64,000 nt of DNA from Arthrobacter sp. ISL-48 (GTDB taxonomy: Bacteria > Actinomycetota > Actinomycetes > Actinomycetales > Micrococcaceae). The notes under the pieces were generated by a model that worked only from the letters and a program-made list of their open reading frames with translations, was not told the DNA's origin and did not search any database. Positions 1 to 64,000 of this stretch are shown here, piece by piece (position 1 is the stretch's first letter; each line of letters starts with the position of its first letter). Where the stretch lies: contig NZ_JAGGPL010000002.1 of NCBI RefSeq assembly GCF_018613805.1, positions 1 through 64,000 on the forward strand, read 5' to 3'. The translations under genes were made by a program, and so were the position numbers.

Positions 1-909
1 TTCGGTGGGTTCGGTGCCGTCTGCGTCGATGGTGTCGGCCCAGCGTCGTCCGACGCGGGCGAGGAAGTCTGGGTCGGCGGTGGTGGCGGTGCGGGTGAGG
101 TGCTCTTCGATCCGGGCGAGGGTTTCGGGGGTGGTGTGGTGTTTGAGGCGGTCCAGGGTGGTGGTGATGATGGTCCCGGCCCTGGAAGACACGGTAGGGG
201 CGGTGACTTCGGGGGCTGCGACCGCCATAGGTTCGGCATCGTCACCGGCATCGGGGGCGTGGGGGTCCGGAGGCGTCGGGGTGAGTGCTGCGGCGAGGTG
301 TTCCAGGGCTGGCGGGGTCCGGTCCCCGGTGAGGGTGGTGGCGGGCAGGGTGTGCTGGGCGAGGTGGAGGCGGCGGCGGGCTTCGGTGATGCCGATCCTG
401 AGCCTGGTCCGGAGGAACTCGGCGGTGTTCCGGCACCCGTCATCCGCCGGTGAGTGCGGAACGGCCCTGGTGGTGTCAGCGGTGGTGCTGGGACCGGTGG
501 CGGGCCAGGCGGCGTCGGTTTCGTCCAGGGTTTCGGTTCCGTTGTTCCAGCCGGTGATCCAGCCCGTGTGGCCGCCTGTCCGGCTGGTCCGGGTTGCTGC
601 CGCTGCGGTGATGGCCTTGGTGCGGGTGCGGTCCACCGCTCCGGCGGCAAGGATCTGCAGGTAGTCCACGGTCCGGGAGAGTTCTTCGACAAGCCCGGCG
701 AAATCCGCCGCCTCGACGTAGCCGGCCAGCGCCAGCTCATCAGCAGCAGACCCGGCGGCGCCGTTCACGAGTGAAACGGCCTGCGCGAAACTCACAGGCG
801 CCGCCCCACTGAGGTCGGACCCCGAACCATGGTCAAAACCAGCGGCAGTGCGCCTCAGCACGGCGGTAGAGCCGCCGAACTCCGCAAGCTGACCCCCAAT
901 GGCTTCCAT
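1..909 (-). CDS. DUF222 / HNH-endonuclease-type protein, 5' part only
   Basis: Partial gene that runs off the left edge; about 303 codons are visible from an ATG at 909. The reading frame stays open to base 1. The N-terminal part is helical and Ala-rich, with a segment around residues 75-110 (VEELSRTVDYLQILAAGAVD) typical of DUF222 proteins of the 13E12-repeat group, followed by RTRLRIGITEARRRLHLA and a Pro/Thr-rich low-complexity stretch. Members normally end in an HNH nuclease domain, which would lie outside the window, so nuclease activity cannot be confirmed here. These proteins occur in many copies in Arthrobacter and mycobacteria. The family call rests on overall style rather than on a catalytic motif. 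Confidence 0.72.
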   Translation of the reverse strand, partial: MEAIGGQLAEFGGSTAVLRRTAAGFDHGSGSDLSGAAPVSFAQAVSLVNGAAGSAADELALAGYVEAADFAGLVEELSRTVDYLQILAAGAVDRTRTKAITAAAATRTSRTGGHTGWITGWNNGTETLDETDAAWPATGPSTTADTTRAVPHSPADDGCRNTAEFLRTRLRIGITEARRRLHLAQHTLPATTLTGDRTPPALEHLAAALTPTPPDPHAPDAGDDAEPMAVAAPEVTAPTVSSRAGTIITTTLDRLKHHTTPETLARIEEHLTRTATTADPDFLARVGRRWADTIDADGTEPTE

Positions 910-919
910 AGGAATACTC

Positions 920-937
920 TGTCAGGAGGGTCTGACA
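920..937. promoter_or_regulatory. Inverted repeat upstream of the DUF222 gene
   Basis: TGTCAG and CTGACA arms of 6 bp with a 6-bp spacer, ending 11 bp before the ATG at 909. It could be an operator or a leader hairpin. No regulator is adjacent, and a 6-bp arm can arise by chance. Confidence 0.3.
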
Positions 938-1015
938 ATAACGGGGCTGCGATTTATGGGAGGGCTCCCACAGCATGCGGTGGAGAGGATACCGCAGTTC
1001 GTCGGCTAAGTGCGT

Positions 1016-1672
1016 TCAGCTCGGGATAGACGAAATCATCGACGACATCAGTGCTGACATTTTGATGGTCGACACGACGATGCTGAGGACGATAACGCCG
1101 ATCAGCACCCAGATGGGCACGAGCCCGCGCCCTGGCGCGACTTTATGGACGATCACCGAGCGGCCAATGACGTAAACCGAGCCGCCGAGGAAGCTCCAGG
1201 CCCAATGGAACGGCCTGAGCACGCCGTCGCGCTTGAGCTGTTCACTGTCGAAATAGGCAAGCAGCACCGAGACGCCGTAAATGACGAAGCCGGAAAAGGC
1301 GAGAAGGAAATATACGGGCGTGAAGATCGACGCCGGGTCGACAGTGGGCGTGCCGCGGCTGCCGATATAGACGATGCGGAACTGGGGGTTCCACGCCAGC
1401 AACAGGACTATCGACACCAGCGGGAGCAGCGTGATGATCCAGATCAGCGGCTTGTAGACCGGCGTCTCGTTGCTGATGAGGGGGCGCTCAGGCACGTAGG
1501 GTGCAGTCGCGTAAGAGCCAGGTACTTGGAGGCCGGGCGAGTATGCGGGCGGATACTGTGCACCGAATTGGTCGGTCCAAGCCGCGCCATCCCACCAGCG
1601 GAGCCGTCCTGAGCCAGCCGGGTCGGGGTGCCAGGCAGGAGGTGGGGTTGGACCGTGGGTGGGATTGCTCAT
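1016..1672 (-). CDS. DUF2510 domain membrane protein
   Basis: A 218-aa protein. A DUF2510 motif sits near the N-terminus (WHPDP...LRWWDGAAWT, about residues 14-38). Hydrophobic segments follow at about residues 77-98 and 113-138, with another near the C-terminus (VPIWVLIGVIVLSIVVSTI). The start at 1672 is preferred over an upstream in-frame ATG at 1774 because GAGAAGG lies just before it and the longer version would overlap the DUF817 gene. DUF2510 is a short actinobacterial module often joined to membrane segments. Its function is unknown, and no substrate can be inferred from the neighbours. Confidence 0.82.
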   Translation of the reverse strand: MSNPTHGPTPPPAWHPDPAGSGRLRWWDGAAWTDQFGAQYPPAYSPGLQVPGSYATAPYVPERPLISNETPVYKPLIWIITLLPLVSIVLLLAWNPQFRIVYIGSRGTPTVDPASIFTPVYFLLAFSGFVIYGVSVLLAYFDSEQLKRDGVLRPFHWAWSFLGGSVYVIGRSVIVHKVAPGRGLVPIWVLIGVIVLSIVVSTIKMSALMSSMISSIPS

Positions 1673-1727
1673 CTTTGTGTGCCCTTCTCGCCTGAACGGC
1701 GGGGATGGTGGTTCAGGATGAAGCTTC

Positions 1728-2657
1728 TCAAACCTTCCCTTCCGTTGTCGACGCCGGAACCTTTGGCGGCTCACTGGCTCCCGTCGCCTGGGTGCCGGTC
1801 ATTCCGGTCTTTTCAGGTGGAAACGGTTTATAGACCCATGCCACGAGCACCACAGAGATGATCATCAGCAGAAACCAGGAGGCCAGTTTGTCGGAGGAAA
1901 CCATGTGCCAGCCGTTCAGTTGGCTGGGATAAAGCCAGGCCCCCGACCATGTTGCGATGTTCTCGGCAATCCAAATGAAGAGCGCTACGAGCAGAAACGC
2001 CAGAATCAAGGGCATCCGGAATTGCCTGCGGAACACGCGGAAGTGCATGACGCACCGGCCGTAGATGATGACGACGGCGGCCAGCAGGACCCAGCGACCG
2101 TCCGGGATGTAGTGGTGGGCGAAGAAGTTCAGGTAGATGGCCGCGGCCAGGATCGCCGTGATCCAACGTCGCGGGTACCTGGTGAAGCGCAGGTCGAAGA
2201 GCCGGTAGACGCGCACCATGTAGGAACCGACCGCCGCATACATGAACCCGCTGAAAAGTGGAACTGCCCCGATGCGCAGGAAACCTTCTGCGTCATAGGA
2301 CCACGACCCGACGTCGGTCTTGAACAGTTCCATGGCCGTTCCCACCAAGTGAAAGAGGGCAATCACCCGGAGCTCACGGGGAGTCTCCAGCCGTGAGGCA
2401 ACCATTAGGATTTGGATGGCGACGGCGGCGAGCGTCAGGAAATCGTTTCTGGCCATCCCTGCGTCGGCGGGATACCAAAGGCGTGCCGCAAGGATGACTG
2501 CTAGGAGCAGCGCGCCGAAGATGCACGCCCAGGCCTGCTTGAGGCCGAAGACAACAAACGCGATGAATCCGGAACGGATCCCGCTTGCCGGGGCGTTGTC
2601 CAGAAACCGGTGAGCACGTTGGTCGATGGAATGCTCCAGGGATGTGAAGCCGCGCAT
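1728..2657 (-). CDS. DUF817 family integral membrane protein
   Basis: A polytopic membrane protein of about 309 aa matching the DUF817 (YoaT-like) family. It has around eight hydrophobic helices and family-like stretches including FFAHHYIPDGRW, IAENIATWSGAWLYP and WHMVSSDKLASW. The ATG at 2657 is chosen because AGAGGA precedes it; a TTG at 2678 in the same frame has no visible ribosome binding site. It lies 48 bp downstream of the MpaB-like gene on the same strand, so the two may be cotranscribed. The biochemical role of DUF817 is unknown. Conserved His, Asp and Trp residues within the membrane part suggest more than a structural role, which is inference. Confidence 0.88.
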   Translation of the reverse strand: MRGFTSLEHSIDQRAHRFLDNAPASGIRSGFIAFVVFGLKQAWACIFGALLLAVILAARLWYPADAGMARNDFLTLAAVAIQILMVASRLETPRELRVIALFHLVGTAMELFKTDVGSWSYDAEGFLRIGAVPLFSGFMYAAVGSYMVRVYRLFDLRFTRYPRRWITAILAAAIYLNFFAHHYIPDGRWVLLAAVVIIYGRCVMHFRVFRRQFRMPLILAFLLVALFIWIAENIATWSGAWLYPSQLNGWHMVSSDKLASWFLLMIISVVLVAWVYKPFPPEKTGMTGTQATGASEPPKVPASTTEGKV

Positions 2658-2705
2658 TCGTCCTCTGCTCTCCGACAAGGCGCTGGTTGAGGCCAGGGGC
2701 GAGCC

Positions 2706-3479
2706 CTAGGCTGTTTCAAGCTGGGCCAGGTAGTAGTTTTTGAACCAGTGCCGGATCCGCTGCGGCAGCGGCCGATATACCATCCCGAAGGTTCGCATGG
2801 TGCGGTCGAAGCGGCGCCTGTGACGGGCGCTCCAGGGCAGCCCGAAGCCCTCGCGAAGCTGGTCAGGCAGCAGCCCGGCGGTGATGAAGCGGGCCGGCGG
2901 CATGATGATGCGAAGCCAGAGCGGCCCGCCCGGGGGGTGAAGCAGGTCGTGGGCAAGGCGGAGAGTTACGGCGTCCGTTCCAAGCATTTGCAGGCATTCG
3001 CTCCAGTAAGCGCCGAACGCCTCACGGTCGGCCGGCCACAACTCCTCCGGGAGCTGCAAGCTTGTCCCGATTCGCGCATAATCGCGATAGACGCGGTCTG
3101 CCGTTTCCTCATCCAGATCGCCATAAATCTTCTCGTAGACGGTCACGACCGTGTCATACAGAGTTGCTACCACCCAAAGCTGCGATTGCGCGTCAAAGGC
3201 GCTATACCCCTGGGAGTGGGAGTCGGCCTCACGGCGCACGCGGGCATGCGCGCGATTCACCCTGCGGCGCGCGGCAGCGAGCTGATCCTCCGTGCCATAA
3301 ACCACTGCATAGACGTAAGTCATGGTGGCCCGGAGCCGGTCGAGGGGATGTTCGGCGAAGCTGCTGTGCTCGGCGACGCCGTGGCCTACCGCAGGGTTGG
3401 CGATCTGCATCAAAATGGCACGGCCTGCTCCCACGAGCAAAACGCTTTCCGCACCGATGTTGGCAAGACCACGCACCAT
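2706..3479 (-). CDS. MpaB-like oxygenase family protein (DUF2236)
   Basis: A 257-aa protein of the oxygenase MpaB / DUF2236 family, related to latex-clearing protein and fungal MpaB. Visible family features are an N-terminal segment placing a His among small residues (ANPAVGHGVAEHSSFAEHP), an RRVNRAHARVRR block and a central D-x-QSQLWVVATLYD segment; the conserved His and Asp residues belong to the haem or metal region of the family. A TAG just upstream limits the start to the ATG at 3479. It heads a leftward group with DUF817. The natural substrate is unknown; the family cleaves or oxidises unsaturated lipids or polyisoprenoids in studied members. Confidence 0.85.
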   Translation of the reverse strand: MVRGLANIGAESVLLVGAGRAILMQIANPAVGHGVAEHSSFAEHPLDRLRATMTYVYAVVYGTEDQLAAARRRVNRAHARVRREADSHSQGYSAFDAQSQLWVVATLYDTVVTVYEKIYGDLDEETADRVYRDYARIGTSLQLPEELWPADREAFGAYWSECLQMLGTDAVTLRLAHDLLHPPGGPLWLRIIMPPARFITAGLLPDQLREGFGLPWSARHRRRFDRTMRTFGMVYRPLPQRIRHWFKNYYLAQLETA

Positions 3480-3709
3480 GACCTCACCCTACCTGAGAGG
3501 TCACAGTCAGGTGGACCGGGCTTCTTCAGCCAGGTAGCGGCCCCCGTCTCGCGCTAAACGCAATCGTCAAGGTGGCCAAGACGACGCCGGCCGCCGCGTC
3601 CCCCAAGGATCGCGACGGCCAGCAAGGCCATTCAGTTTTAGCACAGTCCAAGAGTTGGCTTCCGGTCAGGACCGGGCGCACCCGTAACGTCCGTTCGCAG
3701 AACCCGAGA

Positions 3710-4168
3710 TCAGTCCCTCTTGGGATCCATGCTTGTGCCACCTGCCGGAGTTGCCCCTGCTTCGTCGGACGTGCCGAGGTTGAGGGTTTCCGGGTGGGTG
3801 CTGTGGGCCGGAATGTGGTCATCGGCGGAGCCAGTGCCGACCGAGCCGGCACCAGACGCACCCAAGGTGGCGCCGGCGTCGGACGTCTCTGTCTTGTTGA
3901 TCTTGCCGTTACTGGAGGCGTCGTCGTGGTGTATTGCCGAGCCAATGACGGTGCCGGCTCGGCGGGCTGCCTCACCCAGCTGGTCAGCTACCTCGGGGGC
4001 TTTTTCCTTGATTACCTCCGTGGCCGCGGCAACCTTGTCCTGGACAGGCTTGCTGTCCCAGATCCCCGCCGCCCTGGCCTTTAGCTTGTCATATGCTGCC
4101 CGCCCGGACCGCGATCCCAGGACGTAGCCCGCCGCGATTCCAACGCCCAAAAGAAGTTTCGATTTCAT
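3710..4168 (-). CDS. YtxH-like small membrane-anchored protein
   Basis: A 152-aa protein with a short N-terminal hydrophobic segment (LLLGVGIAAGYVLGSRSGR) followed by a charged, Lys/Ala-rich helix (residues 25-65) and a Gly/Ser/Ala-rich disordered tail. The glycine-rich segment followed by SRSGRAAYD is typical of YtxH-like general stress proteins. The start at 4168 has AGGAG 7 bp upstream. It follows the GlsB-like gene on the same strand but is separated from it by a strong terminator hairpin, so it probably has its own promoter. The stress role is inferred from the family; no enzymatic function is expected. Confidence 0.75.
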   Translation of the reverse strand: MKSKLLLGVGIAAGYVLGSRSGRAAYDKLKARAAGIWDSKPVQDKVAAATEVIKEKAPEVADQLGEAARRAGTVIGSAIHHDDASSNGKINKTETSDAGATLGASGAGSVGTGSADDHIPAHSTHPETLNLGTSDEAGATPAGGTSMDPKRD

Positions 4169-4225
4169 GATGAACTCCTGCTCTGTGAGAAGGTTTCAAG
4201 CCCGGCCGTGCGGCCGGGAGATGGA

Positions 4226-4260
4226 AAACCGGCCCAGGGATTGTGCCCCTGGGCCGGTTT
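4226..4260 (-). terminator. Rho-independent terminator after the GlsB-like gene
   Basis: A perfect 14-bp stem (4226-4239 with 4247-4260) and a 7-base loop. Read leftward, the stem ends in TTTT, as expected for termination of the GlsB-like transcript. A smaller GC hairpin (4201-4218) follows. Confidence 0.85.
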
Positions 4261-4278
4261 CCTGGCCGAGTGCCGCAG

Positions 4279-4545
4279 TTAGCTGCGGACGCTCCGCTTG
4301 GTGATCATGCCGTAGACGAGCAGCACGATGATGGCGCCGCCAATCGCGAGCAGCCAGGTCTGCAGGGAGAAGAACTCCTGCAGTCCGGTGCCGAAGATCA
4401 GTCCGCCGATCCAGCCGCCGAGGAATGCTCCTACGACGCCCAGCAGCAAGGTGATGAAAATGCCGCCACCCTGCCGGCCCGGGAGGATCGCCTTAGCGAT
4501 CGCACCAGCAATTAGGCCCAGAATCAGAAATGCAAAAAAACCCAT
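4279..4545 (-). CDS. GlsB/YeaQ/YmgE family stress-response membrane protein
   Basis: An 88-aa protein with three hydrophobic helices and family motifs: GLIAGAIAKAILPGRQGGG, then LLGVVGAFLGGWIGG and a C-terminal AIGGAIIVLLVYG helix. Length and pattern match the transglycosylase-associated (YeaQ/YmgE) family, small inner-membrane proteins induced under stress in several bacteria; their molecular action is unknown. It is preceded by AGAGGGA and followed by a 14-bp terminator, so it looks monocistronic. A near-palindrome (AGTAATCATGCTTACT, 4613-4628) lies about 70 bp upstream and may be part of its control region. Confidence 0.9.
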   Translation of the reverse strand: MGFFAFLILGLIAGAIAKAILPGRQGGGIFITLLLGVVGAFLGGWIGGLIFGTGLQEFFSLQTWLLAIGGAIIVLLVYGMITKRSVRS

Positions 4546-4612
4546 TTGTCGTTCCCTCTTCCTCTAAAGGAGGTACCCGGATCCCGGGCACGCTTCGTCC
4601 TTTCGCCTCAAT

Positions 4613-4628
4613 AGTAATCATGCTTACT
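4613..4628. promoter_or_regulatory. Near-palindrome upstream of the GlsB-like gene
   Basis: AGTAATCATGCTTACT: AGTAA/TTACT arms around a CATG core with a single mismatched pair. It sits in an AT-rich patch between the GlsB-like gene and the aldo/keto reductase gene. This is the only obvious operator-like site in that gap. Confidence 0.3.
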
Positions 4629-4676
4629 TTATTTTCGCCACTCGGCTCTTCGAAGGTTACGGGCAGCAGAGTCAGT

Positions 4677-5510
4677 TCAGTGCCCCGTCACGTCCGAATC
4701 ATTTCCGGCGCCCGGACCCTCCTCGAGGATGGCAATTTCCGCTAGATCCTGGGGATCCAGGGCGAAATCGAAGACATCCAGGTTCTCCGCTATCCGGTCA
4801 GGATTACCCGATTTTGGAATGGTCACAATGCCCTGCTGGATATGCCACCGCAGTACCAGCTGACCGGGTGTTTTGCCGTATTTTTCGCCGAGCTGGGCAA
4901 GGACGGGCGCGTCCAACAGGCTGGCACCCGAGCCGCCGAGCGGGCTGTACGCCTCGGTCACGATGCCGTGCCTGGTGTGGAACTCCCGTTCAGCCACCCG
5001 GGTGATGGCCGGGCTGAGCTGGATCTGGTTCACCGCCGGCACCACCTCGCATTCGGCCATCAGCCGCTCAAGATGGGCCCGTTTGAAATTGGAGACGCCG
5101 ATGGACCTTGCCTTCCCCTCCGCCTGCAGCCGCTCAAACGTCTTCCAGGTGGAAATGAATTCGTCCCGCTGGGGAAGCGGCCAGTGGATCAGCAGCAAAT
5201 CCACGTAGTCCAGCTTCAGCCGTTTAAGCGAACCTTCCAGCCCTTCCACGGCCCGGTCCTGCCCCTGGAACTGGCCATCCAGTTTGGTGGTGACGAACAG
5301 TTCACCGCGGTCCACTCCGCTGGCAAGGATGCCGTTTCCCACCCCTTCCTCGTTGCCGTATTTCACGGCGGTATCGATGTGCCGGTACCCGGCTTCCACG
5401 GCATGTACGACGGCGGTAGCCACCTGATCGTCGTCCAGCGGCCAGGTGCCCAGCCCCAACTGTGGGATGGCGTGGCCGTCATTGAGTTTGATGAGCGGTG
5501 CAAGTGTCAT
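4677..5510 (-). CDS. Aldo/keto reductase, diketogluconate reductase-like
   Basis: A 277-aa NADPH-dependent aldo/keto reductase of the AKR5-like bacterial group. Signatures: GYRHIDTAVKYGNEEGVG holding the catalytic Asp and Tyr, the catalytic Lys in VTTKL, the active-site His in LLIHWPLP, IGVSNF, and the cofactor-binding motif IPKSGNPDRIAENLDVFDF near the C-terminus. The predicted cytosolic reaction is reversible reduction of an aldehyde or ketone. It is separated by about 65 bp from the SDR gene upstream. It is closely related in layout to the AKR at 7601-8422, so the locus holds two AKRs of one subfamily and one of another. The substrate is not deducible. Confidence 0.9.
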   Translation of the reverse strand: MTLAPLIKLNDGHAIPQLGLGTWPLDDDQVATAVVHAVEAGYRHIDTAVKYGNEEGVGNGILASGVDRGELFVTTKLDGQFQGQDRAVEGLEGSLKRLKLDYVDLLLIHWPLPQRDEFISTWKTFERLQAEGKARSIGVSNFKRAHLERLMAECEVVPAVNQIQLSPAITRVAEREFHTRHGIVTEAYSPLGGSGASLLDAPVLAQLGEKYGKTPGQLVLRWHIQQGIVTIPKSGNPDRIAENLDVFDFALDPQDLAEIAILEEGPGAGNDSDVTGH

Positions 5511-5576
5511 TTCAACAGTGTCTCCCGGTTTGGACAGTCCTGGCCTCGAATCGCCCGGAATTAGGGCTTCGCCCGG

Positions 5577-6608
5577 TTAGATGGGCTTGCGTGCCCAGCT
5601 GAGCAGCTGGTCGCTCAGCTTCATGAACCGCTGATCCACCACCTGCAGTTCAGGATGGCCGTCATACCAAGCCACGATCTCCCGCGCGCCGTCCGCGAAC
5701 GGAATGGTGGCCGTGTAACCCGGCACCAGGGACTTGATCTTCGTGTTGTCGAACACCACGGAGTGGGACCTGTCACCCAGCAGGTTGGGCCCCAGTTCGT
5801 CACTGTGGGCTGCGATGGTTTCCGAGGCCACGTGGACCAGTTCGGGCTCGGGAACGCCAGCCGCCCGTGCAAAGAGGCCGTAGATCTGATTCCACGGCAG
5901 GTATTCGTCGGAGGTGATGGTGTAGCTCTCGCCCACGGCCTGGGGCCGGCCCAGGAGCCCGACAAAGGCCTTGGCAAAGTCCCTGCTGTGGGTCAGGGTC
6001 CAGAGCGACGTGCCATCTCCGTGCACCATCACCGGCAGCCCGGTGCGCATCCGGTGGATGTCCGTCCAGCCGCCCACCATGGCGATCTTGGTCCGGTCGT
6101 AGGTGTGGGAGGGACGCACCACAGTGAGCGGGAAATCATCCGAGCGGTAGGCCTGGAACAGCAGGTCCTCGCACGCGATCTTGTCGCGTGAGTACTGCCA
6201 GAACGGGTTCTTCAGGGGAGTGGATTCGAGGATAGGCAGCCGGATGGGAGGCTTCTGGTACGCGGAGGCTGAACTGATGAACACGTACTGGCCGGTCCTG
6301 CCCCGGAACAGTTCCATGCTGGCCCGGGCGTGGTCAGGAGTGAAGGCAATAAAGTCCGCAACGGCGTCGAACTCCCTTCCACCTAGTACTTCCCGCACAG
6401 CGGAAGCGTCGCGTACGTCCGCCTGCAGGACCTCGGCCCCATCCGGCACTGGCCTGTCCGTCGACTTGCCCCGGTTGAGGATAGTCAACCGGTGCCCCAG
6501 CGCGACGGCGCGCTCTGCCGCCGCCGCGCTGATGACCCCGGTGCCGCCGATGAAGAGAATGTCCCTCGGCGCCACCGTGTCGGCCTCCAAAACTAGTGGG
6601 GTTACCAC
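5577..6608 (-). CDS. NAD-dependent epimerase/dehydratase-like SDR
   Basis: A 343-aa atypical short-chain dehydrogenase/reductase. The Rossmann motif ILFIGGTGVISAAAAERA lies at about residues 17-34, LTILNRGK follows, then a VFISSASAYQ strand and a YSRDKIACEDLL segment in place of classical YxxxK. Start GTG at 6608 overlaps the stop of the upstream AKR by 7 bp, which suggests translational coupling; a second GTG 11 codons in is possible. It resembles isoflavone-reductase/CSP41-type SDRs acting on NDP-sugars or similar molecules. Its place inside an AKR cluster points to sugar or carbonyl metabolism, but the substrate is unknown. Confidence 0.85.
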   Translation of the reverse strand: MVTPLVLEADTVAPRDILFIGGTGVISAAAAERAVALGHRLTILNRGKSTDRPVPDGAEVLQADVRDASAVREVLGGREFDAVADFIAFTPDHARASMELFRGRTGQYVFISSASAYQKPPIRLPILESTPLKNPFWQYSRDKIACEDLLFQAYRSDDFPLTVVRPSHTYDRTKIAMVGGWTDIHRMRTGLPVMVHGDGTSLWTLTHSRDFAKAFVGLLGRPQAVGESYTITSDEYLPWNQIYGLFARAAGVPEPELVHVASETIAAHSDELGPNLLGDRSHSVVFDNTKIKSLVPGYTATIPFADGAREIVAWYDGHPELQVVDQRFMKLSDQLLSWARKPI

Positions 6609-7582
6609 GCGTAATCTTCCGGTGCTGTGCGGTGTCCCGGGAAGATATCGTCAAGCCGCTTGAGGGTATCGGCGTCGAGCGTGACGTCCAAGGCGCGGAT
6701 GGCGGCGTCGAGCTGTTCCTGTGTGCGCGGTCCCACGATCGGCGCGGTGACGGCGGGCTGGTGAAGCAGCCAGGCGAGGGCGATGTCGCCGGGTTCGTAG
6801 CCCAGGTCGTCAGCCAACTCCTCGTACTGGCGGATCTGGTCCTGGTGCTTCTTGAGCGTTTCCAGTGCCCGGCCCTCAGCGCGGCGGACTCCTTGGCGTT
6901 CCTTCTTCAGCACTCCGCCCAGCAGCCCGCCCTGAAGCGGTGACCACGGGAGGAGCCCCAGCCCGTACTGCTGCGCCGCCGGAATGACTTCAAGTTCCAG
7001 TTCCCGGCGGAACAGGTTGTAGATGGACTGTTCGCTGACCAGGCCGGTGTAGTTGCGGCGCCGCGCAGCCTCCTGGGCCTGGGCGATGTGCCAGCCGGCA
7101 AAGTTGCTGCTGCCGGAGTACAGGATCTTGCCCTGCTGCACGGCGACTTCGATGGCCTGCCAGATTTCGTCCCACGGAGTGTCCCTGTCGATGTGGTGGA
7201 ACTGGTAGATATCGATGTAGTCCGTCTGGAGGCGCTTGAGGCTTGCGTCCAGCGCCCGGCGAATGTTCAGGGCCGAGAGCTTGGATTCATTGGGCCGGTC
7301 CGTCATGGTGCCGTAGAGCTTGGTGGCCAGAACTGTCCGTTCGCGGCGCTCGCCGCCCTGCGCGAACCAGCGGCCGATGATCTCTTCCGTCCAGCCGCGG
7401 TGCCCGGTCCCGCCATACACATTTGCGGTGTCGAAGAAGTTAATGCCCGAGTCCAGGGCAGAGTCCATGATGGAGTGGGCATCGGCCTCCTCCGTCTGAG
7501 GTCCGAAGTTCATGGTGCCGAGGCAGAGGCGGGAAACCTTGAGGCCGGACCGGCCAAGGTGCGTGTACTGCATTTGGTTCAT
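6602..7582 (-). CDS. Aldo/keto reductase, YajO/AKR11-like
   Basis: A 326-aa aldo/keto reductase of the longer type. It begins MQYTHLGRSGLKVSRLCLGT; the catalytic Asp/Tyr are in FFDTANVYGG, the Lys in LATKLYG, the His in YQFHHID, and the cofactor loop is TAPIVGPRTQEQLDAAI. Proteins of this type act on aldehydes, quinones or sugars with NADPH. The gene lies between the upstream AKR (18-bp gap) and the overlapping SDR, so the three are probably one transcript read leftward from the divergent promoter near 8450-8600. An in-frame ATG three codons downstream is an alternative start. Confidence 0.9.
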   Translation of the reverse strand: MNQMQYTHLGRSGLKVSRLCLGTMNFGPQTEEADAHSIMDSALDSGINFFDTANVYGGTGHRGWTEEIIGRWFAQGGERRERTVLATKLYGTMTDRPNESKLSALNIRRALDASLKRLQTDYIDIYQFHHIDRDTPWDEIWQAIEVAVQQGKILYSGSSNFAGWHIAQAQEAARRRNYTGLVSEQSIYNLFRRELELEVIPAAQQYGLGLLPWSPLQGGLLGGVLKKERQGVRRAEGRALETLKKHQDQIRQYEELADDLGYEPGDIALAWLLHQPAVTAPIVGPRTQEQLDAAIRALDVTLDADTLKRLDDIFPGHRTAPEDYAW

Positions 7583-7600
7583 CCTTTGGGTTGTGGAGGA

Positions 7601-8422
7601 TCAGAGCTGGGTGAAGGAAGCGACGGCGGGATCGGAGCCGATGCGCGCCCCGGACTCCAGCGCGGTGATGGAGGCGAGTTCGGCGTCGGTGAGGGTCAGT
7701 GACGACGCGGCGAAGTTCTCCCGGAGACGGGCTGAATCTGCCGACTTCGGGATGACGATGGTCCCGGCCGCCAGGTGCCACGCAAGTACCACCTGCGCCG
7801 TTGTGGCGTTGTGGGCTTGGGCGATGGCCGTAACGGCATTCCCGTTGAGGTCACCGCCCTGGCCCAACGGGCTGTAGGCCTCCACCGCTATGCCCAGGGA
7901 GCGGCACTTGGCTGCCAATTCCGCCTGCTGGTAGCTGGGGTGCAGTTCGACCTGGTTCACGGCCGGAACAACTTCCGCCGATTCCAGCAGGGTGTCCAGG
8001 TGCTCAGAGAGGAAGTTGGACACACCGATGGCGCGGATCTGGTTGTTGGCGTACAGGCGTTCCATTTCCTTCCACGCCTGGACATACAGGCCCTGCGAAG
8101 GGACCGGCCAGTGAATCAGGTACAGGTCGACGAAGTCCAGGCCCAGCGCCTTGCGGCTGTTCTGGAACGCTTCCTGGGCGCGGGCCTGCTCGCCGTTGCG
8201 GAGCTTGGTGGTGACGAAGATTTCCTCACGCGGGATTCCGGAGGCGGCGATGGCTGCGCCGACTCCTGCCTCGTTGCGGTAGCCCGCGGCCGTGTCGATG
8301 TGGCGGTATCCGGCGGCCAGCGCATCCTCAACGATCCGCTGGGTGTCTTCCGGCGGGACCTGGAAAACGCCGAGGCCCAGTTGGGGAATGGTGACGCCGT
8401 TGTTCAGTGTCAGTTCTGACAT
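7601..8422 (-). CDS. Aldo/keto reductase, diketogluconate reductase-like
   Basis: A 273-aa AKR with the same motif set as the gene at 4677-5510: YRHIDTAAGYRNEAGVG, VTTKLRNGEQ, YLIHWPVPSQG, IGVSNFLSEH and VIPKSADSARLRENF. The start at 8422 is set by AAGGAGCACACC immediately upstream; an in-frame upstream ATG at 8470 lacks such a site. It is first in the leftward AKR-AKR-SDR group and faces the XRE/MmyB-type regulator, whose gene starts 199 bp away in the other direction. That arrangement suggests the regulator controls it. The substrate is unknown. Confidence 0.92.
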   Translation of the reverse strand: MSELTLNNGVTIPQLGLGVFQVPPEDTQRIVEDALAAGYRHIDTAAGYRNEAGVGAAIAASGIPREEIFVTTKLRNGEQARAQEAFQNSRKALGLDFVDLYLIHWPVPSQGLYVQAWKEMERLYANNQIRAIGVSNFLSEHLDTLLESAEVVPAVNQVELHPSYQQAELAAKCRSLGIAVEAYSPLGQGGDLNGNAVTAIAQAHNATTAQVVLAWHLAAGTIVIPKSADSARLRENFAASSLTLTDAELASITALESGARIGSDPAVASFTQL

Positions 8423-8559
8423 GGTGTGCTCCTTGCTTACGGATGGTGCTGTTTCGTACCGTGACTTCACTCATGAGAAAACGCTTTCGTACAGGCTCTG
8501 TCCTGAGCCTATGCACTTTTGCCGCTCGAGTCAGCAGCTGAGCCTGTCCCTGTTTTTCC

Positions 8560-8576
8560 TAGGACTGGCAGTCCTA
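8560..8576. promoter_or_regulatory. Palindromic operator candidate between AKR cluster and regulator
   Basis: A perfect 8+1+8 palindrome, TAGGACTG-G-CAGTCCTA, 45 bp before the regulator start and 137 bp before the AKR start. Its position in the divergent gap makes it the likely binding site of the adjacent XRE/MmyB-type regulator. A looser repeat (AGGCTC...GAGCCT) lies nearer the AKR side at about 8493-8510. Confidence 0.6.
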
Positions 8577-8621
8577 CCTTCACTGTGGCAACCGAACCTG
8601 CAGGCAGGCAGAATAGGCTGC

Positions 8622-9518
8622 ATGGGTCAGAGCGCAGAGTTCGGAAAATTCCTGAAAGCCATGCGGTCCCGGTTGAGTCCCGAGGATGCAGGAGCTGAGG
8701 GTACTTCCGGCGCGCGCCGGGTTCCCGGGCTCCGGCGTGAGGAGGTTGCCCGGCTGGCCGGCGTCAGCACTGACTACTACATCCGCCTGGAACAGGGCAG
8801 GAACATTCATCCGTCACGGGCAGTGCTGGATTCCGTGTCCCGTGCGCTCCGCCTGGACGGCAGTGAGCATGCGCACATGATGGACCTATTGGAAAACTGT
8901 GCCGTCACGACGCGGTCTCCCGGCACTGCCCAGGCCGTGCGCCCTGCCCTCCGCCAGCTCCTGGAAGCGGTGGGGGACGTCCCGGCGCTGGTCCTGGGCC
9001 GTCGCACGGACGTCCTGGCCGGGAACCGAATGGCTTCCCTGCTGTTCACGGATTTCCTGGAGCTTCCCGCCCGGGAGCGAAACCTGACCCGCTGGCTGAT
9101 CCTGGATCCCCAGGCACGGGAGCTGTTCAGGGACTGGAAGACCGTCGCCGCGGAAGCTGCGGGTGCACTCCGGCTCGACGTGGGGCGGCACCCCAATGAC
9201 GCGCAGGCCAACCAGCTGGTGGGTGAGCTTGCAGTCCACAGCGAGCATTTCCGCCAGTGGTGGGCAGGGCACAGGGTGGCAACGCGGTCCGCAGGCAGCG
9301 TCCGGCTCCATCATCCCGCCGTCGGCGATCTGGAACTGAACTTTGAGAACCTCGTCCTCCCGGACGACCCGGATCAGTTCCTCCGGGTCTACTCCGCCAA
9401 GCCGGGGTCGCCGTCGTCGGATGCCTTGGCTCTGCTGGGCAGCCTCGGAGCCGATGCCCAGCCGGAACAGCAGCGGTTGGCTGCCGAAGCGTTTCCGCCG
9501 GCCGCGTCTGACGGCTGA
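8622..9518 (+). CDS. XRE-family regulator with MmyB-like ligand-binding domain
   Basis: A 298-aa regulator. The N-terminal helix-turn-helix is at about residues 12-75, with the core LRREEVARLAGVSTDYYIRL; the C-terminal part, about 100-280, matches the MmyB-like ligand-binding domain (RRTDVLAGNRMASLLFTDF, FRQWWAGHRV, GDLELNFENLVLP). This group has many members in actinobacteria and often regulates a neighbouring oxidoreductase operon, binding a fatty acid-like or other hydrophobic ligand in studied cases. The ATG at 8622 begins the conserved domain; in-frame starts further upstream lie in non-conserved sequence. It is divergent from the AKR cluster and probably controls it through the palindrome at 8560-8576. 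Confidence 0.92.
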   Translation: MGQSAEFGKFLKAMRSRLSPEDAGAEGTSGARRVPGLRREEVARLAGVSTDYYIRLEQGRNIHPSRAVLDSVSRALRLDGSEHAHMMDLLENCAVTTRSPGTAQAVRPALRQLLEAVGDVPALVLGRRTDVLAGNRMASLLFTDFLELPARERNLTRWLILDPQARELFRDWKTVAAEAAGALRLDVGRHPNDAQANQLVGELAVHSEHFRQWWAGHRVATRSAGSVRLHHPAVGDLELNFENLVLPDDPDQFLRVYSAKPGSPSSDALALLGSLGADAQPEQQRLAAEAFPPAASDG

Positions 9519-9524
9519 GAACGT

Positions 9525-9722
9525 TCAGCCCTTCGGAGTGGGGCCTTTGTAGAGGGCGGCCCGGACGATCACACTGAGGATCAGCAGATCGAAGACCACC
9601 CAGGCGACGTTGACGAGCGTTCCTGCCCGGCGCCAAGTGACGGTTGCGACGGGCTGGTCTTGCTTCAGTTCCTCGCGTGCGCTGCGCACTGCTGCGCCGA
9701 TGTCCTCCAGCGCCACGATCAT
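9525..9722 (-). CDS. Small single-pass membrane protein
   Basis: A 65-aa protein: an N-terminal amphipathic helix rich in Ala and Glu (about residues 1-30), then one membrane helix (LVNVAWVVFDLLILSVIVRAAL) and a short basic tail. Its ATG at 9722 overlaps the stop of the upstream small membrane gene as ATGA, so the two are translationally coupled. No family was recognised. A two-component membrane peptide unit is possible. It ends 6 bp from the stop of the convergent regulator gene. Confidence 0.62.
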   Translation of the reverse strand: MIVALEDIGAAVRSAREELKQDQPVATVTWRRAGTLVNVAWVVFDLLILSVIVRAALYKGPTPKG

Positions 9723-9946
9723 GTGGTCCCCGGTCTCCGGTCGCCCGTTGCGACCCTGCGCCGGACCCACACCCTCAACCCCGCGAGCACACCGGTGGCG
9801 CCCCAGATAAGGCTGGCGACCCAAAGAGTGCCGACCCCAGGGTGGCTGACGGCACCAGCAAGAAAGGAGACTGAGGCGAGGAACGATATAACCATCCAAG
9901 CGAGCATGAGCTTCGTGCCCTTAACCCGGGCAGGCCGGACCCTCAC
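9719..9946 (-). CDS. Small two-helix membrane protein
   Basis: A 75-aa protein with two hydrophobic helices (LMLAWMVISFLASVSFLAGA and GTLWVASLIWGATGVLAGL) and basic flanks. GTG at 9946 has GGAAGG about 8 bp upstream; an internal ATG at 9907 (MLAWMV) is a second possible start. It is coupled by ATGA to the following 65-aa membrane protein. No family was recognised. The Arg-rich C-terminus should face the cytosol. Confidence 0.62.
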   Translation of the reverse strand: MRVRPARVKGTKLMLAWMVISFLASVSFLAGAVSHPGVGTLWVASLIWGATGVLAGLRVWVRRRVATGDRRPGTT

Positions 9947-10194
9947 ACGTCACTGCCTTCCATTAGTCATTGCCGCGGCCTGAGCGGCGGCAACGCCTCC
10001 GGTAAGGCGGGCAGCCTGGCCCGGCCGGCTTCCAGCAACTGAGCGTAATTTATCCCCACCATGCTCCAAATCTAGGAATCAATCCGACCAAAGTGCCGGA
10101 AGTTGACTAAAGCAACTAGCCCGAACGATAGCGGGGCATCTTGGGGGTTCGCTGGGAGGCAGTCCAGTGGTGCACAGGACGGGTTAGACCATAC

Positions 10195-10491
10195 TCACAG
10201 CGGCGGCTCAATGGCATGAAGGTGGAGCACTGTGATCTCCGCATCCTCGGTGGAGGGGAAGCCGGCTTCTGCGAGGATTCTTTGAAAGCCTTCACTCGCG
10301 AAGCGTGCCGCGAGTAGTTCCTCGGACTCCCATACACCGACCAGATACAGGGAGTCGTCTCCTACCGCACAATGGTGGCGCAGCTCGCCCGGTGCCCCAC
10401 CTGCGTCCATGATCACTTTGTGGACGCGGTCATAGGCGCGCGTCAACTCGTCGACGTCGCCACGGAACCGGGCGATCAACAGTGCAGGCAT
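10195..10491 (-). CDS. Antibiotic-biosynthesis-monooxygenase-like small protein
   Basis: A 98-aa protein with the ferredoxin-like alternation of strands and helices seen in ABM and other dimeric alpha/beta-barrel proteins: PALLIARFRGDVDELTRAYD, then SLYLVGVWESEELLAARF and a C-terminal ITVLHLHAI strand. No catalytic residues can be named. It stands alone on its strand. About 250 bases without a supported gene lie on each side (9947-10194 and 10492-10737). The right-hand stretch has only a short GGCCAG/CTGGCC hairpin near 10550. Confidence 0.68.
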   Translation of the reverse strand: MPALLIARFRGDVDELTRAYDRVHKVIMDAGGAPGELRHHCAVGDDSLYLVGVWESEELLAARFASEGFQRILAEAGFPSTEDAEITVLHLHAIEPPL

Positions 10492-10737
10492 CCGGGCCTC
10501 CTTGCCAGCCGGGCTGAAACCTTGAGTGTAGGTGCGAGCCAGCGCCCAAGGCCAGTGTTAGGGCCTGGCCCTGGCAGATCATTGGCAGATTTCCGTCGGG
10601 ACAAGGGAGTGGGGAAACCCCATCCGCTCTGGGGTCTGTGCGATTGGCCAGCCGGTCCTGGTGATTCTGGCCATCAGCCCATTGGGCGGCGTCCCGCGAT
10701 TTCCTAGGCTGGAGGGACACACTTTTCTCTGCCAAGG

Positions 10738-10968
10738 ATGGTCTCAAAGATGAAACGCATCTCCCTGCTCAAGGAACGCCAGGCCTCTGCCGCCGGCACC
10801 GGCCCGGCCACAACCACCGGCTCGCACTGCCCGGTCTCCGGGCTCTGGAGCCCCGACTCTGATCCCCGTGTGGTTGAGTCCTTCTTCGAAGGGCACGTGT
10901 TCCCTGCATTCGACGGCGTCGCTACGGTTTGGCGCCGTCGCACCGCAGGCATCGTCTCGTCCAACTGA
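10738..10968 (+). CDS. Small conserved-type hypothetical protein with CPVSGLW motif
   Basis: A 76-aa protein, or 72 aa from the ATG at 10750. It has a Thr/Gly-rich N-terminus, then TGSHCPVSGLWSPDSDP, and a body with VVESFFEGHVFPAFDGVATVWRR. The single Cys and two His are spaced in a way that could bind a metal, though one Cys is few. AAGG precedes the ATG at 10750. The gene is followed at once by a 17-bp perfect terminator hairpin, which supports real transcription. No function was recognised. Confidence 0.6.
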   Translation: MVSKMKRISLLKERQASAAGTGPATTTGSHCPVSGLWSPDSDPRVVESFFEGHVFPAFDGVATVWRRRTAGIVSSN

Positions 10969-10987
10969 ACAGCACCTGGCACGAACG

Positions 10988-11024
10988 CAATGATGGCCGC
11001 GCCCTTGGGGCGCGGCCATCATTG
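10988..11024. terminator. Strong bidirectional terminator
   Basis: A perfect 17-bp stem (10988-11004 with 11008-11024) around a 3-base loop, lying between the rightward 76-aa gene and the leftward dodecin gene. It is placed to stop both transcripts. No long T run follows on either strand, so efficiency may depend on the stem. Confidence 0.82.
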
Positions 11025-11041
11025 TCCAGTTAGAGCGTGGG

Positions 11042-11251
11042 TCACCGTTCCAGGCGGAAACCGATCTTAATCGTCACCTGCCAGTCCGCGATTTTTCCGT
11101 CTTCAAGGTGACCGCGGACTTCCTTCACCTCGAACCAGTCAAGGTTGCGCAGGGTCTTGGCGGCCTCGGCGATACCGTTCCGGACTGCCGCGTCGACACC
11201 TTCTTCGGAGGTACCGACAATTTCAGAAATGCTGTACGTATGGTTGGACAA
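11042..11251 (-). CDS. Dodecin family flavin-binding protein
   Basis: A 69-aa protein matching dodecin in length and pattern: TYSISEIVGTSEEGVDAAVR, the flavin-stacking Trp in LDWFEVKEVRG, and a second block DGKIADWQVTIKIGFRL. Dodecins form hollow dodecamers that store or buffer riboflavin and FMN in the cytosol. It is preceded by a short leader and followed by the terminator at 10988-11024. It lies directly downstream of the pectinase genes on the same strand, but about 90 bp separate them. Confidence 0.93.
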   Translation of the reverse strand: MSNHTYSISEIVGTSEEGVDAAVRNGIAEAAKTLRNLDWFEVKEVRGHLEDGKIADWQVTIKIGFRLER

Positions 11252-11343
11252 CTTCGCTCCTCGTGATCGCCTTCGAGTCCCCGGTTGCGGGCCGTTCTTT
11301 GAGACTAGTAGGACTTCAGGAGCCTTGGCCAGACCCTTCCTGC

Positions 11344-12816
11344 CTAGCCTTGGGTGCCGTTAAGCACCGTGACGTTGGCGTAGCTGACGTTCCGGCCCGT
11401 GGTCTTCAGCACGTTCCCGTCCTGAACCATGTCCGAGGTGACGGTGAGATCCCGCACTGCAGAACCGTTAGCCGCAACCAGCAACGTGACGCCCTCGCTG
11501 TTGGTCAGGATTACGTCGGCAGCATGCCCTGTGGCGCCGGCCAGGGTCACGTTCCGCCTGTCGCCCCAGATCACGGCGGGCTCGTGGTACGTGCCCGGTT
11601 GGAGCAGGACCGTGACGGGACCCGGGTTGTTCGAGCGGATCGACCCCACGGCCGCCCTGATGCTGGCGAAATCGCCGGTGCCGTCCAGCGCCACCGTGAT
11701 GACGCTCCGGTCTTCCGGCACGGTTCCGCCCAACGGGCCAGCGAAGCCGCGGACAATGGCGGGAATGGCCGCCGTCGGCGTGAGTTCGTAGGAGTACGCC
11801 GCGGCCGGGTCGAAAGCCGCTCCCCGTTCCACACCAGTGTTGCCACTGCAGTGATCGAAGGTATTGTCCCGCGCCACCAGCTCACCTCCCGGGCCCTGGT
11901 GGTGAAGCGGATTCCTCACGTCCCGGAAGTAGTTTCCCTCGACCACCAGCAGGGCAGCGTTCCGGCCGAGCATCCCGTAGCTGGAGATGTCTTCGAGGTA
12001 GTTGTTGTAGACGTGCGAAGCGGCGGTGTTGTCCAGGCTCGCGTTGCGCTGATGCGTGTTGCGGATCCAGTTGTGGTGCATCGTCAGCCGGGTAACCACA
12101 TTCTGGGTCCAGCCCTCACCCAGCGCTTTGTTGTGGTCCGAGAAGACGTTCCAGGAGAGGGTCACGTTGTCGCAGTCCTTGCGGATATCCACCAGGCCAT
12201 CACCCAGCCGGGTGAAGTGCATGTGGTCCACCCAGACATGCGTGCAGGTATCCATCTGGATTCCATCCCTGTCGTTGTCCGGCCTCTTGCCGACAAAGTC
12301 TCCAGGGATATAAGAGTCCCGGACCGTGAAATTCCGGAAGATCACGTTGGACACGTTGATGAGCTTGAAGCCGGCGTTCACCACAGTGGCGCCCTCGCCG
12401 GCTCCCAGGAAGGATTTGTTGGCGGTCACCGTCAGCTTCTCGTACTGCGGGAACACCAGCACACCGTGCAGGACCACTACCAGCGGTTCGGCGCTTTTGG
12501 CGAAGACCCTGAGCTGGTCCGGCGTGCTGGCATGGACAAGGAGGCCGCCTTCACCACCACTTGTGCCGGAACGACCGTGGTCCGCGACGCCCGCGAACCC
12601 CTCCGGTGCGTCCGTCCAGGCCCTGCCGCCAAGGGCACGGTTGATGGGCAGGCCGGCTTCAGCGAAGCCGTTTGGGCCGACGGCGGCGTCCAAGCCATGC
12701 GGACCCGCCGCGGTCGCTGCCGGGCCGAGCAGGCCGGACGTCATCAGGGCGCTCGCCGTCAGGCCTGCGGCGAGCACGGTCCGCCGTCGAATGTTCACTT
12801 CATGTGCCTGTGCCAT
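11344..12816 (-). CDS. Pectate lyase (PL1) with truncated pectinesterase domain
   Basis: A 490-aa secreted protein with an N-terminal signal containing an RRRTVLAAGLTASALM stretch, a possible Tat signal. The PL1 right-handed beta-helix domain spans about residues 60-370 (motifs VVNAGFKLINVSN, HVWVDHMHF, SWNVFSDHNKALG, HVYNNYLEDI). From about 390 it begins a CE8 pectinesterase domain (VTVALDGTGDFASI, PGTYHEPAVIWGDR) but stops at VTVLNGTQG, before the GNQDTYLAD, DFIYG and LGRPW catalytic blocks present in its neighbour. Esterase activity is therefore unlikely. ATG at 12816 lies 1 bp after the stop of the upstream paralogue, with GGAAGGA before it. The two genes are a tandem duplication. Confidence 0.9.
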   Translation of the reverse strand: MAQAHEVNIRRRTVLAAGLTASALMTSGLLGPAATAAGPHGLDAAVGPNGFAEAGLPINRALGGRAWTDAPEGFAGVADHGRSGTSGGEGGLLVHASTPDQLRVFAKSAEPLVVVLHGVLVFPQYEKLTVTANKSFLGAGEGATVVNAGFKLINVSNVIFRNFTVRDSYIPGDFVGKRPDNDRDGIQMDTCTHVWVDHMHFTRLGDGLVDIRKDCDNVTLSWNVFSDHNKALGEGWTQNVVTRLTMHHNWIRNTHQRNASLDNTAASHVYNNYLEDISSYGMLGRNAALLVVEGNYFRDVRNPLHHQGPGGELVARDNTFDHCSGNTGVERGAAFDPAAAYSYELTPTAAIPAIVRGFAGPLGGTVPEDRSVITVALDGTGDFASIRAAVGSIRSNNPGPVTVLLQPGTYHEPAVIWGDRRNVTLAGATGHAADVILTNSEGVTLLVAANGSAVRDLTVTSDMVQDGNVLKTTGRNVSYANVTVLNGTQG

Positions 12817-12817
12817 T

Positions 12818-14827
12818 TCAGCCACGTCCTTCCGGGGTCCAATCGCCAAGGAACTTCTCCTTGGTGAACTTGAGGGCATCCTCCGGCGAGAGCTGGGGAT
12901 GGAATTCATTGACGTAAGAGCCAGGGCCGCGGTTGTTGTATTCGGCGAACCGGCCTTCCGTCCAGTGGTGGCCGCTCATGTCGGACCAGCCTTGGACAGC
13001 GATGTGGCTGCCGAGCGCGGAGTCGCGGATGACGGCCATCGGGTGGGCGTCAGGATCACTGCTCGCGAACCACGGCCGTCCCAGGCTGACGGTTCCCGGA
13101 GCGGCGTCCGAGGTGAGGTTGCTGTCGACGATCAGGAAGCCGAAGGGGTTGGAGTTCTTGGTGCTGGGGGCCACGATATAGCCATTGTTGGTGGCGCTTC
13201 CGCGGTCCAGGGAATGGATGGTGCAGCCATCGAAGACCGCCGTGCCACGGCCGTAGATGAAGTCCACGTCGCCCTCGATGTAGCAGTTCTTGAGGTAGGT
13301 CCTTGCGGTGGCGTCGCGGCCGGTCGTGTCGGCGAGGTAGGTGTCCTGGTTACCCAGAAACCGGGTGCCGTCGAAGGTCACCCGGTCTGCCACGCTCCGG
13401 ACCGCGAGAGCCTGGCTGCCACCGTTGGCGGCCTCGTCATAGCCGTTCTCAACGGTAAGGTTCCGCACCGTCGTGCCCGCAGCCAGGACGTTCAGGGTGG
13501 CGCTGCCGCCCGCCCCCCAGGTCCCGCCGAAGAACTTCACGCCGTTTGCCGGGAGATCGTAAGTGATCACGACGTCGGAGGGGTTGGCGGTGGCTCCCTG
13601 GACGGTGAGGTTGGGCCGGTCTGCCCAGATGTTCACGGATTCCCGGTAGATGCCGGGCTTGACTGTGATGGTTCGGGGCAGGGTGCTGCCGCTGGGGATG
13701 GAGCCGATGGCTGCCTGGATGCTGGCGAAGTCGCCGGTACCATCGAGGGCCACCGTGATTTCCGTTGCAGTGTTGGGTGCGCTGTCCTCCCGGGGGCCCG
13801 CTCCGGCCGCCACGATCTCCGGTACCCGGGCGGCGTCGTCCTTTTGGTATGCGTAATTCTGGGTGGGGTCAAAGGCTGCGCCCACGTTGTCTTTGCGGCC
13901 GCGGGTTCCGTTGAAGATGTTGTCCCGGTTTACCACTTCGGTGGCGGGGTCCTTGGCCACGATGGGGTCCTGGACTGCCGAGAAGTTATTGGCCTCAACC
14001 ACTACCTTGGCGGCGTTGCGGCCCATCATGCCGTACTGGCCGACGTCCTGCAGGAAATTGTTGTAGACGTGGGCGGCGGCTGTGTTGTCCAGGCTGAAAT
14101 TGCGCTGGGTGGTGTTGCGGATCCAGTTGTGGTGGATGGTCATGTGGGTTACGGCGTTGGGCGTCCAGCCGACCCCCAGGGCCTTGTTGTGGTCTGCGAA
14201 GACGTTCCACGAATAGGTCAGGAAATCCGAGTCCTTGCGGGTGTCGATCATCCCGTCGCCCAGGCGTTCGAACTTCATGTGGTCCACCCAGACATGGTGG
14301 GAGGTGTCCAGTTGGATCCCGTCCCGGTCATTGTCCGGCCGCTTGCCGTCCCAGTCGCCGGGGATGTAGGAGTCCCGGACGGTGAAATTGCGGAAGATGA
14401 TGTTGGATACGTTGATGAGCTTGAAGCCGGCGTTGACCACCTCGGCGCCGGCGCCAACCCCGATGAAGCTCTTGTTCGCGGCCACCGGGATCTTCACATA
14501 CTGGGGAGCCTTGAGGCTGCCCCGGACGAAGATTACCAGCGGTTCGCCGGAGGCCGCGTAGTCCGTCAGCTCCTGGATGGTGGAGGCACTGACGATGCGG
14601 CCTGTCTGCCCGCCCGTGGTTCCGTCCAGCCCGTACCCGGGAAGGGACGCGAACCCGTCAGGGGTCTGCTTCCACATCGCTTCGGCGTTTCCGGCTACCT
14701 CTGAGGCCGCTGGCCGAGACAGGGAACCAGCCCGGGAAGCGGCGGGTGCCGCGAGGGCAGGGACAGCTGTTAAGCCGCCCAGGACAACGACGGCGGTTGC
14801 CGCGCCTAATAGTCGTCGCAAGCTCAT
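12818..14827 (-). CDS. Bifunctional pectate lyase (PL1) - pectinesterase (CE8)
   Basis: A 669-aa secreted enzyme. A signal peptide (RLLGAATAVVVLGGLTAVPALA) is followed by a PL1 domain (about 50-370; HVWVDHMKF, SWNVFADHNKALG, HVYNNFLQDV) and a CE8 pectin methylesterase domain (about 375-655). All main CE8 blocks are present: GIYRES, SQALAV, GNQDTYLAD with the general-acid Asp, DFIYGRG with the nucleophile Asp, and LGRPW with the Arg. It would demethylate and cleave homogalacturonan outside the cell. It follows the ABC permease genes on the same strand after 89 bp. In place of the PL1 RxPxxR motif it reads QRNFSLDN; see findings. Confidence 0.93.
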   Translation of the reverse strand: MSLRRLLGAATAVVVLGGLTAVPALAAPAASRAGSLSRPAASEVAGNAEAMWKQTPDGFASLPGYGLDGTTGGQTGRIVSASTIQELTDYAASGEPLVIFVRGSLKAPQYVKIPVAANKSFIGVGAGAEVVNAGFKLINVSNIIFRNFTVRDSYIPGDWDGKRPDNDRDGIQLDTSHHVWVDHMKFERLGDGMIDTRKDSDFLTYSWNVFADHNKALGVGWTPNAVTHMTIHHNWIRNTTQRNFSLDNTAAAHVYNNFLQDVGQYGMMGRNAAKVVVEANNFSAVQDPIVAKDPATEVVNRDNIFNGTRGRKDNVGAAFDPTQNYAYQKDDAARVPEIVAAGAGPREDSAPNTATEITVALDGTGDFASIQAAIGSIPSGSTLPRTITVKPGIYRESVNIWADRPNLTVQGATANPSDVVITYDLPANGVKFFGGTWGAGGSATLNVLAAGTTVRNLTVENGYDEAANGGSQALAVRSVADRVTFDGTRFLGNQDTYLADTTGRDATARTYLKNCYIEGDVDFIYGRGTAVFDGCTIHSLDRGSATNNGYIVAPSTKNSNPFGFLIVDSNLTSDAAPGTVSLGRPWFASSDPDAHPMAVIRDSALGSHIAVQGWSDMSGHHWTEGRFAEYNNRGPGSYVNEFHPQLSPEDALKFTKEKFLGDWTPEGRG

Positions 14828-14916
14828 GCAAAACTCCTTTGTTTTGTAATAGCCAGGCAGGGTTTAGCCAGGCAGTGTCCAGTCGGTCATGCGATAGGAG
14901 AAACGGTGCGGCTGGC

Positions 14917-15813
14917 CTACTTCAGCCCGGTGGTGGCGATGCCGCTGATGAGGTATTTCTGACCGGCGATGAAGAAGCCGATGATGGGGGCAATGGATAC
15001 CACGGACATGGCGAACATGGGCCCCCACATGCTCTGGCCCTCCGAGTCCATGAAGGCCCGGAGCGCCAGCGGGACGGTGTAGAGGTCCTGGTTTTGGATG
15101 TAGATCAGTGGCCCGAAGAATTCGTTCCAGGTGGAGATGAAGGTGAAGATGGCGGTGGTGGCCATCGCCGGCACGCACAAAGGCAGGATCACCTTGAGGA
15201 ACGTCCTGAAGGGTCCGCAGCCGTCGATCTGCGCGGCGTCGTCGAGTTCCACGGGCAGGGACTTCATGAACTGGACCATCAGGAAGATAAAGAACGCGTT
15301 GGTGGCCAGGAAGTTCGGAACCACCAAGGGAAGGTAGGTGTCCAGCCAGCCAAGCTGGGAGAAGATGATGTACTGCGGCACCAGGAGTACGTGTCCAGGC
15401 AGCATCAGCGTTCCCAGCATCAGAGTGAAGAACAGCTTTCGTCCCGTGAACTCCATCCGGGCGAACGCGTAGGCGGCCAGGGCGCAGGAGAAGATGTTTC
15501 CCGCGATGGACAGCACCACGATGATGAGTGAGTTGAAAAGGTAGACGTGGAATGGCTGGTCCAGGGCGGTCCAGCCCTCAGCGTAGTTGGCGAAGTTCCA
15601 GTGCTGCGGCCAGAGTCCGAGTTGCCGGAAGATGTCCTCGCTGGGTTTTACCGAGCTTGAGATGAGCCACAGCAGCGGGTACAGCATCACCAGCCCCACC
15701 AGGCAGAGGATGAGGTGCTTGGCGAAGCGTTTGGCCGGAGTGCCGTCGGATTCCTCATCCGGGACCGAAGGCGTCCGTTGCTTGCGTGTCAGAGGGAGAT
15801 CGAGCAAAGCCAT
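14917..15813 (-). CDS. Carbohydrate ABC transporter permease, MalG type
   Basis: A 298-aa inner-membrane permease with six predicted helices after a charged N-terminus of about 30 residues. The EAA loop that contacts the ATPase reads DDAAQIDGCGPFRTFLKVILP. It belongs to the CUT1 family and pairs with the MalF-type permease just upstream (10-bp gap). With the lipoprotein at 16810-18114 it forms an importer, here probably for pectin oligosaccharides given the adjacent lyases. No ATPase gene is present in the locus; CUT1 systems commonly share an MsmK/UgpC-type ATPase encoded elsewhere. Confidence 0.93.
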   Translation of the reverse strand: MALLDLPLTRKQRTPSVPDEESDGTPAKRFAKHLILCLVGLVMLYPLLWLISSSVKPSEDIFRQLGLWPQHWNFANYAEGWTALDQPFHVYLFNSLIIVVLSIAGNIFSCALAAYAFARMEFTGRKLFFTLMLGTLMLPGHVLLVPQYIIFSQLGWLDTYLPLVVPNFLATNAFFIFLMVQFMKSLPVELDDAAQIDGCGPFRTFLKVILPLCVPAMATTAIFTFISTWNEFFGPLIYIQNQDLYTVPLALRAFMDSEGQSMWGPMFAMSVVSIAPIIGFFIAGQKYLISGIATTGLK

Positions 15814-15823
15814 GTCAGTTGCC

Positions 15824-16777
15824 TTAATTGTCGTAGAAGACCCAGAACTTGGAAGCGATGAAGTTGATCGCGGTGAAAATCGCGATGATCATGAGCAGCA
15901 CCCAGGCCATGGCGGAGGCGTAACCCATCTCGAACTCGGTGAAGCCCTTCTGGTACAGGTAAAGGTTGTAGAAAAGGGTGGAGTCCGCCGGGCCGCCGGT
16001 CCCGCCGCTCATGACATAGCCCTGGGTGAAGGTCTGGAACGATCCGATCAGCTGCATGATTAGGTTGAAGAAGATGATCGGACTGATCAACGGGATGGTG
16101 ATGTTCCGGAACTGGCGCCATTTCGAAGCCCCGTCAATGGACGCGGCCTCGTAGTACATCGCCGGGACCTGGCGGAGCCCGGCCAGGAAGATCACCATGG
16201 GCGAACCGAAGGTCCAGACGTTAAGGACGATCAGGGTGGTCAGGGAGAATTGCGGGTCCGTGACCCAGGACGGCCCCTGGATGCCGAACAGCCCCAGGAA
16301 ACTGTTCACGATCCCGTCGTTGCCGAAGATGTAGCGCCACAGCATAACGATCGCCACGCTCCCGCCAAGGAGGGAGGGCAGGTAATAGACGGACCGGTAG
16401 ATCGGCAGGCCCCTGATGCCGCGGTTCAGTACCAGGGCCACTGCCAGTGCTGCGGCGAGCGATATGGGCACCGATACAAAGGTGTAGATGAACGTGACCT
16501 TCAGCGACTGCCACAGCCGCGGATCCTCAAACATGGCCTGGAAGTTGGCCAGGCCCACCCAGGTGGGCTCGTTGAAGAGGTTGTAGTCAGTGAAAGCAAG
16601 GTACAGCGATGCGAAGAAGGGGATGACCGTGAACAGCATCCCGATGAACCACGGCAGCAGGAAGAGATAGCCGGACCGTTGGCGTTTGCGCCGGGATACC
16701 TTCCGCGCGCCCCGGCCCGGCTGGTTCATCATGGGGCCCGTCGGCAGGACCTTGGGCTGTTTGGTCAGGACTGACAT
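15824..16777 (-). CDS. Carbohydrate ABC transporter permease, MalF type
   Basis: A 317-aa permease with a basic N-terminal region (KVSRRKRQRSG) and six helices. The EAA loop reads EAASIDGASKWRQFRNITIP. ATG at 16777 has GGAG 9 bp upstream; an upstream TTG in frame is less likely. It lies between the substrate-binding lipoprotein and the MalG-type partner, the usual CUT1 order. Substrate is inferred from the pectinase context only. Confidence 0.93.
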   Translation of the reverse strand: MSVLTKQPKVLPTGPMMNQPGRGARKVSRRKRQRSGYLFLLPWFIGMLFTVIPFFASLYLAFTDYNLFNEPTWVGLANFQAMFEDPRLWQSLKVTFIYTFVSVPISLAAALAVALVLNRGIRGLPIYRSVYYLPSLLGGSVAIVMLWRYIFGNDGIVNSFLGLFGIQGPSWVTDPQFSLTTLIVLNVWTFGSPMVIFLAGLRQVPAMYYEAASIDGASKWRQFRNITIPLISPIIFFNLIMQLIGSFQTFTQGYVMSGGTGGPADSTLFYNLYLYQKGFTEFEMGYASAMAWVLLMIIAIFTAINFIASKFWVFYDN

Positions 16778-16809
16778 GGTGTCAGGCTCCAATCGGGAGG
16801 ACGGCTCGG

Positions 16810-18114
16810 TTACTTGTTGATGGCTGCATTGCTTTTCTCAAGGAAGGTCTTTGCCGCGTCCGCTGGGCTGATTCGGCCGAACTCCACTTCCGTAGCCAGT
16901 TGCTTGAGGGTGTCCGCCACTAGGCTGGCGCCCTTGGGGTAGACGTAGGCCGGCGGGAGATCGTCCTCCTGGATGGCGGCCATCAGGTCCACGAATGCCT
17001 TGTCGTCCGTGCTCAGCTTGGCCGTTATCGACTCCGCCACTGACGGATTGATCGGCACACCTCGCTGGGTGAGCGTATGAGCCGCCCCCTCGCTGTCGTT
17101 GGTCAGGAAGTCGACGAGCTTTGCAGCTTCCTTGGGGTGCTTGGACTTAGCGGCGATGGACCACAGCATGGTGGGGTCAGCGGAATAGCCCCTCCGTTCG
17201 GCGCTGGTTTCGCCAGGAATCCGCAGCAGGACGACGTCGCCCTCCACCGCGTCGTTGTAACCCTTGAAGTTATTGATGGGAATGATCTGCGAGGCCACGG
17301 TGCCCTTGGCGAGGTAAGACTGGGCGGGTGATCCGCCGATCTGCTCGAAGAAGCCGGCAGGCGGATATCCGCCCGTTTTGCGGAGGTCCACGCTGTATTG
17401 GAACCAGTCCCGGATGGTTTCCTCACTGACGCCGAGCTTGTTGTCCTTAGTGTAAAAATCCTCGCCCCGTTGGCGGGCGAGGAGGATCGGTCCGGTTTCG
17501 GTGGCGACGTCATAGCCCGCCCCGTAGACCTTGCCGCCGGTCTTTTGCGTCACCTCGTTTGCGAACTTGGCGTAGTCATCCCAGCTCCAAGTCTTGTCAT
17601 CGGGAATGGTCACCCCGGCCTCGTCGGTAATGGTCTTGTTGACCACCATTCCGATGGTGGTCACGCCGGTAGCGAGGCCGTAGAGCTTGCCGTCGACAGT
17701 TCCTCGGCTGAGCACGGTCTCCGGCACGGCGTCGAGCTTGAGCTCCGGAAGCTTCTTGAGGTCAGCCAGCGCGCCGCGCTGGGCGTATTCAAGGAGACTG
17801 CGGTTCGCCATCGCGAGTACGTCCGGCGGATTCCCGCCCGCAAAGCGGGTGGCCAGCTTGTCTGCATACGGGCCGCTGTCCTGGTACTCGGTCTTGACCT
17901 TGATGCCAGGGTTCTTCTGTTCGAAAATCCGCAGTGCTTCTTCGGTCACCTTGGCCCGATTCGCGTCACCCCAGAACACGAAGTTGAGTTCGACGTCGCC
18001 AGCACTGGCAGGTGATGCGCCTCCGCCGCAGCCGCTAAGGGCCAGGCCCGCGGCAGTAAGTGCCGCGCCCAGGACAATCCTGCGTGGGATGTGAGTGTTC
18101 GCTGTCTTCTTCAT
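16810..18114 (-). CDS. Sugar ABC transporter substrate-binding lipoprotein
   Basis: A 434-aa family-1 solute-binding protein. The signal peptide ends in a lipobox LALSGC with the modified Cys at about residue 29, preceded by HIPRRIVLGAAL, which could be a Tat-type signal. The mature part has the binding-protein pattern (VELNFVFWGDANRAKVTEE, FEQKNPGIKVKTEYQDSG, AKLVDFLTNDSEG). It is first in the leftward arm of the pectin locus, so its transcript starts in the divergent gap with the AGAAAGTTTCT repeats. It would capture oligogalacturonides or related sugars outside the cell membrane. Confidence 0.93.
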   Translation of the reverse strand: MKKTANTHIPRRIVLGAALTAAGLALSGCGGGASPASAGDVELNFVFWGDANRAKVTEEALRIFEQKNPGIKVKTEYQDSGPYADKLATRFAGGNPPDVLAMANRSLLEYAQRGALADLKKLPELKLDAVPETVLSRGTVDGKLYGLATGVTTIGMVVNKTITDEAGVTIPDDKTWSWDDYAKFANEVTQKTGGKVYGAGYDVATETGPILLARQRGEDFYTKDNKLGVSEETIRDWFQYSVDLRKTGGYPPAGFFEQIGGSPAQSYLAKGTVASQIIPINNFKGYNDAVEGDVVLLRIPGETSAERRGYSADPTMLWSIAAKSKHPKEAAKLVDFLTNDSEGAAHTLTQRGVPINPSVAESITAKLSTDDKAFVDLMAAIQEDDLPPAYVYPKGASLVADTLKQLATEVEFGRISPADAAKTFLEKSNAAINK

Positions 18115-18179
18115 CGAATGACGCCTCTCTGAGGGGTAGCACGGCTGGTTTGGATTATTGCGGTGGTAGGACGATCCGC

Positions 18180-18190
18180 AGAAAGTTTCT
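18180..18190. promoter_or_regulatory. Candidate LacI operator, copy 1
   Basis: AGAAAGTTTCT, an odd palindrome (5+1+5) followed by GTAC, 66 bp before the lipoprotein gene. The same 11 bases followed by TTAC recur at 18330-18340. The nearby LacI-family gene (20905-21945) is the obvious candidate regulator. Confidence 0.6.
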
Positions 18191-18329
18191 GTACATATTG
18201 ATCGGCTTTGCTCGTGTCCTGGATTCAGGAAGCAGGAGAAGCATCGTGTTCAGTTCCGAGTAAACGATTTCTAGCAAGAAAACCCTGTGACTGTCAACAC
18301 ATTCCCGAAAAGACCACTCAGAACCCGAA

Positions 18330-18340
18330 AGAAAGTTTCT
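18330..18340. promoter_or_regulatory. Candidate LacI operator, copy 2
   Basis: A second exact copy of AGAAAGTTTCT, 150 bp from the first and 86 bp before the DUF6807 start. One copy near each divergent gene suggests joint repression of both arms, possibly by looping. A looser TTTCT...AGAAA repeat lies between them (18268-18281). The rest of the 311-bp gap (18115-18425) holds only promoters as far as can be seen. Confidence 0.6.
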
Positions 18341-18425
18341 TTACCACTTGCCGACATTTTCTGTTCTGGCTATGCTGATCCCACCGTGGACGAAACCAGG
18401 CACATCCATCAACAGGAGGCTCCGA

Positions 18426-19331
18426 TTGGCCATCCACACCACGCCGGCCACTGCGGCCCCCGGTCTTTCCCTTGGCGGGCGGCCGCTCGCGACGCACCAC
18501 GCCGGCCGCACGCAGCCAGTCAGCAGTGCTCCGCGCCCCTTTATGCATCCGGTGGTGTCGCTCCGTGGCGTAACGGTCACTCAGGCCGAACCCGCTGATC
18601 ATCCGCACCACCTCGGATTGTCGGTAGCCTTCTCGGACCTCAATGGAACGAACTTCTGGGGCGGATCCACCTTTACGGCCCGCGACGGCCCTGTGCTCCT
18701 TCCTAACCATGGCACCCAGGTGCCGTGGGGCTGGCAATACTCCGAGGGTGAAGCTGCAGGAAATGTCAGCTGGCGGTCGCAGACCGGGGCCGAACTCGCC
18801 GTCGAGCGCCGGAGCTTCCACAGCCTTGCCCATCCGGAACCTGGCAGCTGGAGCCTTTCCCTGACTTCCGTGATAGTTCCAACTGCGCGCGTGGACCACC
18901 TGGTGGTGTCGTCGTCGGCCGTCAAGGGCCGGACAGGCGCCGGCTACGGAGGCATCTTCTGGCGATTCGTCCGGGGGTGCAACGATCCCCTTATTCTCTC
19001 CGCTGCCGGTGCAGGCCACGCAGCGGCCCACGGCTCGCGGTCGCGCTGGCTGTCCGTAACGATGGTGATCGACAGTGCGCCCGTGAGCGTCATCCTGGCG
19101 CAAGAACCCGGCCGTCTGCTTCCGTGGTTCATCCGGGCAGACGGCTACTTGGGTGCGGGACCCGCCGTGGCATGGGCCGAACCGGCGCGGGCAGACCGCA
19201 CACACCCGCTGAGGCTGAGCCTGCACGCCGTGATCCATGACGGCCCGGTGGACACCGGTGCCCGAGCCCTTGAACTTCTCCAGCAGCACCCCCGACTCAA
19301 CCGCCTCAGCTCCCGCGACAGGACATCATGA
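18426..19331 (+). CDS. DUF6807 (PmoA-like) family protein
   Basis: A 301-aa protein. The start is taken as TTG at 18426 because AGGAGG stands 6 bp before it. A longer reading from 18348 begins only 8 bp after the second operator copy. The body carries the DUF6807 pattern RPFMHPVVSLRGVTVTQAEP, DHPHHLGLSVAF, NFWGG and a late WFIRADGYLGAGPAVAW stretch, with a His-rich DHPHH site that may bind metal. Such proteins are common in plant-polysaccharide loci; their activity is not established. The stop overlaps the GH43 start as ATGA, so the two are coupled. Confidence 0.82.
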   Translation: MAIHTTPATAAPGLSLGGRPLATHHAGRTQPVSSAPRPFMHPVVSLRGVTVTQAEPADHPHHLGLSVAFSDLNGTNFWGGSTFTARDGPVLLPNHGTQVPWGWQYSEGEAAGNVSWRSQTGAELAVERRSFHSLAHPEPGSWSLSLTSVIVPTARVDHLVVSSSAVKGRTGAGYGGIFWRFVRGCNDPLILSAAGAGHAAAHGSRSRWLSVTMVIDSAPVSVILAQEPGRLLPWFIRADGYLGAGPAVAWAEPARADRTHPLRLSLHAVIHDGPVDTGARALELLQQHPRLNRLSSRDRTS

Positions 19332-20908
19332 CAGCCCGGAACTCCACGGCCCTCTACAGCAACCCCATCCTCAACGGTGACTGGCCGGATCCTGATGCCG
19401 TGCAGGTGGACGGCATCTACTACCTCATCGCCTCGAGCTTCAACAGGGTGCCGGGGCTCCCCGTATTGCGCTCCCGCAACCTCGTGGACTGGGAGCATGC
19501 CGGCCACGCGCTCGCAGAGCTGCCGCAGGGCAGCCATTATTCGCTGGTCCGCCATGGCAGCGGAGTATGGGCGCCGTCGCTGAGACATCACGACGGAAGG
19601 TTCTGGATCTTCTACCCTGATGCGGACCACGGCATCTTTGTGTTGAGCGCTGAAAAAGCGGAGGGACCCTGGAGCCCGCCGCATCTGCTGTATGCAGGAC
19701 GAGGACTCATAGACCCCTGCCCGCTGTGGGACGACGACGGCAAGGCGTACCTCGTGCATGGCTGGGCGCAGAGCAGGATCGGTGTCAAGAACCGGCTCAC
19801 CGTACACCGGATGAGCCCCGATGCCAGCCGCCTGCTGGACAATGGCACGCACGTGATAAACGGCGGCGACATCCCTGGCTACACCACCCTTGAGGGGCCC
19901 AAATTTTACAAACGCGACGGGTGGTATTGGATCTTTGCACCGGCCGGCGGAGTGGCCACAGGCTGGCAGTCTGTGTTCCGATCCCGGTCCCCGTTCGGCC
20001 CTTATGAAGGGCGGCGCGTCCTGGAGCAGGGCAGCACGGGAGTCAACGGGCCGCACCAAGGGGCGTGGGTCTCCACACCTCAGGGCCAGGACTGGTTCCT
20101 GCATTTCCAGGACCGCGGCCCTTACGGCCGCGTGGTCCATCTGCAGCCCATGGGCTGGGACGCCGATGGCTGGCCGTGGATGGGGGAGCCCGCTGACGAC
20201 GGCGGCCCTGGAGTTCCGGTGATCAGCCACCCCTACCCGGAGGGTACCCTTCCGGAGGACGTGGCTCCGCCAACAAGTGACAGCTTCACATCACCGTGGC
20301 TCGGACCCCAGTGGCACTGGCAGGCGAACCCTCGCGAAGCGTGGTCGTTCCAGGGCGGGGGAGGGCAACTGGTGCTGCGTCCGCAGGCCAATGATCCAGT
20401 AAATTTGCGGGAGCTGCCCAACGTACTGGGCCAGATCCTGCCGGGTACTCCGTCCACCTTCACTGCAACCCTGGAACTTGACGATGTTCCGGTGGGGACC
20501 CGGGCCGGCGTCGTGGTGCTGGGCCAGAAGTATGCCTGGCTGGGAATTATCCGCACCGCTGACGGGTATGTGTTGGGCAGCGGTGCCGGCGGAGAAGGTC
20601 CGCACGAGCAGGCACTTGGACGTCCGGTGCCCCTGGACGGCCCCCGGATCGAACTGCAGATCCGGACGGACGGGACGCCGTGCTCCACCTTTGCCTGGCG
20701 TGCCGGGCCGGGCCTTCCGTGGGAGGTGCAGGGCTGGAATTTTGATGTTGTGGAAGGCAAATGGATCGGCGCGGAACTGGGCCTGTTCGCCACGTCCCCG
20801 CTCGGTTCGCAGGAGGGAGGCAGTGTTATCGTTGGTCCCGTGCGGGTTGATACTGCGCCGGTCCGCCGGGCAGCGTCTCCGCACTTTGCCTCCGCCGCCT
20901 CCACATGA
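19328..20908 (+). CDS. Glycoside hydrolase family 43
   Basis: A 526-aa GH43 enzyme, likely a beta-xylosidase, arabinosidase or galactosidase of exo type. The five-bladed propeller spans about residues 8-310 with the catalytic base Asp in GDWPDPDAVQVDG, the pKa-modulating Asp in GLIDPCPLWDDDG and the acid Glu in TLEGPKFYKRDGWY. The C-terminal domain (about 325-515) is the beta-sandwich usual in this family. No signal peptide is seen, so it should act in the cytosol on imported oligosaccharides. It is coupled by ATGA overlaps to DUF6807 upstream and LacI downstream. Confidence 0.92.
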   Translation: MTARNSTALYSNPILNGDWPDPDAVQVDGIYYLIASSFNRVPGLPVLRSRNLVDWEHAGHALAELPQGSHYSLVRHGSGVWAPSLRHHDGRFWIFYPDADHGIFVLSAEKAEGPWSPPHLLYAGRGLIDPCPLWDDDGKAYLVHGWAQSRIGVKNRLTVHRMSPDASRLLDNGTHVINGGDIPGYTTLEGPKFYKRDGWYWIFAPAGGVATGWQSVFRSRSPFGPYEGRRVLEQGSTGVNGPHQGAWVSTPQGQDWFLHFQDRGPYGRVVHLQPMGWDADGWPWMGEPADDGGPGVPVISHPYPEGTLPEDVAPPTSDSFTSPWLGPQWHWQANPREAWSFQGGGGQLVLRPQANDPVNLRELPNVLGQILPGTPSTFTATLELDDVPVGTRAGVVVLGQKYAWLGIIRTADGYVLGSGAGGEGPHEQALGRPVPLDGPRIELQIRTDGTPCSTFAWRAGPGLPWEVQGWNFDVVEGKWIGAELGLFATSPLGSQEGGSVIVGPVRVDTAPVRRAASPHFASAAST

Positions 20909-21945
20909 CCGCAAGGACCGTCCCGTTGACCGCCACTCCGCGCCCCAAGATCGCAGATGTGGCCGCAGCGGCAGGGGTTTCAGTGCCCACCGTGTCCAAG
21001 GTCCTGAACGGACGTTCACATGTCTCCGAGGCCACACGGGCCAAGGTGCGCCAGGCTCTGGAGGAGCTTGACTACACCAAGCGGAACATCCCGGCGGCGC
21101 AGCCCGGGCTGCTGCAGTTGGTGGTCAACAATTTTGATTCGCCTTGGGTTCTGGAAACCATGGAAGGCGTGGAGGCTGCCGCCTCCCGGCTGGGCTATGC
21201 CATCGCCTACACAAGGGCGGATCACGCCACCGCCGAAGGTTGGCGGAAACTCCGCGAATCTTCCGCCAACCGTCTGGCCGGCGTGGTGCTGCTGGCTCCC
21301 CGGAGTGGCTCGCGGCTGGTTATCACGCTGCGGAGCCTTAATATTCCGGCAGTCGCCATAGACCCCGAGGTGAGTGAGGGGCTGACCATCCCTAGCGTCA
21401 GCCCGGCGTCGTTCTCCGGAGCCCTCGCAGCGGTGGGGCATCTGCTAGGGCTGGGCCATCGCAGGATTGGCATCATCACCGGCCGGGGGCACAGCCCGGG
21501 GCACGGCCTGGCCCGTTACGCAGCGTATGTCGCCGCCCTGCATGACGCCGGGCTCCCCGTCCTGCCCGAGCTGGTGCGCGACGGTGACTTCAGTATCGAA
21601 TCGGGCCTCCGCCTGGGTGGTGACCTCCTGGATCTGCCCGAGCCTCCGACAGCGATTGTGACGGGCAGCGACCTTCAGGCCCTGGGGGTCATGAACGCAG
21701 CCGCCCAGCGATCACTGAAGATTCCCGGTGACCTCAGCATCGTGGGGTTTGACGACATCGCCCAGGCTGCCCTGATGTCGCCGCCTCTCACCACCGTCCG
21801 GCAGCCGCTGGCACAGCTGGCGTCCATGGCCGTTGGCATCGTGACCGAGCAGCAGGGGGCTGCGGTTCCGGTGGCCCTGGAGGTGGCCACTGAATTGGTG
21901 ATCCGCGGGACCACTGCCCCGCCTGCTTCCAAGACTTCCCCGTAA
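20905..21945 (+). CDS. LacI-family transcriptional regulator
   Basis: A 346-aa regulator. The N-terminal helix-turn-helix and hinge are typical (IADVAAAAGVSVPTVSKVLN, then GRSHVSEATRAKVRQALEEL), and the periplasmic-binding-like domain covers about residues 70-335 (VVNNFDSPWVLETMEGVE, GHRRIGIITGRG, TAIVTGSDLQALGVMNAA, SIVGFDD). Translation is coupled to GH43 by ATGA. The two AGAAAGTTTCT sites in the divergent gap are its likely operators, with a pectin- or arabinan-derived sugar as inducer. That link is inference from position. Confidence 0.94.
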   Translation: MTARTVPLTATPRPKIADVAAAAGVSVPTVSKVLNGRSHVSEATRAKVRQALEELDYTKRNIPAAQPGLLQLVVNNFDSPWVLETMEGVEAAASRLGYAIAYTRADHATAEGWRKLRESSANRLAGVVLLAPRSGSRLVITLRSLNIPAVAIDPEVSEGLTIPSVSPASFSGALAAVGHLLGLGHRRIGIITGRGHSPGHGLARYAAYVAALHDAGLPVLPELVRDGDFSIESGLRLGGDLLDLPEPPTAIVTGSDLQALGVMNAAAQRSLKIPGDLSIVGFDDIAQAALMSPPLTTVRQPLAQLASMAVGIVTEQQGAAVPVALEVATELVIRGTTAPPASKTSP

Positions 21946-21994
21946 GTCGCCATAGATGGGAAAAACTCCGGGCGGGGGAGGCTAGGATCAAGCC

Positions 21995-22399
21995 ATGATC
22001 CTGGCCTCCCTCCTTTTTGCGTTCATTGCCGCACTGCTCCACGTGTACATTTTCACGATGGAGTCGCTCACGTGGACCAACCCAGGCACCTGGAAGCGTT
22101 TCAGCGTGGCGTCCCAAGCCGACGCCGACACCACCAGGCCGCTGGCTTACAACCAGGGCTTCTATAACCTGTTCCTGTCTTTGGGAGCCTTCCTCGGGAT
22201 TGGGTTCGTCACCTTTGCCTCTGAAGGTTCGGCCCAGGCTGTGGCGGGCTGGACCCTGATCTTCAGCTGCTGCGGCTCCATGCTGCTCGCCGCCCTGGTG
22301 CTGGCCTTGAGCGGGAAGAAGTACCTCCGGGCCGCCGCCACCCAGGGCACTGCGCCGTTGCTCGCCGTGGTACTGGGAATTGTGGGGGTTGCGCTCTAA
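21995..22399 (+). CDS. DUF1304 family membrane protein
   Basis: A 134-aa protein with four hydrophobic helices and the DUF1304 pattern: LHVYIFTMESLTW near the N-terminus, then the YNQGFYNLFL block. The family is widespread in bacteria, small and of unknown function. It stands alone, 49 bp after the LacI stop. A 7-bp hairpin follows it at 22436-22454. Confidence 0.92.
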   Translation: MILASLLFAFIAALLHVYIFTMESLTWTNPGTWKRFSVASQADADTTRPLAYNQGFYNLFLSLGAFLGIGFVTFASEGSAQAVAGWTLIFSCCGSMLLAALVLALSGKKYLRAAATQGTAPLLAVVLGIVGVAL

Positions 22400-22435
22400 G
22401 GCGCTGCACCAGCGGAGACGCAGCGCGGCATTCGC

Positions 22436-22454
22436 CCCGGCACCGCTTGCCGGG
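22436..22454 (+). terminator. Short GC hairpin after the DUF1304 gene
   Basis: A 7-bp perfect stem CCCGGCA/TGCCGGG with a 5-base loop. No T tract follows, so it is a weak terminator candidate. Confidence 0.35.
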
Positions 22455-22503
22455 CGGACAATAGAGGTAACAGCAACGTCCGGCGTTTTGTAGGGATCCG
22501 CAC

Positions 22504-23925
22504 GTGGATGGTCTGAAGGAACAGGCGCCTGGCCCGGCGCGCGGGCCAGCGTATGAGCGCGACCTGGTTGTTGACCTGGTCCGCTTCTTCTGCCTCGCGT
22601 TGGTAGTGGTGGGTCACTGCATGATGGTGAGCCCCGTCCTTGATCAGGACGGAACCGTGACCAGCGAAAACACCCTCGGAGAGCAGGATTGGTTCGAGCC
22701 TGTCATCTGGATTTTTATGGTGATGCCGCTGTTCTTTGTCACCGGCGGCACCACGGGCCTCCAGTCCTGGAAGCGGCTGAAATCCGGAGGCGGCACCGGC
22801 ATTGAGTTCGCCCAGGCCCGGCTCCTGCGCCTGGTCCGGCCGGCGGCGGCACTTCTGGCCTGCATGTTTTCAGGGCTCTGGGCGGCGCTGCTTTTGGGCG
22901 TCGACGGACAGGTGGTCCAGCTCATGACCACGGGGGCCGGGATGCCGCTGTGGTTCCTGGCGGCTTACCTCGCAGCCCAGCTGAACATTCCGCTGCTGGC
23001 CCGGTTCCATGCCCGCGCCCCCTGGCTGACCCTCGCCGCCCTGGCGGGCCTCGTGGTGACTATCGATTGCGTCCGCGGGGCCCTCCCGCTGCTCGCCTAC
23101 GCGAACCTGGTGTTCCTGTGGTGCGCAGTGCAGCAGCTCGGCTTCCTCATGGCGGACGGCTACTTTGCGCGACTCTCCCGCTCCGGCCTCCTGTCGCTGA
23201 TCGTTGGGGCAAATCTGCTTTTGGGTGCCGTAACCGGACTCGGCCTGTACCCGGGGAACATGCTCGTCAACCTGAACCCGCCGAACCTCTGCCTGCTCCT
23301 GCTCGCCGTGCCCCAGGCCGCCGCCCTTCAGCTGTTCCGCTCCGGACTCGGCTGGGTCTCCGCGGTGCGCTGCGTCCGTGCCGCAGTGGCAGTTGCTGGA
23401 CGCCGCTCGATGACCGTCTACCTGTGGCACCTTCCGCTGCTCGTGGCGATGTCCGGGCTCCTGCTCCTCACGGACATCCCGCAACCAGCCGCCGGCACCG
23501 CCGCCTGGTGGTGGACCCGGCCACTGGTCCTGATGGGCGTGGTCGCTCTCCTGCTTCCCGTCCTTGCCCTTTTCGGAAGGCTTGAGGAGCGTCCGAAGGC
23601 GTCTGCCCACACCCGCGGCCGGCCCGCCGCCGCCGTGGTGACTGCCGTCGTCGTCGTCTTCATTCCGGTGGCGGACGCCGCCCTCAACGGCCTCACGCTG
23701 GGGCTGCTGGGAGGCGGCGCGGCGTGTTTCATGCTCGCTGTCCTGCTCCTTGGGCGGATGCCCGGACGGGTGCCGGTACAGGCGTCAGCACTTGCCCGGC
23801 GGCCCGACGGGAAGGCTGGCGGGCGGCCGGGAGGGACAGAGGGAAGGGCAGTGGGAGGTGCCGGGATCAGCCCCTCGGGCCGGGTATTGCCACCGGGGCG
23901 AAGTAGTGCCAGTGTCGAACCATGA
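22504..23925 (+). CDS. Acyltransferase 3 family membrane protein
   Basis: A 473-aa polytopic protein of the acyltransferase-3 (OafA/OatA-like) family. Helix 1 carries the family start RDLVVDLVRFFCLALVVVGH with the conserved His; about ten more helices follow, including VMPLFFVTGG and MTVYLWHLPLLVAMSG with the late YLWH motif. The C-terminus is a long Arg/Gly/Pro-rich, probably disordered tail. Such enzymes O-acylate cell-surface sugars or lipids. Start GTG at 22504; the ribosome binding site is weak. The stop overlaps the GNAT start as ATGA. The acceptor is unknown. Confidence 0.87.
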   Translation: MDGLKEQAPGPARGPAYERDLVVDLVRFFCLALVVVGHCMMVSPVLDQDGTVTSENTLGEQDWFEPVIWIFMVMPLFFVTGGTTGLQSWKRLKSGGGTGIEFAQARLLRLVRPAAALLACMFSGLWAALLLGVDGQVVQLMTTGAGMPLWFLAAYLAAQLNIPLLARFHARAPWLTLAALAGLVVTIDCVRGALPLLAYANLVFLWCAVQQLGFLMADGYFARLSRSGLLSLIVGANLLLGAVTGLGLYPGNMLVNLNPPNLCLLLLAVPQAAALQLFRSGLGWVSAVRCVRAAVAVAGRRSMTVYLWHLPLLVAMSGLLLLTDIPQPAAGTAAWWWTRPLVLMGVVALLLPVLALFGRLEERPKASAHTRGRPAAAVVTAVVVVFIPVADAALNGLTLGLLGGGAACFMLAVLLLGRMPGRVPVQASALARRPDGKAGGRPGGTEGRAVGGAGISPSGRVLPPGRSSASVEP

Positions 23926-24251
23926 CTGAGAACATGATTTCCGCAGAGGACAAATTCAACCCGGACGTCTCACTCGCCAGGAATGATGCGCACCACTGTT
24001 ATGAGCTGCAGGTGGACGGGAAGATCGCCGTACGGTCCTTCTTCCGGGACAAGCCCGGGCACGTGGATTTCACCCACACGGAAACCACTGAGGACTTCAA
24101 GGGCCAAGGCCTGGGCAAGGTGCTGGTCCACTTTGCCCTGGATGACGTGGTGGCCTCCGGAAAGCGGATCATCCCCCATGACCCGTTTGTGGCCCCCTAC
24201 GTCCGCCAGCATGAGGGATACAAACAGTACGTCGACTGGCCCGAAGCCTGA
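23922..24251 (+). CDS. GNAT-like N-acetyltransferase (YidJ/Gtn type)
   Basis: A 109-aa short GNAT protein of the single-domain YjdJ-like type: AHHCYELQVDGKIAVRSFFR, VDFTHTETTEDFKGQGLGKV with the acetyl-CoA binding QGLGKVL loop, and PHDPFVAPYVRQHEGYKQYV at the end. This set is typical of the small GNAT group found in most bacteria; its acceptor is unknown. It is coupled by ATGA to the acyltransferase upstream, an odd pairing of a large membrane acyltransferase and a tiny cytosolic one. Confidence 0.88.
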   Translation: MTENMISAEDKFNPDVSLARNDAHHCYELQVDGKIAVRSFFRDKPGHVDFTHTETTEDFKGQGLGKVLVHFALDDVVASGKRIIPHDPFVAPYVRQHEGYKQYVDWPEA

Positions 24252-24294
24252 CCGTTACGGTTATCAACGAGTTCTTCGCGTTCCAGTCGACGTT

Positions 24295-25065
24295 CTAGTC
24301 GAAGTGTGTGACAGGACGGCTCTCTGATGAGATCGACGCGGATGAGATCGACGCGACAATCTGCTCTGCTACCACCCTCAGCTTCTGGTTCCGACCGCTG
24401 GACGCCTTGACCAGGATGGCCAAGGCTTCCTCCTGCGGGCACCGGTTCTGGCCCATGATGATTCCTGCGGCCAGGTCGATAGCAGTCCTGGACTCCATGG
24501 CTGCCCTGAGGTCCGCGGCCAACTGTTGTCCGGTGGCGACACGTACCGCCAGCCGGAGGGCGCTCTGGGCATTCGCTGCGAAGAGTTCCGCGCTCTCAAG
24601 GGCGCCGGAGTCGAACGCATTCACGATGGGGGCGAAGATGTTCAGCGCGGCCTTGGCATCCTCATCGAGCGTAAGGGGAACAGCCAGAACACTGAGCTGA
24701 CCCATTCCCGCGATAGCCTGCCCGTACTCCGGCCAGCGGGAGTCCTTCCGGGTGTCCGGGACGAGCACCGTTGTCCCAGTGTTCATCGCGTGAAGGCACG
24801 GCCCGTCGCCAAAATTCTGTTGGATCTCGTCCATTAGACGCGCCTGTGGCGCGCTCCAAGCCGCGGTGGTCGTCCTGCGGTGCCGGCTCAACGTGACTGC
24901 GCATACGACAGGAAGCTCCATGGAACCTGAGATTGCGCGGGCGGCATAGTCGCAGAGTTCGCCCAGGAAGTCGTTGACGTCCTTGCTGTCCACCACGAGG
25001 TTCTGCAGCTGGGCTGCCACCGCGGCCTCCGACCGGAGTGCGCTGCCGAGTGCTGATTTGTCCAT
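24295..25065 (-). CDS. GAF and ANTAR domain regulator
   Basis: A 256-aa RNA-binding regulator of actinobacterial type. A GAF sensor domain covers about residues 25-170 (QLQNLVVDSKDVNDFLGEL, DGPCLHAMNTGTTVLVPDT, GMGQLSVLAVPLTLDED); the C-terminal ANTAR domain about 190-245 reads AMESRTAIDLAAGIIMGQN and ACPQEEAL-type helices (RCPQEEALAILVKAS). ANTAR domains bind paired hairpins in leader RNA to stop termination. The start at 25065 is favoured because conservation begins there; an upstream in-frame ATG at 25206 would run into the promoter region of the divergent gene. Target transcripts are unknown. Confidence 0.9.
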   Translation of the reverse strand: MDKSALGSALRSEAAVAAQLQNLVVDSKDVNDFLGELCDYAARAISGSMELPVVCAVTLSRHRRTTTAAWSAPQARLMDEIQQNFGDGPCLHAMNTGTTVLVPDTRKDSRWPEYGQAIAGMGQLSVLAVPLTLDEDAKAALNIFAPIVNAFDSGALESAELFAANAQSALRLAVRVATGQQLAADLRAAMESRTAIDLAAGIIMGQNRCPQEEALAILVKASSGRNQKLRVVAEQIVASISSASISSESRPVTHFD

Positions 25066-25241
25066 AACTAAGTCTATGGCTGCTCGCAAATAAAGGTCCG
25101 GCCCGCCCAGCGGCTTCTTCGAGGGGATGTCAATGAGGCGCGCCGTAACGTTGCAACTTGAGGTTGTGACCTGCGCTACATTTTCGTAAAGTCGGTGGAG
25201 GGCCATGCAGCCGGCCCACCGGTACTTTCGTGGAGATTCCC

Positions 25242-25781
25242 TTGAGCCACAAACTTTCCCACCACAAGCTCCGCATCGTCGTCCACGTCGATCTCGACCC
25301 CGGCCACATCACCGTCGATGTAGGCGGCTGCCTGACCCAGTCCAACTTCCCGGCCCTGCTCCACCTTCTCCTCCGTGCGCGACGCCTGGCCTCCTGTCCT
25401 GACATTGCCCTCAACCTTCAGCGGGCCATCCATCTGGACGCGGGAGTCCTTGCCCATTTGCGCCACATTGCCAGCCCTGGTTCCCACCGGTCCGGGCAGC
25501 ACACGGCCATCCACCACGAAATGGGGCTGGCGGCCTCCGCCGCCCTGGAGGAAGCTGACGAGTTCCACCTGTCCATCGTTGAACCCGTGTACTTGCCGGT
25601 ATGCCCTATTCACTCGGCAAAGGACCTGGCAGCAGCGCGGCTCGACGTGGCCGAGGCTGCACTCCTGGAGCACCCCAACCAACCGACAGATCCACCTCAC
25701 CCTGTGCGGCCCTCCCGTGCTGCCGCCGCTAAGCGCGCTACCCGCGAAAAGGCACTTAAAGCCCACAGGGTCCGCGTCTGA
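25242..25781 (+). CDS. STAS-like domain protein
   Basis: A protein of about 179 aa. The TTG at 25242 has GGAG 7 bp upstream; a GTG at 25230 in frame is an alternative. Residues 5-85 show the STAS-like order of strands and helices: KLRIVVHVDLDPGHITVDVG, then ALLHLLLRARRL and IALNLQRAIHLDAGVLAHL. The second half is Ala- and Pro-rich with a basic tail. It is divergent from the GAF-ANTAR gene across 176 bp, so both may belong to one stress-signalling unit. A conserved phosphorylatable Ser is not evident. Confidence 0.68.
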   Translation: MSHKLSHHKLRIVVHVDLDPGHITVDVGGCLTQSNFPALLHLLLRARRLASCPDIALNLQRAIHLDAGVLAHLRHIASPGSHRSGQHTAIHHEMGLAASAALEEADEFHLSIVEPVYLPVCPIHSAKDLAAARLDVAEAALLEHPNQPTDPPHPVRPSRAAAAKRATREKALKAHRVRV

Positions 25782-25786
25782 GGGGA

Positions 25787-26041
25787 TTACCTGCCTGTTC
25801 GCGTCGATTCCCGTGGGCGGCTTGGATCCCCCCTCCTGCGCTGCCACTGTGCCGCGTGCCAGAAAAGCAGGGCCATCGTTGTCAGCGTGCCTGCGAGGAC
25901 GGCCCAGGGTGCGAAGTTCATCAGGATATACGCCAGCGGCATGGGCCCGGAGGCGGACATCGGACCCGGATTCAAGAAAGCGTTGATGAGGAGCCAGACG
26001 CCCCCACCTGCCAGGCCTATGGCCAGGACCCACAGGACCAC
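25787..26041 (-). CDS. Small two-helix membrane protein, maybe 3' part of a split gene
   Basis: An 84-aa protein: two hydrophobic helices (VLWVLAIGLAGGGVWLLINA and FAPWAVLAGTLTTMALLFW) and an Arg-rich tail. The only start in frame is GTG at 26041 and it has no ribosome binding site. Its frame stays open upstream to 26158 with sensible protein sequence (VSINPFI before the GTG). The upstream ORF at 26017-26187 overlaps it in another frame, so the two may be one gene split by a frameshift. No family was recognised. Confidence 0.6.
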   Translation of the reverse strand: MVLWVLAIGLAGGGVWLLINAFLNPGPMSASGPMPLAYILMNFAPWAVLAGTLTTMALLFWHAAQWQRRRGDPSRPRESTRTGR

Positions 26042-26187
26042 GATGAACGGGTTGATGGATACCCTGCCTGAGCATCGTGCGCGCTGCCGGATGGGTCCAG
26101 CGGCTCCATCATTGCTTCCGGATCCACTGGATTCCCGTCCTGGTCCAGTTCGCGGAATCTAATCTGGTTCGCCTCGGCCTGCTCCAC
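26017..26187 (-). CDS. Short acidic ORF, maybe 5' part of a split membrane-protein gene
   Basis: A 56-aa ORF starting at GTG 26187 just after GGGGGAAAC. The first 40 residues look like real protein (VEQAEANQIRFRELDQDGNP, then an acidic stretch ending GSAHDAQ), but the last 13 (TRSSWSCGSWP-like) look out of frame. Joining its 5' part to the frame of the 84-aa membrane protein gives an acidic cytosolic head followed by two membrane helices. A longer version from ATG 26253 is possible. Confidence 0.4.
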   Translation of the reverse strand: MEQAEANQIRFRELDQDGNPVDPEAMMEPLDPSGSAHDAQAGYPSTRSSWSCGSWP

Positions 26188-26353
26188 GTTTCCCCCTGAT
26201 GATTCGTGCGGCTCATGCTGCTGTATCAAAACCCTAGCCGGATGAAGCGGCAAGGGTGACTGCTCGCGCGTGCATATTGTGCCCGGCGTCCAGGAGCCAC
26301 GCCAGTCAATGACTCGCCGCGCGCCGCAAAAGTGGCCGAATCCTCATCGCGAC

Positions 26354-26408
26354 GATAATACATCACAGAAGTTTGACGAAAAGGGTGTCCTAAGTAAGGC
26401 TTGCCTTG
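26354..26408 (+). promoter_or_regulatory. Promoter and candidate iron box (DtxR/IdeR) of the siderophore operon
   Basis: GATAAT at 26354-26359 resembles a -10 element. About 30 bp downstream, at 26390-26408, CTAAGTAAGGCTTGCCTTG matches the actinobacterial DtxR/IdeR consensus (TTAGGTTAGGCTAACCTAA) at 12 of 19 positions and has an AAGGC-TT-GCCTT core palindrome. It ends 28 bp before the first gene, the right place for iron-dependent repression. Confidence 0.65.
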
Positions 26409-26436
26409 CTGTGAGATTCAAAACGTCGACCGAAGG

Positions 26437-28086
26437 ATGACCACCGTGCCGCTGCTGCCCCGTGCTGAACAGATCTGTGGTGAACAGATGCGTGATGAAG
26501 AGACGTGTCTGGAAGAACCGCGCGAACGCGAGGACCCGTCAGCCAGGGAGTTCGGCTCCCGGGTAGAGCTCGCCCTGTCCGCTACCAACCACCTGTTCAA
26601 CGCCCGCAACTCGCCGCGCTACGTCGCCCAGGTGCTGCAGGGAGTCAGTGCCGTCGCCACCAAGCTGGACCGGACCACCCGGCCATTCACCGGCGTCGGG
26701 CCCGCCGAACTGAAGGCGCGCGTCGGTGCCATCGATCTTGACCAGCCACTGCCGGACACCGCCTCCGCATTGGAAGAACTGGAATCCGTCTACCTGCGCG
26801 ACGCCGTCTACTTCCACGACACGAAGTACGCCGCCCACCTCAACTGTCCGGTGGTGATCCCCGCGCTGGTGGGAGAGTCCATCCTGTCTGCCCTGAACTC
26901 GTCGATGGACACCTGGGACCAGAGCGCCGGCGCCACCATGATCGAGCGCCGCCTCATCGACTGGGCCGCCGACCGGCTGGAGCTGGGCGGCGCCGCCGAC
27001 GGCGTCTTCACCTCGGGAGGCAGCCAGTCAAACCTCCAGGCCCTGCTGGTGGCGCGCAACCACGCTGTCGCCGGGCTCCGGCAGCAGCCGTCCAACGCAG
27101 GCCTCCGGCTTCCGGCCCTTTTGGAGAAGCTGCGCATCTTCACCTCGGCGGACAGCCACTTCAGCATCCAGAAGTCCGCGTCCATCCTGGGAATGGGGTT
27201 CGACGCCGTCATCTCCGTCCCGTGCACGGGCGATCACCGGATGAATCCTGCCGTCCTCGCTCAGGCCATGGCGGAAGCACGCGGCGCCGGACTGTTACCC
27301 ATGGCAGTGGTGGCCACCGCCGGAACCACTGACTTCGGGGCCGTGGATCCGCTCACAGAGCTCGCCGCCCTGGCGCGCGCTTACGGCGCCTGGTTCCACA
27401 TCGATGCGGCCTATGGCGGCGGCCTGATGGTCTCCGGCCGCTACCGTCACCTGCTGGACGGAACCGCGCTGGCCGATTCCGTCACCGTGGACTTCCACAA
27501 AACGTTCTTCCAGCCGGTAAGCTCCAGCGCTCTCCTGGTCCGAGACCGCTCAATGCTCCGTCACGTCACCTACTACGCGGACTACCTGAATCCCGAGAGC
27601 GCCGCCCTGGCCGAGATCCCCAACCAGGTGGACAAAAGCATCCAGACGACGCGCCGCTTCGACGCCCTCAAGCTCTGGCTCACCCTGCGCATCATGGGTG
27701 CTGATGCGATCGGTGCGCTCCTTGACGAGGCCATCGATCTGGCCGCCCGGGTGGGGTCACTGGTTGGGGCGGACGACGACTTCGAACTCGCGGCCGAACC
27801 GCAGCTGAGCACGCTCGTATTCCGATACCGGCCGCGAACGGACGGCGGCGGCCGCCTTTCCGAGGACGCCGCCGATGCCCTCAACCCGGCAATCCGCGCC
27901 GCGGTCTTCGCGTCCGGAGAAGCCGTGGTGGCCGGCACCACCGTGGCCGGCCGGCACTACCTGAAATTCACGCTGCTCAATGCCGAAGCAACCTTGGAGG
28001 ACATCGGCGCGATTCTCGGACTCCTGCGCCGCACGGGTGCCGACCTCCTGCAGGACGGCCTGCTGCAGAGTGATGTGGCCGCATGA
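26437..28086 (+). CDS. desA: PLP-dependent lysine decarboxylase-like enzyme, first gene of siderophore operon
   Basis: A protein of about 549 aa from the group-II PLP decarboxylase family. Features: [20 protein letters not shown], the substrate/cofactor block [28 protein letters not shown] with the ring-stacking His, the cofactor Asp in [11 protein letters not shown], and the Schiff-base Lys at about residue 355 in [18 protein letters not shown]. In this context it should turn lysine into cadaverine for a hydroxamate siderophore. The symbol follows the desABCD order. The start is uncertain: ATG 26437 sits right on GAAGG, while GTG 26446 has better spacing. The stop overlaps the next gene by ATGA. 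Confidence 0.88.
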
Positions 28087-29453
28087 GCCGGGTCTACGAC
28101 TTCGCAGGAATCGGCCTCGGCCCCTTCAACCTGGGACTCGCTGCGCTCAGCGAACCGATTGACGGCCTGGATGGTGTGTTCCTGGAGCGCCATGACTCGT
28201 TCGACTGGCACCCCGGCATGATGCTGGAGCCAGCCCATCTGCAGGTCCCGTTCATGGCGGACCTGGTCACGCTCGCGGACCCCACCTCGCCATACTCCTT
28301 CCTGAACTTCCTCAAGCAGACAGGGCGGATCTACCGCTTCTACATCCGCGAGAACTTCTATCCGCTCCGGGCGGAGTACAACCAGTACTGCCAGTGGGTT
28401 GCCGGCCAACTGTCTTCGGTGCGTTTTAACACGACCGTGCTGGATATGGGCTACGACGACGGCGTCTACCGCCTTTCGGTCCGAGGTCCGGCTGGGCCGG
28501 AGGTGCTTTTGGCGCGGCGCCTGGTGCTGGGCACGGGAACCATTCCCTCCGTGCCGGCAGCGTGCGAACGGATAGTGGACGCCGCTGCCGCAGGCCACGG
28601 GGGAGTGGTCCTCCACAACTCGGAGTACCTGTCGAGGAAGAGTGAACTGCAACGCCGGCGCAGCATCACCATCGTGGGCAGTGGGCAGAGCGCCGCGGAG
28701 ATCTACTACGAGCTGCTGCAGGAAAGCGACGTCCACGGCTACCAGCTGAACTGGGTCACCCGCTCCGGCCGGTTCTTCCCGCTTGAGTACACCAAGCTGA
28801 CCCTGGAGATGACGTCGCCCGAGTATGTCGACTACTTCCATGCACTCCCGCAGGACCGGCGCGACGGCCTCATCAAGAGCCAGAAAAATCTCTACAAGGG
28901 GATCGACTCCGAGCTGATCGACGCCATCTACGATCTCCTGTACGCGAAGGGCCTTTCCGGCATGGTGGACACCCGGTTGCTGACCCACTCCTCATTAACC
29001 GGTGCGGGATGGGACCCGGCCACCGGCTTGCATTCGCTGCAGCTGCGGCATGAGGAACAGGGCACCTCCTACACCCTGGACACCGAAGCGGTGGTCCTGG
29101 CCACCGGCTATGCCTACCGGGAACCAGGGTTCCTGGCCGGTGTGGAGGACAGAATCGCGCGGGACCCGTCCGGGCGGTTCGCCGTGGCACGTAACTACAG
29201 CACCGGCGTCGAACCTGGCGAGATCTTCGTGCAGAACGCGGAGCTCCACACGCACGGTTTTGTCACGCCGGACCTGGGCATGGGCGCCTACCGCAACTCG
29301 TGCATCCTCCGGGAAATCACCGGCCGCGAGGTGTACCCCTTGGAGCGGAGCATCGCCTTCCAGCATTTCGGCGCGCCAGGCCCCGCTCCGGACTCAGATA
29401 CGGGGGCAGGCCCAGGCCTTGGCAGTACCTGCAGGGAGGACGTCCCGGCATGA
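28083..29453 (+). CDS. desB: Lysine/cadaverine N-hydroxylase, siderophore biosynthesis
   Basis: A 456-aa flavin N-monooxygenase of the SidA/IucD/PvdA family. The FAD motif [15 protein letters not shown] is at residues 9-23, the NADPH motif [15 protein letters not shown] lies mid-protein, and the D-x3-LATGY motif reads [14 protein letters not shown]. It would hydroxylate the terminal amine of cadaverine with NADPH and O2. The C-terminal 25 residues are Gly/Pro-rich and probably disordered. ATGA overlaps join it to the genes before and after. Confidence 0.92.
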
Positions 29454-30028
29454 GCTTCACCTTCCGCTGCCTGGACGCCCGGGCAGATGCACTACTCCTC
29501 CACAGCTGGGTGACCCAGCCCTACGCGTCCTTCTGGGGCATGCTGTCCGCCACTATCGACACGGTTGTGGAGGAATACTCCAAAATCCAGGCCAGCGGGC
29601 ACCACCACGCCCTGTTGGGACTCGACGGCGGTGTGCCGGCCTTCCTGATGGAAGAGTACCTGCCGGCCTCCTCGCCTCTCGCAGGGGTATACGCAGTTCA
29701 GCCAGGGGACATAGGCATGCACCTGCTGGTGGCACCGCCGTCGGGAGGACGCCGGCCCGGGTACACCGCCGCTGTTATGGACGCCGTGCTGGACCGCCTC
29801 TTCCGGAAACCCGGCGTGGAACGGGTGGTGGTGGAACCCGACGCCCGGAACGTCAAGATCCACGCGCTCAACCTACGGCTCGGTTTCCAGCCGGCCGGAG
29901 TGGTCGGGCTTCCCGACAAACAGGCACTGCTGAGCATCTGCTCCCGTTCCGACTACCTCGCCGCGCGTGCGGCTCTTCATCCGCCACAGAACCATTCGTC
30001 TCCGATCCGCCAGGGAGCATCACAATGA
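29450..30028 (+). CDS. desC: GNAT acyltransferase, siderophore biosynthesis
   Basis: A 192-aa acyltransferase of the AlcB/IucB/RhbD-like family (AlcB domain). Diagnostic stretches: [43 protein letters not shown], a Gly/Arg-rich CoA loop [13 protein letters not shown], and [20 protein letters not shown]. It would transfer acetyl or succinyl from CoA to N-hydroxycadaverine. GGGAGG precedes the ATG at 29450, and the start overlaps the desB stop. The acyl donor cannot be told from sequence. Confidence 0.9.
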
Positions 30029-31962
30029 CCATCGTCGAATTCGATTCCACTGTCATCGAGGGAATCGCCGCCCCGGGAAACACCGAAGTCCCGCCAAACG
30101 CCGCTGCCCCGCTGAAGGCCGCTGCTCCGCCAAACGCCGCTGCCAGAGAAAACCCGGCCCCGCATCTCACCCCGGAGCGCTGGGCAAACGCCAACCGGCA
30201 CGTGGTACGCAAGGCGCTCGCCGAGTTCCTGCACGAACGGATCCTCACCGCTGAACGTCTCACAACACCCGGGTCATACCGGGTGCGTAGCGACGACGCC
30301 TCCGTGGAATACTCCTTCACCGCCGCTGTGTTGGCGCTGGATCATTGGGCTATCGACGCCGGCTCCATCCGCTGCATCCGGAACGGCGCCGCGGCCAGCC
30401 CGGACGCATTGCTCTTCATCATCGAATTCCGGAAGACCCTGGGGATCCGCGATGAGATGCTCCCCGTGTATCTCGAGGAGATCAGCAGTACGCTCGCCAG
30501 CCACGCCTTCAAGCAGTGGGTGGGTCAGCCCTCGGCCCGTGAACTCGCAGCCGGAGTGACGGGTGGAAGCGACCCGGCAGCCGACTTCCAGGCCATCGAG
30601 CGCAGCATGACAGAGGGGCATCCCTGCTTCGTAGCCAACAACGGCCGGTTGGGGTTCGGGATCAGCGAATACCGTGCATTTGCCCCCGAGGCGGGGGCAA
30701 GGGTGCACTTGGAATGGATTGCGGTTCACAGGAGCCGGGCTGTCTTCACGTCCAGCGCAGGCTTGGACTACCGCGCGCACCTCGAAACCGAACTTGGTGG
30801 CCCTGCACTGGCCGGTTTTGATGCCGACCTCCGGGCCCGCGGCCTCGAAGCGGACCATTTTTTCCTCATGCCCGTGCATCCGTGGCAGTGGGAAAACAAG
30901 CTCACGGTCACCTTCGCGGCGGAGATCGCCCAGCAGCATATCGTGCACCTGGGCGGTGGCGCGGACAGCTACCAGGCGCAGCAGTCCATCCGTACCTTCT
31001 TCAACACCAGCGAACCGGCCAAGAGCTACGTCAAGACCGCCATGTCTGTACTCAACATGGGCTTCATGCGCGGGCTTTCGCCGCAGTACATGAAGGCAAC
31101 GCCAGCCATCAACGACTGGCTGCGGGAGCTCATCGGCTCCGACGAAGCCCTCCAAAAGCGCGGCCTGGCCATGATCAGCGAGATTGCGGCCATCGGCTAC
31201 CACAACGCCTATTACGAGGCCGCCTGTGCGAGCGGCTCGTCTTACCGCAAGATGCTGTCCGCGCTGTGGAGGGAAAGTCCGCTGCCGTTGCTCGAGGAAG
31301 GCCAGCAGCTCGTCACCATGGCGTCGCTGCTGCACGTTGATTCGGACGGCTCCCCGATGGTTTCCGCCCTGATGGAACGCTCCGGACTGGCACCCACGGA
31401 ATGGCTGCGCCGCTACTTTGAGGCCTATCTTGTCCCACTGGTGCACTGCCTCTACCGGTACGAGCTGGCATTCATGCCGCACGGGGAGAACGTCATCCTG
31501 GTGCTGGATGACGGCGTGCCGGTACGCGCGGTCATGAAGGACATCGCCGAGGAAATCGTGGTGATGGGGGACAGGCTGGACCTGCCCGAGGACGTAGCCA
31601 GGATTCGCGCCGAGATCCCTGACGCCGAAAAGGTCCTGGCCATCTTCACGGACGTCTTCGACTGCATCTTCCGTTTCCTCGGTGCCCTGCTGGCGGAGGA
31701 TGGAAAACTCAGCCAGGAGGAGTTCTGGGCCACCGCTGCCGGGACCATCCTCGATTACCAGGCGGAGCACCCTGAGCTGGCCGACCAGTTCACCCGCCAC
31801 GACCTCTTTGCTCCTGACTTTGAATTGTCCTGCCTGAACCGCCTCCAGCTCCGGAACAACCAGCAGATGCTGGACCTGACCGACCCGTCAGGGGGGCTGC
31901 AGAAGGCGGGCCGGCTGGTCAACCCGCTCGCCGCGTTCGCACGTGTGGGTCCCCGCGGCTAG
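30025..31962 (+). CDS. desD: NIS siderophore synthetase (IucA/IucC family)
   Basis: A 645-aa NRPS-independent siderophore synthetase. After a Pro/Ala-rich N-terminal stretch (residues 20-45) come the family blocks: EGHPCFVANNGRLGFG with the ATP-binding His/Lys region, FFLMPVHPWQWENKL, SIRTFFNT, KTAMSVLNMGFMRGLS, and late HGENVILVLDDGVPVRAVMKD. With an N-hydroxycadaverine pathway upstream it is best read as the desferrioxamine-type (type C) synthetase that joins and cyclises the units. Arthrobacter is also known for arthrobactin, a citrate-based relative, so the product is not certain. No exporter or receptor lies beside the operon. Confidence 0.92.
   Translation: MTIVEFDSTVIEGIAAPGNTEVPPNAAAPLKAAAPPNAAARENPAPHLTPERWANANRHVVRKALAEFLHERILTAERLTTPGSYRVRSDDASVEYSFTAAVLALDHWAIDAGSIRCIRNGAAASPDALLFIIEFRKTLGIRDEMLPVYLEEISSTLASHAFKQWVGQPSARELAAGVTGGSDPAADFQAIERSMTEGHPCFVANNGRLGFGISEYRAFAPEAGARVHLEWIAVHRSRAVFTSSAGLDYRAHLETELGGPALAGFDADLRARGLEADHFFLMPVHPWQWENKLTVTFAAEIAQQHIVHLGGGADSYQAQQSIRTFFNTSEPAKSYVKTAMSVLNMGFMRGLSPQYMKATPAINDWLRELIGSDEALQKRGLAMISEIAAIGYHNAYYEAACASGSSYRKMLSALWRESPLPLLEEGQQLVTMASLLHVDSDGSPMVSALMERSGLAPTEWLRRYFEAYLVPLVHCLYRYELAFMPHGENVILVLDDGVPVRAVMKDIAEEIVVMGDRLDLPEDVARIRAEIPDAEKVLAIFTDVFDCIFRFLGALLAEDGKLSQEEFWATAAGTILDYQAEHPELADQFTRHDLFAPDFELSCLNRLQLRNNQQMLDLTDPSGGLQKAGRLVNPLAAFARVGPRG
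30091..30144 (+). repeat. In-frame 18-bp direct repeats in desD 5' end
   Basis: Two identical 18-bp copies (30091-30108 and 30127-30144), 36 bp apart, encode PPNAAA twice in the Pro/Ala linker before the synthetase domain. They look like a local slippage duplication. Confidence 0.7.
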
Positions 31963-31989
31963 GGACAGTGATCCGGCTAGGCTGGGGCC

Positions 31990-32763
31990 ATGACGCCAAC
32001 TGACATCAAAACCACCGCCCTCATCACGGGTGCCAGCGCGGGCCTGGGCGCCGAATTCGCCCGGCAACTCGCCAGCCAAGGCCACAATCTGGTGCTGGTG
32101 GCCCGTGACCGGTCCCGCCTTGAGTCAGCGGCGGCAGACCTGGAACAGCGTTACGGAATCAGGGCTGAGGTGCTCCCCGCGGACCTGACGGACGACGACG
32201 GTGTGGGCGCCGTCGTCGTCCGTCTCTCCGATGCCGAGCGCCCGGTGGGGATCCTGGTGAACAACGCCGGAACCGGCCTGCTGCACAACTTCGAGGAGAA
32301 CGACATCTCGGAGGAGAAGCGGCACCTGAAGCTGCACGACCAGACGGCGCTGGAACTTACGCACGCCGCGCTGCAGGGGATGCTGGAGCGTGGTTCCGGG
32401 CGGATCATCAACGTGGCCAGCGTGGCGGCGTTCCTGCCGCGCGGAACCTACTCCGCCGCGAAAGCCTGGCTGCTCAGCTTCAGCCGGTGGGCGAACCTGG
32501 CCTATGGGGCGCGGGGCGTCAAAGTCACGGCATTGTGCCCAGGCTTCACGCACACCGAGTTCCACGACCGCATGGGCATGGACAAGTCGGTTGCCCCGTC
32601 GTGGACTTGGCTGAAACCGGAGCGCGTGGTGCGTGAAGGCCTCGCGGACAACCTTCGCGGCAAGGCAGTCTCCATCCCGTCGAAGCGGTACAAGCTGCTG
32701 GCGGTTGCTGCCCGTGTGCTCCCCGGAAGGCTAGTCACGGGCCCGGCGCGCCGGGCCAAGTAG
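31990..32763 (+). CDS. SDR-family NAD(P)-dependent oxidoreductase
   Basis: A 257-aa classical short-chain dehydrogenase of the YqjQ/DltE-like group. The cofactor motif is ITGASAGLGAEFA near the N-terminus, followed by NNAGTG and the catalytic SVAAFLPRGTYSAAKAW with Ser, Tyr and Lys in place. It uses NADP(H) in the cytosol; the substrate is unknown. It begins 27 bp after desD on the same strand and could be read through from it, but the function shows no clear link to siderophores. It converges on the FUSC-like gene with a 4-bp gap. Confidence 0.88.
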   Translation: MTPTDIKTTALITGASAGLGAEFARQLASQGHNLVLVARDRSRLESAAADLEQRYGIRAEVLPADLTDDDGVGAVVVRLSDAERPVGILVNNAGTGLLHNFEENDISEEKRHLKLHDQTALELTHAALQGMLERGSGRIINVASVAAFLPRGTYSAAKAWLLSFSRWANLAYGARGVKVTALCPGFTHTEFHDRMGMDKSVAPSWTWLKPERVVREGLADNLRGKAVSIPSKRYKLLAVAARVLPGRLVTGPARRAK

Positions 32764-32767
32764 GGCG

Positions 32768-33832
32768 TCAGGTAGGCACCCTCCGCCGCCGCACCACAAC
32801 CACCACCAGGATCCCCACCAGCGCACCCACCAGGGTCTCCACACCGCGCTCCAGGATCAGCACGGCAGGCTCGATGGGCGCCGCCAGCTGGGTCATCAGG
32901 AGGATGACGGGGGTGAAGGACACCATCGCGAGTCCATAGTGCCGGGTCATGAACAGCTCGGCGGTGAACTGGAAAACGATAACCAGGACTGCCAGCACGG
33001 CAGCGTGATGTTCGGCAAAGAATTCGGCAGGCAGCCACAGCCCGAAAACAAGAACGACGGCGGTGACCGCCAGACCGAGGAACGTCCCCACGATGCGGTG
33101 GACACCCCGGCGGACACTGCTCGGCAGATCCGCTCCCGCAAGGGGCACCGCCGCTGCGGCCATTGCCCAATGCGGGTGGCCGCTGCCGCTGAACACGCCA
33201 ATGGCCCCGGCGGCTCCAACGGCCAGGACATACCGGGCCGCGTGGACCAACGCCAGCCGCCCTGCTGTCCCACGCAGTGGCACAACATCCCGTGCGGCGC
33301 CGGTCTGCCAGGCCCTGCCGCGCACCCAGCCGACAAAGCCTATGGCCAGGGAGAAGGCGGCCGAGGCTGCAGAGATCAGCAGGGCAACGTACCAGGGGAC
33401 ATGGGTGGCGACGGAGGCGCAGGCACCCAGGGCCAGGATTCCGAAGAAGGGGCCGTTGGGCTTAAGCCGTACCTTGTCCGCAAACAGCGAGCCCGCTCCG
33501 GCCAGCAGCGCCTCGACACCCACCAGCCACCACGAATGGAGGTGGTTGACGGACAGGAAGATTCCAACGCCCACACCGCTTAACAGAACAAGTGCGGCCT
33601 GCGACTGATGCCTCAGCCTGACTTGGTGCGGTTCTGACCGCCCGTACATGCCGGTCAGGGCGCCGAAGACGGCGTAGATGATGAGGTCTGCGCGGCCGGC
33701 ACACAAGAGCATGAGGGACGGGACTGCAACGCTGATGGCAACCCGGAACGCAGCAAGATGGTCATTGTTCGCCGGATCCAGCCTGTGGAGGGCGCGGACC
33801 TGCCGCAGAACGGGCTTCACGGACCACACCAC
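32768..33832 (-). CDS. FUSC-type aromatic acid exporter-like membrane protein
   Basis: A 354-aa membrane protein with two sets of about five helices, the layout of FUSC / aromatic acid exporter-like proteins. Visible blocks: FRVAISVAVPSLMLLCAGRADLI, then MYGRSE, and in the second half AMAAAAVPLAGADLPSSVRRG with the VHRIVGTFLGLAVTAVV helix. GTG at 33832 is the longest start, with two further GTG codons just inside. It probably exports small acids or peptides. The substrate is unknown. Confidence 0.82.
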   Translation of the reverse strand: MVWSVKPVLRQVRALHRLDPANNDHLAAFRVAISVAVPSLMLLCAGRADLIIYAVFGALTGMYGRSEPHQVRLRHQSQAALVLLSGVGVGIFLSVNHLHSWWLVGVEALLAGAGSLFADKVRLKPNGPFFGILALGACASVATHVPWYVALLISAASAAFSLAIGFVGWVRGRAWQTGAARDVVPLRGTAGRLALVHAARYVLAVGAAGAIGVFSGSGHPHWAMAAAAVPLAGADLPSSVRRGVHRIVGTFLGLAVTAVVLVFGLWLPAEFFAEHHAAVLAVLVIVFQFTAELFMTRHYGLAMVSFTPVILLMTQLAAPIEPAVLILERGVETLVGALVGILVVVVVRRRRVPT

Positions 33833-33893
33833 CTATCAGCTCACGTTCCCCCAGAGTCGGGGCCTTACGGAAAGTATCACGCCAGGCACGGCC

Positions 33894-33941
33894 GAGGCCC
33901 GCCCACGTGCTTCCCCCAAGGAAATCACGCAGGCGGGCCTC
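33894..33941 (-). terminator. Inverted repeat between MFS and FUSC-type genes
   Basis: 10-bp perfect arms (GAGGCCCGCC / GGCGGGCCTC) with a 28-base spacer, downstream of the MFS stop and upstream of the FUSC-type gene. It may form a terminator for the MFS transcript. The long loop makes this uncertain. Confidence 0.4.
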
Positions 33942-33988
33942 ATGAGCGCGGGCTACAAGACGTACCCGGACAGGCTGTTGCTACAGGG

Positions 33989-35593
33989 CTACACCTGCGC
34001 AGGAACCTTGTCATCTTCCGCCTTGGCGGCGATGACGTCCTGGGTTTCGAACGGCATTTCATCCAGATCGATCAACGGGTTCTCATCCTGGGTGGCCACC
34101 AGCTCGCGCGCCTCTGCCTGGGTGCCCACGCTGGGCATGGAGCCGGGCAGGGGACGCTTGGCTGATTCCTTGAGGAAGTAAATTGCTACGGCACCAATGA
34201 GGGAGGTGCCCATCAGGTAGTAGGCAGGCATCATGTCATCGCCGGTGGCCGTGATCAGCGCGGCAACGATGAACGGGGTGGTGCCCCCGAAGATGGCAAC
34301 GGCGAAGTTGTAGGCGATACCCATGGCGCCGTACCGGCTGGCTGTCGGGAACTGGGCCGGCAAAGCCGAGGCGAGGTTCGCAACATAGAACGCCACGGGG
34401 AAGGCGATTAGCGAGAGGCCTGCCAGCGTGGACCAGACCTCGCCGACGCCGATCAGCAGGAACGCAGGGGTTGCCAACACCACGGTGCTGATGGCGCCGA
34501 TCCACAAGACGGGGCGGCGGCCTATCCGGTCAGACAGCTTCCCGGTCAGGGGAATGCACAGGCTCATAATGACCAACACGGGGATGGTCAGGAGGGTTCC
34601 GTGGACGGGATCGTAGCCCTTGGACTCCGTGAGGTACGTCGGCATGTAAGACGTCAAGGCGTAACCGGCGGTGTTCGCAGCGGCTACAAGGACCATGGCC
34701 ACGATGAGCGAGCGCCAGTAGGCCTTCACGATTCCCACGGGACCCTTGGCCGCATCAACGTCAGCTGCTGCGGCGTCCTGCCCGATGGATTCCTGGGCGT
34801 CCAGGGTGGCCTGGAACTGAGGGGATTCCTCGATCTTGTTCCGGAAGTAAATGGCGATGAGGCCCAAGGGACCTGCAACCAGGAACGGAATACGCCAGCC
34901 CCATTCCTCCATGGTGGTCTGACCCAGCGTCAACTGCAGGACAGAAACCAGCGCCGCACCCAAGGCAAAGCCAAGGTAGCTGCCCATGTCCAGGAAGCTT
35001 GCAAAAAAGCCACGCCGCTTGTCCGGCGCGTATTCGCTGACGAACGTGGTGGCGCCGGCGTACTCACCGCCGGTGGAGAAGCCCTGCACGAGCTTCAACA
35101 CCACCAGGAGGCCCGCGGCCCAGATGCCGATCTGCGCATAACCTGGCAGCAGTCCGACGGCGAAAGTACTCGCGGCCATCAGCATCAGGGTTGCGGCAAG
35201 GACTTTCTGGCGGCCGACCTTATCGCCGAGCCAGCCGAACACGACGCCGCCGAGGGGGCGGGCGATGAAGGTGGCCGCGAACGTTCCCAGCAGGAACAGC
35301 GTCTGGACCGACTTGTCGGCCTCGGGGAGAAAGACGGGCCCCATGGTGGTAATCAGGTAGCCGAACACGCCGACGTCAAACCATTCCATGGTGTTACCCA
35401 CAATGGTTCCCCCGAGGGCTTTCTTGAGCATCGGCTGATTGACGACGTTGACGTCGGACTCTTTGAGCCGGCGCCGTGCCAGCAACTTTGGTTTTCTCGC
35501 GCTTGGTGTCGTGCCTGGTGGCGCAACTTCGTAGGTTCCGCTGGCGTTATTCACGCCTGCTGAAGAGTCGGTCATGCTTCGGTCTGTGGGCAT
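33989..35593 (-). CDS. MFS transporter of the metabolite:proton symporter (ProP-like) family
   Basis: A 534-aa transporter with 12 predicted helices and long, charged N- and C-termini. MHS signatures: VGNTMEWFDVGVFGYLIT in helix 1, RPLGGVVFGWLGDKVGRQKV in the first loop, and QGFSTGGEYAGATTFVSEYA. ProP-like proteins import compatible solutes, dicarboxylates or aromatic acids with protons. GGAGCTGCCGAA before the ATG at 35593 supports the start; a second ATG lies six codons inside. Its C-terminal tail is acidic. Substrate unknown. The 477 bp upstream (35594-36070) show no convincing gene, only the promoter region for this gene and for the small gene at 36071. Confidence 0.92.
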   Translation of the reverse strand: MPTDRSMTDSSAGVNNASGTYEVAPPGTTPSARKPKLLARRRLKESDVNVVNQPMLKKALGGTIVGNTMEWFDVGVFGYLITTMGPVFLPEADKSVQTLFLLGTFAATFIARPLGGVVFGWLGDKVGRQKVLAATLMLMAASTFAVGLLPGYAQIGIWAAGLLVVLKLVQGFSTGGEYAGATTFVSEYAPDKRRGFFASFLDMGSYLGFALGAALVSVLQLTLGQTTMEEWGWRIPFLVAGPLGLIAIYFRNKIEESPQFQATLDAQESIGQDAAAADVDAAKGPVGIVKAYWRSLIVAMVLVAAANTAGYALTSYMPTYLTESKGYDPVHGTLLTIPVLVIMSLCIPLTGKLSDRIGRRPVLWIGAISTVVLATPAFLLIGVGEVWSTLAGLSLIAFPVAFYVANLASALPAQFPTASRYGAMGIAYNFAVAIFGGTTPFIVAALITATGDDMMPAYYLMGTSLIGAVAIYFLKESAKRPLPGSMPSVGTQAEARELVATQDENPLIDLDEMPFETQDVIAAKAEDDKVPAQV

Positions 35594-36070
35594 TTCGGCA
35601 GCTCCTGTGGAGGTGATTTGCTTGCGACTTGTAGCTGCCCCGCTCTGGGCAGGCCTTCAATTTTACGCGAATTCCGTGGCGGCTCAGAGCTGGATGGCGT
35701 AGGATCGCGCTCTTCAGGCCGTTTTTAGCCGCTCAGACCGCATGTGTTTTCACCCCGCTGCGCCCGCCGTTACTGGGATCCGGGCCGGCAGGGCACATCG
35801 TTATGCAATTTTTTCTTGCACGCCACGCTTTGCGGGCTTTCTGCGTCCAGTTGGGGCATGAAAGTGACGGGGGCCACGGACCATCAGACGCCGAGAATGC
35901 GCAACTTCCTGGGTTCGGAAGCTGGGGTTCACAACCCTCTGGATTGCTGCCTATTGTTGTGCCATGGGAACACTGATTTTTGAGTAGGCGGACGCCTGCG
36001 GCCTGCTCCGCCGGCCCGGTCCTCCTGATATCGCCAGACATGCTGACCATCCTCAGAAAGGTTCCATCCA

Positions 36071-36331
36071 ATGACTGAACACGAATCGTCAAACCAGCCC
36101 GAGCCCGAGGCCGGGAACGCCCCGGAAGCTCGCGCCCAGGCCGATAATCCGGAGTCCAATGGCAAGCCGGCGTCCAACGGCGTCAAATCGCGGCTGACGG
36201 AAGCCCAGAGGGCGATGCTCGCCAGCAAGTCGCGGGGCGGGGACGCGGGCCTGACGAGTGTGGGTAAAAGCCACAAACCCACTCACGCCAGCGGCAAACA
36301 GGGCCCGGCCGAAAAGAAGGTCCGCTGGTAA
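36071..36331 (+). CDS. Small hydrophilic hypothetical protein
   Basis: An 86-aa protein, strongly hydrophilic. The first half is Pro/Glu/Asn-rich and likely disordered; the second half has a conserved-looking helix RLTEAQRAMLASKSRGGD and ends in a basic VGKSHKPTHASGKQ...KKVRW tail. No membrane segment or enzyme motif is seen. AAAGG precedes the ATG. It is followed after 70 bp by another small hydrophilic gene on the same strand. Its position next to ligD and ku invites a stress or DNA-related role, which is speculation. Confidence 0.65.
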   Translation: MTEHESSNQPEPEAGNAPEARAQADNPESNGKPASNGVKSRLTEAQRAMLASKSRGGDAGLTSVGKSHKPTHASGKQGPAEKKVRW

Positions 36332-36401
36332 GTCCGGCGCCGGAAGGTACGGCCGATGTGCTGTCCGAGGACACTTCATTTCACTGCGGAAAGGAAGAAC
36401 A

Positions 36402-36662
36402 ATGGCTGAAAAACATGTAGAAGCAAAGATCGAACCGGAGGTTGCGAGTCACCTGGCGGCAGCCATGGATACTCAATCAATGCCAGGGCCGGCCACGGTC
36501 GCTATGACAACAACGGTGGTCGGGGAGCAGCAATGGCCCGACGGCAACGGCAAGAGGCGGCACTCCAAGGAACGCGGGGCGGAGCACGGACAGATGGGAC
36601 ATGAGGCAGCAGTAACAGCCGTCCACCGTACCGGCCGCCCGCAGATGCCGCACTCGTCGTAA
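36402..36662 (+). CDS. Small His-rich hydrophilic hypothetical protein
   Basis: An 86-aa protein starting at ATG 36402, with GGAAAGGA upstream. It has an acidic helix at the start (EKHVEAKIEPEVASHLAAAM), a Thr/Val patch, and a His/Arg/Gly-rich second half (KRRHSKERGAEHGQMGHE). It carries eight or more His, so metal or nucleic acid binding is possible. No family was recognised. It converges on ligD with a gap of about 106 bp. Confidence 0.6.
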   Translation: MAEKHVEAKIEPEVASHLAAAMDTQSMPGPATVAMTTTVVGEQQWPDGNGKRRHSKERGAEHGQMGHEAAVTAVHRTGRPQMPHSS

Positions 36663-36768
36663 GGACACGCAAACAGCCCGACGAAAGGCGAATGGCCTGG
36701 GGACATCCGAATTCCGGTGTCGCCAGGCCGTTCGCGCGTCCCGGTGCCCTTCCCCGACGCCGGGAGGT

Positions 36769-39309
36769 TTATCCCTCTGCCACTACATCCTCGGGATCCT
36801 TGTCCAGCCGCCAGCCGCGCCAGACGGGGTGCCGGAGCTTTCCGCTGCCCGTCCATTCGCCAAACGTCACTTCACCCACGAGCAGCGGGGTGATCCAGTT
36901 CGCGTCCGCGGCATCCTCCCGGGGAACGCCATCGAAAGGTGAGGTCCTCCGCGCCAGGGCATCCACTTTTTGCCGCAGCTCAGCCAGCTCCCGGGTACTG
37001 AAGCCGCTGCCCACCCGGCCCACATAGCGCAGGTTCTTGCCGTCGGGGATGCCCACCAGCAGCGAACCGACTGAGCCCTGCCGGCCGCCCTTGCCGGGAC
37101 GCCAGCCTCCCACCACCACTTCCTGGGTCTGTTCAAGCTTGATTTTGATCCAGGTCCGGGTCCGCTGTCCGCTGGCATACCGGCTGTCGCTCCGCTTGGC
37201 CATCGCCCCCTCCAGACCGAGCTCCTGCGCGCTCTCCAGGATGTGGTCTATCCGTTCATTTAGGACGGGAGATAGCTGAACCGGGCAATCCGAAGGGCTG
37301 AAGAACTCTTCCAGCCGCTGCCGCCGCTTCTCCAAAGGCAGCCTGCGGAGGTCCTCGCCGCCGTCGTGCAGGAGGTCAAAAAGCATCAGCCGGACCGGGA
37401 TGGAGGCACGCGCCTTCTGGACGTCTGCGGGTCGGGTCAGTTTCATCCGCCCTTGCAGGAGCCCGAAATCGGGCCTGCCGGCCGGCCCGACGGCGATGAT
37501 CTCGCCGTCGGCGACGAATGGCCGTGCCGGCCAGCATCCGCGGACCGTCAGCTCCGGATAGGTGGCCGTCACGTCGTTGCCATTGCGGCTGAAGATACGG
37601 ACCTTCTTCTCATCGGCGACGATCAGTGCCCGGACACCATCCCACTTAAGCTCGAATTGCCAGTCGCTGCCCTGGAGATCCGCAACTGTCCCCGCTGTGG
37701 CCATCATGGGAAGAAAATCCTCAGCCGCCGGAGCCTGCGCACCCGGCGTTGACGAAGTGGAGACGGTTGCCCTATCCGGGTTTCCCCGAGCTGCGTGACC
37801 CTGATCTGCGGTTACTCCGTCTTCTGGTTCCCCGTCTTCTGTAGGCCCGTCAGCCGAGGACTGCGGGTGCCGGTGGCCTGAGCGGTGGCCGGAGTCCTTG
37901 TCCATAAGGTGGATCAGCCACTGCCCCTCGGCCTCGTTACCCTGCCCCCTTCCGGTATGGATCAGGGCAAACTTCTTGGTTCCACCGAGCCCGCCGCCTT
38001 CCGAGCCGGTCAGCGTGGCGATGACTTCCCTGCCGTTGATCCATTTGTGGAGTTCGTAAGTTCCGTGGTCCCAGATGGTGACTTCCCCGGCGCCGTACTG
38101 TCCCTTGGGAATGGTTCCTTCGAACGTGGCGTAGTCCATGGGATGGTCCTCAGTCTGGACTGCCAGATTGTTCTTCCCTCCGGAATCGGGAACGCCCTTG
38201 GGAAGGGCCCAGGACACCAGCACGCCCTCGTGCTCCAGCCGGAAATCGAAGTGGAGGCGGCTGGCGTGGTGCTCCTGGATTACGAACGAATTCCCGGTGC
38301 CCTCGGCTCCGGTGAAAGGCTCCGGCGTCGCGTGCGGATCGCGCATCGAACGGTACCGTTCCAGCCGCTGATGTGCGGCGTCGTCGTGCGTCGTTTCTCC
38401 AAGGTTCCCTGCGTGCCCGGAACCGCCGGTGACGGCGGCAAAAGGGTCCTTACCTGCCTTAACGCGGCGCATCACGGCTTTGTAGTCGAGTTGCTGGAGG
38501 TTGGCTGCGCTGAGCTCGCGCCAGGTTCTCGGGGCGGCAACCATGGGGGTGGGGCGACCGCGCAATGAGTACGGCACGATGGTGGTTTTGGCTGCGCTGT
38601 TTTGGCTCCAGTCCACCAGCACCTTGCCCTTGCGCAGTGTCTTCTTCATGTCGCTGACAGCCAGGTCGGGATGGTCGGCCTCCAGGGCCCGGGCCAGCTC
38701 GTGGGCAAAGTCGGAAATCTGTTCCGAGGTCTGGGTTCCGTCGAGGCCGGTGTAGAGGTGGATGCCCTTGCTGCCACTGGTCACGGGAACCGGATCCAGC
38801 CCCACATCCTTAAGGATGGAGCGGGCCAGGAAGGCCACTTCGACGCATTCCTCCAGCCCAGCGCCTTCACCGGGATCCAGGTCCAGCACCAGGCGGTCCG
38901 GATTCAGTTGCCGGCCGTGGGAGTCAACCTGCCACTGCGGCACATGGACCTCAAGCGAGCCGATCTGGCCGAACCAGGTGAGCGTGGCCGGATCGTTGAC
39001 CAGGGGATAGAAGATGGTCCGGTCCTTGTGCGTAATGGCAGCGCGTGGGAGCCAGCCCGGGGCTGAGTCCTCGAGGTTCTTCTGGAAAAACACCTCTCCG
39101 GGCCTCTCCGCCGTGCCCACGCCGTTGACCCACCGCTTCCGGGTTGCCGGCCGGTTGGCGGTTGCGGGGATCAGGACGTGTGCCACCGCGGCGTAATAGG
39201 CCAGGACATCCGCCTTGGTGGTGCCGGTCTCCGGATACATGACTTTGTCCAGGCTGGTGAGCGTGAGTTCCCGTCCGGCAACGCGGACACGCTCCTTAGG
39301 GCCGGCCAT
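36769..39309 (-). CDS. ligD: ATP-dependent DNA ligase LigD (Pol-PE-Lig)
   Basis: An 846-aa NHEJ protein with three domains. The primase-like polymerase domain comes first (about 1-300; LDKVMYPETGTTKADVLAYY, LVLDLDPGEG with catalytic Asp pair, VPVTSGSKGIHLY). The 3'-phosphoesterase follows (about 325-480; FVIQEHHASRLHFDFRLEHEG, WALPKG, PKGQYGAGEVTIWD). The ATP-dependent ligase is at the C-terminus (about 545-840; nucleotidyl Lys in FELKWDGVRAL, GELVADGEI-like FVADGEIIAVG). The order matches the mycobacterial type. It repairs double-strand breaks with Ku and is divergent from ku across 40 bp, so both share a promoter region. Confidence 0.96.
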   Translation of the reverse strand: MAGPKERVRVAGRELTLTSLDKVMYPETGTTKADVLAYYAAVAHVLIPATANRPATRKRWVNGVGTAERPGEVFFQKNLEDSAPGWLPRAAITHKDRTIFYPLVNDPATLTWFGQIGSLEVHVPQWQVDSHGRQLNPDRLVLDLDPGEGAGLEECVEVAFLARSILKDVGLDPVPVTSGSKGIHLYTGLDGTQTSEQISDFAHELARALEADHPDLAVSDMKKTLRKGKVLVDWSQNSAAKTTIVPYSLRGRPTPMVAAPRTWRELSAANLQQLDYKAVMRRVKAGKDPFAAVTGGSGHAGNLGETTHDDAAHQRLERYRSMRDPHATPEPFTGAEGTGNSFVIQEHHASRLHFDFRLEHEGVLVSWALPKGVPDSGGKNNLAVQTEDHPMDYATFEGTIPKGQYGAGEVTIWDHGTYELHKWINGREVIATLTGSEGGGLGGTKKFALIHTGRGQGNEAEGQWLIHLMDKDSGHRSGHRHPQSSADGPTEDGEPEDGVTADQGHAARGNPDRATVSTSSTPGAQAPAAEDFLPMMATAGTVADLQGSDWQFELKWDGVRALIVADEKKVRIFSRNGNDVTATYPELTVRGCWPARPFVADGEIIAVGPAGRPDFGLLQGRMKLTRPADVQKARASIPVRLMLFDLLHDGGEDLRRLPLEKRRQRLEEFFSPSDCPVQLSPVLNERIDHILESAQELGLEGAMAKRSDSRYASGQRTRTWIKIKLEQTQEVVVGGWRPGKGGRQGSVGSLLVGIPDGKNLRYVGRVGSGFSTRELAELRQKVDALARRTSPFDGVPREDAADANWITPLLVGEVTFGEWTGSGKLRHPVWRGWRLDKDPEDVVAEG

Positions 39310-39349
39310 AGGTCTTCACCTCCGGCCAAGTCTGATGTTCACTTGAGGG

Positions 39350-40447
39350 ATGAGAGCCATCTGGAAAGGTGCCATCGCGTTCGGCCTGGTCAACGTGCCG
39401 GTTAAGGTCTACAGCGCCACCGAGGACCACGACATCAGCCTCCATCAGGTCCACAACGCCGACGGCGGCCGGATCAGGTACCAGCGCCGCTGCGAGGTGT
39501 GCAGCAAAGTCATCGACTATTCGGACATCGAGAAGGCCTACGAGGACGAAGGCAGGACGGTGGTTCTGTCCAAGGAGGAACTCAAGTCCATCCCGGCGGA
39601 GAACAGCCACGAGATCGAAGTGGTCCAATTTGTGCCGTCCGAGCAGCTGGATCCGATGACCTTCGAGAAGAGCTACTACCTGGAGCCGGATTCCAAATCT
39701 CCCAAGGCTTACGTGCTGCTGCGGCGTGCGCTCGAGGATACGGACCGGGTGGCCATCGTCCAGTTCGCGCTGCGGGAGAAGACCAGGCTGGGCGCACTGC
39801 GGATCAGGGGTGACGTGCTGGTGCTGCAGTCCCTGCTCTGGTCTGACGAGGTGCGCGAGGCGAACTTCCCTGCCCTTGATGCATCCATCCGGATATCGCC
39901 CCAGGAGCGCGAAATGTCCGCCGCCCTGGTGGACTCCATGGCCGATGATTTCGAACCCGACCACTTCACCGATGAATACCAGGTCCAGCTTCGCCAGCTC
40001 ATCGACGCCAAGCTGGAGAAGGGCGACTCGCTGGACACCGAGGAAACCTTCGGAGTCGAGTCCGGCGAGGGCGGCAAGGGAGAGGTGATCGACCTCATGG
40101 AGGCGCTGAAACGCAGCCTGGACCGGAAGCGTGGCGCTGCTTCGGGAGAGGCCTCTGCTGACGCCGACGATACTGACGCCGAGGCACCTGCCACGTCCGG
40201 AACTCGGGCTGCCAAGACGCCGGCCAAGACTGCCGCAGCCAAGAGCTCCGCGTCGAAGCCGGCGGCCGGAAGTAAGGCCGGCACCAAGCCGGCTGCAAAA
40301 ACCGCAGCCACCACCAAGTCCACCCCCGCGAAGTCCACTACTGCGAAGTCCACTGCGGCCAAGTCCACCACCCGTAAGCCCGCAGCGAAGTCTGCGCCTG
40401 CCGCGTCCGCCAAGGCGTCCACCACCCGGGCACGCAAGGGTGCCTGA
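39350..40447 (+). CDS. ku: Ku protein, non-homologous end joining
   Basis: A 365-aa bacterial Ku. The core (residues 1-255) begins MRAIWKGAIAFGLVNVPVKV and has the RYQRRCEVCSKVIDYSDIEK block and the LSKEELKSIPAENSHEIEV region. From about 265 the chain is a long Ala/Lys/Thr/Ser tail rich in KTAA/KSTA-type repeats, a DNA-binding extension common in actinobacterial Ku. It forms a ring-shaped homodimer on broken DNA ends and recruits LigD. GAGGG precedes the ATG. ligD is divergent 40 bp away. Confidence 0.96.
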   Translation: MRAIWKGAIAFGLVNVPVKVYSATEDHDISLHQVHNADGGRIRYQRRCEVCSKVIDYSDIEKAYEDEGRTVVLSKEELKSIPAENSHEIEVVQFVPSEQLDPMTFEKSYYLEPDSKSPKAYVLLRRALEDTDRVAIVQFALREKTRLGALRIRGDVLVLQSLLWSDEVREANFPALDASIRISPQEREMSAALVDSMADDFEPDHFTDEYQVQLRQLIDAKLEKGDSLDTEETFGVESGEGGKGEVIDLMEALKRSLDRKRGAASGEASADADDTDAEAPATSGTRAAKTPAKTAAAKSSASKPAAGSKAGTKPAAKTAATTKSTPAKSTTAKSTAAKSTTRKPAAKSAPAASAKASTTRARKGA

Positions 40448-40489
40448 GCCGGTTCGCGGTCCCGCGGCTGGTCCGGTAATGGCCGCCGC

Positions 40490-40540
40490 CTAGGAGTTCC
40501 GGAGGGCGGAGATAAGGTCGCTCTTCTTCTTGGCCGGCAT
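40490..40540 (-). CDS. 16-aa micro-ORF with strong ribosome binding site
   Basis: Reads MPAKKKSDLISALRNS and stops. GGGAGG stands 5 bp before its ATG, one of the best ribosome binding sites in the window. The KSDLISALR end resembles the last helix of SAP or Rho-N-type DNA/RNA binding domains (KxxLIxAL). It could be a genuine micropeptide, a leader peptide, or the remnant of a longer gene. It lies antisense and 42 bp beyond the ku stop. Confidence 0.45.
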   Translation of the reverse strand: MPAKKKSDLISALRNS

Positions 40541-40675
40541 GTCGTCCTCCCTTAAACCGCTCTACGGTGCTGACGTCAGGTCAGGGTTCCACGCTAATTC
40601 CGGCACCGCGTGAAAACAAGGATTGCCGGGTCCGTATGGATCACCGGTGCTGTGCCGCGCGGAGCCTCGTTGCTT

Positions 40676-40690
40676 CCACCGAAGCGGTGG
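40676..40690 (+). promoter_or_regulatory. Short hairpin in the leader of the PEP-utilising enzyme gene
   Basis: CCACCG-AAG-CGGTGG, 6-bp stem and 3-base loop, 49 bp before the GTG start. No rifamycin-associated element (GGGGCTTGC-type palindrome) is visible in the leader. Confidence 0.3.
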
Positions 40691-40739
40691 CTTAGCTTGT
40701 AGGGAACGTGGGACCACAGAACGTCGGAGGAGCGTCCAA

Positions 40740-43232
40740 GTGAAGGAGAAAACAACAGGCGCGCTGGCCGACTTCGGGGCCTCTGACCTCGCCTCGGCCG
40801 GCGGCAAGGGCGCCAACCTTGGCGAACTGGTACGCGGGGGGCTCCCGGTTCCGGCGGGCTTCGTCGTCACCACCGGAGCCTATGCCGCGATGCTGGAGGA
40901 ATCGGGATTGGCCGCGGAACTGGCCCGATTACTGGAAGCGGGAGCGGCAGGAGCAATGATCAGGGCACTGTTCACCGCAGCGGCTCTCCCTGAGCACATC
41001 TGCGCTGACATCGCCGCGGCCTATGCCGCCCTTGGCAGTGGCCCGGTGGCGGTGCGGTCCAGTGCTACGGCCGAAGACCTGCCCGGTGCCGCGTTCGCCG
41101 GGCAGCAGGACACGTATCTGAATGTTGTCGGCGAGGCGGCAGTGCTGGGGGCAGTGGTCGATTGCTGGGCCTCATTATGGACGGACAGGGCTATCGCCTA
41201 CCGGCAGAGGCAGGGGATCGACCCGCGCCAGGTGGCCATCGCCGTCGTCGTCCAGGAGATGGTGCCGGCCGATACCGCTGGAGTCATGTTCAGCGCCAAC
41301 CCGGTGACCGGTGAACGCGGAGAAATTGTGATCGATTCCAGCCCCGGCCTGGGCGAGGCTGTGGTTTCTGGACGGGTTACACCCGAACACTATGTGCTGG
41401 ACGCCAGCGGGCGGACACGTGCCTTCACAGCCGGTGGCCACGAGGTGGTGATCCGGGCGGGCGCCGGCGGCGGAACGGAGGATAGCCCCGGAATGGCCAG
41501 TTCCAGCCCAGGGCTGAGCAGCGGACAGTTGGCGGAACTGGCTCGGCTGGCATTGCGGGTCCAGGATCATTTCGGCCGGCCCCAGGACATGGAATGGGCG
41601 CTCGCAGGCGGCCGCGTGTTTCTGCTTCAGGCGCGGCCCATGACAGCCCTGCCCCCGCAGCCGCTGCGGCTCAACCGGTTCCAGCGGCTGGTAGGTCCTT
41701 TCTTCGTGGAGATGTTCCAGGAGCGCCCCTATCCGCTGGACGTGTCCGGCTGGATGCAGCGAGGGATCCTCGCGATGCTTCACGGCATGGCCGGCAGTGT
41801 AGGTGTCGTCTTTCCACCGGTGGAGAAGCTGCTGCCCGAAGAGGACGGCGTGGTGATCCGGCTGGTGCCACCGGTTCCCCGCCCCACGCTGCGCACGCTG
41901 GGTGCACCGGTCTCCGTGGCACGGCGGGTCCGCCGGTACAACCCTGCCCGGTGGACCCAGGACAACAGGTTCACGGCTTTTCTGGAGAACGTGGGCCGGC
42001 TCGGCGAACAGGACCCGCGCTCCCTGCCGTGGCAGGGCGTGATCGGCCTCGTTGAAGACGCCTTCGCCACTATGCGCGGGATCACTGAGCTGAGGATCTC
42101 CTACCTTCCGGGGGCGTTTGTGCCCCAGCTGAAGCTGCGCCTTATGCTTCTGCTGTTGGGCAGGCGGAACCTCGCGTCGGCACTCATCGCAGGCGCAGAA
42201 ACCCGCACCAGCCAGGCCAACAAGGCCCTGGAGGCTCTGGGCGATCGGGTCCTGTCAGATGCCGCCCTGGCGCGGGCTTTCACCGGCCTGGCACCAGGCG
42301 AACTGCTGGCTCGGCTGGAACACGGCCAGGAGTTTGAGGACTTCCACTCCGCTTTCAAGGCGTTCCTGGCCGAGTACGGGCACCGCGAAACGGTGAGTGT
42401 GGTGCTGAGCAGCGCGCCGACCTGGTCCGACGCCCCCGAGGTGGTGCTTGGGCTCATCACCTCGATGATGGGCGACCGGCGCCCGGCCGCCGACCAGACC
42501 GGCGGAGCGCTCGCGGACGTGCTGAAGCATCCGGCCATGCGTTTGGCAGCCGTGCGTCGGCACCTGTTGACCGCCGTCGAGGCAGCCAAGGCTGGCATGG
42601 CGTTCCGCGAGGACAGCCACTTCTACGCCACCATGGTGCTGCCGCCGCTGCGCCGCGCGCTGCTGGATTTGGGCCGGCGGCTGTGCGAGGCCGGTGTGCT
42701 CGCCAATCCAATGGAGGTCAACCACCTGCGCCTCGAAGAACTGTCTTCAATGCTCGACGGCGGCTCGCTCCCTCCCGCTGAGCGGGAGCAGTACCGCAGC
42801 CTGGTGCTGGCCAGGGCAGCCAAGCGGAAGGAGCTGGAGGGGATCCCGCTGTTGGAGCCCACTGCATTGTTCACCCGAGTACGCCGGACACCAGGGGTGC
42901 TGGTATCCGGCATGCCGGCCAGCCGGGGCCAAGCTACGGGAATGGTAAGGATCATCCGCGGTCCGGAGGAGTTTGGGTTGCTCCGCAGCGGCGAGATCCT
43001 GGTCTGCCCGTATACCAATCCGTCCTGGACCCCTTTGTTCCAGCGGGCCGCCGCCGTGGTGGTGGATGCGGGCGGGATCGGCTCCCATGCCGCGATCGTC
43101 GCCCGTGAGTACGGAATTCCCGCCGTGATGGGCACCGGCTACGGGACCACCAGCCTGGTGGATGGGCAAAGCGTGATGGTGGACGGAAGCCTGGGACGGG
43201 TCACCGCCGTCGTGGTTGGTACGGCGCCGTGA
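40740..43232 (+). CDS. PEP-utilising enzyme, rifampin phosphotransferase-like
   Basis: An 830-aa protein. The N-terminal ATP-grasp PEP/pyruvate-binding domain covers about residues 1-310 (GGKGANLGELVRGGLPVPAG, VRSSATAEDLPGAAFAGQQD, MFSANPVTGERGEIVI). A helical middle domain (about 320-700) has no strong motif. The C-terminal swivelling domain carries the phospho-His at residue 783 in GGIGSHAAIVAREYGIPAVMG. The TIM-barrel domain of true PEP synthase or PPDK is missing, so the layout ATP-middle-His matches rifampin phosphotransferase. Start GTG 40740 has CGGAGGAG upstream. It may inactivate an antibiotic or phosphorylate another small molecule. Confidence 0.85.
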   Translation: MKEKTTGALADFGASDLASAGGKGANLGELVRGGLPVPAGFVVTTGAYAAMLEESGLAAELARLLEAGAAGAMIRALFTAAALPEHICADIAAAYAALGSGPVAVRSSATAEDLPGAAFAGQQDTYLNVVGEAAVLGAVVDCWASLWTDRAIAYRQRQGIDPRQVAIAVVVQEMVPADTAGVMFSANPVTGERGEIVIDSSPGLGEAVVSGRVTPEHYVLDASGRTRAFTAGGHEVVIRAGAGGGTEDSPGMASSSPGLSSGQLAELARLALRVQDHFGRPQDMEWALAGGRVFLLQARPMTALPPQPLRLNRFQRLVGPFFVEMFQERPYPLDVSGWMQRGILAMLHGMAGSVGVVFPPVEKLLPEEDGVVIRLVPPVPRPTLRTLGAPVSVARRVRRYNPARWTQDNRFTAFLENVGRLGEQDPRSLPWQGVIGLVEDAFATMRGITELRISYLPGAFVPQLKLRLMLLLLGRRNLASALIAGAETRTSQANKALEALGDRVLSDAALARAFTGLAPGELLARLEHGQEFEDFHSAFKAFLAEYGHRETVSVVLSSAPTWSDAPEVVLGLITSMMGDRRPAADQTGGALADVLKHPAMRLAAVRRHLLTAVEAAKAGMAFREDSHFYATMVLPPLRRALLDLGRRLCEAGVLANPMEVNHLRLEELSSMLDGGSLPPAEREQYRSLVLARAAKRKELEGIPLLEPTALFTRVRRTPGVLVSGMPASRGQATGMVRIIRGPEEFGLLRSGEILVCPYTNPSWTPLFQRAAAVVVDAGGIGSHAAIVAREYGIPAVMGTGYGTTSLVDGQSVMVDGSLGRVTAVVVGTAP

Positions 43233-43344
43233 CAACCCTGGACCTAGCAGCAGCGGCGGGTTCTGGAGCTAGGCCCACGTCTTCCCCCGGAGTAGTCTCG
43301 GTGGCAGGCGGATGGCCCGCCCACACAGCCCGAAGGAGAGTTCC

Positions 43345-43779
43345 GTGGCAGGACAGTACGTGGCGACCTCAACCGTCAGCATCGACGCCCCATCGGACCG
43401 CGTCTGGGACGTGATCACCGACCCGGCGGCCGTCAAGGAATTCATGTTTGGCGCCGAGCTGGTGACGGAGTGGACCGTGGGCGGGCCAATGCTATGGCGC
43501 GGCGAGTGGGAGGGAAAGGAGTACCAGGACAAGGGAAAGATCCTGGAGTTAGTACCCGGGCAGCGTCTGGTCCACACCCATTTCAGCCCCTTGGGCGGCG
43601 AGGAAGACACGCCCGAGAACTACCACACGCTGACCTGGATCCTCGAGGACGAAGGCGGGAAAACACGCCTCACACTGTCGCAGGACAACAACGCCAGCGA
43701 ACAGGCTGCCCAACACTCACAGGGCATGTGGGACATGCTCGTGGCCGACGTCAAGGGAATCGCCGAGCGGGCCCACTAA
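43345..43779 (+). CDS. SRPBCC / AHSA1-type protein
   Basis: A 144-aa protein with the START-like fold of the AHSA1 group: TSTVSIDAPSDRVWDVITDP at the start, a central GGPMLWRGEWEGKEYQDKG, HTLTWILEDEGG and a C-terminal helix QGMWDMLVADVKGIAE. Such proteins bind hydrophobic ligands or act as cyclases; the ligand is unknown. GTG 43345 has GAAGGAGAG upstream. It follows the PEP-utilising enzyme after about 110 bp. Confidence 0.88.
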   Translation: MAGQYVATSTVSIDAPSDRVWDVITDPAAVKEFMFGAELVTEWTVGGPMLWRGEWEGKEYQDKGKILELVPGQRLVHTHFSPLGGEEDTPENYHTLTWILEDEGGKTRLTLSQDNNASEQAAQHSQGMWDMLVADVKGIAERAH

Positions 43780-43816
43780 AAGGGCTGGCGCGCCCCAAAC
43801 ACCAACTTAAGCACCA

Positions 43817-43868
43817 ACGGCCGCCGTCGCACCCGTCCCCTGAACGGGTGGGGCACGACGGCGGCCGT
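43817..43868. terminator. Nested hairpin between SRPBCC and HPr genes
   Basis: An outer 13-bp perfect stem (43817-43829 with 43856-43868) encloses an inner 7-bp stem (43830-43836 with 43844-43850). It lies between convergent genes and can terminate both. Confidence 0.82.
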
Positions 43869-43880
43869 GGGCAGTAGGCC

Positions 43881-44159
43881 CTATTCGGCGTCGTGATCCG
43901 TTTCCAGGATCTGGACCAGGCGCTCCAGGGCAACGTCCGCTCCGGTGCCCTCGGCGCGGAGCACCACAACGTCGCCGTGGGATGCTCCCAGGCTCATAAG
44001 GGACAGGATGCTGGCGGCATCCATCGCTTCATCGGCCGGCTCGCCTTCCCGGGCGATGGTGATGTCCAGATCGAACTCGCCGGCGGCCTCGGCAAAGATG
44101 GCGGCAGGGCGGGCGTGAAGACCCACGCGGCTGGCGACGGTTGCGGTGCGTTCTGACAT
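43881..44159 (-). CDS. ptsH: HPr phosphocarrier protein
   Basis: A 92-aa HPr. The phosphorylated His15 is in RVGLHARPAA and the regulatory Ser region in AASILSLMSLGASHGD (Ser50). It passes phosphate from enzyme I to the EIIA domains of PTS permeases. AAAAGGAGC precedes the ATG. It is last in the leftward fructose operon, 67 bp after the EIIABC gene. Enzyme I is not in the window. Confidence 0.95.
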   Translation of the reverse strand: MSERTATVASRVGLHARPAAIFAEAAGEFDLDITIAREGEPADEAMDAASILSLMSLGASHGDVVVLRAEGTGADVALERLVQILETDHDAE

Positions 44160-44226
44160 TTTTGCTCCTTTTGTCTTTCGGCTGGCTGTTGGTTCAGCGC
44201 CGTGGATAGGTAGTGGGTGAGGCGGG

Positions 44227-46269
44227 TCAGACCGTTGCGGGAACGGGTTCCACGGTAGCAGCGGTCCTGGCGGCCTTGGCGGCGGCCGAGCGCTTGAGGG
44301 CAATGACGGCCAACGCGCTGACCACGGTGCCGGCCAGGATGGCGACGACGAACATCAGCAGGTTGCCGATGGCGAAGAAGACGAAGATGCCGCCGTGAGG
44401 TGCCTGGGAGGTGACGCCCGTGGCCATGGTGAGGGCGCCGGTCAGGGCGCCGCCCAGCATGCTGGCGGGGATGACGCGCAACGGGTCTGCTGCCGCGAAC
44501 GGAATGGCGCCTTCGGAGATGAAGGATGCCCCCAGCAGCCACGCTGCCTTGCCGTTCTCGCGCTCAGCCAGGCTGAAGACCTTCTTGTCCAGGACGGTAG
44601 CCAGGGCCATTGCAAGTGGCGGGACCATGCCGGCAGCCATGACGGTTGCCATGATCTGCCACGGCGCCTGGTTGGTGGCGCTTCCCGCACCGAGACCTGC
44701 GACGGCGAAGGCGTAGGCGACCTTGTTGACCGGGCCACCGAGGTCGAAGCACATCATGAGGCCAAGGATGATGCCGAGGACGATCGCGGATGCTCCGCTC
44801 ATGCCTGAGAGCCAGCCATTGAGGCCGGTGGTGAGGGCTGCGATAGGTCCGCCGAGGATCAGGAACATCAGGCCGGACGCCACGATGGAGGCGAGCAGCG
44901 GAATGATCACTACCGGCATCAGGCCGCGCAGCCAGCGCGGAACGGACCACGTGCCGATCAGATGCGCAATGTAGCCTGCCAGCAGGCCGCCGACGATGCC
45001 GCCGAGGAAGCCGGCACCCATGAAGCCGGATACGGCACCGGCAACGAAACCTGGCGCGATGCCGGGACGGTCGGCTATGGCATACGCGATGTAGCCGGCC
45101 AGGGCAGGAACCAGGAAGCCCATGGACAGGGCGCCGATCTTGAACATCACCGTGCCCAAGTACAGGGCGAGGTTGCCGTCGGGCAGGTTGAACAGCGTGT
45201 TGTTGGCCAGGATGTCGTTGGCTTTTGTTCCCAGGGCGATGTCGAAACCGGCCAGCAGGAAGCCCAACGCGATCAGGAGGCCGCCGCCGGCGACGAACGG
45301 GATCATGTAGCTGACGCCGGTCAGCAGGGCCTTCTTCAGCTTCTGGCCGATGTGCTCGCCCTTTTCGGTGGCTGCGTTCTCGGCCTGTTCCTCTGCCCCG
45401 AAGTGAGGGACGCGGCGCGCGTTCGGGTTGTCAGCGGCGGCGAGAGCTTCCTGCACCATCTTGGCGGGTTCGTCGATGCCGCGCTTGACTGGTGCGTTGA
45501 TGACGGGCTTGCCGGCGAAGCGTTCCTTGCCACGGACGTCCACGTCGACGGCGAAGATGACGGCGTCGGCCGCGGCGATGACCGCGGGGTCAAGGGGCTT
45601 GGCGCCCGAGGAACCTTGCGTTTCAACCTGCAGGTCCACGCCTGCTTCCTGGGCAGCAGCAACGAGCGAGTCCGCGGCCATGTAGGTGTGGGCGATGCCG
45701 GTGGGGCAGGCGGTCACGGCCACCAGGCGCTTGGGACCACGGCCTGCCGGTGCTGAGTCCGGCGAAACCGCAGCGGGCACGGCGTCCGCAGGCACGCCGG
45801 CGGCGTGCGACGCCGGCTTGTCCGCCAGCGCGCCGTCCACCAGTTCCACGATTTCCTCGCGCGAAGAAGCGGAGCGAAGGGCTCCTGTGAAATCCTTCTT
45901 GATCAGGGAGCGGGCGAGCTTGGAGAGGAGCTTAAGGTGCTCCTGGTCCGCGCCTTCAGGAGCGGCAATGAAGAAGATGAGGTCCGCCGGGCCGTCCTTG
46001 GCGCCGAAGTCAACGGGCTCGGAAAGCCGGGCCATGGCCAGCGTGGGCACGGTGACGGCGGTGGAGCGGCAGTGCGGGATGGCAATGCCGCCCGGAACCC
46101 CTGTGGCCGTCTTCTGTTCTCGGGCAAAGGCGTCCGTGAAGAGGCCTTCCGCTTCGGTGGCGCGGCCGCTGGCAGCTACTTTGCTGGCCAGGTGCCTGAT
46201 CACGTCCTCGGGCGAGCTGCCCAGGTTCTGGTCGAGCTCGACCAGTTCGGTGGTGATGAGCTGAGTCAC
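44227..46269 (-). CDS. fruA: Fructose PTS permease EIIABC
   Basis: A 680-aa fusion. EIIA at residues 1-150 has the phospho-His66 in GIAIPHCRS. EIIB at about 180-285 has the phospho-Cys188 in TACPTGIAHTYMAADSL. EIIC from about 315 to 660 has the membrane helices (SYMIPFVAGGGLLIALGFLL, NLALYLGTVMFKIG, GGPVNKVAYAF, GASFISEGAIPFAAADP). It imports fructose and delivers fructose 1-phosphate. GTG 46269 has GAAAGGA upstream and begins 2 bp after the stop of the kinase gene. The Ala/Pro-rich linker between EIIA and EIIB is about 25 residues. Confidence 0.95.
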   Translation of the reverse strand: MTQLITTELVELDQNLGSSPEDVIRHLASKVAASGRATEAEGLFTDAFAREQKTATGVPGGIAIPHCRSTAVTVPTLAMARLSEPVDFGAKDGPADLIFFIAAPEGADQEHLKLLSKLARSLIKKDFTGALRSASSREEIVELVDGALADKPASHAAGVPADAVPAAVSPDSAPAGRGPKRLVAVTACPTGIAHTYMAADSLVAAAQEAGVDLQVETQGSSGAKPLDPAVIAAADAVIFAVDVDVRGKERFAGKPVINAPVKRGIDEPAKMVQEALAAADNPNARRVPHFGAEEQAENAATEKGEHIGQKLKKALLTGVSYMIPFVAGGGLLIALGFLLAGFDIALGTKANDILANNTLFNLPDGNLALYLGTVMFKIGALSMGFLVPALAGYIAYAIADRPGIAPGFVAGAVSGFMGAGFLGGIVGGLLAGYIAHLIGTWSVPRWLRGLMPVVIIPLLASIVASGLMFLILGGPIAALTTGLNGWLSGMSGASAIVLGIILGLMMCFDLGGPVNKVAYAFAVAGLGAGSATNQAPWQIMATVMAAGMVPPLAMALATVLDKKVFSLAERENGKAAWLLGASFISEGAIPFAAADPLRVIPASMLGGALTGALTMATGVTSQAPHGGIFVFFAIGNLLMFVVAILAGTVVSALAVIALKRSAAAKAARTAATVEPVPATV

Positions 46270-46271
46270 TG

Positions 46272-47267
46272 TCAATCCTTTCGAAGGGCCGTGATGGTTA
46301 CGGCGTCCGGGGTGGTTTGGTGGACTGCCGGGACAGTGGAACCCGGCAGGGCGGCGGCTGCGGCACCGTGTGCCACAGCCTGACGGAGGCAATCGGCCGG
46401 GGCGGCGCCCTGGCCGTGAGCGAGCAGGTAGCCGGCCAGCGAAGAATCGCCCGCGCCGACAGTACTGACCGCGGCGACCGGCGGGTGCGTGGCCAGCCAC
46501 GCGCCGTCGGCCGTTACCAGAACAGCTCCCTTGGATCCGAGAGTTGCCAGAACAGCACCCACACCGGAACGCACGACGGCGGCGGCGGCTGCCGCTGCAG
46601 CCGCCGGATCCGCTTCAAGTTCGTCAGCGGTGGACGCCGTGGCGAAGCCGGCTGCTGCAGCAAGTTCCGCCAATTCTTCGGCGTTGGGCTTGAGGAGGTC
46701 CGGTTTTCCCGAAACGCCATCCGATGAAGTGCCGGAGATGGCGGCGGCGAGGGGTTCACCGGAGGAGTCGACGGCGATACGGGGTCCGCCGTCACCGTCG
46801 AGGGTACGCAGCCGCCGGGTGACGGTGGCGTAGAAATCGGCTGGGAAGCCTGGCGGCAGCGAGCCGGCCAGGACCACCCAGCTGGCGCCCCGCGAGCGGT
46901 CCAGCAGCAGCGCGATCAGCGCTTCCTGCTGTTCTTCGCTCAGGACCGGACCGGGTTCGTTGATCTTGGTGGTGACGCCGCCGGGTTCGGTGAGGGCCAC
47001 GTTGGTGCGCAGCGGCTCGCCGATGGCCAGGGAAGCGAACGGAACTTTGCTGTCGTGCAGTCCGGCCAGAACAGGATCGCTGTCAGCTCCGGGGAGCACG
47101 GCGACTGTTTCCAGGCCGGAGGCCACCAGGGCACGGGAGACGTTTACGCCTTTGCCCCCGGACTCCTGGCTGACGGAAACGGCCCGCTGGACTTCGCCGC
47201 GTTCCAACGGTCCTGGCAGCGCCACGGTCCGGTCAAGGCTGGGGTTGGCGGTGAGTGTGACGATCAT
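46272..47267 (-). CDS. fruK: 1-phosphofructokinase
   Basis: A 331-aa PfkB-family kinase. It starts MIVTLTANPSLDRTVALPG and has GGKGVNVSRALVASG for sugar binding, LAGSLPPGFPADFY, KPNAEELAEL, and the catalytic Asp in STVGAGDSSLAGYLL. It converts fructose 1-phosphate to fructose 1,6-bisphosphate, the step after EIIABC. Its start overlaps the regulator stop (ATGA). A poly-Ala stretch near residue 225 (AAAAAAAAVV) is unusual but not in a catalytic block. Confidence 0.95.
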   Translation of the reverse strand: MIVTLTANPSLDRTVALPGPLERGEVQRAVSVSQESGGKGVNVSRALVASGLETVAVLPGADSDPVLAGLHDSKVPFASLAIGEPLRTNVALTEPGGVTTKINEPGPVLSEEQQEALIALLLDRSRGASWVVLAGSLPPGFPADFYATVTRRLRTLDGDGGPRIAVDSSGEPLAAAISGTSSDGVSGKPDLLKPNAEELAELAAAAGFATASTADELEADPAAAAAAAAAVVRSGVGAVLATLGSKGAVLVTADGAWLATHPPVAAVSTVGAGDSSLAGYLLAHGQGAAPADCLRQAVAHGAAAAALPGSTVPAVHQTTPDAVTITALRKD

Positions 47268-48070
47268 GCGATCACCACGTCGACGCCGGCCTCTGTGAGG
47301 GCGGCTGTCAGTTCGGGGCTGGGCTCTTTATCTGTAATCAAGGTGTCCAGATCTTTCAGGGAGGCGAACTGGACCAGGGTTTCCGCGTCCAGCTTGGAGG
47401 AATCGGCCAGCACCACGATGCGGCGGGCCGATTGGACGAAGGCTGCCTTGACGGCGGCTTCTTCAGGATCGGGAGTGCTGAGGCCAAAGCTCGCGTGGAT
47501 GCCGTTGGTGCCGATGAACGCGATGTCGGGGCGGATCCGTCGTGCTGCGTCCACGGTTGCCTGTCCCACAGCCGCCTGGGTGAGGCCTCGGACCCGGCCG
47601 CCCAGGATCTGGAGCGCAATTCCGGGGGTGCTGGACAGCTTTCCGGCGATGGGGATGGCGTGCGTGATCACCACGAGTTCCGTTCGGGGTTCCACTGAAG
47701 CGGAAGGATCGACGGCGGCGCGGCGGGACAGCAGCTCCGCGAGGACTTCGGTGGTGGAGCCGGCATCGATCAGGACGCTTCCCGATGACGCCTGGGGGAT
47801 GATGGCCAGGGCTGCCTGGGCGATGCGCATTTTCTGGTCCGGGCGCTGGACGGCCCGTTCGTTGATGCTTTCCTCGGTGGTGCTGAAGCGGTCAGCTGCC
47901 ACGGCGCCGCCGTGGACACGGCGGACAGTGCCTGCGGTTTCCAGTGTGGCCAGATCCCGGCGGACGGTTTCGGTGGTGATGCGGAAGCGCTCGGCCAGGA
48001 GAGTCACACTGACCCGGCCGCTGCCGGCGACAAGCTCGGCAATCTGCTGTTGGCGCTCCTCGGCGAACAC
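47264..48070 (-). CDS. fruR: DeoR-family regulator of the fructose operon
   Basis: A 268-aa DeoR/GlpR-type repressor. The N-terminal winged helix reads EERQQQIAELVAGSGRVSVT, LAERFRITTETVRRDLATLE, and RRVHGGAV follows. The C-terminal effector domain has DAGSTTEVLAELL and FIGTNGIHASFG with DPEEAAVKAAFV. The ligand is probably fructose 1-phosphate. It is first in the operon and should control itself through the inverted repeat at 48158-48204. Confidence 0.93.
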   Translation of the reverse strand: MFAEERQQQIAELVAGSGRVSVTLLAERFRITTETVRRDLATLETAGTVRRVHGGAVAADRFSTTEESINERAVQRPDQKMRIAQAALAIIPQASSGSVLIDAGSTTEVLAELLSRRAAVDPSASVEPRTELVVITHAIPIAGKLSSTPGIALQILGGRVRGLTQAAVGQATVDAARRIRPDIAFIGTNGIHASFGLSTPDPEEAAVKAAFVQSARRIVVLADSSKLDAETLVQFASLKDLDTLITDKEPSPELTAALTEAGVDVVIA

Positions 48071-48119
48071 ATACCCTCCGTTGCGTAAAGTCTGGCGATC
48101 CCGTCTTGGGAGTCCATCA

Positions 48120-48136
48120 GGTGATTGGCATCACAT
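48120..48136. promoter_or_regulatory. Candidate CRP/GlxR-type site upstream of the fru operon
   Basis: GTGA-TTGGCA-TCAC matches the core of the cAMP-receptor consensus (TGTGA-N6-TCACA) with ATCACA on one side. It lies 50 bp before the regulator start, just downstream of the predicted -10, where it could repress or tune the promoter. Confidence 0.4.
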
Positions 48137-48154
48137 GATGTTGAATTACTTGAC

Positions 48155-48204
48155 TTTATCTTTGTTCATGTTGGTTTGTCAATGAAAACCACAAGAACAA
48201 AGAT
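48155..48204 (-). promoter_or_regulatory. fru operon promoter and operator pair
   Basis: Read leftward: -35 TTGACA (48182-48177) and -10 GATAAA (48160-48155) with 16-bp spacing. Two 10-bp perfect inverted copies, ATCTTTGTTC (48158-48167) and GAACAAAGAT (48195-48204), bracket it: one covers the -10, the other lies upstream of the -35. This is a clear repressor layout for the DeoR-type protein. Confidence 0.72.
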
Positions 48205-48228
48205 TCTTCGGATGCCGTCAAACGCCGA

Positions 48229-48257
48229 AGCCGGGCCGACTGTTGGTCGACCCGGCT
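48229..48257 (-). terminator. Terminator after the DUF6458 gene
   Basis: A 12-bp stem with one C-A mismatch (48229-48240 with 48246-48257) and a 5-base loop, 40 bp after the DUF6458 stop on its strand. No T run, so moderate strength. Confidence 0.6.
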
Positions 48258-48296
48258 CCGGGATGAATGAAAAAGTGCCGTCGTGGTGTCTCCGTG

Positions 48297-48554
48297 TTAG
48301 ATCCCGCCGTCGGTGCTCTCGTGCCGCGTGATCCGTTCGCCGGTGTTGGGGTCCATCATGGTGCGCGATTCACTGACCCTGCGGCTTCGTCCCGGCGAGG
48401 CGAGGATGAGCGAGGCGATCAGTCCGATAACGCCTACCGCCATGAGGATGTAGCCGATCAGTGCCTGGTCTACGTAGGGGATGAGCCCGGGGCTGATTGC
48501 CCAGGCCAGGATGGCGCCGAGTGCGATGAGGAAAATGGAGGAACCGATTCTCAT
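48297..48554 (-). CDS. DUF6458 family small membrane protein
   Basis: An 85-aa protein with two helices (SSIFLIALGAILAWAI and IGYILMAVGVIGLIASLIL) and a polar C-terminus rich in Arg and Ser. It matches the actinobacterial DUF6458 pattern in length and helix placement. Function is unknown. GGAGCAAG precedes the ATG, and a hairpin follows the stop. Confidence 0.85.
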   Translation of the reverse strand: MRIGSSIFLIALGAILAWAISPGLIPYVDQALIGYILMAVGVIGLIASLILASPGRSRRVSESRTMMDPNTGERITRHESTDGGI

Positions 48555-48637
48555 GACTTGCTCCTAAAGTGTGCGGACTGCCCGATCTGTTGTGCCAGTG
48601 ACGTTCCTGGACAGCTTGGTAAGCATGCTGTCTAATG

Positions 48638-49930
48638 TCAGGCTACATCACCTGTCCCGGCGCGGGGCAGAACCGGGGCTTCGAATCCGGCGCTGTCCTT
48701 GGACTCCCAGTCGATGTGGTGCCGGTAGAGCCAGTCGAAGTCCTTTGCCGCCTTGCGCGACAGTGAGCGGAATACGGCTTTCAGGATCAGGTCCTCGAAC
48801 ACCCGCTTGAACTGTCCGCGGACTTTTGGTGCCGCGTTGCGCCGGCCCCACTCCACCACTGCCTCGGCACGCCCCCGACGCTCGGCCTCGTACCGCATGA
48901 GCGCCGCCCCGATGGTGCCGGTTCCGACGGTATTGGCGTTGGCGGCATTGGCATCGACGCCCTGCAGCGCCCGGCCGAGCGTTACAGCGTCCTCGATGGC
49001 CATCGAGGCGCCCTGGCCCGACGACGGGGACGCGGCATGGGCGGCGTCGCCCACCAGGACCATCCGGCCCCGGTGCCAACGGGGAATGCTGGGGAAGTCG
49101 AAGGTGGAGTACGGCCTGATGATGTCCGGCGTGGCGCTGATGATGGAGGCCATGGGAGTCCTGTCGGCTGCCACCAGGCCAGTCAGCCAGTCCTTGAGTT
49201 CTCCGGGGCCCAGCTGTGACGGGTCCTCCGTGGCCTGCTGCAGGGGATTGGCGAACCACCAGATCCGGCCTTCCGGGTCCTGCATGTAGCAGTAGAAGCA
49301 GCGCTTACCGAAGATCATCTTCATCTGCCCTGGCGCGGTGTCCGCCGTGCCCGGGGGGAGCGACGGGGCCGGAACAATGCCGCCGGTATTGAGTAGCGGG
49401 ATGCTGCGGGGCGACGGAGAGCGGGGTTCGATAAGCGTCCTGACGGCGGAGCGCAGCCCGTCCGCACCGATCAGGAGATCGCCCCCGGTGGAGGTGCCGT
49501 CGTCGAAAACTGCCGTGACGCCGTCGGGGGTTTCCGTCACGGTGCTGAGCCGTTTGCCGTATTCGATTCGTATGCCCCGCCGGGAAGCCTCTGTGCGGAG
49601 CAGGCCGTAAAGCTCGGAGCGGGTCAGCGTGCGGGCCGTCGTCCCGTCCGGGAGGGCGCCGCCGTACTCGAAGTCGATCAGGTGGCGTCCCGTACTGCCC
49701 AGGTACATGGACATCCGCGGCGTACTGAACCCCAATTCTGCCGCCGTCTCCTTCAGCCCCAGGGTCTCCAGCGCATCGAAGCCGTTGACGGCGAGCGTGA
49801 GGAAGCCGCCGACGCCGTCCGACGGACCGCCATAGGCTTCGAAAACGACGGCGGCGTGCCCTGCCTTATGCAGCGACAGGGCCGTGGCCAGACCGGATAC
49901 TCCGGACCCGATGACGAGGCATTGCAGCAT
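48638..49930 (-). CDS. FAD-dependent monooxygenase
   Basis: A 430-aa class A flavoprotein monooxygenase of the PHBH/UbiH-like group. Motifs: the dinucleotide fold CLVIGSGVSGLATALSLHKA at residues 4-23, the DG motif LLIGADGLRSAVR, and the GD motif RMVLVGDAAHAASPSSGQGA. It should hydroxylate an aromatic or heterocyclic compound with NAD(P)H and O2. It is divergent from a MarR regulator over a 108-bp gap with an AT-rich inverted repeat, the common plan for MarR-controlled aromatic metabolism or xenobiotic resistance. Substrate unknown. Confidence 0.9.
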   Translation of the reverse strand: MLQCLVIGSGVSGLATALSLHKAGHAAVVFEAYGGPSDGVGGFLTLAVNGFDALETLGLKETAAELGFSTPRMSMYLGSTGRHLIDFEYGGALPDGTTARTLTRSELYGLLRTEASRRGIRIEYGKRLSTVTETPDGVTAVFDDGTSTGGDLLIGADGLRSAVRTLIEPRSPSPRSIPLLNTGGIVPAPSLPPGTADTAPGQMKMIFGKRCFYCYMQDPEGRIWWFANPLQQATEDPSQLGPGELKDWLTGLVAADRTPMASIISATPDIIRPYSTFDFPSIPRWHRGRMVLVGDAAHAASPSSGQGASMAIEDAVTLGRALQGVDANAANANTVGTGTIGAALMRYEAERRGRAEAVVEWGRRNAAPKVRGQFKRVFEDLILKAVFRSLSRKAAKDFDWLYRHHIDWESKDSAGFEAPVLPRAGTGDVA

Positions 49931-49947
49931 GGTCTTCTCGCTTCCAT

Positions 49948-49977
49948 ATATATTTCGTTCGGTTAAAAGAAATATAT
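49948..49977. promoter_or_regulatory. AT-rich inverted repeat, MarR operator candidate
   Basis: 9-bp perfect arms ATATATTTC (49948-49956) and GAAATATAT (49969-49977) with a 12-bp spacer, between divergent monooxygenase and MarR genes. It is much AT-richer than the surroundings. It begins 18 bp before the monooxygenase start. Confidence 0.65.
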
Positions 49978-50038
49978 GCAGGAGAAGCCGCTAGCGCAAT
50001 CCTTTCGGCTTCACGAAATAGTTTGTTAGCCTCGGAGC

Positions 50039-50500
50039 ATGCGGAAACAGCGTGAGGACTTGCTTCAGGCCGTCTATGAATCCGGACGGGAATTGTCAAC
50101 GGCGGCGGTCATGTTCCACACGAAGCTCTCCGAGTTGCGGGGTCTGTCTGCCACCGAGGGTAAGGCGATCGATATTCTGATGCGCTTCGGTCCGATGACG
50201 GCCGGGGAGTTCGGCGAGCATTCCGGCCTGGCCCCGGCGTCGGTGACCGGCCTGATGCAGCGGCTGGAGGCCAAGGGCGTGGCCCGCCGGGTCCGGCATG
50301 GGGAGGACAAGCGCAAGGTCGTGATCGAACTGGTGGGCGACCAAGGTGCCGCAGCGGCGCCCTACTTTGCGGATTTCATGACTGGACTGGCAGCCCTGCT
50401 GGAGGGCTATAGCGACGAGCAGCTGCGGACCATCGCTGATTTCTCCTCGAAGGCGGCTGCGGTCCAGCAGGCGGCGGCGGGGCGGCTGGGGTCTGGATAG
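50039..50500 (+). CDS. MarR-family transcriptional regulator
   Basis: A 153-aa winged-helix regulator. The core reads LSATEGKAIDILMRFGPMTA, EFGEHSGLAPASVTGLMQRL and then KGVARRVRHGEDKRKVVIEL with the wing. It probably dimerises through its terminal helices and represses the divergent monooxygenase. The ligand is likely an aromatic substrate or product of that enzyme. The next gene follows after 9 bp and is probably cotranscribed. Confidence 0.92.
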   Translation: MRKQREDLLQAVYESGRELSTAAVMFHTKLSELRGLSATEGKAIDILMRFGPMTAGEFGEHSGLAPASVTGLMQRLEAKGVARRVRHGEDKRKVVIELVGDQGAAAAPYFADFMTGLAALLEGYSDEQLRTIADFSSKAAAVQQAAAGRLGSG

Positions 50501-50509
50501 GCTGTTCCG

Positions 50510-51127
50510 ATGGAGACTGTGGTCTGGTCCAAACCGGAGAACGAACGTGCGGGGACCCCCCTGCTGGTCATGATGCACGGCTACGGCACGGACGAATCCC
50601 GGATGGTGCGGCTTTTTGACCACCTGCCTTCAGAATTCACCTGCGCGGCGCTGCGTGCCCCCATGGTCATCGGGGACCACTATGGCTGGTTCCTGCTGGA
50701 CTACTTCCTCGTGAACGATTTTGCGGACGTCATCACTGCCACCAACGCAGTCCATACCTGGATCGGTTCGGTGAAGGGGCAGCACAGCAGTGTAAGCCTG
50801 CTCGGATATTCGCAAGGGATGGCCATGGCCAGCACCTTGCTGCGGCTGCATCCCAAGAACTATGAAGCGACTGTGGGCTTGTCCGGCTTCGTGCTGGAGA
50901 ATGACCTGCTGGCCCTGAGTGAATCCTTTGAAACCCCGCCACCCTTCTTCTGGGGAAGGGACAAGGCAGACATGGTGATCAATGATGAGGCCATCGCGTA
51001 CACCGAGGAGTGGCTAAACGCGAATACCCGGCTCACGGCCAGGACGTACCCGGGAATGGGACACGCCATGTGCAAGGCCGAAATGGTGGATGTCAGCGCC
51101 TTCCTTCGCCACTACGTTCTCGGCTGA
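50510..51127 (+). CDS. Alpha/beta hydrolase, phospholipase/carboxylesterase type
   Basis: A 205-aa serine hydrolase of the carboxylesterase/thioesterase (YpfH/EstB-like) group. Signatures: LLVMMHGYGTDESRM with the oxyanion-hole Gly-Tyr-Gly, the nucleophile in LLGYSQGMAMAS, and the catalytic His in YPGMGHAMCKAE near the C-terminus. It is probably cytosolic, as no signal peptide is seen. It lies 9 bp after the MarR gene, so the MarR-monooxygenase-esterase set may handle one aromatic ester. That link is inference. Confidence 0.9.
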   Translation: METVVWSKPENERAGTPLLVMMHGYGTDESRMVRLFDHLPSEFTCAALRAPMVIGDHYGWFLLDYFLVNDFADVITATNAVHTWIGSVKGQHSSVSLLGYSQGMAMASTLLRLHPKNYEATVGLSGFVLENDLLALSESFETPPPFFWGRDKADMVINDEAIAYTEEWLNANTRLTARTYPGMGHAMCKAEMVDVSAFLRHYVLG

Positions 51128-51217
51128 GGCCTCTTCCGCGCTGGTCGGCGAACCTCGTCTGATGTCGAGAATTACGTCACACTCGCGCCGGTTGAAAAAA
51201 CAGTTGCGCGCCTAATT

Positions 51218-51231
51218 TGCAAGCGCTTACA
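51218..51231. promoter_or_regulatory. LacI/GalR-type operator upstream of the disaccharide phosphorylase operon
   Basis: TGCAAGCGCTTACA: 14-bp near-palindrome around the CG-centred core AAGCGCTT, one mismatched pair. TTGAAA (51192-51197) and TAATTT (51213-51218) just upstream could be the -35 and -10. The 397-bp gap (51128-51524) otherwise holds only a weak ORF (51301-51507) with no support. Confidence 0.62.
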
Positions 51232-51524
51232 CTCAACCTCGGCCGGTCCACCGGCCTTTGAGCTGGGCAGAAAGGAAGGCTGGAAGCGTGCAGAGGTCCC
51301 ATGCTGCTGTCCGCACAGCGCCGCCGCTTCCGTTCAGGCGGGTTGTCAGCGCACGGGATGGCGCCCATGATGGAAGAAGACTTTCATCAGCAGCCCTCTG
51401 GCCTGCCGTGGTATTTCCGCCCACGCCCACCCGCCGCGCTTGCTGATCCTGCGGACGCCGTAGCCGCCCCCTCCATGCACCCTTCCCTCAAGGCTGCCCC
51501 CGTCTGAAAGGACACGCACCGCGT

Positions 51525-52259
51525 ATGACTGACCTTCTGGAAACATCCAGCCCGTCCTTGAACGGCGCCTCTGCCATCCTTTTTGACCTGGACGGGGTGC
51601 TGACCCCCACAGCGACTGTCCATGAGCAGGCCTGGCAGGAACTCTTTGAGGGCTACCTTTCATCCCATCCCGGGGTGGCCCGGTACAGCGAAAGCGACTA
51701 CTTCGACCACATCGACGGCAAGCCGCGGTTCGACGGCGTCCGGGACTTCCTGGCTTCCCGCGGCATCGTGCTCAATGAGGGCCCGGTGGACGACGATCCC
51801 GCCAACACCACGGTGCAGGGGCTCGGCAACCGGAAGAACCGCATCTTCAATGACATAGTAAGCGCCGGCGTGGAGCCTTTCGAGGGCTCTGTGCGGTTCC
51901 TCGAAGCAGCGCTGGCGAGGGGACTGAAGGTCGCCGTCGTCTCCTCCTCGCGGAACGCGCCGGCGGTGCTCAAGGCTGCCGGCCTGAGCGCACATTTCCC
52001 CGTCGTGGTGGACGGCGTGGTGGCCGCCGCGGAAGGCCTGCCCGGCAAACCCAGCCCGGCCACCTACGACTACGCCGCGCAGCTGCTGGATCTGCCCACC
52101 GAGGAGTGCATCGTCGTTGAGGACGCCGTATCCGGCGTCCAGGCCGGACATTCGGGCCAGTTCCACTCCGTGATCGGGGTGGACCGCGGCGCCGGCAGGC
52201 AGACGCTGCTGAATGCCGGAGCCACGCTGGTGGTCAAGGACCTCGACGAACTCCTCTAG
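51525..52259 (+). CDS. pgmB: Beta-phosphoglucomutase-like HAD hydrolase
   Basis: A 244-aa HAD-superfamily protein of beta-phosphoglucomutase type. The nucleophile Asp is in ILFDLDGVLTPTA, the cap has YFDHIDGKPRFDGVRDFL, motif II is VAVVSSSRNAPAVL, and the acidic motif is CIVVEDAVSGVQAG. It should convert beta-glucose 1-phosphate to glucose 6-phosphate. It lies before a GH65 phosphorylase that produces beta-glucose 1-phosphate, a classic pair. The symbol is by function and context. Confidence 0.9.
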   Translation: MTDLLETSSPSLNGASAILFDLDGVLTPTATVHEQAWQELFEGYLSSHPGVARYSESDYFDHIDGKPRFDGVRDFLASRGIVLNEGPVDDDPANTTVQGLGNRKNRIFNDIVSAGVEPFEGSVRFLEAALARGLKVAVVSSSRNAPAVLKAAGLSAHFPVVVDGVVAAAEGLPGKPSPATYDYAAQLLDLPTEECIVVEDAVSGVQAGHSGQFHSVIGVDRGAGRQTLLNAGATLVVKDLDELL

Positions 52260-52401
52260 CGCCAGCTCCCCGGCTGTTCGCTTTATCCGCTCCACCCCTC
52301 GCTAGCCCAGAAACCTCGTTACGCCCAGCCTCATCTCTCCAGCCTCACCCAAGCTGCCTTACCCACAGCTGTACAGCACAATGCCAAAGGACCCCAACAC
52401 C

Positions 52402-54744
52402 ATGGCTCTCATCACCGCGGACCGCGATCGGTTCCCCAACTCACCTTGGCAGCTCGTGGAAACACGCCACGAGCCGGACACTGCCGGCACCCTGGAGACC
52501 CTGTTTGCCCTGGGCAACGGGCACTTCGGCATCCGTGGCGCGCACTGGGCCGCTGCCGACGCCGACCTCCCAGGCAGCTTCATCAATGGGTTGCACGAAA
52601 TCTGGGACATCAAGCATGCCGAGAACGCCTTCGGCTTCGCCCGCACCGGACAGCGGATCATCTACGTCCCCGACGCGAACAACTTCACAGTGATCATCGA
52701 CGGCGAGACGCTCAGCCTGGCGGAATCCGCGGTGCTGGACTACCGGCGCTCTGTTGATTTCTCGACCGGGATCTATGAATGCCGCATCACATGGCAGTGC
52801 CGTTCCGGCGCGACGGTGACCACTACCGAGCGCCGTGCCGTAGGCTTCGCGTCGCGCGGCAGCCTGGGCATTTCCCTCGAGGTGTCAGCGGACCGGGATG
52901 TCTCCGCCGACGTTACATCCTCCGTCATCAACCGCCAGGACCAGCCTGTCGAGGACCACTCCTCGCATGATCCCCGCCGCGCCGGCCGCCACGCCGGCCG
53001 TGTCCTGCTGCCGTTGAGGCTCGACGGCGGGGACGGGTCGCTTCGGCTTTCGTGGGAAGCGGCGGAATCCAGGCAGATGGTGGGACTCGCTGTGGACCAC
53101 TGGACGTCAGCCGGGCTCCAGCCGTTCGATACCCTGGTGGACCAGGATGACAGCAGCGTCCGCTATGTCCTGGCTGTCGGGGCGGACCAGCCCTTCCTGC
53201 TGGAAAAGAGTGTCAGCTACGCCGCGGGCCGGGGCGTGCAGGACTCCGGCCACGATGCTGCGGAAGCCGCCGCGGCCGGACTCCGTCCCGTCCAGGACGT
53301 CTTTGCCGAAAGCGAGGCGCACTACCGCGAGTACTGGGCAACGTCGGACATCGTGGTGGGCGGCCACCCCGAACTCCAGCAGGCCATTCGATGGAATCTG
53401 TTCCAGTTGGCCCAGGCGACAGCACGGGCGGACGTTGCCGGCATCCCTGCGAAGGGTGTGAGTGGCTCGGGCTATGAGGGGCACTACTTCTGGGACCAGG
53501 AGGTCTATCTCCTGCCGTACCTGACGTACACCAACCCGGACGGCGCCCGTCAGGTCCTGGAGTTCCGCCACGAGATGCTCCCTGCCGCCAAGATCCGTGC
53601 CAAGGAACTCAGCGTGAACGGCGCGCTTTTCCCGTGGCGCACCATAAACGGCCTGGAGGCGAGTGCCTATTACGCTGCCGGCACCGCGCAGTTCCACATT
53701 GCCGCTGCCATCGCGTTCGCCACTAACAGGTACTTGTGGGCCACCGGGGACGGGGACTTCAGCGAGGGCATGGGCGCGGAACTGCTGATCGAAACCGCGC
53801 GAATGTGGATATCCCTGGGATTCTTCGGCAAGGATGGGCTTTTCCATATCCATGGCGTCACGGGGCCCGATGAGTACACGGCCGTCGTCAATGACAATCT
53901 GTACACCAACGTCATGGCCCGCTTTAATCTGCGCGCGGCCGCTGCCCTGGACCATGCTGAAATCAGCGACGACGAGCGGCAGCTGTGGGAAGCCGCCGCC
54001 GCCCGGATGCAGCTTCCGTTCGACGACCGCATGCAGGTGCACTCCCAGGACAACGACTTCATGACGCTGGAACCCTGGGACTGGACCACACCCCGGTCCA
54101 AGTATCCCCTGCTGCTGCACTACCACCCGCTGGTGATCTACCGGCACCAGGTCCTGAAGCAGGCCGACACCGTGCTGGCCATGTTCCTGCAGTGGCAGGA
54201 CTTCACGGCCGAGGAAAAGCGCCGGGCGTTTGATTTCTACGATCCCATCACCACCGGCGACTCCACCCTGTCCGCTTGCGTGCAGGGGATCATGGCCGCC
54301 GAGGTGGGGTACCCCAAGGCGGCGCTGGAACACTTCACCAACGCCGTGTTCATCGACCTGGATGACACTCACGGGAACACCATCGACGGCGTGCATATCG
54401 CCTCCACTGGGGGTGTGTGGAGCTCGCTGGTGTGCGGCTTCGCAGGTCTCCGCGACCAGGGCCCGGTCCCGTTCTTCGACCCGCGGCTGCCATCCGAGTG
54501 GGAGGGGTTGTCCTTCCACCTCAAGATCCAGGGCCGGCTGCTCCTCGTCGAACTCGACGCCGGCTCCATCATCCTCACCGTCCGCAACGGTGAACCGCTG
54601 GATGTGGACGTCCGCGGGCAACTGATCAGTGTGGGCGGGGACGCCGTCCAGGTGGCACTGGACCCGGTTCAGGTTCCGGAGCCTACTGTCTTCCCCAGCG
54701 GCCCGCCGACGGCGAGCATCCCCGTAGTACGCGCCCGGGCGTAA
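52402..54744 (+). CDS. GH65 disaccharide phosphorylase (maltose/trehalose/kojibiose type)
   Basis: A 780-aa GH65 enzyme. N-terminal beta-sandwich (about 1-270; LFALGNGHFGIRG, GSFINGLHEIWDI), linker helices, then the (alpha/alpha)6 catalytic barrel with the acid Glu491 in GVTGPDEYTAVVNDNLYTN, and IPAKGVSGSGYEGHYFWDQE. The ATG at 52402 is chosen because AAAGGAC precedes it; the ATG at 52381 has no site. It would split an alpha-linked glucose disaccharide with phosphate to glucose and beta-glucose 1-phosphate, used by the mutase upstream. The disaccharide cannot be fixed from sequence. Confidence 0.93.
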   Translation: MALITADRDRFPNSPWQLVETRHEPDTAGTLETLFALGNGHFGIRGAHWAAADADLPGSFINGLHEIWDIKHAENAFGFARTGQRIIYVPDANNFTVIIDGETLSLAESAVLDYRRSVDFSTGIYECRITWQCRSGATVTTTERRAVGFASRGSLGISLEVSADRDVSADVTSSVINRQDQPVEDHSSHDPRRAGRHAGRVLLPLRLDGGDGSLRLSWEAAESRQMVGLAVDHWTSAGLQPFDTLVDQDDSSVRYVLAVGADQPFLLEKSVSYAAGRGVQDSGHDAAEAAAAGLRPVQDVFAESEAHYREYWATSDIVVGGHPELQQAIRWNLFQLAQATARADVAGIPAKGVSGSGYEGHYFWDQEVYLLPYLTYTNPDGARQVLEFRHEMLPAAKIRAKELSVNGALFPWRTINGLEASAYYAAGTAQFHIAAAIAFATNRYLWATGDGDFSEGMGAELLIETARMWISLGFFGKDGLFHIHGVTGPDEYTAVVNDNLYTNVMARFNLRAAAALDHAEISDDERQLWEAAAARMQLPFDDRMQVHSQDNDFMTLEPWDWTTPRSKYPLLLHYHPLVIYRHQVLKQADTVLAMFLQWQDFTAEEKRRAFDFYDPITTGDSTLSACVQGIMAAEVGYPKAALEHFTNAVFIDLDDTHGNTIDGVHIASTGGVWSSLVCGFAGLRDQGPVPFFDPRLPSEWEGLSFHLKIQGRLLLVELDAGSIILTVRNGEPLDVDVRGQLISVGGDAVQVALDPVQVPEPTVFPSGPPTASIPVVRARA

Positions 54745-54781
54745 GCGCGCTGGCGCCCGGAGTCAGGCCGAGAGAAAAATC

Positions 54782-55348
54782 ATGAAGTTCGTAGTCATAT
54801 TTGGGCCGCCCGCTGTAGGCAAAATGAGCGTCGGGCACGAACTTTCGAAAATTACGGGCTTTAGGCTTTTCCATAACCATATGACGATTGAGCTGGTCCT
54901 GAACTTCTTCGATTTCGGGGACCCTCAGTTCCAGACCCTGGTCTCCGAGTTTCGCCAACGCGTGTTCGAAGAAGTTGCAGCGAGCGATCTTCCGGGACTT
55001 ATTTTCACGTACGTTTGGGCGCTCGACCACGACTCCGATCGGGAATTCGTAGAGCGTAGTTGTGACATATTCACTGGTAAGGGCGCGGACGTGTACTTCG
55101 TTGAGCTGGAAGCCGATCTGGAGGAGCGGCTGAGGCGGAACGAGTCCGAATTCAGGTTGTCGCACAAGGCTTCCAAGCGGGACATCAAGGGTTCTCGGGC
55201 GCTCTTGTTGGAGAACGATGAGAAATACCAACTGAACTCGGACGGTGATTCTTTTCTTGGGGATAACTTCCTGAAGATCGACAACACGAATTTGCGAGCC
55301 GAAAAAACTGCCCGGATGATTGCAGACGAATTCGAGTTTCGGATGTGA
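54782..55348 (+). CDS. P-loop kinase-like protein
   Basis: A 188-aa nucleotide kinase-like protein. The Walker A is IFGPPAVGKMSVGHEL at residues 6-21; HNHMTIELVLNFFDFG follows, and there is a mid-chain segment DVYFVELEADLEERLRRNES typical of the lid or acceptor part of small-molecule kinases. Base use looks AT-richer than in the neighbours (frequent AAA, GAA, TTT, TTC, ATT codons), which suggests recent acquisition. The acceptor is unknown. It is not tied to the GH65 gene by function. Confidence 0.75.
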   Translation: MKFVVIFGPPAVGKMSVGHELSKITGFRLFHNHMTIELVLNFFDFGDPQFQTLVSEFRQRVFEEVAASDLPGLIFTYVWALDHDSDREFVERSCDIFTGKGADVYFVELEADLEERLRRNESEFRLSHKASKRDIKGSRALLLENDEKYQLNSDGDSFLGDNFLKIDNTNLRAEKTARMIADEFEFRM

Positions 55349-55503
55349 AAAACGGCTCGAGCCGGACGCGCCCATCGCCTTAGTAGACGCCGCGCGGCAG
55401 TCCGGGCTGAACGCCCAAGTAATTCGATCCGCGGATCGACTGTTCCGACCGCGGTCCGACCTCAGCCGTTTCAGGACCCCCTGTGGCCTGGCCCGACGGT
55501 GCG

Positions 55504-56832
55504 TCAGTCTCCTCCCGCCGTCGCGCGTTCTACGTCAGGTGCCCTGTCCAGGGGGTGGGCCAATTCGTCGTCGGGCATCCGGGCGACGATCATGGCGATC
55601 ACGGCCATGACCGGGCAAACCCCGCCCGCCACCAGGAAAATCAGCCAGACGGGGAGTACCTCGGCCGCCGGGCCTGCCAGCGCCATCGAGACGGGCATGA
55701 GCGCGAGGGACACGAAGAAGTCCAGGCTGGAAACGCGGCCCAAGAGGTGGGCGGGAACGCGCCGCTGAAGCAGCGTGCCCCAAATGACCATGCCGACACT
55801 GCCGGTGGCCCCGAAGACAAATAGCGCGGCGGCGACGGCCCAGAAGCTGTCCATGATGCCGACAGCGGCCAGCGGCACGGTGCCAACACCCCAGGACACC
55901 ATCATCACCGTGAGGTACCGGCGCGGCAGCCTCAGGGAGGCGGTCACCAGCGATCCCACGGCCCCGCCCACACCCATGATGGCCAGTAGGAAGCCGAACA
56001 TGCGGGAATCGCCGGCCAGCTGGTCGCGGACCACGAATGGCAGCAGCACTTCAATGGGCCCGATCAGGAACAGCACCGAGATGCAGGCCCACACGAGGGT
56101 CCAGAGGAGCCAGGGTGTGCGAAGCGTGTAGCTGATGCCTTCGCGGAGGTCGTGGAGCAAGGAGGCTCTGATGACTTGTTCGCCGGGTTCTCCGACCCTT
56201 GCTGGGCCGGCCTGTTCGGCGCCATTAGCGGGGGCTTCCAGTGAATGCCGGCCAAGGAAATTCAGGATGATGAACGCCGTCAGGTGACAGACCGCTACTC
56301 CGGTCACGGCATGAGACGGCGACAGTGCGGCTACCAGGATTCCGGCGACGGCGGGTCCGGCTGCCTGCTGGAGGATGGGGCGCATGGTCCCTTCCATGCC
56401 GTTGGCCGCCAGCAGATCCTCCGACGGGAGGATGCGTGGCAGGATCGCCGAGTAAGCGGGGAAGAAGAAGGCTGCCCCGACGCCGAGGACAAAGGCGCCC
56501 ACGGCAACATGCCACAGCTGTAGCCACCCGGCCATGGCCAGCCCGCTGATGCTGGCAATCACCGCCAGGTTGGCGCCTTCCACGGCGATGATCAGAAGCC
56601 GCTGCGGAACCCGGTCAGCGGCGATGCCGCCCGCGAGGACAAAAGCCACCAGGCCGGCGCTGCCCGCCGTCGCCACGAGGGACAGCTCCAGCGGACCTCC
56701 GCCGAGATGGATCACCTGGTAGACCATGGCAACAGCCCACATCCCCGACCCAAAAATAGAGATGGCCAAGGCCATGATCAGGACCCGGTACTCACGGTGC
56801 GCAAAAGGCCGCAGGGCTTTGGGTGTGGGCAT
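55504..56832 (-). CDS. MFS transporter, exporter-like (MFS_3 type)
   Basis: A 442-aa transporter with 12 helices. N-terminal FAHREYRVLIMALAISIFGS and the loop AGGIAADRVPQRLLIIAVEG resemble the MFS_3 group, which includes enterobactin exporter EntS and macrolide efflux proteins. SLVATAGSAGLVAFVLAG and FGATGSVGMVIWGTLLQRRV are further family-like segments. It likely exports a small hydrophobic or chelating molecule. It could serve as the missing siderophore exporter, but it lies 25 kb from the des operon and has no iron box, so this is a weak guess. Confidence 0.88.
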   Translation of the reverse strand: MPTPKALRPFAHREYRVLIMALAISIFGSGMWAVAMVYQVIHLGGGPLELSLVATAGSAGLVAFVLAGGIAADRVPQRLLIIAVEGANLAVIASISGLAMAGWLQLWHVAVGAFVLGVGAAFFFPAYSAILPRILPSEDLLAANGMEGTMRPILQQAAGPAVAGILVAALSPSHAVTGVAVCHLTAFIILNFLGRHSLEAPANGAEQAGPARVGEPGEQVIRASLLHDLREGISYTLRTPWLLWTLVWACISVLFLIGPIEVLLPFVVRDQLAGDSRMFGFLLAIMGVGGAVGSLVTASLRLPRRYLTVMMVSWGVGTVPLAAVGIMDSFWAVAAALFVFGATGSVGMVIWGTLLQRRVPAHLLGRVSSLDFFVSLALMPVSMALAGPAAEVLPVWLIFLVAGGVCPVMAVIAMIVARMPDDELAHPLDRAPDVERATAGGD

Positions 56833-57001
56833 GGGGTAAGTCTAGGCTCGGACAGTTGGCGGGGGAATGGGATTTGCAGGGGCGCAGGCAGGCCACGAGC
56901 CGGGCAGGCAGACACCGGCCGGGCCGGCAAGGCCAAGGGCCCTGCCGGGGACGCGGCGACGCCTACCGCTGGATTTCCGCCATCACGCCTAGGCTCGAAA
57001 C

Positions 57002-57592
57002 ATGGAGAGTATTCCGGCCGCATCGTGGCGGCGCAGCCTGGCCTTCGTAGGGGCGAATCCCGGCCTCGCGCTGCACCCTGTGGATGCCCACGGCGCGCAG
57101 ATCCCCGGGGAGGCGGCCAGTTGCTTCGCATCGTTCTGGATGGCGGAATGGTCCCGTTGGGGCGCCGGAAATGTCTTGCTCGTGGCCACCCTGCAGGGCT
57201 GGCGAAGCTACGGAACCAACGAATATTTCGCTGCCACGCTGGCCACCGAGCTGACCCGGTATTTCCCTGAGGCTGCCAGGTTCCCACTGGGCGGGATCAC
57301 GCACACCCAGGACGAGTTCGACGTCGGCCTGGACCTGGAGCGCGGATTCCGCGCAACCGGCCGCAAAGCCGAAATGGAACTCTCCGGAATCCTGGACCGG
57401 CGGCATTTTTCCTCTCCAGACTTCAAGCTGGGGACCAATTCGGCAGCCCTCAGCAACGTCTATCTGCCGTGCAGCAGCGGCCGGCTGGCCGAGTTCGGAG
57501 TCGAGTGGCCTGGTGCCGCAAGTGTCTATCCGGGACCGCGGGGTCCCTCGTCGTCAGGCTACATAGCGGTGGCCGAATCCTGGGTGATGTAG
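57002..57592 (+). CDS. Hypothetical protein
   Basis: A 196-aa soluble protein of unknown family. It is mixed alpha/beta with AEWSRWGAGNVLLVATLQGW, a central TRYFPEAARFPLGGITHTQDEFDVGLDLERGFRATG, and a Ser/Gly-rich end. No signal peptide, membrane helix or nucleotide-binding motif was seen. It is followed after about 95 bp by another unknown gene on the same strand. Function is not guessed. Confidence 0.7.
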   Translation: MESIPAASWRRSLAFVGANPGLALHPVDAHGAQIPGEAASCFASFWMAEWSRWGAGNVLLVATLQGWRSYGTNEYFAATLATELTRYFPEAARFPLGGITHTQDEFDVGLDLERGFRATGRKAEMELSGILDRRHFSSPDFKLGTNSAALSNVYLPCSSGRLAEFGVEWPGAASVYPGPRGPSSSGYIAVAESWVM

Positions 57593-57685
57593 GGGACCGG
57601 CTAGTGTTAAGCACCCTTAGTGTTAAGGCAGGGGCCGCAGCCGGAACTGCCGGTGGACGGAAGCAGGACAGAAGCAGAGGTGACC

Positions 57686-58492
57686 ATGGCCAAGCGCAGG
57701 AATCCGGCAGTACGAATCGCACAGGAAACCGCCCACAACGCGGTGTTCGACGCCGACGGCAAGCCGAAACCCGGAGTCCACAACATGCTGCTCCGGGCAG
57801 TGGAGATCCAGCGACCCTTGGTGCTGGCCAATATCCGCAGGTTGCAGCGCAGGCATCCGCGGGCCAGCGCCGCGCAGCTCGCCGCCACGCTCGAACGCGA
57901 CTACCTCCGGGCAGTGACCGGCGGCGGCGCGATCGTCGGTGCCACCGCTGTGGTGCCAGGTGTCGGGACCGTCGCGTCTCTGGGGCTGTCTGCCGTAGCA
58001 ACAGTGGGCTTCCTTGAAGCGACCGCCCTGTATGCCACATCGCTCGCCGAGCTCCACGGCATCCGCCTGACGAACCCGGAAAAGGCCAGCACGATGGTCA
58101 TGGCCATCATGCTGGGCGAGGAGGGAACCGCGTTGCTGGGCACACTGAGCGGCCAGGCCACGGGCAAAGGGGCAACCGCCACCCAGGCGTGGGGCAACGC
58201 CCTTTCCAAGTCAATGCCGGTCTCCGGTTTCGGCGTCGTCCGGCACAAGATCCAGAAGGCCTTCCTCAGAAACCTGCTTAAACGCCAGGGCACGGCATTC
58301 TTCGGCCGGGCGCTTCCGTTCGGCATCGGGGCAGTTGTTGGCGGTGCCGGCAACCTCATGATGGGCCGGGCTGTCGCCCGCAATGCCAGGGAAGCCTTCG
58401 GCCCCATGCCGGACACCATTCCGGGAGAGCTCAAGGCCACCGCCGCCGCACCGGACAACCAAACGCTGGAAGGCAAAAAACTTGGACCTTAA
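57686..58492 (+). CDS. Conserved-type hypothetical protein with Gly-rich hydrophobic segments
   Basis: A 268-aa protein. Basic N-terminus (AKRRNPAVRIAQETAHNA), then Gly/Val-rich hydrophobic stretches (AVTGGGAIVGATAVVPGVGT, VASLGLSAVATVGFLEAT) and a second one near residue 225 (LPFGIGAVVGGAGNLMMGRA). The pattern is loosely like EcsC/YcjF-type membrane-associated proteins, but I cannot confirm it. ATG 57686 is preceded by AGAGG. Its stop is overlapped by the pxpA start, so the two may be coupled. Confidence 0.72.
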   Translation: MAKRRNPAVRIAQETAHNAVFDADGKPKPGVHNMLLRAVEIQRPLVLANIRRLQRRHPRASAAQLAATLERDYLRAVTGGGAIVGATAVVPGVGTVASLGLSAVATVGFLEATALYATSLAELHGIRLTNPEKASTMVMAIMLGEEGTALLGTLSGQATGKGATATQAWGNALSKSMPVSGFGVVRHKIQKAFLRNLLKRQGTAFFGRALPFGIGAVVGGAGNLMMGRAVARNAREAFGPMPDTIPGELKATAAAPDNQTLEGKKLGP

Positions 58493-59231
58493 CGCTGACC
58501 TCGGGGAATCATTCGGCTCCTGGAACATGGGAGATGACGCCGCCATGTTCCGACTGGTGACCAGCGCGAATGTGGCGTGCGGCTTCCACGCCGGCGATCC
58601 CGTCACCATGCTGGACAGCTGCCGTGCCGCCTTCGAGTTGGACGTCACCGTCGGCGCCCATGTGGGCTACAGGGACCTGGCCGGATTCGGCCGGCGCTCT
58701 CTGGACATGTCCTTCGACGAACTCTTCGGCGATGTCCTGTACCAGTTGGGCGCGCTCGACGGCGTGGCGCATGCCGTGGGTGCATCCGTGGACTACGTGA
58801 AACCGCACGGCGCGCTGTACAACCGTCTTGTCCACGACGCCGAGCAGGCCTCCGCCGTGGTGGCCGCCATCCAGGCGTACGACCCCGGCCTGCCGATCCT
58901 GGGACTGCCGGGCTCGGAGCTCCTGATTCAGGCCAAGGAGGCCGGCCACCCGGTGTTCGTCGAGGCCTTTGTGGACCGCGCGTACCGGCCGGACGGGACT
59001 CTGGTGCCGCGCTCAGAGGAAGGTGCCGTGCTGCACGACGTCGACTCGATTGTTGAGCGGGCAGTGCGCCTTGCCATGAAGGGGGAGGTGGTGGCAGTGG
59101 ACGGGACAGTAGTGCAGGTCAGCCCGGATTCGCTGTGCATCCATGGGGACACCCCAGGCGCTGTTGAGCTGGCCGCCAGTGTCCGGGCTGGGCTCGAGGC
59201 GGCGGGCGTGGAGCTGGAGTCCTTCGCCTAG
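58482..59231 (+). CDS. pxpA: LamB/YcsF family 5-oxoprolinase subunit A
   Basis: A 249-aa protein with the family start LDLNADLGESFGSWNMGDDA, then SANVACGFHAGDP, VGAHVGYRDLAGFGRR, YVKPHGALYN, and a late FVDRAYRPDGTLVPR block. With PxpB and PxpC it opens 5-oxoproline using ATP; neither partner is in the window. The start is TTG at 58482 with GGAAGG 7 bp upstream, overlapping the previous stop by 11 bp. The conserved domain begins at the second residue, which supports this start. Confidence 0.93.
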   Translation: MDLNADLGESFGSWNMGDDAAMFRLVTSANVACGFHAGDPVTMLDSCRAAFELDVTVGAHVGYRDLAGFGRRSLDMSFDELFGDVLYQLGALDGVAHAVGASVDYVKPHGALYNRLVHDAEQASAVVAAIQAYDPGLPILGLPGSELLIQAKEAGHPVFVEAFVDRAYRPDGTLVPRSEEGAVLHDVDSIVERAVRLAMKGEVVAVDGTVVQVSPDSLCIHGDTPGAVELAASVRAGLEAAGVELESFA

Positions 59232-59288
59232 AGGCGGTAGGAGCTGCCGTGGACGGCGGTCTCCGGCAGAATTTTCCCTGTTTTCAGC

Positions 59289-59337
59289 GAAGGATTTCCG
59301 CAGGGTCTTCGCCTTTCGAGTGAAGGCTTTCCGCAGG
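59289..59337 (+). repeat. Direct repeat in the leader of the TasA-like gene
   Basis: Two copies of a 16-mer, GAAGGATTTCCGCAGG (59289-59304) and GAAGGCTTTCCGCAGG (59322-59337), differ at one base and sit 33 bp apart. They are in the 376-bp gap (59232-59607), which also has a 10-bp palindrome AGGTGCACCT and a CCACCC/GGGTGG hairpin (59492-59512). No known riboswitch pattern was recognised. Confidence 0.55.
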
Positions 59338-59607
59338 TCAGTCCAAGACCGATTCCGTGCTTGCCGCGGTCTGCGGCGTCTAACGCGACAGATTTGTCAG
59401 CGGGACGGGAATGTTAACGCAGGATGACCGCGGCGGTGGAATATTACAGCCCTGTCATTGTTATGACGCCGGTGCTAAGGTGCACCTAAGTCCACCCATA
59501 CTCTTGGGGTGGAGGCATTCCTGAGGAGAACCGTTCGCAGCTCGTGGGGGGCAAGTGACGGTATCTCTCGGAAATCTTATGCCCGCACGGACTTGGTCTC
59601 ACACCAG

Positions 59608-60093
59608 ATGGGGAACACCGTGGAAAACACCGCGCCAAAGAAAAAGTTCGTTCGCAAGTTCAGCAAGAAGACAACCGCGGCCGTGACCGCTTCTTTCCTG
59701 ATTATCGGCGGTGGAGCCTATGCGTTCTGGACCACTACCGGCGGGGGCACTTTTTCCGCTCCCAACGCCGCTTCCAACGGTACAGTCGTGCTGAACGCCA
59801 CGTTCGCGTCTGGGCTCACCCCCGGCGCCAGCGTTTCGGTGACCTACACCGCGAACAACGCCGGCACCTCCAGTCTTCGGGTCGGGACGATCAGTCACGT
59901 CGTGAGCACCAGTGATCCGTTGTGCCTCCCGGCGGACTTCACCATCTCCAACGTCGCATCCAACACAACAGTGCCGGCAAGCAGCACAAACTTTGCCCTT
60001 GCCGGTACGGGGACGCTGACCTTCACCGACACGGCCATCAACCAGGACGCCTGCAAGAGCGCCACGGTCACACTGACGCTTACGTCGAACTAG
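59608..60093 (+). CDS. TasA/SipW-type secreted protein
   Basis: A 161-aa protein. A Lys-rich start (KKKFVRKFSKKTTAAV) precedes a hydrophobic signal TASFLIIGGGAYAFWTT, which is the form of SipW-dependent signal peptides; the mature part is a beta-rich Thr/Ser/Asn domain (GTVVLNATFASGLTPGASVS) with two Cys that may pair. Such proteins are TasA/CalY-like fibre or surface proteins. A GTG four codons in (59620), with GGGGA upstream, is an alternative start. No SipW-type peptidase gene lies nearby. The giant repeat protein follows after 84 bp. Confidence 0.75.
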   Translation: MGNTVENTAPKKKFVRKFSKKTTAAVTASFLIIGGGAYAFWTTTGGGTFSAPNAASNGTVVLNATFASGLTPGASVSVTYTANNAGTSSLRVGTISHVVSTSDPLCLPADFTISNVASNTTVPASSTNFALAGTGTLTFTDTAINQDACKSATVTLTLTSN

Positions 60094-60177
60094 CGGAACC
60101 GGTAGCGGCGGGTCTCTACACGGAGCCCGCCCACCGGTGGCCAGGCCTGGGCCATCCGCAGTTGATGGAGGACTGAG

Positions 60178-63100
60178 GTGCATTTCGTGGAACCGGCGGA
60201 GGTGGCAGGAGGGCTTGAGCGCGCGCAGCGTGCCGTAGTCGTCATCATCCTTGCCCTCGCGGCCCTGCTTGCACCGGGAGCCGGGCCCGCCTTTTCGTAC
60301 TCCACCGGTCCGGGGTCCGGCACCGGTTCCTCCTCAATGGGCACGCTGCAGCCGCCAACGAACGTCATTGTCCCGGCGACCAGTACCGGAACGGTGCATC
60401 TGAGCTGGACCGCGGCAACGGGAACACCCAAGCCCACCGGCTATTACGTCACCCGCACCCTGACTGGCAACGGCTCCACCGGGGCGGCTTGCGGCACCAG
60501 CAAGACCGCCACCACTACCGCCCTCTCCTGCGATGATCTCACCGTACCGGTTGGCACCTACCGGTACTCAGTCACCTCCGTCTACCGCACTTGGACAGCC
60601 CCCAGTGCCCTGAGCACCAGCGTCGGGGTCACACCCCCCGGCACGCCAACGAAGCTGGTGTTCATCACCCAGCCTTCCAACTCCACCTCCGGCGTTGCGC
60701 TGCCGACCCAGCCCGCCGTCGCCGTCACGGATGTGAACGGCAGCATCGTCACCACACAGGCGCCCACCCAGGTGACCCTGTCCATTTCAGGCGGGACCCT
60801 CAGCGGCTGCCTATCGGCGGCCACCGTGAACGGCGTTGCGAGCTTTTCGGGCTGCAACGTCTCCGGCGCCGGCAGCTACACCCTGACCGCCACTTCTGCG
60901 CCGCTGACCAGCGCCATCAGCGCGCCGTTCACGGTTGCCGGTCCGGCCGCCCAACTCGCTTTCACGACCAACCCCACAAGCTCCTCCGGCGGCACCGCCT
61001 TCGAGACCCAGCCTGTTTTAGCCGTGCAGGACAGCTCCGGACGGACCGTGACCACCAGCACCAGCGCCGTCACCCTGAGCATCACGGGATCCCCGGCCGG
61101 CTCAGCCCTGGCGTGCACCACGAATCCCGTCACGGCCGCCTCCGGAATCGCGGCTTTCACCGGCTGCAGCGTCAACAAGGCCGGAACCTACACCCTCACC
61201 GCCACCGGCGCCGGCTTCACCACCGTCAGCACCAGCGTCACCATCGCCACCGGACCGGCCACCAGACTGGCCTTCACCACCCAGCCCTCCGGCTCCACCG
61301 GCAGCGCACCGTTCGCCACCCAGCCCGCCGTCAGCATCCAGGACGACGGCGGCAACACCGTCACCACCTCCAGTGCCACCGTGAACCTGACACTCACCGG
61401 AAGTTCGGGTGCGTTCCTGAGCTGCACCGCCTCCGCCGTGGTGGCTGTCAACGGTGTCGCCGCCTTTAATGGCTGCAGCATCGACAAGACCGGCACCTAC
61501 ACACTCACCGCCACCTCCACCGGACTCATCTACACACTCAGCAACACCACCGTCATCGCCGCCGGCGCAGCCACCAAGCTGGGATTCACCACCCAGCCCT
61601 CCGCCTCCAGCGGCGGCGTAGCCTTTTTCACCCAGCCCGTGGTGGCCATCCAGGACGCCGGCGGCAACACGACAGCCAGCACCGCACCTGTCACCCTCAG
61701 CATCACCGGTTCCCCGGCCGGTGCGGTCCTAAGCTGCGCTGCGAACCCGGTCACCGCCGCCGGCGGTATCTCGGCCTTCTCTGGGTGCAGCATCAACAAA
61801 GCCGGAACGTATACTCTGACCGCCAGCGGCGCCGGGTTCACGGCCACCAGCGTGAACTTCACCGTGTCCCTGGGAACGGCTACAAAACTCTGCTTCACCA
61901 CCCAGCCCACCAGCTCCACCGGCGGCATCGCCTTCAGCTCCCAGCCCGTGGTGGCCGTCCAGGACGCTGGCGGCAATACCATCACCACCAGCAGCGCGCC
62001 CGTCACCCTCAGCATCACCACACCCGGCGGCGCCGCGCTGACCTGCACCACGAACCCCGTCACCGCGATCTCGGGTGTCAGCGCGTTTTCCGGCTGCAGC
62101 ATCAACAGGCCGGGCACCTACACACTGACCGCGGCCAGCGGCTCCCTCACCAACGCTGTCAGCACCAGCATTACCGTCACGATCGGCCCGGCCGCCAAAC
62201 TCGGATTCACCACCTCACCGACCGACACCCAGGTCAACACGGTCTTGGCCGTCCAGCCCGTGGTGGCCGTTCAGGACGCCGGTGGCAACACCATCACCAC
62301 GAGCACCGCTCCAATCACGCTGAAAATCACGGCACCCAGCGGCGGAGCCAACCTCACCTGCACCACCAACCCCAAATCCGCCTCTTCCGGTATCGCGTCC
62401 TTCCCGGGCTGCAAGATCAGCAAGACCGGAACCCGGACCCTTACGGCGACCTCCGGAACGCTCGCCGCAGGCGTCAGCTCCAGCTTCAACATCACCGGCG
62501 GCACGGCCACCAAGCTCGCTTTCACCACAAGCCCCACCGACTCAACGGGCGGCATGGCCTTCCCAACGCAGCCCGTGGTGGCCGTCCAGGACGTCAACGG
62601 CAACACCACCTCCAGCACTGCTTCCGTCACCCTCACCATCACCACCCCCGCCGGTGCGGCCCTGAGCTGCACGGCGAACCCCAAGCCGGCCGTCGCCGGC
62701 GTGGCCACCTTTGCCGGCTGCAACATCAACAAAACCGGAACCTACACCCTCACCGCCACGTCGGGCAGCCTTACGGCCACGGCCAGCACCAGCTTCACCA
62801 TAACTGTCGGACCGGCCGCGAAACCCGTATTCACCACCAGCCCGTCCAACACCACATACAGCACTGTCTTCGCCACCCAGCCCGTAGTGGCCGTCCAGGA
62901 CGCCGGCGGCAACACCACCACCAGCACCGCGCCCGTCACACTGAGCATCACCAACCCGGCCGGCGCCGTCCTGAGCTGCACAATAAACCCCGTGACCGCA
63001 GCCTCCGGTGTGGCCGGTTTTGCCGGTTGCAGCATCGACAAGCCTGGCACCTACACCCTGACCGCAACCTCCAGCGGGCTGAGCACCGGCGTCAGCAGCA

Positions 63101-63744
63101 CCTTCACCATCACAGCCGGACCTGCTACAAAACTTACTTTCACCACCAGCCCCTCCGGCTCCACGGGCGGGATCGCATTCATCACCCAACCTGTCGTGAC
63201 CATCCAGGACGCCGGCGGCCACACCGCCACCAGCACCAACTCCGTCTCCCTGAGCATCACTACACCGGCGGGTGCGACCCTGACCTGCACAACAAACCCC
63301 GTGACCGCGGTAGCAGGCGTGGCATCCTTCGGCGGCTGCAAAATCGACAAGACGGGCACTTATACCCTGACGGCAACCTCCGGCACGCTCACAGCGGCCG
63401 CCAGCACCAGCTTCACCATCACAGTCGGGCCGGCAGCCAAACTCGCATTCACCACACAGCCCTCCGGCGCCGCGGCCAACAGCGTGTTCGCCACCCAGCC
63501 CGTAGTGGCCGTCCAGGACCTCGGCGGGAACACGGTTACCACCAGCGCCGCCGCAGTCACCCTGAGCATCACGGGATCCGGCGGCAATGCAAACCTGACC
63601 TGCACAAACACAACCACAATAAACGCCGTCTCCGGTGTGGCTGCCTTTACCGGTTGCAAAATCGACAAAAGGGGAAGCTACACCCTGGACGCAACCTCCA
63701 GCGGGCTCACCGCCGCACGGAGCAACTTGTTCACCATCAGCTAA
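60178..63744 (+). CDS. Giant Ig-like repeat surface protein
   Basis: A 1188-aa secreted protein. N-terminal hydrophobic signal (RAVVVIILALAALLAPGAGP), then a FnIII-like domain (about residues 55-150; TGTVHLSWTAATG, GTYRYSVTSVYR), then ten Ig-like repeats of about 103 residues to the end. Each repeat follows KL-FTTQP-S, FATQPVVAVQDAGGNT, VTLSIT, then CT-NPVTA-GVAAF-GC and GTYTLTATS. A Cys pair is kept in every repeat. No LPXTG or membrane anchor ends the chain. GTG 60178 has GGAGG upstream. It is likely a cell-surface or matrix component made with the TasA-like protein. Confidence 0.88.
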   Translation: MHFVEPAEVAGGLERAQRAVVVIILALAALLAPGAGPAFSYSTGPGSGTGSSSMGTLQPPTNVIVPATSTGTVHLSWTAATGTPKPTGYYVTRTLTGNGSTGAACGTSKTATTTALSCDDLTVPVGTYRYSVTSVYRTWTAPSALSTSVGVTPPGTPTKLVFITQPSNSTSGVALPTQPAVAVTDVNGSIVTTQAPTQVTLSISGGTLSGCLSAATVNGVASFSGCNVSGAGSYTLTATSAPLTSAISAPFTVAGPAAQLAFTTNPTSSSGGTAFETQPVLAVQDSSGRTVTTSTSAVTLSITGSPAGSALACTTNPVTAASGIAAFTGCSVNKAGTYTLTATGAGFTTVSTSVTIATGPATRLAFTTQPSGSTGSAPFATQPAVSIQDDGGNTVTTSSATVNLTLTGSSGAFLSCTASAVVAVNGVAAFNGCSIDKTGTYTLTATSTGLIYTLSNTTVIAAGAATKLGFTTQPSASSGGVAFFTQPVVAIQDAGGNTTASTAPVTLSITGSPAGAVLSCAANPVTAAGGISAFSGCSINKAGTYTLTASGAGFTATSVNFTVSLGTATKLCFTTQPTSSTGGIAFSSQPVVAVQDAGGNTITTSSAPVTLSITTPGGAALTCTTNPVTAISGVSAFSGCSINRPGTYTLTAASGSLTNAVSTSITVTIGPAAKLGFTTSPTDTQVNTVLAVQPVVAVQDAGGNTITTSTAPITLKITAPSGGANLTCTTNPKSASSGIASFPGCKISKTGTRTLTATSGTLAAGVSSSFNITGGTATKLAFTTSPTDSTGGMAFPTQPVVAVQDVNGNTTSSTASVTLTITTPAGAALSCTANPKPAVAGVATFAGCNINKTGTYTLTATSGSLTATASTSFTITVGPAAKPVFTTSPSNTTYSTVFATQPVVAVQDAGGNTTTSTAPVTLSITNPAGAVLSCTINPVTAASGVAGFAGCSIDKPGTYTLTATSSGLSTGVSSTFTITAGPATKLTFTTSPSGSTGGIAFITQPVVTIQDAGGHTATSTNSVSLSITTPAGATLTCTTNPVTAVAGVASFGGCKIDKTGTYTLTATSGTLTAAASTSFTITVGPAAKLAFTTQPSGAAANSVFATQPVVAVQDLGGNTVTTSAAAVTLSITGSGGNANLTCTNTTTINAVSGVAAFTGCKIDKRGSYTLDATSSGLTAARSNLFTIS
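60640..63741 (+). repeat. Ten tandem repeats of about 306-312 bp
   Basis: The repeats encode ten Ig-like units and cover residues 155-1188. Protein identity between units is high at the FATQPVVAVQDAGGNT and GTYTLTAT blocks and lower between. DNA is highly biased to GCC/ACC/GGC codons, so long open frames also appear in shifted and antisense frames. Confidence 0.9.
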
Positions 63745-64000
63745 CCGGGGCTGCCGACGCCACCACATCCGATCACTCCAAGACCAGCGATCTACTCACG
63801 GCCTGCTCACGACGTGACGGCACCGCGAACTCGTGGACAACACGCAAGCGTGAGGTCACGGTAGGGCTGGGTTCTGGCGCCTTTGCGGAGGCGGCCTAAG
63901 TTCCAGACCGTCATCCCGGTCAGGTTCGGAGCCCCATGGGCAGGGGCGGGTTCCCTGTCCGGACTGGGATCTTCGGGATGTTCTGGTTTCTCCGGTGGAC
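63745..64000. other. Unassigned right end
   Basis: 256 bases after the giant gene. A leftward frame stays open from the right edge to about 63815 with Pro/Glu-rich sequence at first, which could be the 3' end of a gene outside the window, but nothing identifies it. No terminator hairpin of note was seen directly after the giant gene. Confidence 0.3.

Follow-up and report, generated by a model that had tools for sequence, protein, structure and literature searches.

The window analyzed here, a stretch of 64,000 nucleotides from Arthrobacter sp. ISL-48, encodes a long tandem array of Ig-like repeats directly downstream of a small TasA-like gene. A Cys pair in every repeat and the lack of a recognizable sorting signal raise two questions: what the cysteines do, and how such a protein could be held at the cell surface.

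Architecture of the repeat protein

The original prediction, made from the sequence of this stretch, described ten units of about 103 aa, each with two cysteines 17 to 21 residues apart, plus one extra cysteine in unit 5 (TKLCFTT). We found ten units of 101 to 105 aa with one Cys pair each, and the odd residue is Cys 572 (Table 1). The pairs stood but the range did not, as the measured spacings are 15 (unit 1), 17 (units 2 to 9), and 18 (unit 10). Within the gene, TRF reports a 309-nt period with 8.9 copies and 68% matches. An LPXTG motif, a transmembrane segment, and a basic tail were looked for at the C terminus and none was found; the protein ends ...RSNLFTIS straight after unit 10, in agreement with the predicted absence of a sorting signal or membrane tail.

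The earlier description lacked an N-terminal FN3-like domain that has a Cys pair of its own. Its match to Pfam fn3 (E 0.0094) falls under that model's cut-off, and in the scan 7 of 9 Cys-paired relatives of the leader type keep the pair, with its spacing of 13.

Table 1. Coordinates in the window of the partner gene, the repeat protein, and its parts
Feature	Position	Strand	Remarks
Small TasA-like partner gene	59509..60093	+	Likely start ATG 59608 or GTG 59620
Whole repeat protein	60178..63744	+	ORF of 1188 aa, 23 Cys
Leader, aa 1-40	60178..60297	+	Hydrophobic core AVVVIILALAALLAPGAGPAFS; exact cleavage point putative
Mature N-terminal segment YSTGPGSGTGSSSMGTLQPP, aa 41-60	60298..60357	+	Protein's best match to the partner's mature N terminus
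FN3-like domain, aa 59-140	60352..60597	+	Cys 105/118
Ig-like unit 1	60640..60942	+	Cys 211/226
Ig-like unit 2	60943..61254	+	Cys 313/330
Ig-like unit 3	61255..61563	+	Cys 416/433
Ig-like unit 4	61564..61872	+	Cys 520/537
Ig-like unit 5	61873..62187	+	Cys 623/640, plus odd Cys 572
Codon of odd Cys 572	61891..61893	+	Missing from both ten-unit relatives
Ig-like unit 6	62188..62499	+	Cys 728/745
Ig-like unit 7	62500..62811	+	Cys 831/848; modeled together with unit 8
Ig-like unit 8	62812..63120	+	Cys 934/951; modeled together with unit 7
Ig-like unit 9	63121..63429	+	Cys 1037/1054
Ig-like unit 10	63430..63741	+	Cys 1142/1160; C-terminal end of protein

Two relatives (G016 and Arthrobacter sp. AL12) share the ten units and the identical 22 paired cysteines, with spacings that are equal or at most 1 residue off. 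Because both features recur in these relatives, the array is not a product of chance. When the protein is compared with that of G016, the same-position unit is the best match for six of the ten units (1, 3, 4, 5, 6, and 8), while units 2, 7, 9, and 10 score 2, 2, 4, and 7 points higher, respectively, with another unit.

The odd cysteine had been suggested to link molecules. It is carried by neither ten-unit relative, where the total number of cysteines is even (22), and we therefore reject intermolecular linkage as a conserved feature.

A coupled Cys pair in a known Ig fold

A model of units 7 and 8 was predicted with confidence (pLDDT 97.2, pTM 0.80), and its fold matches are intimin, InvD, LigA, FdeC, and SbsC. 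The unit model aligns structurally with BbgIII (6qud; Z 12.3, rmsd 2.2, 99 aa) and with intimin (6tqd; Z 11.1, rmsd 7.0 over 180 aa). Profile searches of the repeat gave weak Pfam matches only: the whole protein passes PF18565 (32.9 bits, cut-off 32) and fn3_3 (25, cut-off 24.4), single units match PF18565 at E 2.7e-4 at best, and 9 of 20 members match at E 0.1. When the unit sequences were searched against solved structures, matches were at chance level only. By its predicted fold, the unit is an already described kind of bacterial Ig domain, the invasin/intimin/GH2 type (PF18565, PF09134, PF02369). The Ig-like resemblance noted in the original prediction holds and extends to a recognizable fold; what is new and unusual is the Cys pattern, for which that prediction could name no described family and which is a variant within a known fold.

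We counted Cys pairs among 242 unit copies from 46 loci, dropping 4 duplicates and 7 copies in which a Cys column is gapped. Among the resulting 231 distinct units, both cysteines are in register in 140, neither is present in 76, and the first occurs alone in only 1; the other 14 have the second cysteine with the first out of register (shifted one residue on in 13, moved by an insertion in 1). The columns are occupied mostly by Gly and Leu/Val in unpaired homologues. That the pair is all-or-none, with one exception among 231 units, supports one disulfide per unit, as originally proposed, and the strand pattern of the two-unit model is consistent with this arrangement. If the two short strands flanking the cysteines pair with each other, they would set the cysteines opposite one another. 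Taking sequence and model together, each Ig-like unit is probably pinned by its own disulfide. The genome of Arthrobacter sp. ISL-48 also encodes a VKOR.

The TasA-like partner and conservation of the gene pair

The mature partner protein starts at about position 59725 with FWTTTGGGTF... and is predicted to form a beta-sandwich (pLDDT 84.4), in which residues 1 to 17 lie under pLDDT 50, though they are partly conserved. In a Foldseek search with this model, no fold match reached E 0.001 or better, and the TasA fiber (8aur_A) ranked sixth (E 0.031, TMq 0.46). A second structural alignment did not place TasA among the 50 matches listed, none of which reaches Z 8. Searches of Pfam and NCBIfam at E up to 1 matched no TasA or camelysin model, and sequence matches to solved structures were at chance level only. 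A promoter and terminator scan gave chance-level results, with nothing between the partner and repeat genes on their strand.

A TasA-like match lies directly upstream on the same strand at 7 of 22 Cys-paired scan loci (L046, L047, L055, L056, L057, L065, L066) and with one gene between at 2 more (L052, L060); such a gene is also directly upstream in the window and in G016. All 8 host-family relatives without the Cys pair (L036, L037, L038, L040, L077-L080) have one upstream, a count in which L036 and L038 had themselves contributed to the TasA-like profile. Among 14 loci compared, the sharing of neighbors beyond the gene pair is largely confined to Cryobacterium and to the pair G007 and G013. 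The gene pair therefore stays together while other flanking genes mostly change, and the link to the upstream gene that had been suspected is real.

Partner and SipW are both absent from view in 5 of the 22 Cys-paired loci (L051, L062, L063, L064, L067), with little or no upstream DNA at L062, L064, and L067. Neither was seen at the Cys-paired loci L039 and L101-L104, which came from genome searches, nor at unpaired L068, L070, and L105-L110, some flanks being short. The unit is therefore a module also used elsewhere. At E 1e-10 its spread is patchy: 8 of 295 family, 4 of 396 order, and 11 of 396 phylum genomes (overlapping samples), and 1 of 47 genomes of another family. Plasmids at E 1e-20 and phages at E 1e-10 gave no match and hence no sign there of mobile carriage.

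The mature N terminus of the repeat protein resembles that of the partner in sequence. In all 6 proteins scanned, the partner's N-terminal profile finds its best place at the repeat protein's own mature N terminus, and for 9 of 9 proteins shuffled sequences match the N-terminal score only 0 to 15 times in 5000. The likeness is at the level of a motif, which is Gly/Ser/Thr-rich and whose register was picked by the analyst.

SipW-type peptidases and fusions

In related bacteria, the array is part of a larger protein: at 8 of the 22 other Cys-paired loci, it is fused C-terminal to a SipW-type signal peptidase. Five of these eight were scanned by profile and score 43.3 to 46.7 bits against TIGR02228 (cut-off 51.85); in a genome search with the same model, five fusions score 46.7 to 50.4 and a 982-aa fusion in the L050 genome scores 56.3. 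The Ser and GDAN motifs are present in all eight, and the His motif, as the analyst wrote the pattern, in five. Each fusion joins the array through an internal leader resembling the leader of a small adjacent gene. In 6 of 6 scanned, this internal leader is the best match to the neighbor's leader, at 20 to 31 bits compared with 3 to 6 at the next place, which suggests the leader is cut. In a Cryobacterium fusion, the predicted cut would fall at an internal AAF(S/T) site.

We also asked whether the TasA-like partner has a relative in the small gene that precedes the fusions; profile comparison detected no homology and lent this idea no support. Sequence matches of this small gene to solved structures were at chance level only.

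The genome of Arthrobacter sp. ISL-48 has one SipW-type peptidase over the cut-off, on another contig. A SipW-type match is missing in 5 of 9 Cys-paired leader-type genomes scanned (L047, L055, L057, L065, L066), so the SipW route cannot be called obligatory; in G013 and G020, the search gave only short partial matches.

Comparison with known systems

The TapA gene sits beside a TasA-type gene, and the repeat gene adjoins one as a TapA-like accessory would. Donor-strand assembly of TasA and donation of an N terminus by TapA are published (PMC9674648, PMC10151520). The Bacillus subtilis TapA/SipW/TasA system has parallels here in a small exported beta-sandwich partner whose N-terminal segment is modeled with low confidence and is probably free, in an adjacent accessory protein with Ig-type domains and an N terminus like the partner's, and in a SipW-type peptidase, encoded in the genome or, in relatives, fused to the array. 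In contrast, the partner here matches no curated TasA family, ten Cys-paired domains make up the predicted accessory rod, and the SipW gene lies outside the operon and escapes detection in several carriers.

The invasin/intimin and GH2 C-terminal Ig domains (PF09134, PF18565; 6tpl, 6tqd, 6qud) share the fold, in tandem in intimin, but the Cys pair here occupies columns that hold mostly Gly and Leu/Val in unpaired homologues, and the rod is without an outer-membrane barrel. The actinobacterial pilins FimP and SpaA resemble the proposed rod in having exported Ig-type domains stabilized by disulfides (PMC3485203); FimP differs in its CnaB-type domains, isopeptide bonds, and LPXTG tail, and no such tail is present here. 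The Marinomonas primoryensis ice adhesin is a similarly long tandem Ig-like extender with domains of nearly equal size, but its 104-residue repeats are identical and Ca2+-stabilized (PMC4083281), whereas the units here are diverged and Cys-paired.

A candidate fiber-associated rod

The reading we favor, at a little short of an even chance, is that of a sortase-free, disulfide-locked rod exported with a TasA-like fiber and probably attached to it by an N-terminal strand. The anatomy, modeled fold, coupled Cys pair, conserved gene pairing, N-terminal likeness, and SipW fusions of relatives are its observed basis; a fiber or adhesive function, with the partner as anchor of the rod, is what we infer from them. 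The exported rod would begin with a leader and a short Gly/Ser/Thr-rich mature N terminus, continue with an FN3-like domain, and end in ten Ig domains of the invasin type, with one disulfide formed in each outside the cell. It would be coexpressed with the small beta-sandwich protein encoded directly upstream, and the two may share an export route. We propose that the rod acts by analogy with TapA, its partner-like N-terminal segment serving as the donor strand that enters a partner subunit, such that the rod would cap, start, or decorate the fiber and extend outward as a stiff extender. Against this reading, five of the nine leader-type genomes give no SipW match, the partner matches no curated TasA family, and TasA is only its sixth fold match.

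A free-standing Ig rod, secreted or loosely bound as an adhesin or extender and merely coregulated with the TasA-like gene, is possible but doubtful. The missing sorting signal, the fold shared with known adhesin and S-layer domains, and the five Cys-paired arrays with neither partner nor SipW in view fit it, but the maintained gene pairing amid mostly differing flanks, the alike mature N termini, and the SipW fusions speak against it. Those fusions, eight of 22 arrays with five confirmed by profile, could instead be membrane-tethered stalks that stay with the signal peptidase or membrane and help SipW find TasA-like substrates, provided the internal leader stays uncut. We consider this improbable, since the match of that leader to its neighbor's suggests cutting, and the Arthrobacter sp. 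ISL-48 array is unfused with its SipW encoded elsewhere in the genome. As for the cysteines themselves, metal binding or cross-linking of neighboring molecules without intra-unit disulfides could draw on the one odd cysteine of this copy, but the two coupled cysteines of every unit, the even totals in both ten-unit relatives, and the facing positions expected if the short flanking strands pair make it very improbable.

The attached-rod reading has a broader form, which we regard as rather unlikely: Actinobacteria would own a donor-strand fiber system started by a disulfide-locked Ig rod in the TapA-like role; in one branch, a single SipW-substrate fusion polypeptide would hold both the peptidase and the internal leader and would cut itself to free the rod. 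If true, TasA-type matrix fibers would extend past Bacillus and archaea, where they have been described, and with them a group of Actinobacteria would assemble surface rods independent of sortase, using disulfides where pilins add isopeptide bonds. The fused peptidase-substrate proteins offer a compact means of testing SipW specificity directly.

One cysteine pair decorates each unit of a known Ig-like fold

The repeat protein opens with a leader and then a stretch rich in Gly and Ser. Next comes an FN3-like domain, carrying an additional Cys pair (105/118), whose Pfam fn3 match (E 0.0094) is under the Pfam cut-off. Ten units of 101 to 105 aa follow, and the chain ends directly past unit 10 with no sorting signal at the C-terminus. 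As the original prediction held, every unit (10/10) has a Cys pair; the spacing is 17 in eight units and 15 and 18 in one unit each, rather than the 17 to 21 it gave. Antisense open frames in the repeat register are probably an artefact of codon usage in the GC-rich repeat.

Coordinates of the gene pair and of other features discussed
Feature	Location	Strand	Description
Repeat protein	window 60178-63744	+	1188 aa, ten units
TasA-like partner	window 59509-60093	+	leader end GGGAYAFW
Antisense frame	window 61188-61496	-	102 aa
Antisense frame	window 62742-63050	-	102 aa
Antisense frame	window 63051-63359	-	102 aa
Antisense frame	window 63360-63668	-	102 aa
Partner paralogue (L041)	G000:C33:36087-36581		own genome, 52% identical to partner
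SipW-type peptidase (L073)	G000:C17:69205-69639		own genome, 231 aa
Isolated paired unit (L039)	G014:C90:21085-21486		151-aa frame, one stop within match

In a model of units 7-8 (70-row alignment; pLDDT 97.2, pTM 0.80), Cys 57 and 74 are flanked by short strands 55-56 and 75-76, and Cys 160 and 177 by short strands 158-159 and 178-179; if these flanking strands pair together, the two Cys of each modeled unit would lie opposite each other. Pfam matches are weak and scattered over PF18565, PF09134, and others. The top Foldseek match is intimin D0-D1 (E 1.7e-6), and the following 20 rows include GH2 enzymes, SbsC, InvD, LigA, and FdeC; a second structural alignment matched 6qud (Z 12.3, rmsd 2.2, 99 aa) and intimin 6tqd (Z 11.1). 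The proposed resemblance to bacterial Ig-like repeats is thus borne out for the fold, which is known, leaving the Cys pattern as the only unusual part.

The two cysteines of a unit occur together

The repeat protein is matched in 7 of the 59 genomes compared (37 of the same genus; own genome counted in). Genome G016 encodes a full-length, ten-unit relative with 69% identity, and Arthrobacter sp. AL12 (L046) a second ten-unit relative. In both, the 22 paired Cys are all present and the odd Cys of unit 5 (Cys 572) is missing, so the suggested molecule-to-molecule link through this residue has no counterpart in either. A unit-profile scan of the collection returned 25 loci, 22 of them with Cys-paired units; the others are L068 (26 units), L070 (4 units), and L069 (no full unit). 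The 22 loci are not all independent, since the L053 and L054 proteins are identical (their source MAGs being labelled Acidobacteria and Actinomycetes) and L048 and L049 are separated by only 49 residue differences.

Hosts, as labelled, include Arthrobacter, Cryobacterium, Glaciihabitans, and Microbacterium, along with several MAGs, part of them under other phyla. Cold-associated names (Cryobacterium, Glaciihabitans, A. psychrochitiniphilus) are frequent among carriers (L047, L048, L056, L058, and others), a frequency that sampling bias may affect. In two actinobacterial MAGs (L051, L062), GGYWLVASDGGIFSFG-type repeats precede the Cys-paired units, with no TasA-like or SipW neighbour in view. 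L063 and L064 have C-terminal tails after the Cys-paired units, which we take to be of the IPTL sorting type. The isolated unit of L039 is possibly the remnant of a lost array.

We counted Cys coupling in 242 unit copies from 46 loci, leaving 231 once 4 duplicates and 7 copies gapped at a Cys column were removed. Both Cys are in register in 140 units, and both are absent from 76; 14 have the second only and 1, from L068, the first only. In 13 of the 14, the first Cys is shifted one residue onward, and in the remaining unit (L056) an insertion displaces it to 21 residues ahead of the second. In unpaired units the first Cys column mostly holds Gly (61/76) and the second mostly Leu or Val (57/76). 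Paired and unpaired units are mixed within L052, L063, and L067. This pattern, all-or-none but for one unit, is what a disulfide predicts; because the units are related to one another, we attach no probability to it.

A TasA-like partner directly precedes many arrays

The partner has two Cys, invariant across a ten-row alignment, and its mature form is modeled as a beta sandwich (mean pLDDT 84.4; residues 1-17 below 50). Foldseek gave no match at E 0.001 or better, ranking a TRAP subunit first (E 3.5e-3) and the TasA fibre 8aur sixth (E 0.031), and neither Pfam nor NCBIfam gave a curated TasA-type family match. Our label "TasA-like" accordingly refers to organisation and probable fold and does not imply family membership. 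The own-genome paralogue is adjoined by 379-aa and 813-aa exported-looking proteins; layouts are similar in L042, L043, and L044.

The co-occurrence check suggested by the original prediction found the TasA-like neighbour at part of the loci. Of the 22 Cys-paired loci, seven (L046, L047, L055, L056, L057, L065, L066) have a partner-profile match directly upstream on the same strand, and two more (L052, L060) have one upstream with another gene interposed. The partner is also directly upstream in the window and in G016, the latter uncounted by the automatic adjacency rule because of an overlapping open frame. It is upstream in 8/8 further loci of the window's family with unpaired units, two of which (L036, L038) contributed to the profile. 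The neighbourhoods of L039 and L101-L104 (Cys-paired) and of L068, L070, and L105-L110 (unpaired), some with short flanks, gave no match. Partner and array are kept together amid differing surroundings, as within 4 kb at 14 loci the only other neighbours in common were those of L055/L057/L066, G007-G013, and two partial cases (L037-L056 at 30%; L038-L046 over 141 aa).

We also built a 12-position profile from nine partner N-termini (L052 excluded), in a register of our choosing. Mature repeat-protein N-termini, Gly/Ser/Thr-rich in the stretch compared, score 6.6 to 18.5 bits, a score matched by shuffles of the same residues 0 to 15 times per 5000 in 9/9 proteins. In all six repeat proteins scanned end to end, the protein's own mature N-terminus is the top-scoring place.

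Some arrays are fused to a SipW-type peptidase

In 8/22 loci (L048, L049, L050, L053, L054, L058, L059, L061), a SipW-type signal peptidase motif lies N-terminal to the array. Five scanned fusions match TIGR02228 at E 3e-12 to 3e-11 (43 to 47 bits; cut-off 51.85), and the fusion in L050's genome reached 56.3 in a genome search. Between peptidase and unit 1 lies an extra hydrophobic stretch ending AAF(S/T) or SAFT, and in 7/8 fusions the gene directly upstream is small and shares this type of leader end; L059, too near a contig end, has no room for one. A leader-end profile from five small genes, run on L048, L050, L053, L058, L059, and L061, places the internal stretch first in 6/6 (20 to 31 bits; next place 3 to 6). 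We read the fusions as peptidase and substrate within one chain. Profile comparison detected no homology of the fusion-side small gene to the window's partner.

Elsewhere in the AL12 genome, a 609-aa frame (L138) has a SipW-type peptidase, a hydrophobic stretch ending TAHAGFSVSAPTG, and a further domain. This C-terminal domain is presumably LamG-type, and the joining of a peptidase to its substrate may be more widespread. L132 (616-aa frame) and L133 (660-aa frame, G007) likewise encode SipW-type peptidases, each with a long C-terminal part of no recognised type.

According to PMC10269814, LepB cleaves poorly when, as in TasA, P2' is aromatic, the block being ascribed to Trp at P2. With the cut position assumed, most partner leaders here would have W or Y at P2' (AYA|FW, AFA|YW), at most a weak pointer to a SipW link. 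The own genome has one SipW-type peptidase above cut-off, on a different contig; a 149-aa protein comes after it and has a comparable leader end (ANASF). Some TIGR02228 match was found in 18 of 23 genome handles, two of which (G258 and L056's genome) appear identical, and one above cut-off in 10; G013 and G020 have only short partial matches, which we take for ordinary LepB. No match came from L047, L055, L057, L065, or L066, five of the scan's nine leader-type genomes with Cys-paired units, so on present evidence SipW cannot be obligatory for the gene pair.

Proposed attachment of the rod to a TasA-like fibre protein

By title and abstract start, the open-licence PMC matches listed include no description of the gene pair, the SipW fusions, or the Cys pattern. 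Each element is already known on its own (the unit fold, disulfide use by Actinobacteria, fibres of the TasA type); what is new is their combination. TasA fibres assemble by an N-terminal donor strand, the TapA N-terminus resembles that strand (PMC9674648, PMC10151520), and disulfides are common in exported-protein folding of Actinobacteria (PMC9974433), FimP being an example (PMC3485203). The own genome carries a VKOR. Putting these together, we propose a rod that folds oxidatively, is exported alongside the TasA-like fibre protein, and most likely attaches to it via its own N-terminal strand, where it would serve as an extender or adhesin.
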